32,317 bases of DNA, from contig DVJQ01000018.1 in assembly GCA_018716625.1 (NCBI GenBank), positions 1 to 32,317 on the forward strand, given 5' to 3'. Source of the DNA: Candidatus Galligastranaerophilus intestinavium (GTDB lineage Bacteria; Cyanobacteriota; Vampirovibrionia; Gastranaerophilales; Gastranaerophilaceae). Positions 1 through 32,317 of this stretch are shown one piece after another. How positions within the stretch are numbered: the first letter of the stretch is position 1; the number at the start of each line of letters is the position of its first letter. The notes under the pieces were generated by a model. The model searched no databases. It was not told where the DNA came from and saw nothing but the letters and a program-made list of their open reading frames with translations. The translations under genes and the position numbers were made by a program.

Positions 1-182
1 TCTCCCGTTTCTTCGATGGCATTTTTTATTTCTTGTGCTTCTTTTTGAATAACATTTTTTGCTTTTTTGTACTCATAGGAAGCCCTGCCCAAAGCCCTTG
101 CAATTTCAGGTATTCTTTTGCCTCCGAATAAAAGAATTATAACAACCAAAATTAATAATATTTCTGTTATACCAAGCGACAT
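1..182 (-). CDS. tatA: Sec-independent translocase subunit TatA (3' end outside window)
   Basis: Sixty codons are visible before the window edge. The product opens with a short polar stretch, then a single hydrophobic helix rich in I, L and V, then [16 protein letters not shown], the glycine hinge and start of the amphipathic helix typical of TatA/TatB. A Lys/Glu-rich tail follows. In the family this protein oligomerises to form the membrane passage for folded Tat substrates. The ATG is preceded by AGGGAGG about 7 nt upstream, a strong ribosome binding site. It is the last gene of a minus-strand run whose first ORF encodes a twin-arginine leader, so the neighbours look like Tat cargo. TatA and TatB cannot be separated firmly with the C-terminus missing. 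Confidence 0.88.
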
Positions 183-201
183 TTTATATCCTCCCTTTGT
201 G

Positions 202-396
202 TTATATTAAACTTTGTTTTTTTATTGCAAATATCTCAATGGCATCAAATTTACAGGAAACTTTACACTTAGCACACCCGATACACTTAGACGAGTCAAT
301 AATAATTCCCTGTGCAGTCCATTTAATTGCACCGTAAGGACAAGCTCTTACACAAGCTCCGCACTTTACACATTTGTCCTCTTTTATTGCTGCCAT
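202..396 (-). CDS. 4Fe-4S ferredoxin-like protein, probably the 3' part of a larger polyferredoxin
   Basis: The ATG-initiated reading gives 64 residues with two CxxCxxCxxxC clusters ([12 protein letters not shown] and [12 protein letters not shown]), so it should carry two 4Fe-4S centres and pass electrons. No good Shine-Dalgarno sequence precedes this ATG. The same frame stays open upstream to the stop at 607-609 and encodes more cysteine motifs (see the next entry), so the ATG is probably internal to a longer ancestral gene. It lies 20 bp before tatA and just after the aldo/keto reductase, which suggests a redox partner of that enzyme. The cluster motifs are clear; the exact role is not recognised. 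Confidence 0.6.
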
Positions 397-570
397 AGCA
401 ATTCTTGTCCTTTGTTTTTCTTCAAGACTAAGTCTTTTAATTGCACCGCAAGGACAAACCTGAGAGCATTTGTTGCAATTTTTTTCGCAATATCCTTTTG
501 AATAATCAATGTGTACCGCACCAAAATCATCATCCGCCTTTGTTATAATTTTATTTGGGCAATTTGATGT
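397..570 (-). pseudogene. In-frame 5' extension of the polyferredoxin, no start codon
   Basis: Read in the ferredoxin frame, this stretch encodes NCPNKIITKADDDFG, then a HIDYSKGYC segment, then CNKCSQVCPCGAIKRLSLEEK, running directly into the downstream ATG. The second cluster and the HIDYSKGYC segment look like bacterial multi-cluster ferredoxins. 'CPNKII' looks like the tail of a further CxxCxxCxxxCP cluster whose first cysteines are missing. There is no ATG, GTG or TTG in this frame between the upstream stop and position 396. It overlaps the last codons of the aldo/keto reductase. The simplest reading is loss of the 5' end by deletion; an ATT start or a frameshift from the upstream gene is possible but unproven. 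Confidence 0.5.
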
Positions 571-1340
571 GCCAACTCCTCCTCTTTTTTGGTTATTTCC
601 CTGTAATTAACAAAAGTGTCGACATTTTCTTTTAATTGGGTCAAATTGCTCATCCCGCTCAGTATTGTAAAAACTCTTTTGCGTCCTGCAACCCATCTTA
701 AACCAAAAGACGCCTGAGTATCATTCGGGCACTGCTGTTTTAGTTTTTCTGCCGCTTTTTTTGGCAAATTGCAAAGTACGCCGCCCCTTAAAGGCTCCAT
801 TACAATAACGGGAACTTGCGCTTCATCGGCTATATTATACAACTCATCAGCATTTACGACTTCACAGTCAAGGTAATTTATTTGCAGTTGGCAAAAATCC
901 CATTTATGTTCATTTATAACCTCTCTTAACATTTTTGGATCACCATGGAAAGAAAAGCCTATATTTTTTACCAAACCCTCTTTTTTAAGCTTTACAAGCT
1001 CATCATACATATTGTTGTCGCGATAGTTACTAAGTGTATTTTTATTAATATTGTGAACCATATAGTTGTCAAAATAATCAACCTGACATTTTTTTAGCTG
1101 CTCAAGACAAAGTTTTCTCACATCAGAAGGAGAGTGCACAAGATAAGCAGGACACTTATCGGCAAGCATAAAACTTTCTCTGGGGTATTTTTTTAAAATC
1201 TCGCCGATTGCATTTTCAGATTTTCCATCAACGTACATATAGGCGGTATCAAAGTAGTTAGCCCCATGAGCCATAGCATACTCAACCATTTTATCAAGTT
1301 CGACCATATCAATTTTTTTATCCCGCATAGGCGGCCTCAT
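543..1340 (-). CDS. Aldo/keto reductase (C-terminally short, N-terminus displaced by a frameshift)
   Basis: An NAD(P)H-dependent TIM-barrel reductase of unknown substrate. The aldo/keto reductase tetrad is visible: Asp and Tyr in YFDTAYMY, Lys in LADKCP and His in YMVHN. The late barrel motifs EPLRGG and the SGM loop before the C-terminal helices are also present. The ATG at 1340 is internal: the same frame runs upstream through DTPLIALGC, the normal first strand, back to about 1407. A 1-nt shift in a run of six T's (plus strand) separates it from a Tat signal peptide at 1388-1495. Many relatives end in a CxxCxxC ferredoxin domain, but here the protein stops after HQIAQIKL. The gene may be damaged, or the assembly may have one base missing. 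Confidence 0.8.
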   Translation of the reverse strand: MRPPMRDKKIDMVELDKMVEYAMAHGANYFDTAYMYVDGKSENAIGEILKKYPRESFMLADKCPAYLVHSPSDVRKLCLEQLKKCQVDYFDNYMVHNINKNTLSNYRDNNMYDELVKLKKEGLVKNIGFSFHGDPKMLREVINEHKWDFCQLQINYLDCEVVNADELYNIADEAQVPVIVMEPLRGGVLCNLPKKAAEKLKQQCPNDTQASFGLRWVAGRKRVFTILSGMSNLTQLKENVDTFVNYREITKKEEELAHQIAQIKL

Positions 1341-1387
1341 GCAGCCAAGCGCAATAAGCGGTGTGTCGCTTTGGGCAAATTTTCTTC

Positions 1388-1495
1388 TTACAACCTGATT
1401 TTGCGCTTTTTTATTTCAGTTTTGCCGCAGCCTGATAAAAGAGCCGCTCCGCCTATTGCAAGAGCAGAGTTTATTATAAATTCGCGTCTTTTCAT
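1388..1495 (-). pseudogene. Twin-arginine lipoprotein-like signal peptide, out of frame with the aldo/keto reductase
   Basis: A 35-codon ORF begins MKRREFIINSALAIGG and continues AALLSGCGK. This is a twin-arginine motif, a hydrophobic core and a lipobox-like LSGC. The ATG has AGAGGAA 6 nt upstream, so translation starts here. The ORF ends at a TAA soon after a run of six T's on the plus strand (1407-1412). One extra base in that run would join it to the aldo/keto reductase frame with no stop between. With the downstream tatA, this indicates an exported, possibly lipid-anchored reductase, now either a pseudogene, a phase-variable gene or a sequencing error. Confidence 0.7.
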
Positions 1496-1535
1496 AAATT
1501 CCTCTTTTCACATTTAAAGACAATACACCAAGCAA

Positions 1536-2402
1536 TTATCTCAAAAAATTAGTAAAAAATCTTTTAATCCTGCAAAAAACACAAGAGTCGGTTTTGCGAA
1601 TTTCTTTTATCTGAGAAACAGTGTAAGGCTCAGGTTGAGTTGTTCTTTGATATTTTACTTTGGGCATACCAAAAAGCATTGCATACACAGGCTTATACCC
1701 TGATGGAATTTCAAGCATTTCACAAACCTGCGGGAAAAACATTAAACACGCCTGCGCAAAACCGCACCAACAAGTACCAATCCCAAGATGTTGAGCATAC
1801 AGTTCAAAATAACTAAGGGCAATTATAGGATCAATATTAGCACAAGGCGCACTAATAGGAGATGAGACAACAATCATATGAGGAGCGCCCCTAAATATAA
1901 CATCTTCACCCTTTAAAAATGCATCTTTGTATCTTGAAAATTTATTCATAATAGGGGAGAGCGCTTTATATGACATTGTTTTTATCAACAAGTCGTTCAC
2001 TTTTTTTCTAATCTCATCCATAGCACTTTTTGTTTCAACAATAGAAAAATGCAGAGAGTGGTTGTTACAGCCTGTCGGCACATAGGGCAACATTTGTTTT
2101 AATTTATCTAAGAGCTCTTGCGGTATTTCTTCGTCTTTATATTGTCTTACACTTTTTCTTGATTTTATCAACCCTAAAATATCACTATACTCAACATTTT
2201 GAGAGTTATTCGGGTGTTTGTCGCCAAAGGAAAGTGCGCCTGTAGGGCAAATTGCAAGACAATGCTGACAAGATATACATCTTTTTTCATCATCTGTTTT
2301 TGGAAAATTTTCACCATCAAAACTTATACAGCCTGAAACACAATCGCTTATACAAAGTCCGCAATGAGTACATTTGCTCTTATCAACAACAATATTTTTC
2401 AT
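1536..2402 (-). CDS. Ferredoxin-nitroreductase fusion protein
   Basis: The N-terminal 60 residues carry two 4Fe-4S clusters (CTHCGLCISDC and CISCQHCLAICP). They are followed by a nitroreductase-fold FMN domain beginning near SRKSVRQYKDEEIP, with the flavin-binding pattern of that family and a GIGTCWCGF segment. Such fusions are NAD(P)H- or ferredoxin-linked flavin reductases of mostly unknown substrate in anaerobes. The start at 2402 (MKNIVV) is chosen over an upstream ATG because GGAGG lies 6 nt before it. The C-terminus has an extra CVFC motif and a basic tail. The gene is about 40 bp from the aldo/keto reductase locus on the same strand, so they may share a redox role. Confidence 0.88.
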   Translation of the reverse strand: MKNIVVDKSKCTHCGLCISDCVSGCISFDGENFPKTDDEKRCISCQHCLAICPTGALSFGDKHPNNSQNVEYSDILGLIKSRKSVRQYKDEEIPQELLDKLKQMLPYVPTGCNNHSLHFSIVETKSAMDEIRKKVNDLLIKTMSYKALSPIMNKFSRYKDAFLKGEDVIFRGAPHMIVVSSPISAPCANIDPIIALSYFELYAQHLGIGTCWCGFAQACLMFFPQVCEMLEIPSGYKPVYAMLFGMPKVKYQRTTQPEPYTVSQIKEIRKTDSCVFCRIKRFFTNFLR

Positions 2403-2483
2403 TTTTCCTCCGCAAATTACTATTTTTAGTATATTTTTTGTATTACATATTGTCAATTGATTTTAAGCAAAGAAAAATAGTCT

Positions 2484-2657
2484 TTAGCGAATTTCTTTTA
2501 TTAGCTTAATTATCCCTTTTATACTTCTTTCTTTTTGAACTTGTTTTGCAAAAATATTTGTCTTTTTTAAATCTTGACAAAAAAGCAAGTCCAAACTGTC
2601 ATCAAGAGTTCTGTTTAAAATAACCGTATCTTTAGACCAAAGTAGTTCTTTTGCCAT
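2484..2657 (-). CDS. Small hypothetical protein, 57 residues
   Basis: The ORF begins MAKELLWSKDTVIL and ends IIKLIKEIR, with GGAGG 7 nt before its ATG, a better ribosome binding site than many real genes here. The product is mixed charged and helical, without a signal peptide or membrane segment and with a single Cys. I do not recognise a family. It is followed after 80 bp by the ferredoxin-nitroreductase on the same strand and could be co-transcribed with it. The strong binding site and lack of any competing gene support a real small protein. Confidence 0.55.
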   Translation of the reverse strand: MAKELLWSKDTVILNRTLDDSLDLLFCQDLKKTNIFAKQVQKERSIKGIIKLIKEIR

Positions 2658-2742
2658 TTAAGACCTCCGCAAGTAATATACGTTAAACAAAATTGCACAC
2701 ACAATTGGCAAAGTGGGCAATTTAATATACAGTATAATGATT

Positions 2743-3345
2743 TTAAATGACTTTTCTACTTTTTAAGACTTTATTTCTTACACGAGCGTCCGGCATATGA
2801 ATTAAAAGTCTTGCCCAAAAACCTTCACCATGGTTTTTTTCAACAGTGTGGACAAGTTCATGCAAAAGAACATAGTCAATAAGTTCATTTTCAAGAGTCA
2901 TAAGACAAATATTTAAGTTAATATTATTTTTAAAAGAACAACTGCCCCAGCGGGTTTTCATATATTTTAGTGCAAGTTTATTATATTTATAGCCATAACT
3001 GTGGGCGATTTCATCCAACCTTTTTGGCAGATAGTCTTTTGCTTTTGTTCTTAATTTCTTTAAAAATTCGTCTTTTGTTGCATAAGTTATGCCATCCAAG
3101 CAATAAACCTTGGGACAAATCTTTTTTGCCGCATTTTTTATGTTATTCAGATTTTTGAGTGCAAAATTTCTCGCATACTCAAAACTTGCGCGCCTTGGCA
3201 GTGTAACAAGCACGCTGTCTTGGCTCTTTAGAGAAATTCTTACGCATTTTGAGAGGGGATTTTTTCTAAACTTAAATTTAATCCCGTCTATTTCCTCAAT
3301 TTTTTGACAAGAACGTTTCTTTGAAAATAAATTAAGCAGACTCAT
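2743..3345 (-). CDS. YgjP-type zinc metallopeptidase (DUF45)
   Basis: The product has 200 residues. The C-terminal half has the family signature: TRWGSC, then HELVH with the catalytic Glu flanked by two His zinc ligands, then a downstream His in KNHGEGFW. The N-terminal half (IDGIKFKFRKNP..CVRISLKS) is the usual small beta domain of M48-like DUF45 proteins. The natural substrates of this family are not established. The start overlaps the 3' end of the R3H ATPase gene by 14 bp, so the two are translationally coupled. There is no signal peptide, so it is cytoplasmic. Confidence 0.85.
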   Translation of the reverse strand: MSLLNLFSKKRSCQKIEEIDGIKFKFRKNPLSKCVRISLKSQDSVLVTLPRRASFEYARNFALKNLNNIKNAAKKICPKVYCLDGITYATKDEFLKKLRTKAKDYLPKRLDEIAHSYGYKYNKLALKYMKTRWGSCSFKNNINLNICLMTLENELIDYVLLHELVHTVEKNHGEGFWARLLIHMPDARVRNKVLKSRKVI

Positions 3346-4933
3346 CGTTTATATCTTCTCTGTAGACTTTTAAGCGTCTGTGCGCACCTTCGCCGATACT
3401 AAGCGATGAAAGATTGTGTGCTTCAACAAGTTCATGCTGAAGTTTTCTGACGCTTTGCGGCTGAGGTTCAAGCTCAACAGACTCTGCTCCTTCAAAAATC
3501 TTTGCAATTGCCGCCTTTGTTTCATCAAGGGCAAGCTCAACATCGTCTTTGTAGTTACAGTGATGTTCAACATCTTGGGGTTCTTGTGTTAAATGCAGAG
3601 CGTCTTTTAGCACTTTTTGGATTTGCGACATAGAATTTGTGCGAACAAAAAAGACCGGCAAGCGGTACTCATTTGCCGTTGCAAGAATTTTTGTGCCGCC
3701 TTTCGCAAAGTTTTTATGCGCAATAACAAAATCCGCATCTTCAACATTTCTTACAATTTGCGCATCTATATCAAGTCGCTCGATTATTTTATCTACAATA
3801 GAGCGCGATACCGCGTAAATATAGATTTTTTTATGTTTTTTTACTTCATTTACGTATTTTTGACGATTAAAACTGAAGTTTAATGGACTTTGGGCTTTTT
3901 TATCAAGCTCTTGAACCTTTTGAGCTATATTTTGCACTGTAGAATGTGTTTCATAAGACTGGTCAACTTTCCTTATTTCAGGGGTTATTGGCCAACCGCG
4001 CAAAATATAATCAACCGCCTGCGCCGTATCTTTATATACTGCAAGGGTATTTCTGTCAATAATTTCAATAACTATATCAAAAGTAGGCTGTTTTTCACGC
4101 TCCAAAATGGTTTTTTGAGAGCCCCTGTGTTTTGCCTCGTCATCACCCAAGGTAACAGAGCTGACGCCTCCTACCAAATCGGACATTGTAGGGTTTTTTA
4201 TAAGGTTTTCAAGGGTATTACCATGTGCTGTTGCAATAAGCATAACACCACGCTCCGCAATCGTACGCGCTGCTTGCGCCTCAAGCTCGGTTCCAATTTC
4301 ATCAACCACAATTACTTCAGGGGTATGATTTTCAACAGCTTCAATCATAACGTCTTTTTGAAACTCAGGCTGAGAAACCTGCATACGCCTTGCTTTACCT
4401 ATGGCAGGGTGTGCAACATCACCATCTCCGGCTATTTCATTTGAAGTATCTACTACAACAACTCTTTTACCCAAATCATCCGCCATAAGACGGGCGATTT
4501 CTCTTAATTTTGTTGTTTTACCTACACCGGGGCGACCTAAAAACAAAATACTTTTATTTTGCACAACAAAGTCTTTAATGCAACTTATTGTACCGGTAAT
4601 AACACGCCCTATACGACAGGTAAGACCTATAATTTTACCCTGACGGTTTCTTATTGCGCTTATTCTGTGCAAAGTCCCAGGCAACCCCGAGCGATTATCG
4701 TTTGTAAAATCGGGTATTTTAGAAACAATATAATCTATATCATCGCTTACAACGGTATCATTACCAATATAAACAATTTTACCGTTACCCAGTCTTACCT
4801 CAGGAATTCTGCCTATATCAAGGACAATTTCAATTGCATCATCCAGTAAATCTTCCTTGATATTTCTTCTGATTTTTGAGGGGAGAATTTCAATTAACCT
4901 CATCAGGTCATTGTGAAATTGTACTTCGCTCAT
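3332..4933 (-). CDS. R3H domain-containing AAA ATPase (Ycf45/SpoIIIAA-like)
   Basis: The ATPase domain resembles SpoIIIAA and PilT/VirB11-type secretion ATPases, with Walker A GRPGVGKTT near residues 133-141 and Walker B VIVVDEIGTE. A linker contains a second alpha/beta domain (KIYIYAVSRSIVDKIIERL). The C-terminus is an R3H nucleic-acid-binding motif (GEGAHRRLKVY). This architecture is typical of the cyanobacterial and plastid Ycf45 family; its cellular job is unknown and sporulation is not implied. The start at 4933 is preferred to an in-frame GTG 18 nt upstream because GAAAGG lies 6 nt before the ATG. A -10-like TATAAT lies about 40 nt upstream. It is the first gene of a pair with the YgjP-type peptidase. 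Confidence 0.88.
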   Translation of the reverse strand: MSEVQFHNDLMRLIEILPSKIRRNIKEDLLDDAIEIVLDIGRIPEVRLGNGKIVYIGNDTVVSDDIDYIVSKIPDFTNDNRSGLPGTLHRISAIRNRQGKIIGLTCRIGRVITGTISCIKDFVVQNKSILFLGRPGVGKTTKLREIARLMADDLGKRVVVVDTSNEIAGDGDVAHPAIGKARRMQVSQPEFQKDVMIEAVENHTPEVIVVDEIGTELEAQAARTIAERGVMLIATAHGNTLENLIKNPTMSDLVGGVSSVTLGDDEAKHRGSQKTILEREKQPTFDIVIEIIDRNTLAVYKDTAQAVDYILRGWPITPEIRKVDQSYETHSTVQNIAQKVQELDKKAQSPLNFSFNRQKYVNEVKKHKKIYIYAVSRSIVDKIIERLDIDAQIVRNVEDADFVIAHKNFAKGGTKILATANEYRLPVFFVRTNSMSQIQKVLKDALHLTQEPQDVEHHCNYKDDVELALDETKAAIAKIFEGAESVELEPQPQSVRKLQHELVEAHNLSSLSIGEGAHRRLKVYREDINDESA

Positions 4934-5020
4934 TAAACGCCTTTCAAACACCGCTGCGCAAAGGTCAATACCACTGCATTTACATTATAACTCATTTTGG
5001 GATAAATTTGAATATAAAGT

Positions 5021-5044
5021 TTACAAAATGCTACAAAAGTAGCA
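5021..5044 (-). terminator. Probable weak terminator of punA
   Basis: Directly after the punA stop on the minus strand there is a 6-bp stem TGCTAC/GTAGCA with a TTTT loop, followed by TTTTGT. The stem is short and the U-tract imperfect, so read-through into the R3H ATPase gene is likely. Confidence 0.4.
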
Positions 5045-5845
5045 CTAAATATTTTTCACAAACTCTTTTAAAACCATACAAAGCTTTTGTCCTGCGGTAT
5101 TGCCCATTTCAACCACCTCTTTATGATTTGGCGCCACATCGCTAAGGCCTGCCGCATAGTTTGTAATAAGGCTTATGCCCAGTGTTTCAATTGAACAATA
5201 TTTGGCAACAATAGCCTCGGGAACAGTCGACATGCCTGTCGCATTTCCGCCTAAGATTGAGAGCATTTTAACTTCAGCGGGTGTTTCATAACTTGGCCCG
5301 CTAAGTGCGCAATATACGCCGTTTTTCAACTCTACACCCAATTTTTCGGCACACTCTTTAAATATTTTCTGCATATTTTTAGAATAAACTTCATTCATAT
5401 CGGGAAAACGAGTGCCCAAAGTATCGTCGTTTTCCCCAATTAAGGGATTTGAACCCATAAAATTTATATGGTCATCTATCAACATAATACTTCCCGGGGG
5501 CAGCTCTTTTTTTAGCGACCCTGCAGCATTTGTAAGAATAAGCTTTTTAACGCCAAGTCTTTTAAATACTTTTATGGGGAAAGTAGTCTGACAAAGGGGG
5601 TGCCCCTCGTAGTAGTGAAATCTTCCCTGCATAATAACGCATTTTTTGCCGTAAATTTCACAAAAAAGCAGCTCGCCTTTGTGCCCCTTTACTTTTGTCG
5701 GCGAAAACCCCGGAATATCAGAATATGGTATTGATATACCACAAAGACCTTCACAAAAAGCACCCAAACCCGAGCCAAGCACAATAGCCAGCTCGGGTTT
5801 AAAACCTTTTGTCTTTTCGTTTATAAATTCGAGTGTCAAATGCAT
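5045..5845 (-). CDS. punA: Purine nucleoside phosphorylase, trimeric class (PunA type)
   Basis: This enzyme cleaves inosine or guanosine with phosphate to free base and ribose-1-phosphate in purine salvage. The 266 residues match the trimeric class II length. Visible motifs are the N-terminal phosphate loop VLGSGLG, the GRFHYYEGH segment, TNAAGSL, and the late TGMSTVPEAIVAKY block followed by an asparagine in ITNYAAG that contacts the base. The start follows the stop of the upstream small gene by 8 bp, so the two form an operon, and a weak hairpin follows the stop. MTA phosphorylase is the main alternative; the STVPE motif and overall pattern favour PNP. Confidence 0.93.
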   Translation of the reverse strand: MHLTLEFINEKTKGFKPELAIVLGSGLGAFCEGLCGISIPYSDIPGFSPTKVKGHKGELLFCEIYGKKCVIMQGRFHYYEGHPLCQTTFPIKVFKRLGVKKLILTNAAGSLKKELPPGSIMLIDDHINFMGSNPLIGENDDTLGTRFPDMNEVYSKNMQKIFKECAEKLGVELKNGVYCALSGPSYETPAEVKMLSILGGNATGMSTVPEAIVAKYCSIETLGISLITNYAAGLSDVAPNHKEVVEMGNTAGQKLCMVLKEFVKNI

Positions 5846-5853
5846 AAAAGCAA

Positions 5854-6099
5854 TTAGCCTACAAGACCACTGTCGTCAGATTCGGATGCTTTTACCATAA
5901 TAGCATGTTGAACGGGTTTTTCCTTTTTAATTGCAGGATCAAAAGAAGTTTCAAAGTCGTAACCGAAATCATCTTTTGATTTTTTCATCTGAGATTCATC
6001 AACAAGCTTTTTTGCAAGTTCTATTAACTCGTAAACAAGTTGATAACGATTATTTGTCTTTTCATTCAAGTCCCAAGCGATTTTGGTAATTTGGCTCAT
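5854..6099 (-). CDS. rpoZ: Omega-like small subunit of RNA polymerase (divergent) or small hypothetical
   Basis: This is an 81-residue acidic protein with a strong AAGGAG ribosome binding site. The segment NNRYQLVYELIELAKKLVDE matches in style the conserved 'NRY.LV..A.KRA..L' helix of omega. Later DPAIKKEKPVQHAIMVKASE resembles the 'KP...AI.E' segment. The usual early MDRIT-type start is changed to MSQITKIAWDLNEKT. Omega binds beta-prime and helps assemble RNA polymerase. The protein lies 8 bp before punA and they are probably co-transcribed. The match is by motif shape only, so the name is tentative. Confidence 0.45.
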   Translation of the reverse strand: MSQITKIAWDLNEKTNNRYQLVYELIELAKKLVDESQMKKSKDDFGYDFETSFDPAIKKEKPVQHAIMVKASESDDSGLVG

Positions 6100-6157
6100 A
6101 AATTTCTCCTTATATCAACAATAATACAATGATGAAAAAGTCCTTGCAAGAAGATTT

Positions 6158-6724
6158 TTATTCCATACCAAAGTATTCAAAATGCCTGTTGTTTCTAAAT
6201 CTTACTTTTTCATACAAATCAGGGGCATAAACCCTCAAGAGTCCGTCAATTATACCTACCTGCTCAATTTCGCGAAGCTCTATCGAATCATTTCTGATTC
6301 TTTTTTGAGTGTAAATTCTGCTCAAATTGTTGGGCAGTGAAGTTCCCGCCAAAGTTACCCTTTGAGATGCAAGTTTTAAACGGCGCATTCTGGTTTCAAG
6401 AGGAGTATACTCCCACACTTTTCCCATAAGCGTATCTTCAAGCCTTGCAATTCTATAACCGTCAGTTTCATTTGTCGGGGGGTTTTTAAAATGCCTTTTT
6501 TCCATAATGGAAATTTCTTTCTCGATTTTTGGGGTAAATTTTACCTCAGGCGCCCTTACTTTTGTATTATCAATAAGTTCTTGAGTAATCTCGACTTCTG
6601 CTTGATAAGGATTTTCATTATCATCCAAAGCGCAACACCTGAAGGCAAACGGAGCATTGATTACAAAAAACACCCAAAGTATCATAACAGCTAAACTTGA
6701 AAAAAAATAATTGCGATTTTCCAC
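6158..6724 (-). CDS. Exported hypothetical protein with cyanobacterial-type RLE repeats
   Basis: The GTG at 6724 is chosen because AGGAAG lies 7 nt before it; a TTG 30 nt upstream has no binding site. The product starts with a charged residue cluster, a hydrophobic helix (SSLAVMILWVFFVINAPFAF) and then a soluble domain, so it is exported or membrane-anchored. Two related segments can be seen: IMEKRHFKNPPT..RIARLEDTLMGK and YTPLETRMRRLKLASQR. They resemble short repeats of cyanobacterial and melainabacterial surface proteins ('R..RLE..lfG..y...P...R...L'). Their function is unknown. The gene is transcribed away from the secreted protein at 6927. Confidence 0.6.
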   Translation of the reverse strand: MENRNYFFSSLAVMILWVFFVINAPFAFRCCALDDNENPYQAEVEITQELIDNTKVRAPEVKFTPKIEKEISIMEKRHFKNPPTNETDGYRIARLEDTLMGKVWEYTPLETRMRRLKLASQRVTLAGTSLPNNLSRIYTQKRIRNDSIELREIEQVGIIDGLLRVYAPDLYEKVRFRNNRHFEYFGME

Positions 6725-6926
6725 TTTTTTACTTCCTGTTTTTAAACCAAACAAGGCATATTTTTCACCCGTTAAAATAACTTTAAATCTGCTTAGCGGT
6801 TAAAACTTCCGCAAAAAGGGTATTTTTAGGTATAGTATTAATTTATGTAACAATATGAGCAAAAATTTTAAAGTATCTTTTTTTTGTGCCGAAATTCTAA
6901 AAGTAGTGAACTATATTGGTGTGGCA

Positions 6927-7499
6927 ATGAAGAAGCTTTATTTGTTATTTTGCATAGTATTTTTTATATGTTTTACTTTTAATACTACGATTGCCGGCGG
7001 GTACGAAAAAATAACAAGCAATGCAAAAATTTCTGCTGCAATCAGTGCACTTGAAACAGTAGACAGAAACGATGTAATAGCAATTTTAAGCGGCAGAAAC
7101 TCAACAGGCAAACCCATTAGAGTAATGTTCAGAAATCTTGCAATATACGGATGTACACAATGTGAAGCATTTACTGCAAAAACACGCGGCGGAGATTTAG
7201 TTATTTATATAAATGAAGAGCACAAAGACGCTCCTGTCGAAACACTGGCTTGCCTTATAGCACATGAAAGTCAACATCATACTTTTACGAACACAAGGGC
7301 AGAGGAGCTGAGGGCTTGGGTTTCAGAAACAACAACTTGGAACGCATTTGTAAGGAAAAACAGAAGTGTGGCATATCTTAACCACCCGCTTGTAAAACGA
7401 GAAAATTACATATCAAAATTGTATGTAAGGCAAAACGGGGTTGATAATATAAGACAACTAATAGCAAAAAATCCTGTATATGCTAATCTTGAAAAATAA
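6927..7499 (+). CDS. Secreted protein with HESQHH metallopeptidase-like motif
   Basis: The start at 6927 gives a clear signal peptide (MKKLYLLFCIVFFICFTFNTTIA); the longer reading from 6855 would bury it. The mature part is about 165 residues and contains CLIAHESQHHTF, an HExxH zinc-peptidase-like helix, followed by RAEELRAWVSE, where a third ligand Glu is plausible. Before it, YGCTQCEAF has a CxxC. The protein is probably extracytoplasmic. I do not recognise a named family; the ASH-style HESQH motif also occurs in proteins without shown peptidase activity. A -10-like TATAGT lies about 90 nt upstream. Confidence 0.65.
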   Translation: MKKLYLLFCIVFFICFTFNTTIAGGYEKITSNAKISAAISALETVDRNDVIAILSGRNSTGKPIRVMFRNLAIYGCTQCEAFTAKTRGGDLVIYINEEHKDAPVETLACLIAHESQHHTFTNTRAEELRAWVSETTTWNAFVRKNRSVAYLNHPLVKRENYISKLYVRQNGVDNIRQLIAKNPVYANLEK

Positions 7500-7510
7500 T
7501 GCATATCAAT

Positions 7511-7608
7511 AAGAATGTCCATAAGAGGACAAGACGAGCTTTGCTTGTCTTTGCAACTTGTTTGCTAAGGTTCGAATCCTCTTGTTTAAATTTTTACCAA
7601 TAAAAGAA
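7511..7608. repeat. Mosaic of tRNA-Arg 3' fragments, direct and inverted
   Basis: AAGAATGTCCATAAGAGGA (7511-7529) is a direct repeat, 17 of 19 identical, of 7604-7622, which covers the tRNA 3' end and 6 flanking bases. AGGTTCGAATCCTCTTGT (7568-7585) is an inverted copy, 17 of 18, of the T-arm region of the same tRNA (7614-7631). Between them AAGACGAGC/GCTTGTCTT (7531-7551) forms a 9-bp hairpin with a 3-nt loop. No protein-coding gene lies in 7500-7907. The arrangement looks like the scar of tRNA-targeted integration or decay of a neighbouring tRNA copy. Confidence 0.6.
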
Positions 7609-7682
7609 TGTCCACGAGAGGATTCGAACCTCCGACATTCACCTTAGGAGGGTGACGTTCTATCCTGCTGAACTACGTGGAC
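7609..7682 (-). tRNA. tRNA-Arg (anticodon CCU)
   Basis: The minus strand folds into a full cloverleaf: acceptor GTCCACG/CGTGGAC, D-stem GTTC/GAAC, anticodon stem TCACC/GGTGA around loop CTCCTAA, and T-arm GGAGG-TTCGAAT-CCTCT. The anticodon CCU reads AGG arginine codons. CCA is not encoded; the discriminator base is A at 7609. The tRNA stands alone, and fragments of its 3' half are repeated just downstream. Confidence 0.95.
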
Positions 7683-7847
7683 ATGGTTTTTGAATGCACA
7701 TATAAGCACTACTCTAAATAATTATATACAATCAATAATAATATTCAAACTTTTACAAAAATTAATTTTTTTAAATAAAGGGAAAAATTTTACCCCTAGG
7801 GCTTTTTAGCCATTACTTAATTCAAATTACTCACGTATTTTTGGCAA

Positions 7848-7876
7848 TTGTCGAAACTATTTAAAGAGGATATTCT
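7848..7876 (+). promoter_or_regulatory. Probable promoter of the tail-like ORF trio
   Basis: TTGTCG at 7848-7853, a 17-nt spacer and TATTCT at 7871-7876 resemble a sigma70-type promoter. A transcript would start about 25 nt before the ATG at 7908, which has an AGAGGAG ribosome binding site. Confidence 0.45.
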
Positions 7877-7907
7877 TACATTTGTAAAAAACAAGAGAGG
7901 AGAAAAG

Positions 7908-8471
7908 ATGCCCTACGTTATACCGCATGTATTTAAAGCAGGTGAAAAAGCAATAGCCGAGCAGGTAAATACAAACTTTAACTATTTAAAACAATCTCTG
8001 GAACAACTAAATACTACACTTAGTTCTCAAATTTCAAACACACAGGAAACATTAAGCAAAGAAATTGAAACACTACAAACACAAGGCGACAGCACGATAG
8101 AACTTATTAATAACAGGGATACTATTTTAAGACTGGGAACAATTGTGACACCTGATCCGACTGAAGACGGGCAAATTCCAACGGCAGATGTTGAACTGAG
8201 CGCGGATAAAATCCACACTGCAGCAATTCTTGCAAATGCACAGATTGTTTTTCCGACTCTTGATGAAGATGAAACTTTTGTAAATATTCTTTTTGAATTT
8301 ACCATAAATTCAAGCTCAAGCCTTACCCTTCCCGCAAATGTCAGCTGGCAAATCGGCGAAGTGCCCGAGATTGTGGCAGACGGGGTGACAATAAATCGCT
8401 TAATCTTTGATACGACATCAGGGGGCGATAATTGGTGCGGCTACCATTCTTACTTAAATACGGTCGATTAG
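7908..8471 (+). CDS. Phage tail-fibre-like protein, N-terminal coiled coil
   Basis: The start at 7908 is set by GAGAGGAG 5-8 nt upstream. The protein has 187 residues. It opens PYVIPHVFKAGEKAIAEQVNTNF, a pattern common near the N-terminus of phage tail and baseplate fibre proteins. A coiled coil of about 45 residues (LEQLNTTLSSQISNTQETLS..) follows. The rest is a beta-rich, Ser/Thr-rich domain ending in a typical fibre-like SSSLTLPANVSWQIGE and GGDNWCGYHSYLN. No signal peptide is present. It is first of three closely spaced ORFs. The assignment is by composition and order, not by a recognised family. Confidence 0.55.
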   Translation: MPYVIPHVFKAGEKAIAEQVNTNFNYLKQSLEQLNTTLSSQISNTQETLSKEIETLQTQGDSTIELINNRDTILRLGTIVTPDPTEDGQIPTADVELSADKIHTAAILANAQIVFPTLDEDETFVNILFEFTINSSSSLTLPANVSWQIGEVPEIVADGVTINRLIFDTTSGGDNWCGYHSYLNTVD

Positions 8472-8481
8472 GGGTAAGGTT

Positions 8482-9081
8482 ATGAATAAGAAAATATTTG
8501 AGCTGATAAAATTTTCATCAATTAAAAAAGTATTCAGTGCTTTTGCGGCCGATAAATACGGCAGCTGGTCAAATTCAATGTCAGGTACAAATACTTCTCT
8601 CGGCGGAATATCTCAGGGCAGAATGGAGGGGATAGGGCTGTACATATGGAACTCGGGCTGGCAGCAGTACAGCATTCCTGTGTCACAAAGGACGATTGAT
8701 AATTTATGCAGGGCAAAAAGCATTGATTTTAACTTTAAATATTATTATACACACTGGGATACCTGGTATGTAAATAACAAGCAAATTTACGCACAAATAG
8801 GCTCAATAAGTATAAACAACGGAGGCGTATACATCCATAACGGCACAACAAATATACACTTTGCAAGCGTTGCCGAACAAAATGCATGGAACGCTATATC
8901 AATAAGGCAGAGCAAAATAATAATAAACAATATCGAGTACAATTATCCGCAAGGCTGCAGTTATTCCGATGCAAACAATAATCTGCTGTATTTTAAAATA
9001 CAGCTTACAGTTGATAAAGGAGGTTACGGCGCTCAGGTAAACTATGTTATCAATCTGTCAGACATCAGTGTTAAGTGGTAG
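8482..9081 (+). CDS. Beta-rich structural protein, phage tail-like
   Basis: The product has 199 residues with GGGGTAAGG before the ATG and starts 10 bp after the previous ORF. It is rich in Ser, Asn, Tyr, Trp and Ile, with strand-like repeats such as GGVYIHNGTTNIHFAS and few charged residues. This composition is common in tail-fibre receptor-binding or surface adhesin domains. The early YGSWSNSMSGTN segment is low in complexity. No catalytic motif was found. It sits between a coiled-coil fibre-like protein and a small tail-accessory-like protein. Confidence 0.5.
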   Translation: MNKKIFELIKFSSIKKVFSAFAADKYGSWSNSMSGTNTSLGGISQGRMEGIGLYIWNSGWQQYSIPVSQRTIDNLCRAKSIDFNFKYYYTHWDTWYVNNKQIYAQIGSISINNGGVYIHNGTTNIHFASVAEQNAWNAISIRQSKIIINNIEYNYPQGCSYSDANNNLLYFKIQLTVDKGGYGAQVNYVINLSDISVKW

Positions 9082-9102
9082 ATAAAGGAAGGATAAAACA
9101 AA

Positions 9103-9345
9103 ATGTATGCAAAATTAGAAAACAATGCGCTTAAATATGCTCCGCATTATTTAATCTTAAACAATAAAACGATTTTAAACCCGCAGGAAAATGACTACAT
9201 AAACGCAGGGTATAAAGAGGTAGTGTACGGGGATATGTCTCTTTGCGAGAGCGGCAAAATAATCGTTGAAAACTACTGTGAAGATGAGAACAAAATAACT
9301 GTAAATTACACTCTTGAAGATATACAAACTCAGGATGAAACATAG
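9103..9345 (+). CDS. Small acidic protein, tail accessory-like
   Basis: The product has 80 residues with AAGGAAGG about 9 nt before the ATG. It opens MYAKLENNALKYAPHYL, followed by ILNPQENDYINAGYKEVVYG. Short proteins that begin in this manner ('kL.NG.I.yAP..l...') are often the last gene of tail-fibre modules. No membrane segment and no cysteine cluster are seen. A rho-independent terminator follows 40 bp downstream, so the trio ends here. Confidence 0.55.
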   Translation: MYAKLENNALKYAPHYLILNNKTILNPQENDYINAGYKEVVYGDMSLCESGKIIVENYCEDENKITVNYTLEDIQTQDET

Positions 9346-9384
9346 CTATACAAAACACACCATTCTCCCTGTAATTTCTTTCCT

Positions 9385-9417
9385 CCCCTTTTGAATAAAA
9401 AAAGGGGTTTTATTATT
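9385..9417 (+). terminator. Rho-independent terminator after the tail-like trio
   Basis: CCCCTTTT (9385-9392) pairs with AAAAGGGG (9400-9407) around a 7-nt loop, followed by TTTTATTATT. Confidence 0.85.
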
Positions 9418-9445
9418 CGACAAGTAAAAAAACATATGTTAGAAT
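9417..9445 (+). promoter_or_regulatory. Strong promoter for the 6S RNA candidate
   Basis: TCGACA (9417-9422) and TAGAAT (9440-9445) are separated by exactly 17 nt. This predicts a start at about 9452, just before the 5' arm of the closing stem. Confidence 0.6.
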
Positions 9446-9451
9446 TATATT

Positions 9452-9633
9452 AACCCAATACGGGCGCTAATTTTGTTCCTACATTTTTATAAATAGGGAG
9501 AGCAGGCTCTTTTAAAAGATAATTGAAGTATACCTTGTGCTAATAAGCATTTTAAGGAAACGGATTTATCGAGGCGCTCACCCACCTGCGTTGGATTTCG
9601 CGGGTAACAAAATCCGTCCGTATTTGGGTTTTT
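9452..9633 (+). ncRNA. ssrS: Candidate 6S RNA
   Basis: About 180 nt without a gene fold into one long rod. The closing stem pairs 9454-9466 with 9615-9628, then 9470-9479 with 9603-9613. A central bubble follows on the 5' side (CCTACATTTTTATAAATA). On the 3' side a small hairpin ACCTGCG/CGCGGGT (9584-9590/9599-9605) faces it. The upper stem starts with GGGAGAGC (9496-9503) against GCTCACCC (9576-9583). T5 follows at 9629-9633. A closed rod, an open central bubble with a 3'-side hairpin, this length and a strong own promoter are the hallmarks of 6S RNA. In the family it binds RNA polymerase by mimicking an open promoter. No covariance search was run. Confidence 0.65.
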
Positions 9634-9651
9634 ATATGGCAGGAAATTACA

Positions 9652-10788
9652 ATGAGGAAGTTTTTATTATTTATTTTACTGTTTGCAAGTCTTACAAACA
9701 CTTGCTATGCACAAGGTAAAATAAATTTCATATACATAAACGGTTCTAACACAAACGACGAAAAGCAGAAAAACTGGTTTTTTAGCGGTGTGGAAAAATT
9801 TCATCCAATATTTGTAAAAAAAATACTCGGTGATGATTTTATGTCAAAAAACCTTGCCCAAGAGGGAAAATACACAATTTCAAATGAACCGAACTATCTT
9901 TTTTGGGGAGATTTGACAAAATATGAAATTGAAAGACTGAATAAAGACATCAACATATTGAAGCGCACAAGTCCAAGGCTTGCACAATTTACAAGACGTT
10001 TTATTTCGATGTGCTTTCATGATGCAATTTGGATTTCCAAATTTCCAAATATGATGCCTGTTTTAGATATGCTGCAAGAACAAATTCTTGAAGCCGACAA
10101 AAATGGGGATAAAGTAGTTCTTATGGGCTATAGCGCAGGAACTTTTGTAACGTATCAGTATTTTTTAACAAAATTACCTGTTATAGAAATTAAAAAGATA
10201 GTAGAGCAACTAAATGTCACAGGCAAACAAGATGAATTCGATAAAAGCACAAAATGCAAAAACACTTGTCTGGACGCACTTTTTAGGGCTGACATTTTAA
10301 CATACAACCTAACAGGCAGACTTGTTGCAAATCCCAACGACAATTTATTAAAACAAGGTCTTGCTAATATAGACAACTATACGGATAAATATTGCGCCCC
10401 AAAAGACACCATAAAAGGGGTGGTCAACTATGCAAGTCCGATTGCACTTTTTTACTCGGATTTAGCAGACCCAAAATATAAAACAGAACAAATAAGCACG
10501 CTTGCTTATAAATATTTGATTGAAAATAACATATTTTTCCTAAACGTAAACTACGCAGACGACCCTCTTGGCATACCTGTTTCAAAAAATTTAACTTTTG
10601 AAGAAACAAAAAACATCACAAACTTGCCTATAGCAAAAGGGGGCGGATTTTACTACGACAAATCAGATATAGCCTCCCCAAGACCCTTTTTCCTTGCTCA
10701 TACTTCATACTGGGCAACAGCAAAAAAATTCTCAGACACTATAATTAAAGCTTACAACGAAGGGTACAGCTATTTTTACAATTATTAA
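9652..10788 (+). CDS. Secreted alpha/beta-hydrolase-like protein
   Basis: A signal peptide (MRKFLLFILLFASLTNTCYAQ) is followed by 355 residues. GYSAG in KVVLMGYSAGTFVTYQYF is a nucleophile elbow (GxSxG), preceded by strand VVLMG and followed by a helix. NFIYINGSN near the mature N-terminus could form the oxyanion region. A late His in LAHTSYWAT is a candidate catalytic base. The enzyme would act outside the cytoplasm on an ester or lipid; no lid or subfamily can be named. The start has AGGA 8-10 nt upstream. It begins 19 bp after the 6S candidate, so some read-through from that promoter may reach it. Confidence 0.65.
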   Translation: MRKFLLFILLFASLTNTCYAQGKINFIYINGSNTNDEKQKNWFFSGVEKFHPIFVKKILGDDFMSKNLAQEGKYTISNEPNYLFWGDLTKYEIERLNKDINILKRTSPRLAQFTRRFISMCFHDAIWISKFPNMMPVLDMLQEQILEADKNGDKVVLMGYSAGTFVTYQYFLTKLPVIEIKKIVEQLNVTGKQDEFDKSTKCKNTCLDALFRADILTYNLTGRLVANPNDNLLKQGLANIDNYTDKYCAPKDTIKGVVNYASPIALFYSDLADPKYKTEQISTLAYKYLIENNIFFLNVNYADDPLGIPVSKNLTFEETKNITNLPIAKGGGFYYDKSDIASPRPFFLAHTSYWATAKKFSDTIIKAYNEGYSYFYNY

Positions 10789-10820
10789 CTCGAGCAAAAA
10801 GTTATCCGGTTATTTTTTAC

Positions 10821-10926
10821 TTGACAATTATATTGTTATATTATAAATTATATTTATAATAAATTACTATTAACTTTTTGATAAACCAAAAACACATTAC
10901 CGGAGCATATTTTTTTGCTCCTTTTT
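10821..10926 (+). promoter_or_regulatory. Promoter-like element followed by a terminator (possible short RNA)
   Basis: TTGACA at 10821-10826 is a perfect -35 box, with AT-rich -10 candidates (TAAATT at 10844, spacer 17; TATAAA at 10842, spacer 15). GGAGCA/TGCTCC (10902-10907/10916-10921) with T5 at 10922-10926 forms a terminator. Between them are about 50 nt with no ORF. The hairpin may just terminate the hydrolase gene; the promoter would make a 70-nt RNA. Confidence 0.35.
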
Positions 10927-10935
10927 ATATTTATG

Positions 10936-10960
10936 AAAAAACCCTGCCTTTTGGCAGGGT
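10936..10960 (-). terminator. Rho-independent terminator of the 10985-11783 pair
   Basis: ACCCTGCC/GGCAGGGT form an 8-bp stem with a 4-nt loop, followed on the minus strand by TTTTT. It lies just after the 3' end of the HEAT-like gene. Confidence 0.85.
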
Positions 10961-10984
10961 TTATAGGTTAAAGAAAGTCTGTTT

Positions 10985-11347
10985 TTATGAACTGAAAGAC
11001 ATAAGTGCTTTTACTGAACGAGCAGTGTCTTGAACTTCTTTTTCAGAGTGCATATTAATTGTATCTTCTAAAATTTTGATAGCTTCCGTTTTATCTTTAA
11101 GAGCAAGGAGTTCATTAATAGCAGTCATTGCAACTCTTGCAGATAAGTCATTAATTCCTTTTCCTTTGTTTACAATAACTGTTTCGAGAGATTTGTGAGT
11201 GTTCTTTTTTATAAGAGCTTTACTTGTCATTTCACGAATTTCATCAATCGGGCAATTTGTACCCAATTCATCCAAAACTCTGATTGAATCTTCATCATTG
11301 TGACGAGCAAGTGCTTCAATAATGTTCTTAATTCTGCGGTTGTTCAT
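10985..11347 (-). CDS. Helical-repeat (HEAT-like) small protein
   Basis: The start at MNNRRIKN is fixed by GGGGGTG 5-6 nt upstream; a longer reading reaches into the previous gene. The 120 residues are almost wholly helical with a repeating pattern: NIIEALARHNDEDSIRVLDELG, VAMTAINELLALKD, EAIKILEDTI. This resembles HEAT/ARM-type repeats used in protein binding. It starts 1 nt after the stop of the preceding gene, so translation is coupled. A strong terminator follows. No named family is recognised. Confidence 0.65.
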   Translation of the reverse strand: MNNRRIKNIIEALARHNDEDSIRVLDELGTNCPIDEIREMTSKALIKKNTHKSLETVIVNKGKGINDLSARVAMTAINELLALKDKTEAIKILEDTINMHSEKEVQDTARSVKALMSFSS

Positions 11348-11348
11348 T

Positions 11349-11783
11349 TTACACCCCCAATTCATTACGTAACATACTCTCAAGTTCTGCTACAGGTTGC
11401 TTTTGCAGTCTTGAAACGTTATATTTGAAAACATCAAACTCAACATTTGTATTATTTAACATATCAATTGTATTTTTTGCACTGTCTTTTATTTTTTTGC
11501 CAAATGAAATTGCAGCGCTTTTCATCGAATTAAATTTATTTATTGTTCCGACCCATGCACTTGCAAGAAGCTTTGTACCTGACGCAAGTCTGTCCTTAAT
11601 TGCAGGTTTTTGAGCTGCAGTGCTTGATTCGAAGACATCACTTTGCAAAAGGACGCCTTTAAATGTGATTCCAAAAGGATTTGTGTGTAAATTTTGTGAA
11701 TCTTCACTCTTTTTTAATCTGTTGGCTTTAAAATCATTAAAAGCCTTTGCGACACTCGCTCTTAAGGGGGAAATTTTTTGCAT
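11349..11783 (-). CDS. Lineage-type hypothetical with NPFGITFKG motif
   Basis: The product has 144 residues with GAGAGG 5-6 nt before the ATG. It begins MQKISPLRASVAKAFN, then a linker, then NPFGITFKGVLLQSDVFES, then Lys/Ala/Ser-rich helices. I recall this 'NPF..sFKG..L..DVFE' block from several small proteins of Gastranaerophilales; the role is unknown. The protein lacks a signal peptide and cysteines. It is coupled to the HEAT-like protein downstream, which suggests that the two products interact. Confidence 0.6.
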   Translation of the reverse strand: MQKISPLRASVAKAFNDFKANRLKKSEDSQNLHTNPFGITFKGVLLQSDVFESSTAAQKPAIKDRLASGTKLLASAWVGTINKFNSMKSAAISFGKKIKDSAKNTIDMLNNTNVEFDVFKYNVSRLQKQPVAELESMLRNELGV

Positions 11784-11863
11784 AACAGCCTCTCTTATTC
11801 TCTAACTCCTGTAAGACGAGGTTAGCACACATTATTTTTTAAAAAATCATCCTTTTGCAGTAA

Positions 11864-12388
11864 TTAAATCCTAAAACACCCTATTGCTTTCTGTTCGTCC
11901 GCTTCCCAGATAATTACCCAACAGGAATTTTTATCATCAAAATACATTTTAATATCATTAAATACAATATCTTTTGGATTTTCGCCACGCCTGTATTTAT
12001 ATGCGTCTTTTTTTGCTTCTTTTGCTTCTTTTTTCATCTTTTTTGCAATCTCTTTATCCGAGAGATTCTGTTTAACCTCTTTTTTCTTATATGACTCGTA
12101 AAAAACTACGGGTACTTTTGCCTTAATCACACCTGATTGCACAAAGAGTAAAAAATCTTTATTTTCGCTTATTCTTATCTCATAAAAGCCTTTTTTTAAG
12201 CCCTTCCCGCTATCGTCGATAATGTTATCCTCAAGCGCTAAAATAGGGTACTTACTGGACGGAGGCCCATTGTTATATGAGGGTTTTTGCCACTCTTTTT
12301 CACCGCTAAGCGTACCCTTATAAGGGCGAAGCTGGTCAATTGCGGGTCCGTAAGGATTCATTGGTGTGTCATAAGAAGCTAAAAGCAT
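11864..12388 (-). CDS. Hypothetical protein, 174 residues, probably from a leaderless mRNA
   Basis: No family is recognised. The N-terminus (MNPYGPAIDQLRPYKGTLSG) is Pro/Gly-rich. The middle, KKGFYEIRISENKDFLLFVQSG, resembles a small beta-sandwich domain. A Lys/Ala-rich helix (IAKKMKKEAKEAKKDAYKYRR) follows, and the protein ends in a beta-strand region. No Shine-Dalgarno sequence precedes the ATG. Instead TGCTATAAT ends exactly 6 nt before it, so transcription should begin at the A of ATG. A second in-frame ATG 27 nt later also lacks a binding site. Confidence 0.55.
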   Translation of the reverse strand: MLLASYDTPMNPYGPAIDQLRPYKGTLSGEKEWQKPSYNNGPPSSKYPILALEDNIIDDSGKGLKKGFYEIRISENKDFLLFVQSGVIKAKVPVVFYESYKKKEVKQNLSDKEIAKKMKKEAKEAKKDAYKYRRGENPKDIVFNDIKMYFDDKNSCWVIIWEADEQKAIGCFRI

Positions 12389-12394
12389 TGTTTG

Positions 12395-12403
12395 ATTATA
12401 GCA
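12395..12403 (-). promoter_or_regulatory. Extended -10 promoter, leaderless start of the 174-residue gene
   Basis: On the minus strand TGCTATAAT lies directly before a 6-nt gap and the ATG at 12388. It is a TGn-extended -10 with a perfect TATAAT, which removes the need for a -35 box; none is clear. Confidence 0.55.
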
Positions 12404-12451
12404 TTTAGGACAGTAAATAAAATACTTAAAAAAAATTATTTATATCAACAC

Positions 12452-12490
12452 ATATATAGGGTAGATTTACAACAAATCTACCCTATATAT
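12452..12490 (-). terminator. 17-bp perfect hairpin after hup
   Basis: ATATATAGGGTAGATTT (12452-12468) and its exact complement (12474-12490) flank the 5-nt loop ACAAC. It lies 16 bp after the HU stop. No U-tract follows directly on the minus strand, so it may act as an mRNA-protecting 3' hairpin as well as, or instead of, a terminator. Confidence 0.55.
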
Positions 12491-12505
12491 TCTTTTGTCA
12501 AAAAA

Positions 12506-12784
12506 CTATTTCTTGTTAACAAGCTCTTTGAATTTTTTACCAGCAGAAAATGCGGGAACAGTTTTAGCTGCGATTTTAATTTCTTTACCTGTTTGAGGGT
12601 TACGACCTGTTCTTGCAGCTCTTTTTCTTGCTTCAAACGTACCAAAGCCTACTAAAGTAACTTTTTCGCCTTTAGAAACACTTTTTTGTACAGTTTCAAC
12701 AAAACCGTTTAAAATTTCAGCAGCTTCTTTTTGAGTAACTTTTGCTTTTTTTGCAATTTCTTGTACTAATTCTTCTTTGTTCAT
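12506..12784 (-). CDS. hup: HU family DNA-binding protein
   Basis: The product has 92 residues, the usual length, with the whole family pattern: MNKEELVQEIAKKAKVTQKEA, then the GFGTFE turn, and the arm RKRAARTGRNPQTGKEIKI ending in VPAFSAGKKFKELVN. It is a homodimeric nucleoid protein that bends DNA by inserting a Pro of the beta-arm (RNPQTG). AAGGAG lies 8 nt before the ATG. A strong TTGCCA-17-TATAAT promoter is upstream and a perfect hairpin is downstream, so it should be a highly expressed single gene. Confidence 0.97.
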   Translation of the reverse strand: MNKEELVQEIAKKAKVTQKEAAEILNGFVETVQKSVSKGEKVTLVGFGTFEARKRAARTGRNPQTGKEIKIAAKTVPAFSAGKKFKELVNKK

Positions 12785-12811
12785 TGTGAACTCCTTCCTT
12801 TATTATATGAG

Positions 12812-12840
12812 ATTATATAAGGCTTTTTGACATGTGGCAA
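12812..12840 (-). promoter_or_regulatory. Promoter of hup
   Basis: On the minus strand TTGCCA (12840-12835), a 17-nt spacer and TATAAT (12817-12812) form a near-consensus sigma70-type promoter. A second TATAAT lies closer to the gene. Confidence 0.65.
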
Positions 12841-12889
12841 GTACTTTTTTAAATTTTTACTACATTTTATGCAAATTTATTCAAATATT

Positions 12890-12898
12890 TGATATAAT
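12890..12898 (+). promoter_or_regulatory. Extended -10 promoter, leaderless start of the RWYDK-repeat gene
   Basis: TGATATAAT ends 6 nt before the ATG at 12905; transcription should begin at the start codon. No Shine-Dalgarno sequence is present. Confidence 0.55.
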
Positions 12899-12904
12899 AA
12901 AGAT

Positions 12905-13228
12905 ATGAAAAAATATATAAGATGGTATGATAAAGACAAGTATTTAAGCGCTTTTATGCAGTTGTTAGAGGATTTAGACCCCGAAGTACAATGCGAGGTC
13001 GCAGTTGATATAATCTTAAAAGTACCAAAAATTGTCGAAAAAGATTACGAAAAGTTTGTAAAGATTATTGCAGACTATAACCCCAGAGAATACAAAAGAT
13101 GGTACGACAAAAATCCAAACCTCCATGCAGCTGTTGAAGCACTCAGAGATTTGACCGAACAGCAACGTGAGGACCTTATTAACCAAATTTCGGACATTGT
13201 CTTAAGACACACGAAAGAACAAATATGA
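12905..13228 (+). CDS. Small protein with an internal RWYDK duplication
   Basis: The product has 107 residues made of two similar halves. YIRWYDKDKYLSAFMQLLED is followed by a helix, and YKRWYDKNPNLHAAVEALRD is followed by a related helix. Each half begins with [KI]RWYDK and a run of helical residues ending in an Ile/Val/Asp-rich segment. The protein is charged and cytoplasmic. It has no ribosome binding site and looks leaderless. The stop overlaps the dehydrogenase start by 4 bp (ATGA), so the two are coupled. No family is recognised with confidence. Confidence 0.6.
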   Translation: MKKYIRWYDKDKYLSAFMQLLEDLDPEVQCEVAVDIILKVPKIVEKDYEKFVKIIADYNPREYKRWYDKNPNLHAAVEALRDLTEQQREDLINQISDIVLRHTKEQI

Positions 13229-13929
13229 GCGGCAAAAACGTCCTTTTAACAGGCTCTACAAAAGGCATTGGTCTTGCCATATACAATGAACTAAAATCAA
13301 GCGGTTACAGAGTTTTTGGCTGCAGCAGAGCAAATATTGAACAAAAAGACTACCTGAGAGTTGATTTAACAGACACAAAAAACGCTGAAATACTCTACAG
13401 TGCAGCAAAAGAAGCTATGGGCAATATTGATATTTTAATCAATAACGTAGGTATATATTTATATACACCAATAGAAAAAACAAGTGCCGATGAACTAAAA
13501 AGGCTTGTCAATCTTAATTTTATTACGCCGCAGCTTTTATGCAGCTACGTTGCAACCGATATGAAAAAAAACAAATGGGGCAGAATAATAAATATCGGTT
13601 CAATATCGGGAGCTGTAGGCGAGGCAAATGCAAGCGCTTATGCTGCAACAAAATCTGGTCTTAGCGGGCTTACAAAATCACTGGCACTTGAGCTTGCACA
13701 ATACAACGTTACGGTAAATCAGATAAACCCCGGCTGGGTTGATACAAATTTATCAAATGAAGCACTAAGCGAGGAAGAAAAACTGGAAACACTTGATGTA
13801 ATCCCGCAAAGACGCTTTATAGAACCAAAAGAAATTGCAAAACTTTGCACTTATCTTATATCTGACGATGCCAAAGGTCTTAGCGGGCAATCTATAAACC
13901 TCTGTGCCGGTCTGAGTTGCGGTGCTTAA
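13225..13929 (+). CDS. Short-chain dehydrogenase/reductase (FabG-like)
   Basis: A classical SDR of 234 residues. The cofactor loop TGSTKGIG is at 9-16, NNVG follows strand 4, and the catalytic Ser-Tyr-Lys set is in GSISG, Y139 and K143. PGWVDTNL is the usual post-catalytic turn. There is an NRS-type NNVGIYLYTP after the NNxG motif. The substrate is unknown; 3-oxoacyl-ACP reductase or a sugar or quinone reductase are possible. It follows the RWYDK-repeat protein with a 4-bp overlap and shares its stop TTAA with the convergent gene. Confidence 0.9.
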   Translation: MSGKNVLLTGSTKGIGLAIYNELKSSGYRVFGCSRANIEQKDYLRVDLTDTKNAEILYSAAKEAMGNIDILINNVGIYLYTPIEKTSADELKRLVNLNFITPQLLCSYVATDMKKNKWGRIINIGSISGAVGEANASAYAATKSGLSGLTKSLALELAQYNVTVNQINPGWVDTNLSNEALSEEEKLETLDVIPQRRFIEPKEIAKLCTYLISDDAKGLSGQSINLCAGLSCGA

Positions 13930-14564
13930 GATGCATAATTCAAACCCGTTTGAGATGTATTAATATCATCCGTTTTACTTTCTTCATCTCTTCCGGATAA
14001 CATTTTGCCTACTTTTTTGCCTGTGTCAAAAGCAAATATTGACACTCCGACAAGTGCAACATCAGCTGCTATTGCAAGCAATTTTTTCTTGCCTCCGCTT
14101 AAATTTTTAGTAGCATCTTGAATACTTGATGCAACTTTACTGACAAGCTCGCTTGTAGATTTTACCTCTTTTCCTGACAGAGGATTTGAAACAAGAGTTT
14201 TGAAAAGTTTTTCGCCTGCAAACATTGTGCCCATAGCACAAGTTTCTTCTATTAATGCGGCATATTGGTCCTCATCATTTAAAACCCTCATACCTGATGC
14301 AACACATAAAAGCGGGTTTACGGCTTTTGATGCAACACTTGTAACTTTTGAAGCAGCATTGGTTACACCGACCAAATTTCCCGCATCATCAACATAATTC
14401 AATATTGTAGTTGCACCCTTTTGCAAAGGCTCAATACTTGATTTAGAAGCAGCATTGACAAGATTTGTAGTTTGCGCGGCAGCAGCTCCTATTCTTCCTT
14501 TGTCGCCATGGCTTACCTTGCCTATATTTCTAATGTCAAAAATTGCAGTAGCGTACACACCCAT
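13926..14564 (-). CDS. Hypothetical protein, 212 residues, Ala/Ser/Lys-rich helices
   Basis: The start at 14564 (MGVYATAIFDIRNIG) is chosen because the region before it in the longer reading is Cys/Lys/Ile-rich and unconvincing, and AAAGG lies upstream. The body has repetitive Ala/Thr/Ser/Lys helices, for example TNAASKVTSVASKAVNPLL. A hydrophobic segment (LLAIAADVALVGVSIFAF) could be a membrane helix near the C-terminus. Its composition resembles other lineage-type proteins here. Its stop overlaps the convergent dehydrogenase stop (TTAA). The function is unknown. Confidence 0.55.
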   Translation of the reverse strand: MGVYATAIFDIRNIGKVSHGDKGRIGAAAAQTTNLVNAASKSSIEPLQKGATTILNYVDDAGNLVGVTNAASKVTSVASKAVNPLLCVASGMRVLNDEDQYAALIEETCAMGTMFAGEKLFKTLVSNPLSGKEVKSTSELVSKVASSIQDATKNLSGGKKKLLAIAADVALVGVSIFAFDTGKKVGKMLSGRDEESKTDDINTSQTGLNYAS

Positions 14565-14749
14565 AGAAATACTAACCTTTAAAACCTTTCCACAAATAAA
14601 TAAAGTATTTTTACATTTAAAAATTGCGATACAGACCAAAATTTTAATATTTATTTACAAAATAAAAATATAGCAAAGTCACGCTTTACATCAAGGTTAA
14701 TATTTACTACAATAAACTTGCAAGGAGCATTTTATTTTTGGAGGATATT

Positions 14750-16018
14750 TTGGATATTAAACCTTTAGAAGCAATAGTTTACAATCAGGAAAAAGTCGAC
14801 ATTAAAGAGGTTATTGCACCGCCATACGATGTTATAACAAGTGATTATCAGGATGAGCTTTACAAAAAATCACCCTATAACATTGTGCGCTTAATACTCA
14901 CAAAAGGCGAAAACAGATATGAAGATGCAAAAGACTTTTTTGAAAAATGGCTTGATGAAAAAGTTTTAATACACACCCAAAAACCTTGTATTTTTTATTT
15001 AATTCAAAAATACACAACCGAAAACGGCAAAAAAATTGAAAGAAAAGGTTTTATTGCAAGAAATAAAATAGAAAAATTTGAAACAAAAAAAGTTCTCCCG
15101 CATGAGTTTACAATGGGCGGCCCAAAAGAGGATAGACTAAAACTTACAAAAGCTTGCGAAGCTAATTTTAGCCAGATTTTTCTTGTATACAACGACCCAA
15201 AAAAAGAGATAGAAACAAAAATTTTACCAAAATATCAATCTCAAAAACCATTCATTGACGTTACTGACGACAACGGAGTTCAAAATATCGTATATTTAAT
15301 TGACGATGAAAATGACATAAAAGTGTTTGAAAAAACCCTTGAAGATAAAAGTGTGCTTATTGCAGACGGTCATCACAGGTACGAAACCGCCATGGCATAC
15401 TCGGAAATTTCAAAAAATCCCGAGGCGCAATATGTAATGAGCTATTTTACAAACGCGGATGACGAAAATCTAATCATTTTCCCAACCCACAGAATAATTA
15501 CAAAATTTATTGAGCCCTATATACTTTTAGAAGCCGTTAAAAAGTACTTCGATATGGAAGAATTTACTTTTAACAGTGCAAATAAACAAAAAGTAAAAGA
15601 GCAGTTCCTTGAAGCTATTGAAAAAAGTAATGCAAAGGTTATTTCAATGGGGCTTTATATGAAAAACGTTAATAAATTCTATCTGCTAAAACTAAAAGAC
15701 GGTATGACAGATATGGTAGATGCCCCTGATGTACTCAAAAAGCTCGATTTAACCGTTCTGCATGATTTAATTATAACAAAGGAACTTGGTTATTCAAAAG
15801 AAGAACAAATGTCGCAAAAAGGTATCAAATACATTAAACAAGAGTTTGAAGCATTTGATATGATAGATTCAGGTAAAGCAGAGGCATCTTTTATTATGGC
15901 TTATCCAAAAATGAAAGATATTATTGAAATATCTTCTCAAGGTCAAAGAATGCCGCAAAAATCAACTTACTTCTATCCAAAATTGTTAAGCGGCATTGTC
16001 ATAAACCCTTTAAAATAA
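14750..16018 (+). CDS. DUF1015 family protein
   Basis: The product has about 422 residues. The N-terminus DIKPLEAIVYN and IAPPYDVI match the start of DUF1015, and the family block IADGHHRYETAMAYSE is intact. The TTG at 14750 is preferred because the family begins with IKPF and GGAGG lies 5 nt upstream. A TTG at 14738 also has AAGGAG at 10 nt. The biochemical role of DUF1015 is not established; in some genomes it neighbours serine or glycolate metabolism genes. Here it is 14 bp before a debranching enzyme on the same strand. Confidence 0.8.
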   Translation: MDIKPLEAIVYNQEKVDIKEVIAPPYDVITSDYQDELYKKSPYNIVRLILTKGENRYEDAKDFFEKWLDEKVLIHTQKPCIFYLIQKYTTENGKKIERKGFIARNKIEKFETKKVLPHEFTMGGPKEDRLKLTKACEANFSQIFLVYNDPKKEIETKILPKYQSQKPFIDVTDDNGVQNIVYLIDDENDIKVFEKTLEDKSVLIADGHHRYETAMAYSEISKNPEAQYVMSYFTNADDENLIIFPTHRIITKFIEPYILLEAVKKYFDMEEFTFNSANKQKVKEQFLEAIEKSNAKVISMGLYMKNVNKFYLLKLKDGMTDMVDAPDVLKKLDLTVLHDLIITKELGYSKEEQMSQKGIKYIKQEFEAFDMIDSGKAEASFIMAYPKMKDIIEISSQGQRMPQKSTYFYPKLLSGIVINPLK

Positions 16019-16032
16019 AATAAAGGATACAT

Positions 16033-18195
16033 ATGTCTTTTGTTACAAATTCAAAAACAAATCTTGGCGCAAGCCTTGATTCCGACGGCAAAAAGGTAAA
16101 TTTCAGACTGTACTCAAAAAATGCAACCATGGTAATTTTGTGCATTTTTGAAAGACCGACGGGCGAAAATGCTGTTATGAATTTAAAAATGCAAAAACAA
16201 AAAGGTAGTGACATCTGGGAAACTTCCGTAAAGACATATGCTCTTAAAGATTTAAAAGTACCGATTTTTTACGGCTTTAGGGTTTTTGGACCAAATTGGC
16301 AATACAAAGACAACTTTGAAGTTGGCACAGACATTGGCTTTATTTCAAAAGTCGATGAATACGGAAATCGTTTTAATCCCAACAAAATAGCCTATGACCC
16401 TTATTCAAAAGAAATAAGCCACCTGCCTTCAGATGTTTGCCCCGGTCTTGAAATTTTTCGCTCTGATGATGAAAATTATCTTAAAGATAATGCAAAGCAA
16501 GCGCCGAAATCGGTCTTTTATCTTGATAGTGAAAAAAATATCGCAACTGTGGAAAAACGCCCCTTTTGTGAGGAAATAATAGCGGAAACTCACATAAAAG
16601 ATATGACATACAATGTCACAATGAAAGAAGGAGGAACATACCTTGGAGCTGCAAAATTTGCTCCTGTTATCAAGAGAATGGGCTTCACCATGGTAGAGTT
16701 TTTGCCGCTACAAGAGTTTGACTTTAGAGAAGACGGGCAAAACTACTGGGGATATATGACTCTCAATTTCTTTTCACCCTCAAGACACTATTCCTACAGC
16801 AAGAGGTACGGGAAAATACTGGATGAGTTTCGCGAAATGGTTGACGCGTTTCACAAAAACGGTATAAAAGTTTGTATGGATGTAGTCTATAATCACACCG
16901 GAGAAGCACGAATACATTGGCACAACAATGATAATGCGTCTTTGATGTCATACGCCTTAATAGACAATCAAAGTTATTACAAACTTACAACCAACGCTCA
17001 TCAGGGAAGCTGTTGCGACAGTAAAAAAGAAAGAAATTACTACAGGCAAAATTCAGGATGTCACAATGATACAAACTCAACCAACGAAGGTTTTTGCAAC
17101 CTTGTAGCAGATTCTGTTGCTTTTTGGGCAAAACAAGGGGTAGACGCTTTTCGTTTTGACCTTGCAGTATCGCTTATGGACACCTCAGAGGATGATAAAG
17201 CAAAATACTGTGCACACACAAGCTTTTGTGCAAATTTGGCAAACGAACTTGAAAAAAGAGGAGTAAAAGTAATTGACAATCCAAATGAAGCACAAGAAGG
17301 TATTATGCTTATAGCGGAACCTTGGACTTGCTCGGGTGAAAATTCTTATCAGTTGGGAAATTTTCCTCGCAATTGGATGGAATGGAATGATGTTTCAAGA
17401 GATACCATAAGACGCGCAGCACTTTACCCTGCCCATATTACCTTATATGATGTAATAAATATATTTGAAGGCACAAAAAGTCGCTTTAAAGATAAATACG
17501 GAGCAATAAATTACATATGTTGCCATGACGGCTTTAGTCTGTATGATTGCAACAGCTACTCAAAACCGAATCCCGACACAACAGGAGGTTCGCCTTGGGA
17601 AATATGTTCAGATAATCAAAACAATGAGGAGATAAAGGAAAACGCCATTAAAAAAGAACTTACCATGTTGTTTTTATCAAAAGGCGTTCCCATGATGCAG
17701 TTGGGCGATATAATAATGCACTCAAAATGCGGCAACAACAACAGCTACAATCTTGATGACGGTACAAATTATTACAACTATTCAGCTGCGAATAAAAAAG
17801 GTACTTTTCAAAACAGAATTTTTGAATTTTGCAAAAATCTGATTAACTTTAGAAAATCAAACCCTGTATTTAGTTTAGCAAATTATAATGAAAAATTGAC
17901 ATATTTTAACGAACATTCTCAACAAATCGACGTTAACAGTGAAAATTTAAAATCAGACTACAGTAAAAACTATATAGGTATAAAAGTTGAAAACAACAGT
18001 GGCGATTTTTTCATTGCCTTTTCAAAACACCCCTTTGATTACAAATTTAAACTTCCAAAAGCACAGGAAAACAAAAACTGGTATATACTTTTTGATACCT
18101 CAAACAAAGAACATATAACTTTTGAACCAAAAGAGTTTTTCGGGCTTGAATATGTGCTAAATCCTAACTCTATGGTAGTTTTTAAAGAGTTATAA
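16033..18195 (+). CDS. glgX: Glycogen debranching enzyme, GH13 (GlgX/isoamylase type)
   Basis: The product has 720 residues. A CBM48-like N-terminal domain (NFRLYSKNATMVILCIFERPTG) comes before a GH13 catalytic barrel. Conserved regions in order are DVVYNHTGEA, FRFDLA with the nucleophile D376, IAEPWTC with the acid/base E429, and CHDGFSLYD with D499. The length and the YNHTGE and IAEPW forms match GlgX/isoamylase, which hydrolyses alpha-1,6 branches of glycogen. Pullulanase is a weaker alternative. RBS AAAGGA is well placed. It follows DUF1015; no glycogen synthase is in the window. Confidence 0.9.
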   Translation: MSFVTNSKTNLGASLDSDGKKVNFRLYSKNATMVILCIFERPTGENAVMNLKMQKQKGSDIWETSVKTYALKDLKVPIFYGFRVFGPNWQYKDNFEVGTDIGFISKVDEYGNRFNPNKIAYDPYSKEISHLPSDVCPGLEIFRSDDENYLKDNAKQAPKSVFYLDSEKNIATVEKRPFCEEIIAETHIKDMTYNVTMKEGGTYLGAAKFAPVIKRMGFTMVEFLPLQEFDFREDGQNYWGYMTLNFFSPSRHYSYSKRYGKILDEFREMVDAFHKNGIKVCMDVVYNHTGEARIHWHNNDNASLMSYALIDNQSYYKLTTNAHQGSCCDSKKERNYYRQNSGCHNDTNSTNEGFCNLVADSVAFWAKQGVDAFRFDLAVSLMDTSEDDKAKYCAHTSFCANLANELEKRGVKVIDNPNEAQEGIMLIAEPWTCSGENSYQLGNFPRNWMEWNDVSRDTIRRAALYPAHITLYDVINIFEGTKSRFKDKYGAINYICCHDGFSLYDCNSYSKPNPDTTGGSPWEICSDNQNNEEIKENAIKKELTMLFLSKGVPMMQLGDIIMHSKCGNNNSYNLDDGTNYYNYSAANKKGTFQNRIFEFCKNLINFRKSNPVFSLANYNEKLTYFNEHSQQIDVNSENLKSDYSKNYIGIKVENNSGDFFIAFSKHPFDYKFKLPKAQENKNWYILFDTSNKEHITFEPKEFFGLEYVLNPNSMVVFKEL

Positions 18196-18298
18196 CAAAA
18201 TAAATTCTTAAATTTTAATTAATTTTTTAATGTTTTTTATAAAACAGAGTAATAATAGCATTGTTGGAAGTACAGATGATATTTGAAAGGAGTTAATT

Positions 18299-18757
18299 AT
18301 GAAATTTTTAATTAAAAAATCACCTGACAATTTCATTAAATCGGTTAACGATGAAATAAGCTCTATTTTAAATAGAAACTTTGACAGCTTTTTCCCTGAA
18401 TACATTCTAAACGAAGATACTCAGGACAAATATGCAATGCCGGTTGAAATACACGAAAAAGACACTCAATATAATATAAAAGCTGAATTGCCGGGAGTTA
18501 AAAAAGAAGATCTTGATATTGACATCGACAAAAACTATCTGACAATAAACGCAAAAAGAAAAGAAGAGCACAAAGAAGATACAAAAGGCTTCAGAAAATC
18601 AGAGTTCAGATACGGTGAATTTTCAAGAACGGTATATTTCCCGCAAGAAATTGATGTCGAAAAAACAAAAGCAAAACTTGAACATGGTATTTTGGCAATC
18701 GAAGCACCAAAACTTGCCGCAGAAAAAACTAACGGCAAAAAACTTACGGTTGAATAA
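18299..18757 (+). CDS. Small heat shock protein Hsp20 (alpha-crystallin domain)
   Basis: The product has 152 residues. A short N-terminal arm leads into the alpha-crystallin domain, from MPVEIHEKDTQYNIKAELPGVKKEDLDIDIDKNYLTINAKRK to GILAIEAPK, with the typical ELPGV turn and FSR-type strand (GEFSRTVYFP). The C-terminus lacks a clear I-x-I/V motif. The product forms an ATP-independent holdase oligomer. GGAG lies 7 nt before the ATG. No CIRCE element is visible upstream. A hairpin terminator follows. Confidence 0.95.
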   Translation: MKFLIKKSPDNFIKSVNDEISSILNRNFDSFFPEYILNEDTQDKYAMPVEIHEKDTQYNIKAELPGVKKEDLDIDIDKNYLTINAKRKEEHKEDTKGFRKSEFRYGEFSRTVYFPQEIDVEKTKAKLEHGILAIEAPKLAAEKTNGKKLTVE

Positions 18758-18778
18758 TTCGCAACTTTATAAAAGAAA

Positions 18779-18806
18779 GGCTCCCCCAAACAGGGAGTCT
18801 TTTTTA
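18779..18806 (+). terminator. Rho-independent terminator of hsp20
   Basis: GGCTCCC (18779-18785) and GGGAGTC (18793-18799) pair with one G-T wobble around a 7-nt loop, followed by TTTTTT. Confidence 0.85.
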
Positions 18807-18808
18807 CT

Positions 18809-19381
18809 CTATGCGAACAAATGACCAAAATGCAGCAAAATTCCCGCTATTGCACCAAAAGCAAGATAGATAAGCGGATCTTTTTTGATTTTTAAACTAA
18901 ATATTAATAAAATAACAAAAAGCAAAAATGCTTTAAAATCAACGTTATTAAAAACAAAATCAGAAAAATTATTAAATTTGACAACAGATTCCAAAAATAA
19001 CCTGAAGGCAACAGCTGCAAGCATTGCAGCACAAACAGGGCGAAGCGTATACATAATTGAATTCAAAACGGGGCTGTCTTTAAATTTTTTAAGCATTTTT
19101 GATACCAACAAAACAAAGAAAAAAGAAGGCAGCATAATTGACATCGTTGCACAAAAAGAGCCTAAAATGCCTGCGGTTTTAAAACCTGCAAAAGTTGCCA
19201 CATTCAAACCTACAGGACCGGGGGTAATGCTTGAAACAGCCAGCATTTGAGACAATTCTTTAGAAGAAAACCAGCCGTAGACCTCACTCATATGATACAA
19301 AAAAGGCAAGGTCGCATATCCTCCGCCAAAGGAAAACAGGCCTATTTTTGCAAATTCAAAACACAAAAGAAGAAAAGTCAT
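18809..19381 (-). CDS. Chromate transporter, second half-subunit (ChrA family)
   Basis: The product has 190 residues with about six hydrophobic segments. The N-terminal FSFGGGYATLPFL and the later SSITPGPVGLNVATFAGF are the duplicated ChrA signatures. It overlaps the upstream half by 4 bp (ATGA). The family exports chromate or related oxyanions, possibly with proton antiport, but many members are only inferred. A two-gene short-chain ChrA is common in anaerobes. Confidence 0.9.
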   Translation of the reverse strand: MTFLLLCFEFAKIGLFSFGGGYATLPFLYHMSEVYGWFSSKELSQMLAVSSITPGPVGLNVATFAGFKTAGILGSFCATMSIMLPSFFFVLLVSKMLKKFKDSPVLNSIMYTLRPVCAAMLAAVAFRLFLESVVKFNNFSDFVFNNVDFKAFLLFVILLIFSLKIKKDPLIYLAFGAIAGILLHFGHLFA

Positions 19382-19923
19382 TTCGCCTCTCCTTTTAAAA
19401 ACTTAGCTCGCAAAGTTCCCAATAAAACGGCAAGCAGAATTATTATCGCAGGAGAAATACCAAAAATACACATAAAAAACGCCGTTAAAAAAAACAACAT
19501 AGTTAATTTATCGATAATTGAAACACTCCAAACCTCTTTTACAGTGAGGATTATAAGGATAATTACCGCAACATTTACACCCCAAAAAATATCATTTACA
19601 ACAACTGATTTTAACAGCAAACCGACAAAAGAGGCGATTAAAAGTATTGCAACAAAAGGCGCAAGTGTAAGACCCAAAAGCGCACAAAAGGCACCCGTTT
19701 TGCCCCTTAATTTATAGCCTGCCAACATAATGGTATTTGGCGCAATAATCCCCGGGATACATTGACCCATGGCATAAAAATCTATAATCTCCTCGCGCGA
19801 AAGCCAAGCTCTCTTTTCACTGAATTCACTAACCAAAAGCGGCACTATAACATAGCCGCCGCCTAAAAGTAAGGCGCCGATTTTTACACAAACAAAAAAG
19901 AGTTCGCTTGGTTTGATTTTCAT
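19378..19923 (-). CDS. Chromate transporter, first half-subunit (ChrA family)
   Basis: The product has 181 residues with the same architecture: LLGGGYVIVPLLVSEF and YAMGQCIPGIIAPNTIMLAGY repeat the ChrA motifs. The two halves presumably pair in the membrane. No Shine-Dalgarno sequence is present. TAAAAT ends 6 nt before the ATG, so the transcript appears leaderless. It diverges from the LexA-like gene with 74 bp between start codons, so the LexA-type palindrome could also touch its control. Confidence 0.9.
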   Translation of the reverse strand: MKIKPSELFFVCVKIGALLLGGGYVIVPLLVSEFSEKRAWLSREEIIDFYAMGQCIPGIIAPNTIMLAGYKLRGKTGAFCALLGLTLAPFVAILLIASFVGLLLKSVVVNDIFWGVNVAVIILIILTVKEVWSVSIIDKLTMLFFLTAFFMCIFGISPAIIILLAVLLGTLRAKFLKGEAK

Positions 19924-19962
19924 TTCTAAATTTTAGCGCAAAAAATACAATAAAAAAATTAC

Positions 19963-19991
19963 TTGACAAATTATGTACAATTGTACATAAT
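19963..19991 (+). promoter_or_regulatory. Promoter with a perfect 22-bp operator palindrome before lexA-like gene
   Basis: TTGACA (19963-19968), 17 nt, then CATAAT (19986-19991). The spacer and -10 box lie inside a perfect palindrome, half-sites ATTATGTACAA and TTGTACATAAT, at 19970-19991. The -10 box ends 6 nt before the ATG, so the transcript should be leaderless. Repressor binding here would cover the polymerase site. It is the only such palindrome I saw in the window. Confidence 0.8.
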
Positions 19992-19997
19992 ATAAAT

Positions 19998-20579
19998 ATG
20001 AAGAATTTAACACAAAAGCAAAGAGAGTTCTTCGAACATCTGAAAGAAAGCTATGGGAAAGACGCCCTTCCGAGTCTGGAAAATATAAGACAAGATTTTA
20101 ATTTTAAGTCAAGAAACTCAGTTGCTCAATACATTAACGCATTGAAAATTTCTAACCTCCTTGAAGAACGCTCGGGCAGACTCTACATCGCAAATACTGC
20201 CCGCGGCGCATTTCTTTTTGATACAAAAGTCAGAGCAGGATTTGCAAATGCACTGGATGACAGCGTTGAAAAATTAATATCTTTTGATGAAGAATTAAAC
20301 CTCAATAGCCCTTCTGTTTTTGTTTTTAAGGTAGCAGGCGACTCTATGGTGGAGCTTGGAATTTATGAAGGAGATTATGTAAGCATTAGAAAAACAAGCG
20401 AAGCAAGGGACAAAGACATTGTACTTGCAAATGTTGACGGCATATTCACACTTAAAACCTACAGACAAAAGGGCTCTAGCGTTTGGCTTGAACCCGCAAA
20501 TTCTTCTTACAAAAACATTTATCCGAAAAACTCGCTCACCATTTTTGGGGTAGCAGTTGGAATAATGAGGAAATTTTAA
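19998..20579 (+). CDS. LexA/UmuD-like S24 self-cleaving repressor
   Basis: The product has 193 residues. A LexA-type winged helix (TQKQREFFEHLKES..ENIRQDFNFKSRNSVAQYINAL) is followed by an S24 peptidase domain. The catalytic Ser is in GDSM (S116) and the Lys in FTLKTY (K153). A-G at A80-G81 in VRAGF is the likely self-cleavage bond. It therefore combines DNA binding with UmuD-style processing. It is followed by a Y-family polymerase with a 1-bp overlap and preceded by its probable operator. Expression is expected to rise after DNA damage when RecA filaments provoke cleavage. Confidence 0.9.
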   Translation: MKNLTQKQREFFEHLKESYGKDALPSLENIRQDFNFKSRNSVAQYINALKISNLLEERSGRLYIANTARGAFLFDTKVRAGFANALDDSVEKLISFDEELNLNSPSVFVFKVAGDSMVELGIYEGDYVSIRKTSEARDKDIVLANVDGIFTLKTYRQKGSSVWLEPANSSYKNIYPKNSLTIFGVAVGIMRKF

Positions 20580-21769
20580 TGCCAAAATACAATGTAATAG
20601 CTCTTGTTGACTGCAACAACTTTTTTGCTTCCTGTGAAATTCTTTTCAATCCGACCCTGAAAGGCAAGCCTGTTTGCGTACTTTCAAATAATGACGGTTG
20701 TATTGTTGCGCGTTCAAACGAGGCAAAAGCCCTTGGTATAAAAATGGGAATGCCTTATTTTATGGCAAAAAAACAGTTTAAAAACGTAATTTATTTATCA
20801 GGCAACCACTCTCGTTACAATGAAATTTCAAAACGAGTTATGACAAAACTCTACGACTACACTCCAAATGTTGAAGTATATTCGATTGATGAGGCCTTTT
20901 TGGACTTAGGCGGCACAAGAAAACTGCACAGGTGCTCTTATGAAGAAATAATAGAAAAAATCCGCCTTGACATAAAAAATGATATAGGGATTGATGTTTC
21001 AATAGGACTTTCTTACTCAAAAACACTTGCAAAACTTGCTTGCGAGAAGGCAAAAGAACTAAACAAAAAAAATCCCGACATTGGCACATATAAAATCGGC
21101 TACAGAAGAATTAAAGACGAACTTAAAATTACACCGATTGAGGACATTTGGGGGGTTGGCTTCAATACTGCGTCACTGTTGAGAAAACACTACATCTCAA
21201 GCGCTTATAATTTTACAACCCAAAACGACGCTTGGATTAAAAGAGTAATGGGCAAAGTCGGTCTTGACCTTAAATATGAACTTTTGGGAGAATGCGCAAG
21301 CCCTGTAAATCCTAACGAAACACTGCCAAAAAGCATACAAAAAACAGCCTCTTTTGCAAATTTTACATCAGATAAAACTTTTATTGCAAACGCACTCAGC
21401 TACCACTGCCACAGAGTTTGCAAAAAATTAAGACACCACGGGTTAATGTCAGGTGTCATAAGCATTATGCTAAGAACCAAAAATTTTTATGTATTAAGCA
21501 GCAAAGCAACTCTTGAAACTCCGACAAATTCAGAGTTTGAATTTAATTTAAAAATCAAAGAAATGCTTGACGAGATTTACAACCCGAACATAATTTATCG
21601 CTCCTGCGGGGTTACGGCTTTAAAGTTGACTTGCGAAAATAACTGTCAAATGTCACTTTTTAACTCTGAAAGAATTACAAAAAATCAAAAATTATCAAAC
21701 GCATGGGATAAAATAGAAGAAAAATTCGGACGCGCAAAATTGCACCTTGGTACAAATGCACTAAATTAA
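20579..21769 (+). CDS. umuC: Y-family translesion DNA polymerase (UmuC/DinP type)
   Basis: The product has 396 residues. ALVDCNNFFASCE is the first metal-binding Asp motif, and YSIDEAFLDLGG carries the second Asp-Glu pair. ARSNEAKALGIKMGMPYF is the typical fingers sequence. GVGFNTASLLRKH is a helix-hairpin-helix-like motif. The C-terminal little-finger region ends CQMSLFN, which resembles a clamp-binding motif (QxxLF). It is coupled to the LexA/UmuD-like gene (TAATG), so the pair is likely the SOS translesion module. Confidence 0.95.
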   Translation: MPKYNVIALVDCNNFFASCEILFNPTLKGKPVCVLSNNDGCIVARSNEAKALGIKMGMPYFMAKKQFKNVIYLSGNHSRYNEISKRVMTKLYDYTPNVEVYSIDEAFLDLGGTRKLHRCSYEEIIEKIRLDIKNDIGIDVSIGLSYSKTLAKLACEKAKELNKKNPDIGTYKIGYRRIKDELKITPIEDIWGVGFNTASLLRKHYISSAYNFTTQNDAWIKRVMGKVGLDLKYELLGECASPVNPNETLPKSIQKTASFANFTSDKTFIANALSYHCHRVCKKLRHHGLMSGVISIMLRTKNFYVLSSKATLETPTNSEFEFNLKIKEMLDEIYNPNIIYRSCGVTALKLTCENNCQMSLFNSERITKNQKLSNAWDKIEEKFGRAKLHLGTNALN

Positions 21770-21789
21770 ACAAAATTTACAATTTAATA

Positions 21790-21818
21790 TTGATGTTATT
21801 TTTTGTTTCATATAAAAT
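21790..21818 (+). promoter_or_regulatory. Promoter of rpsO
   Basis: TTGATG (21790-21795), a 17-nt spacer and TAAAAT (21813-21818). A start near 21825 gives a 44-nt leader. Confidence 0.6.
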
Positions 21819-21868
21819 AGACTCACCACCGATATTTAACGTTAGATATTAAATTAAAAGGATTTAAA

Positions 21869-22138
21869 ATGACAATTAACTTAAAAAACAAACAAGAATT
21901 AATCGAAAAATTTGGCGCAAACGCTAAAGACAGCGGCAGTGTTGAAGTCCAAGTTGCAATGCTTTCTCAAAAAATTGCAGAATTAACCGAACACTTAAAA
22001 ACAAATGCTAAAGACTTTCAAGCAAAACGCGGTCTTTTGATGATGGTAGGCGGAAGAAAAAGAATGCTTACATACATTAAAAAATCTGATATTGAAAAAT
22101 ACAGAAAACTTATAAAAGAATTAAACATCAGAGGTTAA
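21869..22138 (+). CDS. rpsO: 30S ribosomal protein S15
   Basis: The product has 89 residues, exactly the family length. The four-helix pattern is intact: GSVEVQVAMLSQKIAELTEHLKTNAKDF, then RGLLMMVGGRKRMLTYIKK. It binds 16S rRNA near helices 20-22. AAAGGA lies 8 nt before the ATG. A strong terminator follows, and no pnp gene is adjacent, unlike many genomes. S15 often represses its own mRNA; the leader (21825-21868) contains a TAACGTTA palindrome, but I cannot assign a regulator fold. Confidence 0.97.
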   Translation: MTINLKNKQELIEKFGANAKDSGSVEVQVAMLSQKIAELTEHLKTNAKDFQAKRGLLMMVGGRKRMLTYIKKSDIEKYRKLIKELNIRG

Positions 22139-22160
22139 AGTAATAATTAAATATATAAAA

Positions 22161-22190
22161 CAGGCACATTAAATTGTGCCTGTTTTTTTT
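22161..22190 (+). terminator. Rho-independent terminator of rpsO
   Basis: CAGGCACA (22161-22168) and TGTGCCTG (22175-22182) pair perfectly around a 6-nt loop, followed by eight T's. Confidence 0.9.
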
Positions 22191-22259
22191 GCAAAGCAAA
22201 AAGCAAAATATTTTTTTCTCAAGTTTTTTAGGAACATCAGCAAATGCAAAGGAGACAAA

Positions 22260-22619
22260 ATGAAAGTTAATTCAATAAATAATTCGCTAAACTTTGGCAG
22301 AGTATTTGCAGTCACAGGATCAAAAGAAAACATGCAAAAACTTGGACAAGAACTTGAACTTGAACACAAAAATATGATTGTAATGCCAGCAACAGATCTT
22401 TATGTCGGTAAAAATACCAAAGGGCTTTGTGCAAGAGCAGCAAAACAAGGTGATGAAATTTGCTTTATAATTACAGGCAAAGAGGATATGGACAAAGTAA
22501 AATATATGCAATACGGTTGGGGCTCAACACATGGCGTAAGCAAACATATAACAGATTTTATCAAACTTGATGATATTAAAAAAGCTGCAAGCAAAATAAT
22601 TAGCACAATTAAAGAGTAA
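22260..22619 (+). CDS. Hypothetical protein, 119 residues
   Basis: The start at 22260 has AAAGGAGA 5-6 nt upstream. It opens MKVNSINNSLNFGRVFAVTGS, then alternates helices and strands (IVMPATDLYVGKNTKG, DEICFIITGKEDMDKVKYM) and ends in a Lys-rich helix. It looks like a small alpha/beta cytoplasmic protein. N-terminal 'N..NF.G.V.AV' reads like the lineage-type N-terminus of other proteins in the group. No catalytic motif is evident. It is followed by a 12-bp dyad before the next gene. Confidence 0.65.
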   Translation: MKVNSINNSLNFGRVFAVTGSKENMQKLGQELELEHKNMIVMPATDLYVGKNTKGLCARAAKQGDEICFIITGKEDMDKVKYMQYGWGSTHGVSKHITDFIKLDDIKKAASKIISTIKE

Positions 22620-22661
22620 AACAAACAGACCCGCAACACTGTAGCGCCATTACTTTTAAAA

Positions 22662-22697
22662 ACTGCAAGTATTTTCCATTTATACAATACTTGCAGT
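22662..22697. promoter_or_regulatory. 12-bp dyad upstream of a leaderless start
   Basis: ACTGCAAGTATT (22662-22673) and its exact complement (22686-22697) are separated by 12 nt. They end 13 bp before the extended -10 TGATATAAT (22708-22716), which itself ends 6 nt before the ATG at 22723. The dyad lies where a -35 box or operator would be; a terminator role is less likely because no U-tract follows. Confidence 0.5.
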
Positions 22698-22722
22698 CAA
22701 GGGTTTGTGATATAATTTTCTT

Positions 22723-23787
22723 ATGAGAATATTGCTTATAGGAAAAACGTTTGCTACAGCTGCTTTTGCACAATATTTTACGCAAAACCCAAATAATATA
22801 GTATTTTCAACACTTAGCGGCACAGATGCAGAATCTGTAGATATTTTGCCTGATAATATCCAAGAATTAAAAGAGTTTGCGCTTGCAAATGAAATGTCGC
22901 TGACGCTTTTATGTGACAAAGATAGTATTTTAAGCCCTATAAAAGAAGAATTTGAAAAAGACAGGCTGAGAGTTTTTGCACCCGATAGCAAGACCTTCAA
23001 ATTTTTAAATTCAAAAATTTGGGCAAAAAAAATTATATACAAAAACAAAATCCCGACACCAAGATTTCAATTTTTTGAAAAACCGCAAGCAGCAATTGAA
23101 TATGTAAGGAAAAATAAATTCCCGATTGTTATAAAACCTGACTCAATTGGTGCACTTGGTGCAAGAATTTGTGAAACTTTCGGGAGTGCAAAAGTTGCCA
23201 TAGAAGAATTTTTCGATAACGGAGTCAAAAAAATTCTCACAGAAGAATATATCTGGGGCAAAGAATTTAGCGTATATACCATCTGTGATGGCTACAACCC
23301 TCTTTTTTTGTGCGAAATTTCAAAATATCAAAACTCTTTTGCCATGATTGGCACAGATTTTTTAGGTGAAAAAGAAAAACAAAAAATTGCAAAAGAGGTG
23401 ATTTTACCTTTTTTTGATACTCTGACAAAAGAAAATGACGCTTATACGGGCATTTTAGGATTTAATTTTGTCAAAACCAAGGACAAAATATTTTTAATAA
23501 GCATTGTGCCGTTTTTTGAAGATATAGATTCCCAAATTGCAATAAATGGCATAAAAGCAAGCTGGGAAGATATATTTGAGTGTACGCTTTCAAATACACT
23601 GTTTGAAAATTTTTCTCAAATTCAACAAAATGACTCTCACCTTTTATCGTATGAATTTTATGAAAACGGCAAAAAGACAAATGTTTTTGCTCAAGCAAAA
23701 ACATTTAACGCCGCAAGGAAGATTTTGTGCGAAGAAGGCGCCGACAAAAAAGAAATTGAGGAGGCATTAAAACATTGGAAATATTAG
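22723..23787 (+). CDS. PurD-like ATP-grasp protein
   Basis: The product has 354 residues, shorter than PurD (about 420). The N-terminus MRILLIGKTFATAAFAQYF replaces the usual GGREHA motif. LRVFAPDSKTFKFLNSKIWAKKI, NKIPTPRF and PIVIKPDSIGALGARI follow the PurD B-domain order, but the glycine-rich loop is altered. IEEFF and GFNFVKTKDKIFLI correspond to later ATP-grasp segments. The usual C-terminal domain is mostly absent. It probably ligates a carboxylate to an amine, but GAR synthetase activity is doubtful. A leaderless start is predicted. It overlaps the CMP-sugar gene by 13 bp. Confidence 0.7.
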   Translation: MRILLIGKTFATAAFAQYFTQNPNNIVFSTLSGTDAESVDILPDNIQELKEFALANEMSLTLLCDKDSILSPIKEEFEKDRLRVFAPDSKTFKFLNSKIWAKKIIYKNKIPTPRFQFFEKPQAAIEYVRKNKFPIVIKPDSIGALGARICETFGSAKVAIEEFFDNGVKKILTEEYIWGKEFSVYTICDGYNPLFLCEISKYQNSFAMIGTDFLGEKEKQKIAKEVILPFFDTLTKENDAYTGILGFNFVKTKDKIFLISIVPFFEDIDSQIAINGIKASWEDIFECTLSNTLFENFSQIQQNDSHLLSYEFYENGKKTNVFAQAKTFNAARKILCEEGADKKEIEEALKHWKY

Positions 23788-24470
23788 CAATAATCCCTGC
23801 TCGCGGAGGCTCCAAGGGTATAAAAAGAAAAAATTTACGCCCGATATGCTCAAAACCGCTTGTGGCATACTCAATTGAAGCGGGATTGAATTCAAAATTC
23901 ATAACAAAAACCGTTGTTTCAACAGAAGATGACGAAATTGCACAAGTGTCAAAAAGCTTTGGTGCACAAGTAATAAAGCGCCCGATGGAACTTGCGCGGG
24001 ATGAAACAAAAACAATTCCCGTTATGCTGCATGCCGCAAAATATTTAGAGGATAGGGAAAACTATAGACCTGATTATGTCGTACTTTTGCAGCCTACATG
24101 CCCGCTGCGCGATGCAAATTACACAGATAATGCCTTTGAATTCTATTTTCAAAAAGAAAAAGAAGGTTTTGACAGCTGCTTTAGCGCGTTTTCTCTCGGT
24201 ACAACCCATGCCAAATGGAAAATTTTGCACGACGGGAAGGCGCAAGGGCTCTATGATTACCGCACGCGACCGCGCAGACAAGATACAAATGAGCACTATC
24301 AAATGGTTTGCGAGAACGGTGCTTTTTATGTGCTAAAATACGATACAATGCTTGAACTAAATGATTTTATCGGCTACAACCCTGCAATTTACATAACAAA
24401 AAGGGTTGTAGACATTGACAGTGAGGAAGATATTTTATGCATAGAAAAACAGTTGATGGAGAAAGGCTAA
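23775..24470 (+). CDS. CMP-nonulosonate (CMP-sialic/legionaminic acid) synthetase-like
   Basis: The product has 231 residues. The nucleotidyl-transferase loop [16 protein letters not shown] is complete, with the EDDEIA and LLQPTCPLR segments of the NeuA family. [22 protein letters not shown] matches the CMP-legionaminate type (RPRRQD..Y.ENG). It transfers CMP to a nonulosonic acid for cell-surface glycans. The start is TTG with GAGGAGG about 10 nt upstream. No NeuB/LegI-like synthase is in the window, so the donor pathway is elsewhere. Confidence 0.88.
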
Positions 24471-24682
24471 ATTTAGGGCAAAAAATTTGTCTGAAATTGA
24501 TTTCTATTTACAGATTTTTTTCAAAATTCACACCCTCAACTTGCAGATTTTACCCAACCTGCTCAAAATACACATATGACGCCATAAAAAAGTATGGTGT
24601 CATAAAGGGGTGTTTTTTGGGCTTAAAGAGAATTTTAAAGTGTCACCCTTTTCACCCCGGCGGATACGACCCGCTGCCTTAG
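24437..24682 (+). CDS. yidD: Membrane protein insertion efficiency factor YidD
   Basis: The product has 81 residues. [21 protein letters not shown] and [15 protein letters not shown] are the intact YidD signature. It is thought to help YidC-dependent insertion at the inner membrane face. The ATG at 24437 is supported by GAGGAAG 8 nt upstream and overlaps the CMP-sugar gene by 34 bp. Usually YidD lies in the rpmH-rnpA-yidC operon; here it is with surface-sugar genes. It shares its stop with the convergent carbonic anhydrase. Confidence 0.93.
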
Positions 24683-25272
24683 TCTAAAATCTCAACTTCA
24701 CCGTTTTCAAGAGTGAAATAAGCTTTAACTATTTTTAATTTGCCGCTTTCGTAAGCATCTTTAATTATTTTTGACTTTGCAAGCAGCCTGTGTTTTGCAA
24801 AATCACAATAATGCTTTGCAAGCTCATTAAAACATGCGGTCCCCATTTGCATTTTTACACATTGCGCATGGCAAATTAAATTTTCCAACTCGTCGTTGTA
24901 CAAGGGAGCATTCATTGCATATTTCATAACCCCGCAGTCTTGATGTCCCAATATTACAAGCAATTTAATTTTAAGATGACCAACCCCATACTCAAGCGTC
25001 TCAAGAACATTTGGACCTATAGTACCACCTGCAGTACGTGCCACGAAAAGCTCACCCAAGCCCGTATCGAAAATAATTTCCGGAGATGTCCTTGAGTCTG
25101 AACAGCCCAAAATCATTGCATAAGGCTTTTGTCCATCGACAAGAGTGCGCTTCATCTCATCAAAACAATGGTTTTTAACACGCGGAGTATTATTTTTAAA
25201 GCACCGATTGCCCTCGAGTAAAATCTCAAGAAGCTCATCGGCGCTGTATTTTTCACTATCAATTTTTTTCAC
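24679..25272 (-). CDS. Beta-class carbonic anhydrase
   Basis: The product has 197 residues. Zinc ligands are C57 (with D59 and R61 in CSDSR), H110 and C113 in GHQDCG. The length and [18 protein letters not shown] and [11 protein letters not shown] are standard for the family. It interconverts CO2 and bicarbonate. The start codon is GTG and overlaps the serS stop by 1 nt. There is no signal peptide, so it is cytoplasmic. It is the last gene of the pheT operon. Confidence 0.93.
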
Positions 25273-26537
25273 TATATTTTATCAAATCCTGTATATTTTC
25301 TAAGTACTTCAGGGATTATAATATCGCCGTCTTTTGTCTGGTAATTTTCAACAATTGCCGCAAAAGTTCTGCCTACGGCAAGTCCCGAACCGTTGATTGT
25401 GTGGACAAATTGGACTTTTCCGCTTTCTTTATCACGATAGCGGATATTTGCACGCCTTGCCTGATAATCGCCATAATTTGAACAGCTTGAAATTTCTTTG
25501 TAAGTCCCGTAAGATGGCATCCAAACTTCCAAATCCCAACATTTATTAGCTGAAAAGCCAATATCTGCACTGCACAGAGCTTCGCGCCTATATGGCAGCT
25601 CCAGCATTTGCAACATTTTTTCTGCATCTTTTGTAAGTTTGTCGTGCTCTTGCGGGCTTGTTTGAGGAGTAGTGAGCTTTACAAGCTCGACTTTGTTAAA
25701 CTGGTGAACCCTTATTAAGCCTCTTGTGTCTTTACCTGCGGAGCCTGCTTCACGCCTAAAGCAAGGTGTATACGCGCACATATACACAGGCAGCATATCC
25801 TCGCTTAATATCTCGCCGGAGTAGATATTTGTAACAGGAACTTCAGCCGTCGGAATAAGGTATAAATCCTCATCTTCACACTTGTACATATCTTGTGCGA
25901 ACTTTGGCAGCTGCCCTGTTCCTGTCATTGTTGCGGCATTTGCCATAAAAGGAGGCAGAATTTCTTCATAGCCTTGCTCTTGTGTATGGATATCAAGGAA
26001 AAAGTTAATAATAGCGCGCTCTAACTTTGCGCCTTTGCCGCGATACAGAGTAAATCTGCTTTGAGAAAGTTTGACACCGCGCTCAAAATCTACAATATTT
26101 TTTTGTTCACACAAATCCCAATGAGCTTTAAATTCAAAATCAAATTTCCTTGGCTCGCCCCATTTGTACACTTCAACGTTATCATCTTCGCTTGTACCTA
26201 CAGGAGTAGTAACATCAGGAATATTCGGTATATTTAAAAGAAGATTTTTTTGCTTTTCATCTAAAGCATTTTGCTTTTCTTCAAGTTCTTTTATCTCATC
26301 ACCGATTTTTTTAACTTCAGCTTGGATTTCATCTGTATTTTGACCGGCTTTTTTCATCTCACCGATTTTTTGAGATTCGCTCTTTCTTTTTGCGCGAAGT
26401 TCATCTGTTGCAAACTGGATTTTTCTTCTTTCTTCATCAACTTCTAAAACCGCATCAATACTTAACTCGGGATTTCTGCGTTTTAGCAATTCATTAATTT
26501 TTTCAGGATTTTCTCTTATTAATTTTATATCCAGCAT
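25272..26537 (-). CDS. serS: Seryl-tRNA synthetase
   Basis: The product has 421 residues. The N-terminal coiled-coil arm ([24 protein letters not shown]) precedes the class II catalytic core. Motif 2 is [21 protein letters not shown] and motif 3 is [18 protein letters not shown]. It charges tRNA-Ser. AAGAAGG before the ATG lies in the preceding gene's end; the preceding TAA abuts this ATG. The gene sits between the pseudouridine synthase and carbonic anhydrase. Confidence 0.97.
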
Positions 26538-27269
26538 TTATATACCTTCTTTCTCTTTAATTTTATCCAAGTATGATTTCAATTCTTTCAATTGTTTTGG
26601 CTTAATCGGTTTATACTGTCCCTTTTTCAGCCCGACTAAATCTATTGTAGCATGCCTGATACGCTTTAAGTGTACAACATTATGTCCCAAATGTTCAACC
26701 ATTTTTCTTATTTGACGGTTTAAACCTTGATAAAGTGTGACCTCAAGCAAAGTTTCATTCTTTTTGCGCTCTATTATCTCGCAATCGCAATATGCAATTT
26801 TGCCCTTTTCTATTTCAATACCTCCTGCAAGCTTTTCAAGGTCTTCCACTTTTAAAAAAGCATCAACCGTTACCCTGTACACTTTTGCAACTTTAAGCGA
26901 GGGGTGAGTCAGCTCGTAGACTAAATTCCCATCGTTTGTTAAGATTAAAAGTCCGGATGAATCCTTATCCAGCCTGCCAACAGGTCTTAAATGTTTAAGC
27001 TCGTCAGGTAAAATATCATAAATTGTTTTCCTGCCTTTTTCATCGTCACTTGTTGTAATGTAGCCTGTGGGTTTGTAAAAACGATAATATTCAAGCTTCA
27101 TTACTCTAAGGGTTTTGCCGTCAATTGAAACTTTATCTTTTGTTCTTATTTCATAACCCAACAGCGTTACGGTTTTCCCATTTACCTGAACGCGACCTGA
27201 TTCTATAAGCTCATCAGCCTTTCGACGTGAGCAAAATCCGCTTGAAGCTATGTATTTGTTTATTCTCAT
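26538..27269 (-). CDS. rluB: RsuA/RluB family 23S/16S rRNA pseudouridine synthase
   Basis: The product has 243 residues. An N-terminal S4 domain (RINKYIASSGFCSRRKADELIESGRV) is followed by the catalytic domain. The catalytic Asp is D101 in PVGRLDKDSSGLLILTNDG. LNRQIRKMVEHLGHNV is the usual downstream motif. It modifies rRNA uridine; RluB is the most likely subtype. It starts 3 bp after pheT and ends directly before serS, so these genes form a translation-related operon. Confidence 0.93.
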   Translation of the reverse strand: MRINKYIASSGFCSRRKADELIESGRVQVNGKTVTLLGYEIRTKDKVSIDGKTLRVMKLEYYRFYKPTGYITTSDDEKGRKTIYDILPDELKHLRPVGRLDKDSSGLLILTNDGNLVYELTHPSLKVAKVYRVTVDAFLKVEDLEKLAGGIEIEKGKIAYCDCEIIERKKNETLLEVTLYQGLNRQIRKMVEHLGHNVVHLKRIRHATIDLVGLKKGQYKPIKPKQLKELKSYLDKIKEKEGI

Positions 27270-27272
27270 AAA

Positions 27273-29741
27273 CTACCTTAGAACCAGATTGGGAACAGAC
27301 TTAACAAGACCTTCTCTTATTTTTGTCATTTCTTTGTCAATGACTTCATCAGTTAAAGTTTTGCTCTCATCATGCAGGGTTATTCTGTAAGCCATGGACT
27401 TTTTGCCTTGTTCAATGTGTTCACCCTGATAAATATCAAAGACTTTTGCACCTTTGAAAATATTTTTATCCGCAATTTTCTTAATTGCTTTTAAAATCGT
27501 TTCATTTGTAACATCTTTGTCAAGGGCAAAAGCTATATCACGAGTAACGGGAAGCGATACGGGAAGTTTTTTGTACTTAACCGTACTTTGTGAAACAGCG
27601 TCGAGTATTGCCTGTAAATTAAGCTCAAATACAAATAAATCTTGATTAAACTTCATATCATCCTTTAAAATCGGATGAATTTTACCAACATACCCCAGTG
27701 TTGTGAAGTTTTTGCCCATAAGGGAGATTTTTGCACTTTGCGCCGGGTGCATAAATTCATAGGTTTTTGAATCGTTTTCATCAAACGGGGCAAAAACAAT
27801 TCTTTTTGTCAGGTTTAACTGCTCAAAAAGATTTTCCAAAACCCCTTTTACACTGTAAAAATCAACAGGGGTCTTATCTCTCCAAAGTTCATTGTTTATA
27901 CTGCCAAAGACCGCTCCTGCAAGCCTTCTTTGTTCTTCGACTCCGGAGTTGTCTTCATCTGCTTGCGATTTTACAAAGTAAGCTTTTGCAACTTCATACA
28001 TTCTAAAATTCTTTTGTCCGTTATCAAAGTTGTATTTTACAACATTTAAAATGCTTGGCATAACTGCCTGTCTTAGCATTGTAGCATCCTCACTTTGAGG
28101 ATTTTTAACCCTTAGCGAAGTTTCATAATCATACTTGTGCATAAATTCTTTATACAGATTTTCACCCACAAGCGAGGGTGTGACTATTTCATCAAAGCCC
28201 GAACCGATAAACAAATTGTTTATGGTTTTTAAAGTACGGTTTTCAAAACTTATATTTGCCCCTTCTTCGATTTTTGGCAAAGAAGGCGTAATTTTATCGT
28301 AACCGTATATTCTTGAGACTTCTTCTATAAGGTCAATTTCACGATAAACATCATTTACCCTGCAGCTTGGCACTTTAAATTTTGCCGCAGCCTCATTTTT
28401 ACCCAAAAGCTCAAACCCTAAGTTTTCAAGAATTGCAATTGAATCTTCTTGAGGTATGTCAATACCTAAAATCCTCTTTATTTCGCTGTTTCTAAGGGTT
28501 ATTTCTATATTTGGGGCGCAAGACGTACCTATTTCAACCATACCCTCTACTTTTGCATTGGCATATTTTTGCAAAAGCTCCGCCGCTCTAAACTGCGCAT
28601 AGCGCACAAGTTCAATATCCACACCGCGCTCAAATCTTGCACTTGCCTCAGAACGATAACCGACCGAACGAGCCGATTTTCTGTTTGTGTGAGATGTAAA
28701 GTGAGCAGCCTCAAGTGCAATATTTTTTGTATTGTCATCAATTTCCGAATTCAGTCCGCCAAACACGCCCGCTATACACACAGGGGTGTCTTTTTTTGCG
28801 ATTACAACACTTTGATTTGTGAGTTTTCTTTGAGTTTCATCAATGGTAATAATGCTCTCAGTGTCTTTTGCATACCTGACACACAAATAATTGTCCAGCT
28901 TATCATAATCAAAAGCATGCAAAGGTGTGCCGTATTCTAGCAGAATATAGTTAGTAATATCAACAACATTATTAATTGCACGCATACCGCAAGCTTCAAT
29001 TCTTCTTTGCATAAACGCCGGAGAAGGCTTGATTTCAATATCTTTTAAAACACCGATTGAATAATATTTGCAAGTTTCATCGTCTTTAATTTCAATCTTG
29101 AAATTATCCGTCTTGGGCAGAGTCGGCAAGTTTTTCGGGTTAAAGTTTAACTTTCTGTTAAAAAGCGCGCTGACTTCTCTTGCAATGCCCACAACAGACA
29201 TCTGATCGCCCCTGTTTGCAGTAGGCGCAACATGAAATATAATCTCCTCGCTCAGGTTCATTATCTTCTCAAGCGGCTCACCCAAGGGGATTGAATCATA
29301 AACTCTGTTTAGAATAAAAATCCCGTCCTCATCCTGCATACCCTCAAGTCCCAGCTCATCACAAGAACATAACATACCTTGCGATTCAACTCCACGAATA
29401 ACCGCAGGAGTAAGTTCAAAAAGCTCGCCTGTTTTTCTTGAAAAAACCCTTGAACCGACACTTGCATAAGGTATAATTTGCCCTTCTTCAATGTTTTGAG
29501 CGCCGCATACCACCTGTTTTGTAGCAAAACCCGTATCAACCGTTACAAGGTGCAATTTGTCCGCGTTAGGGTGATTATCAATTTTGAGGATTTTTGCCGT
29601 TATAATGTTTGTAAACTTAGGTTTTCTATACTCAACGTCTTCAACTTCCAATCCGCTCATTGTAAGTCTGTGTGCAATTTCTTTAGGTTCAATTCCGCTT
29701 AAATCGACAAATTCACTTAACCATTCGTATGAAACCTGCAT
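27273..29741 (-). CDS. pheT: Phenylalanyl-tRNA synthetase beta subunit
   Basis: The product has 822 residues and is complete. The N-terminal tRNA-binding OB domain, the B3/4 editing domain (YSIGVLKDIEIKPSP..NNVVDITNYILLEYGTPLHAFD), the B5 domain, the catalytic-like core and the C-terminal FDX-ACB domain (ITLHDESKTLTDEVIDKEMTKI) can be read in order. It forms an alpha2beta2 complex with PheS, and charges tRNA-Phe. pheS is not beside it, although in many bacteria the two are one operon. AGAGGA precedes the ATG. Confidence 0.97.
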   Translation of the reverse strand: MQVSYEWLSEFVDLSGIEPKEIAHRLTMSGLEVEDVEYRKPKFTNIITAKILKIDNHPNADKLHLVTVDTGFATKQVVCGAQNIEEGQIIPYASVGSRVFSRKTGELFELTPAVIRGVESQGMLCSCDELGLEGMQDEDGIFILNRVYDSIPLGEPLEKIMNLSEEIIFHVAPTANRGDQMSVVGIAREVSALFNRKLNFNPKNLPTLPKTDNFKIEIKDDETCKYYSIGVLKDIEIKPSPAFMQRRIEACGMRAINNVVDITNYILLEYGTPLHAFDYDKLDNYLCVRYAKDTESIITIDETQRKLTNQSVVIAKKDTPVCIAGVFGGLNSEIDDNTKNIALEAAHFTSHTNRKSARSVGYRSEASARFERGVDIELVRYAQFRAAELLQKYANAKVEGMVEIGTSCAPNIEITLRNSEIKRILGIDIPQEDSIAILENLGFELLGKNEAAAKFKVPSCRVNDVYREIDLIEEVSRIYGYDKITPSLPKIEEGANISFENRTLKTINNLFIGSGFDEIVTPSLVGENLYKEFMHKYDYETSLRVKNPQSEDATMLRQAVMPSILNVVKYNFDNGQKNFRMYEVAKAYFVKSQADEDNSGVEEQRRLAGAVFGSINNELWRDKTPVDFYSVKGVLENLFEQLNLTKRIVFAPFDENDSKTYEFMHPAQSAKISLMGKNFTTLGYVGKIHPILKDDMKFNQDLFVFELNLQAILDAVSQSTVKYKKLPVSLPVTRDIAFALDKDVTNETILKAIKKIADKNIFKGAKVFDIYQGEHIEQGKKSMAYRITLHDESKTLTDEVIDKEMTKIREGLVKSVPNLVLR

Positions 29742-29813
29742 TTTTAATCCTCTTTTTAACTTTTCAACAAAAATATTCTAGTACAAAAAAGCTAAAAAAT
29801 AAAACATTGTTTG

Positions 29814-31385
29814 CTAGATAACAATTTCTTTTTCGTTTTTATAAATAACATAGCCCAAAACGCCGCCGGGGGGCTTTTTCAGGTTTTTTCTTTTTGTATA
29901 AATTATCGATGCTTTTGTGGAATTTTTCATAGGTGAATTTTCTTTTACAAGCCTTGCTGCATACTCTAAAACTTCCGGCTTGGGCTCTTTTTCATCGTTT
30001 CGAACTTTTAAGAGCACATGTGATGAGGGGCAATTGTATGCATGAAACCAAATATCTTCAGCTTGAGCTATTTTTGAGATTAAATAATCATTTTGTTTAT
30101 TATTTTTGCCTAAAAATATTTCATATCCCATAAAATTAAAACTTGCAAGGGTAGGTTTTTCTTGTTTTTTTGCGCTTTTTTCTTTTATTAAGCCATACAT
30201 CTCAAGCTCTGAGGTTATTTCATCAAGCTCTGAATGAGTTTTTGAATTTTCAATGCTGAATAAAACCTCATCCAAATATGTTTTCTTTTCTTTTGCCTCG
30301 TTATACTTTTGTTTTTGATAATCATAAGCCCCTTTGGCTTTTGTATAGAGTTTATAATAATGTTGGGCATTTTGAGAGGGTGTAAGTGTTGTATCAAGGG
30401 CAATTTGAACATTATCTGGCGTTATAAAAATTTCATCGTTTTTATTTATTAAGTAAATATATTGAAAAATTAAATCCCCCCTTTGCTTATACGCCAATGC
30501 TTTACCCTCATTGGGTTCATTTTTTAAAATATTTTCAAGTTTTTTAATTTCAGCCTTCAAAAGTCTTTGCAGCTGCATTTGTTTATTTGAAAAAATGTCT
30601 TTAAACATTGCATTTGCAAAGTATTCATCAAGCGCAGTGTTAAAATCACTACCCTGCCACAACTCTAAAAGTGCTTTTGTATCTTGCAGTGCAACTGTTT
30701 TTTGCAAATTTTCAAAAAAATTTTCATCATCCCTGCTGTTATTTTTTATAATTTTTATAAGGGGTTCACAGAGCATATAATAATGTTCAGACAAGGATTT
30801 TTCATCTTTATTAACGGCGCAAAAGGCTCCGTAGCTTGTTTTTAGGATGTCTGTTTTTATTTGCTCGGGCGGATAAATATAGGGTATACCACCGTAAACC
30901 TCACGAACAGAGCTTTTCTCGGGCGAAATGTTATGAGCACTGCCCAGAATGTTTTTTGAGCGAAAATCGTATAAAATTACATTTGAATGTCTGCCCATAA
31001 TTTCAACTGCAAGACATAAATTTACAAGCTGACCCGTTTCATCGTAAACTTCAAAATGCAACTCTAAAATTCTTTCATAATCAGGGATTGTAATTTCTTT
31101 TATTCTTGCACCCTCGATATATTTTCTAAGCTGCATGCAAAACATTGGCGGGCTTTTTGGATTTTCAAGCGCGCGCATGGAAAAAGTTTTTTGACTTATA
31201 AAGCAAATATGAGGATACTTTGGGTTTATATTAATGTAGAGTTTGCGACTCTCGCCACATGAGCGCAAATTTAAAATAATCTCTTTTCTTGAAGGCTGCT
31301 GAACCTTTTGAACAGAGGCATTTTTCAAAAAGTCGTAATTAATCTTCAAAAAATTTTTTAAACTCAAAGAATCAAAACTATGCAT
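29814..31385 (-). CDS. rqcH: Rqc2 homolog RqcH (NFACT protein)
   Basis: The product has 523 residues from ATG at 31385; the longer reading to 31544 would overlap nadD and looks noncoding. NFACT-N domain features include KLYININPKYPHICF, RALENPKSPPMFCMQLRKYIEGARI and VEIMGRHSNVILYD. A long coiled-coil middle region leads into the C-terminal NFACT-R domain. In the family this protein binds split 50S subunits and adds alanine tails to stalled nascent chains in ribosome quality control. The start has a promoter that diverges from nadD with overlapping -10 boxes. Confidence 0.92.
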   Translation of the reverse strand: MHSFDSLSLKNFLKINYDFLKNASVQKVQQPSRKEIILNLRSCGESRKLYININPKYPHICFISQKTFSMRALENPKSPPMFCMQLRKYIEGARIKEITIPDYERILELHFEVYDETGQLVNLCLAVEIMGRHSNVILYDFRSKNILGSAHNISPEKSSVREVYGGIPYIYPPEQIKTDILKTSYGAFCAVNKDEKSLSEHYYMLCEPLIKIIKNNSRDDENFFENLQKTVALQDTKALLELWQGSDFNTALDEYFANAMFKDIFSNKQMQLQRLLKAEIKKLENILKNEPNEGKALAYKQRGDLIFQYIYLINKNDEIFITPDNVQIALDTTLTPSQNAQHYYKLYTKAKGAYDYQKQKYNEAKEKKTYLDEVLFSIENSKTHSELDEITSELEMYGLIKEKSAKKQEKPTLASFNFMGYEIFLGKNNKQNDYLISKIAQAEDIWFHAYNCPSSHVLLKVRNDEKEPKPEVLEYAARLVKENSPMKNSTKASIIYTKRKNLKKPPGGVLGYVIYKNEKEIVI

Positions 31386-31395
31386 AACAAAAAAT

Positions 31396-31408
31396 ATTGT
31401 AATATAAT
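31396..31408. promoter_or_regulatory. Overlapping divergent -10 boxes between rqcH and nadD
   Basis: TATAAT (31403-31408) points to nadD, 10 nt before its ATG. On the other strand TACAAT (plus 31396-31401) points to rqcH, 10 nt before its ATG. The two start codons are only 33 bp apart, so both transcripts would have 3-4-nt leaders and the promoters exclude each other. Confidence 0.5.
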
Positions 31409-31418
31409 TAAACCAATT

Positions 31419-32015
31419 ATGAAATGTTATTTTTTTGGAACTTTTAACCCGCTGCACAACGCCCATCTTGAAATTGCAAAAAAAATCAAAGAGCAGTTTA
31501 ATTTTGATGAGGTTATTTTTGTACCTGCTTATACCCCGCCGCATAAAATTCCCGACACAACACCTTCTGACAGGCTTTTTATGACACAGTTAGGGGCAGG
31601 CAAAAAAAATGTTGATGACATAGAGTATTTTTTGCCCATACCAAGCTACAGCTTTAATACAATTATGGAGCTTAAAAAAAGAGATAAAACCGACAAAATA
31701 AATTTTATAATGGGTTATGATTCCTTTATCAAAATTGAGAGTTGGAAAAATCCGCAAATCTTAAAAGAAAATGTTAATTTTATAATTATTCCGCGCCACT
31801 GCGGGGATATTTCCGATGTTTCTTTTGAACATTTAAAACGCAAAGGCTGGAACTACAAAATAGCAGACATTAATTTTATGGATATTTCATCCAATATGAT
31901 AAGAGATAAAGTGCAAAACAATGAAGAAATAACAAATCTTGTACCAAAAAAAGTAGAGGAATATATTTATGAACACAGACTGTATAAAAAAGACTCTCAA
32001 AGAGTCTTTAAGTGA
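31419..32015 (+). CDS. nadD: Nicotinate-nucleotide adenylyltransferase
   Basis: The product has 198 residues from the ATG at 31419 (MKCYFFGTFNPLHNAHLEIA); an upstream ATG at 31380 adds residues that do not belong to the family. GTFNPLHNAH at 7-16 is the nucleotidyl-transferase GxFxPxHxxH motif. ISSNMIRDKV near the C-terminus is the ISSTxIR motif with Ser and Asn variants. It makes NaAD from NaMN and ATP in NAD synthesis. No Shine-Dalgarno sequence is seen because the leader is only about 4 nt. It overlaps yqeK by 47 bp. Confidence 0.95.
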   Translation: MKCYFFGTFNPLHNAHLEIAKKIKEQFNFDEVIFVPAYTPPHKIPDTTPSDRLFMTQLGAGKKNVDDIEYFLPIPSYSFNTIMELKKRDKTDKINFIMGYDSFIKIESWKNPQILKENVNFIIIPRHCGDISDVSFEHLKRKGWNYKIADINFMDISSNMIRDKVQNNEEITNLVPKKVEEYIYEHRLYKKDSQRVFK

Positions 32016-32317
32016 GGAAAGATATAATCACACTCTGGGAACTGCCGATTGTGCGCTAAAACTTGCAAAAAAATACGGATTAGACGAAAAAAAGGCATAT
32101 TTAGCAGGTCTGCTGCATGATTGCGCTAAATGTAAAAGTAACGACGAACTTTTAAAAATAATAAAACAAGAGCTTAAAAATATTGATGAAGGTGAATTGC
32201 AAAACCATAAAACCCTCCATGCGCCTGTTGGGGAATATTTTGCAAGGACAATGTACAACATAGACGACAGTGAAATTTTAAATGCCATTCGCTACCATAC
32301 AATAGGCAGAGTTAATA
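31969..32317 (+). CDS. yqeK: HD domain protein YqeK (Ap4A hydrolase type), 3' end outside window
   Basis: At least 116 residues are visible to the window edge. HTLGTADCALKLAKKYGLDE, then LAGLLHDCAK, then HAPVGEYFA and IRYHTIGR, are the HD-superfamily metal-binding set typical of YqeK. In the family this hydrolyses diadenosine tetraphosphate. AGAGGA lies 8 nt before the ATG. The normal order nadD-yqeK (often followed by rsfS) is kept. The first 47 bp overlap nadD, and an 8-bp hairpin (31989-32009) lies inside this overlap. Confidence 0.9.
   Translation, partial: MNTDCIKKTLKESLSEERYNHTLGTADCALKLAKKYGLDEKKAYLAGLLHDCAKCKSNDELLKIIKQELKNIDEGELQNHKTLHAPVGEYFARTMYNIDDSEILNAIRYHTIGRVN

Follow-up and report, generated by a model that had tools for sequence, protein, structure and literature searches.

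6S RNA is a common bacterial RNA that mimics an open promoter and holds back RNA polymerase; it typically is an abundant transcript with its highest level in stationary phase. The 6S-1 RNA from B. subtilis is the template for a 14-mer product RNA (pRNA) with the sequence GUUCGGUCAAAACU (PMC8876501), and the cyanobacterial 6S RNA from Synechocystis has been described to bind E. coli polymerase, to inhibit transcription, to template a product RNA and to replace E. coli 6S RNA in vitro (PMC5721685). The window analyzed here, a stretch of 32,317 nucleotides from Candidatus Galligastranaerophilus intestinavium (contig DVJQ01000018.1), belongs to a non-photosynthetic gut relative of the cyanobacteria, and within the literature collection searched no paper was found to name both '6S RNA' and 'Melainabacteria'. 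On its + strand lies a locus that is almost certainly the stand-alone 6S RNA (ssrS) gene of this Candidatus Gastranaerophilales (Melainabacteria) bacterium, for which our computations revealed a sigma-A-type promoter, 6S architecture, homology to 6S RNAs, a single copy and conservation through the order. The features of the locus are listed below, the start of the gene being inferred from the -10 element and its end from the closing stem and the T run.

9417-9422, + strand: -35 element TCGACA, read in the sequence
9440-9445, + strand: -10 element TAGAAT, read in the sequence
9452-9635, + strand: 6S RNA gene of about 184 nt (full-length sub-threshold match to RF00013, match to our own model R1, covariation)
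9452-9466, + strand: 5' strand of the outer closing stem, pairing with 9615-9630 (fold, covariation)
9470-9477, + strand: 5' strand of the inner closing stem P2 (downstream duplex), AUUUUGUU, predicted product-RNA template (fold, covariation)
9478-9495, + strand: 5' strand of the central bubble, CCUACAUUUUUAUAAAUA, unpaired, 18 nt (fold)
9496-9503, + strand: 5' strand of the upper stem, GGGAGAGC (fold, covariation)
9576-9583, + strand: 3' strand of the upper stem, GCUCACCC (fold, covariation)
9584-9605, + strand: preformed hairpin of 7 bp in the 3' strand of the central bubble (fold, covariation)
9606-9613, + strand: 3' strand of P2, AACAAAAU (fold, covariation)
9615-9633, + strand: 3' strand of the outer closing stem and T run, likely terminator (sequence and fold)

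The minimum free energy (MFE) fold contains 15 pairs with one bulge in the outer closing stem and eight pairs in P2, giving 23 closing pairs in all, in agreement with the more than 20 that the initial annotation had counted; its upper stem, central bubble and 7-bp hairpin on the 3' side were likewise all found where it had placed them (9417-9635, + strand). Within this hairpin ACCUGCG (9584-9590) pairs with CGCGGGU (9599-9605). The MFE amounts to -63.7 kcal/mol compared to -44.3 +/- 4.1 kcal/mol in 200 dinucleotide shuffles, none of which folded as low (z -4.8). As the T run (9629-9633) is located at the end of the closing stem, this stem can double as a terminator.

The two promoter elements are separated by a spacer of 17 nt, and transcription would be expected to start near A9452. 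This TCGACA-17-TAGAAT promoter had already been proposed from the sequence and is present at the same positions, with one -35 and one -10 position deviating from the consensus; both elements are conserved in the orthologues. Upstream of 137 distinct orthologues the commonest layout is a TTG-type -35 element with a 17-nt spacing, and at least five positions of TATAAT are matched in 124 of the 137, compared to 74 of 137 shuffled upstream regions. Judged by this consensus match, the RNA has its own sigma-A/sigma-70 promoter, and as its downstream gene is not conserved (see below) it is a free-standing gene. Directly before the promoter a CCCCTTTT/AAAAGGGG hairpin followed by TTTTATTATT was observed (9385-9413), which, from its sequence, is likely the terminator of the upstream 80-aa gene.

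In order to assess the fold by compensatory changes two alignments were used. The first one (A1) includes 56 relatives, many of them collected by an exact pattern and all cut out with a similar pattern, and is not fitted to a covariance model. Two-sided changes occur in 24 of its 42 consensus pairs, among them 12 of the 13 consensus pairs of the outer closing stem, and add up to 237 two-sided cells compared to 56 +/- 10 after shuffling and 23-73 in slid structures. In view of this exact-pattern selection in A1, we also counted a second set of 35 sequences located by covariance model or BLAST and including other classes, whose alignment is fitted to the model and hence leans towards the structure; here 30 of 42 pairs show two-sided changes (257 cells vs 66 +/- 8) and the covariation score is 0.543 vs 0.176. 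P2 covaries in six of eight pairs once these other classes are included. Compensating changes among relatives, suggested beforehand as a check, are therefore present far above the controls in both sets, and the RNA is a covarying rod in the 180-200 nt size range whose large internal bubble lies between closing stem and upper arm.

With Rfam cut-offs the search over the window returned only a tRNA and no 6S RNA. This tRNA gene (7609-7682, - strand) scores 68.8 bits and its anticodon loop CUCCUAA suggests tRNA-Arg(CCU). With relaxed thresholds the window RNA was aligned to the 6S family RF00013 over positions 1-187 of 187 with 24.3 bits (E 0.0042 in a short search), below the gathering cut-off of 46.4 bits, which is a curators' threshold rather than a biological feature, and in a whole-genome search it fell short of E 0.001. 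The RF00013 search recommended in the initial annotation thus gave an end-to-end alignment with a score below the cut-off, and 'no RF00013 hit' would be true only in the latter sense. Since orthologues from the same family exceed the cut-off (G255 with 56.9, G238 with 52.6 and G224 with 52.5 bits), it is the cut-off that fails for the window copy while the homology stands, and the compensatory changes outweigh the sub-threshold score in support of the 6S reading. The general shape would also fit an Ms1-like RNA, Ms1 being described as structurally related to 6S RNA (PMC9130861). Such an RNA would associate with sigma-free core RNA polymerase and give no product RNA. We consider this reading highly improbable, as Ms1 has been reported from Actinobacteria (PMC9130861) and the host here belongs to the Gastranaerophilales, RF00013 is the sole plausible Rfam family in the region with no Ms1 among the matches, and the conserved product-RNA template and the sequence continuity with cyanobacterial 6S RNA both favour 6S RNA.

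To follow the 6S RNA gene through the phylum we built a covariance model (R1) from relatives including the window sequence, and its score of 166 bits (E 5.6e-37 at 9447-9639) for the window is expected for a model built from the family itself. Among the 130 genomes of the window's family R1 detected the RNA in 127, with one copy each, and it gave further matches in a second family of the order, in a further family of the class and in other classes. Among the same 292 genomes scanned, RF00013 at E <= 0.01 matched 105 of the 130 family genomes and exceeded its cut-off in at least nine of them, as tallied from the result tables. Wherever both models give coordinates their sites coincide across the phylum, for example in G255:C10 (56.9 bits), G022, G049, G044, G071, G068 and G041, and separate scans of the fetched loci agree with these genome scans. 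The 6S identity proposed at the outset is therefore supported by homology in two ways, end to end with RF00013 and through these shared sites. Of 29 related genomes, DNA similarity revealed the RNA in 23, with a reach from the window's own genus out to other families of the order, and the core pattern was present in 114 stretches from named genomes. Where these names are informative, most of them read Candidatus Gastranaerophilales or Melainabacteria; a few differ, for instance bins labelled Acinetobacter or Fusobacterium. A phage origin was rejected, as the core pattern had no match in viral contigs and the genes beside the RNA had no PHROGs match.

Within the window's genus R1 matches 14 of 15 genomes, and none of these 14 copies is matched by RF00013 even at E 1, except for an odd second copy in G004. 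This copy (L024, G004:C5) resembles the sequences of other genera, comes from an assembly with 7% contamination and is probably a foreign contig; a second 6S RNA as in B. subtilis was rejected, since the phylum survey gave one copy per matched family genome. Several variants were also observed. The RNA of L008 (G006) carries a 12-nt tandem duplication (AAAAAGGGAGAG) that widens the 5' side of the bubble, those of genus g36 (L178 1966-2240, L179 1961-2219) reach about 260-275 nt instead of about 190 nt elsewhere through an apical arm lengthened by a long insert, and L027 (3757-3812) matches the 5' core pattern with the CACCCACCT block absent within 180 nt, possibly representing a broken or divergent copy.

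Next to the RNA, a gene at 9652-10788 encodes a protein of 378 aa that starts like a signal peptide, contains a GYSAG motif and has no Pfam match at E 0.001. This putative secreted hydrolase gene is on the same strand and begins 16 nt beyond the RNA, which itself closes with a stem and T run; a riboswitch or attenuator acting in cis as leader of the hydrolase gene would show the same arrangement. Only part of the genus has this gene after the 6S RNA, however; L003-L006, L008-L010 and L012 carry a different next gene on the opposite strand with the RNA unchanged, and other genera place the RNA beside a MinD/ParA-type ATPase, dihydropteroate synthase and other genes. As the downstream gene is often replaced or inverted within the genus while the upstream genes stay, there is no stable tie to a downstream gene; a leader RNA is refuted as a general role and very unlikely. 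The upstream genes (8482-9345), which code for 199 and 80 aa and accompany the 6S RNA across the whole genus, have no family match, and the 'tail-like module' seen there by the initial annotation found no support from Pfam or PHROGs.

For the 6S RNA we propose by homology a function in sigma-A RNA polymerase sequestration followed by product-RNA release. The rod with its open bubble would mimic a melted promoter and bind the sigma-A RNA polymerase holoenzyme, which would be kept from promoters once nutrients run out. When NTPs are back, the polymerase would use the bubble's 5' strand together with that of P2 as template for a short product RNA, which may then open P2 and free the polymerase. 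The template of B. subtilis, derived from its pRNA, is AGUUUUGACCGAAC, and the corresponding stretch of the window is CUAAUUUUGUUCCUAC, again with UUUUG followed by seven nucleotides, so that the product RNA is predicted to begin with 5'-GUAGGAACAAAAUU opposite C9482. With the start placed by this alignment, its predicted sequence is 5'-GUAGGAACAAAAUUAG-3' with GUAGGAAC as first letters. The 5' tract had previously been suggested as template; the template would extend from about C9482 backwards into the closing stem instead of along the entire tract. Throughout the order the template block is nearly frozen as UUUUG(U/A)UCCUACA, in contrast to the freely varying outer stem; in A1 this invariance is partly a product of the pattern-based collection and cutting of rows, and the block is also near-invariant in 20 loci taken by covariance model. 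Such a contrast between block and stem raises the thought that the product RNA might have its own use beyond polymerase release, for example as primer or small regulator, which we regard as improbable. The in-vitro activity of the Synechocystis RNA with E. coli polymerase makes a 6S function of the window RNA likely, although it does not demonstrate it.

The locus provides a clean 6S RNA model for the Gastranaerophilales, a gut lineage in which entire genera have 6S RNA that goes unseen at the Rfam cut-off, as in that of the window. A seeming absence of 6S RNA from such genomes should therefore not be taken as loss.

In summary the locus is an ordinary 6S RNA gene, as expected for relatives of cyanobacteria, in a genus that the current Rfam model misses. 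Compared to the 6S RNAs of RF00013 (SsrS) it has the same length, closing stem, central bubble and upper arm and aligns over the full length; relatives from its family pass the cut-off, and the window's genus scores below it. E. coli 6S RNA differs in its 3'-bubble hairpin, which forms late there and is preformed here. B. subtilis 6S-1 RNA shares such a preformed hairpin of 5-7 bp in the 3' bubble strand as well as the template block, spaced as for its 14-mer product RNA (PMC8876501). Its central bubble collapse helix, in contrast, is not predicted here and was rejected, as with the template (14 nt) blocked and the RNA refolded at least four collapse pairs formed in only 1 of 136 orthologues. 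Cyanobacterial 6S RNAs such as that of Synechocystis (PMC5721685) come from the same phylum and are recovered by R1, with E values of 2.3e-5 for L187, 8.6e-5 for L182, between 0.002 and 2e-5 for L181 and L186 and 0.005 for L184, all five being large-genome members of the phylum that are taken as photosynthetic cyanobacteria from their genome size and RF00013 scores; RF00013 gives such RNAs, for example those of L187 and L182, more than 100 bits. Their hosts are photosynthetic and their template block reads TTTTTTGATCTA vs TTTTGTTCCTACATT here, but both groups have the same order of blocks, namely GATC/TTCC-TA, GGGAG/GGGAAC, CAGTA/AAGTAnACC, GGAAAC, the CCCACCTG hairpin and CAAAA.
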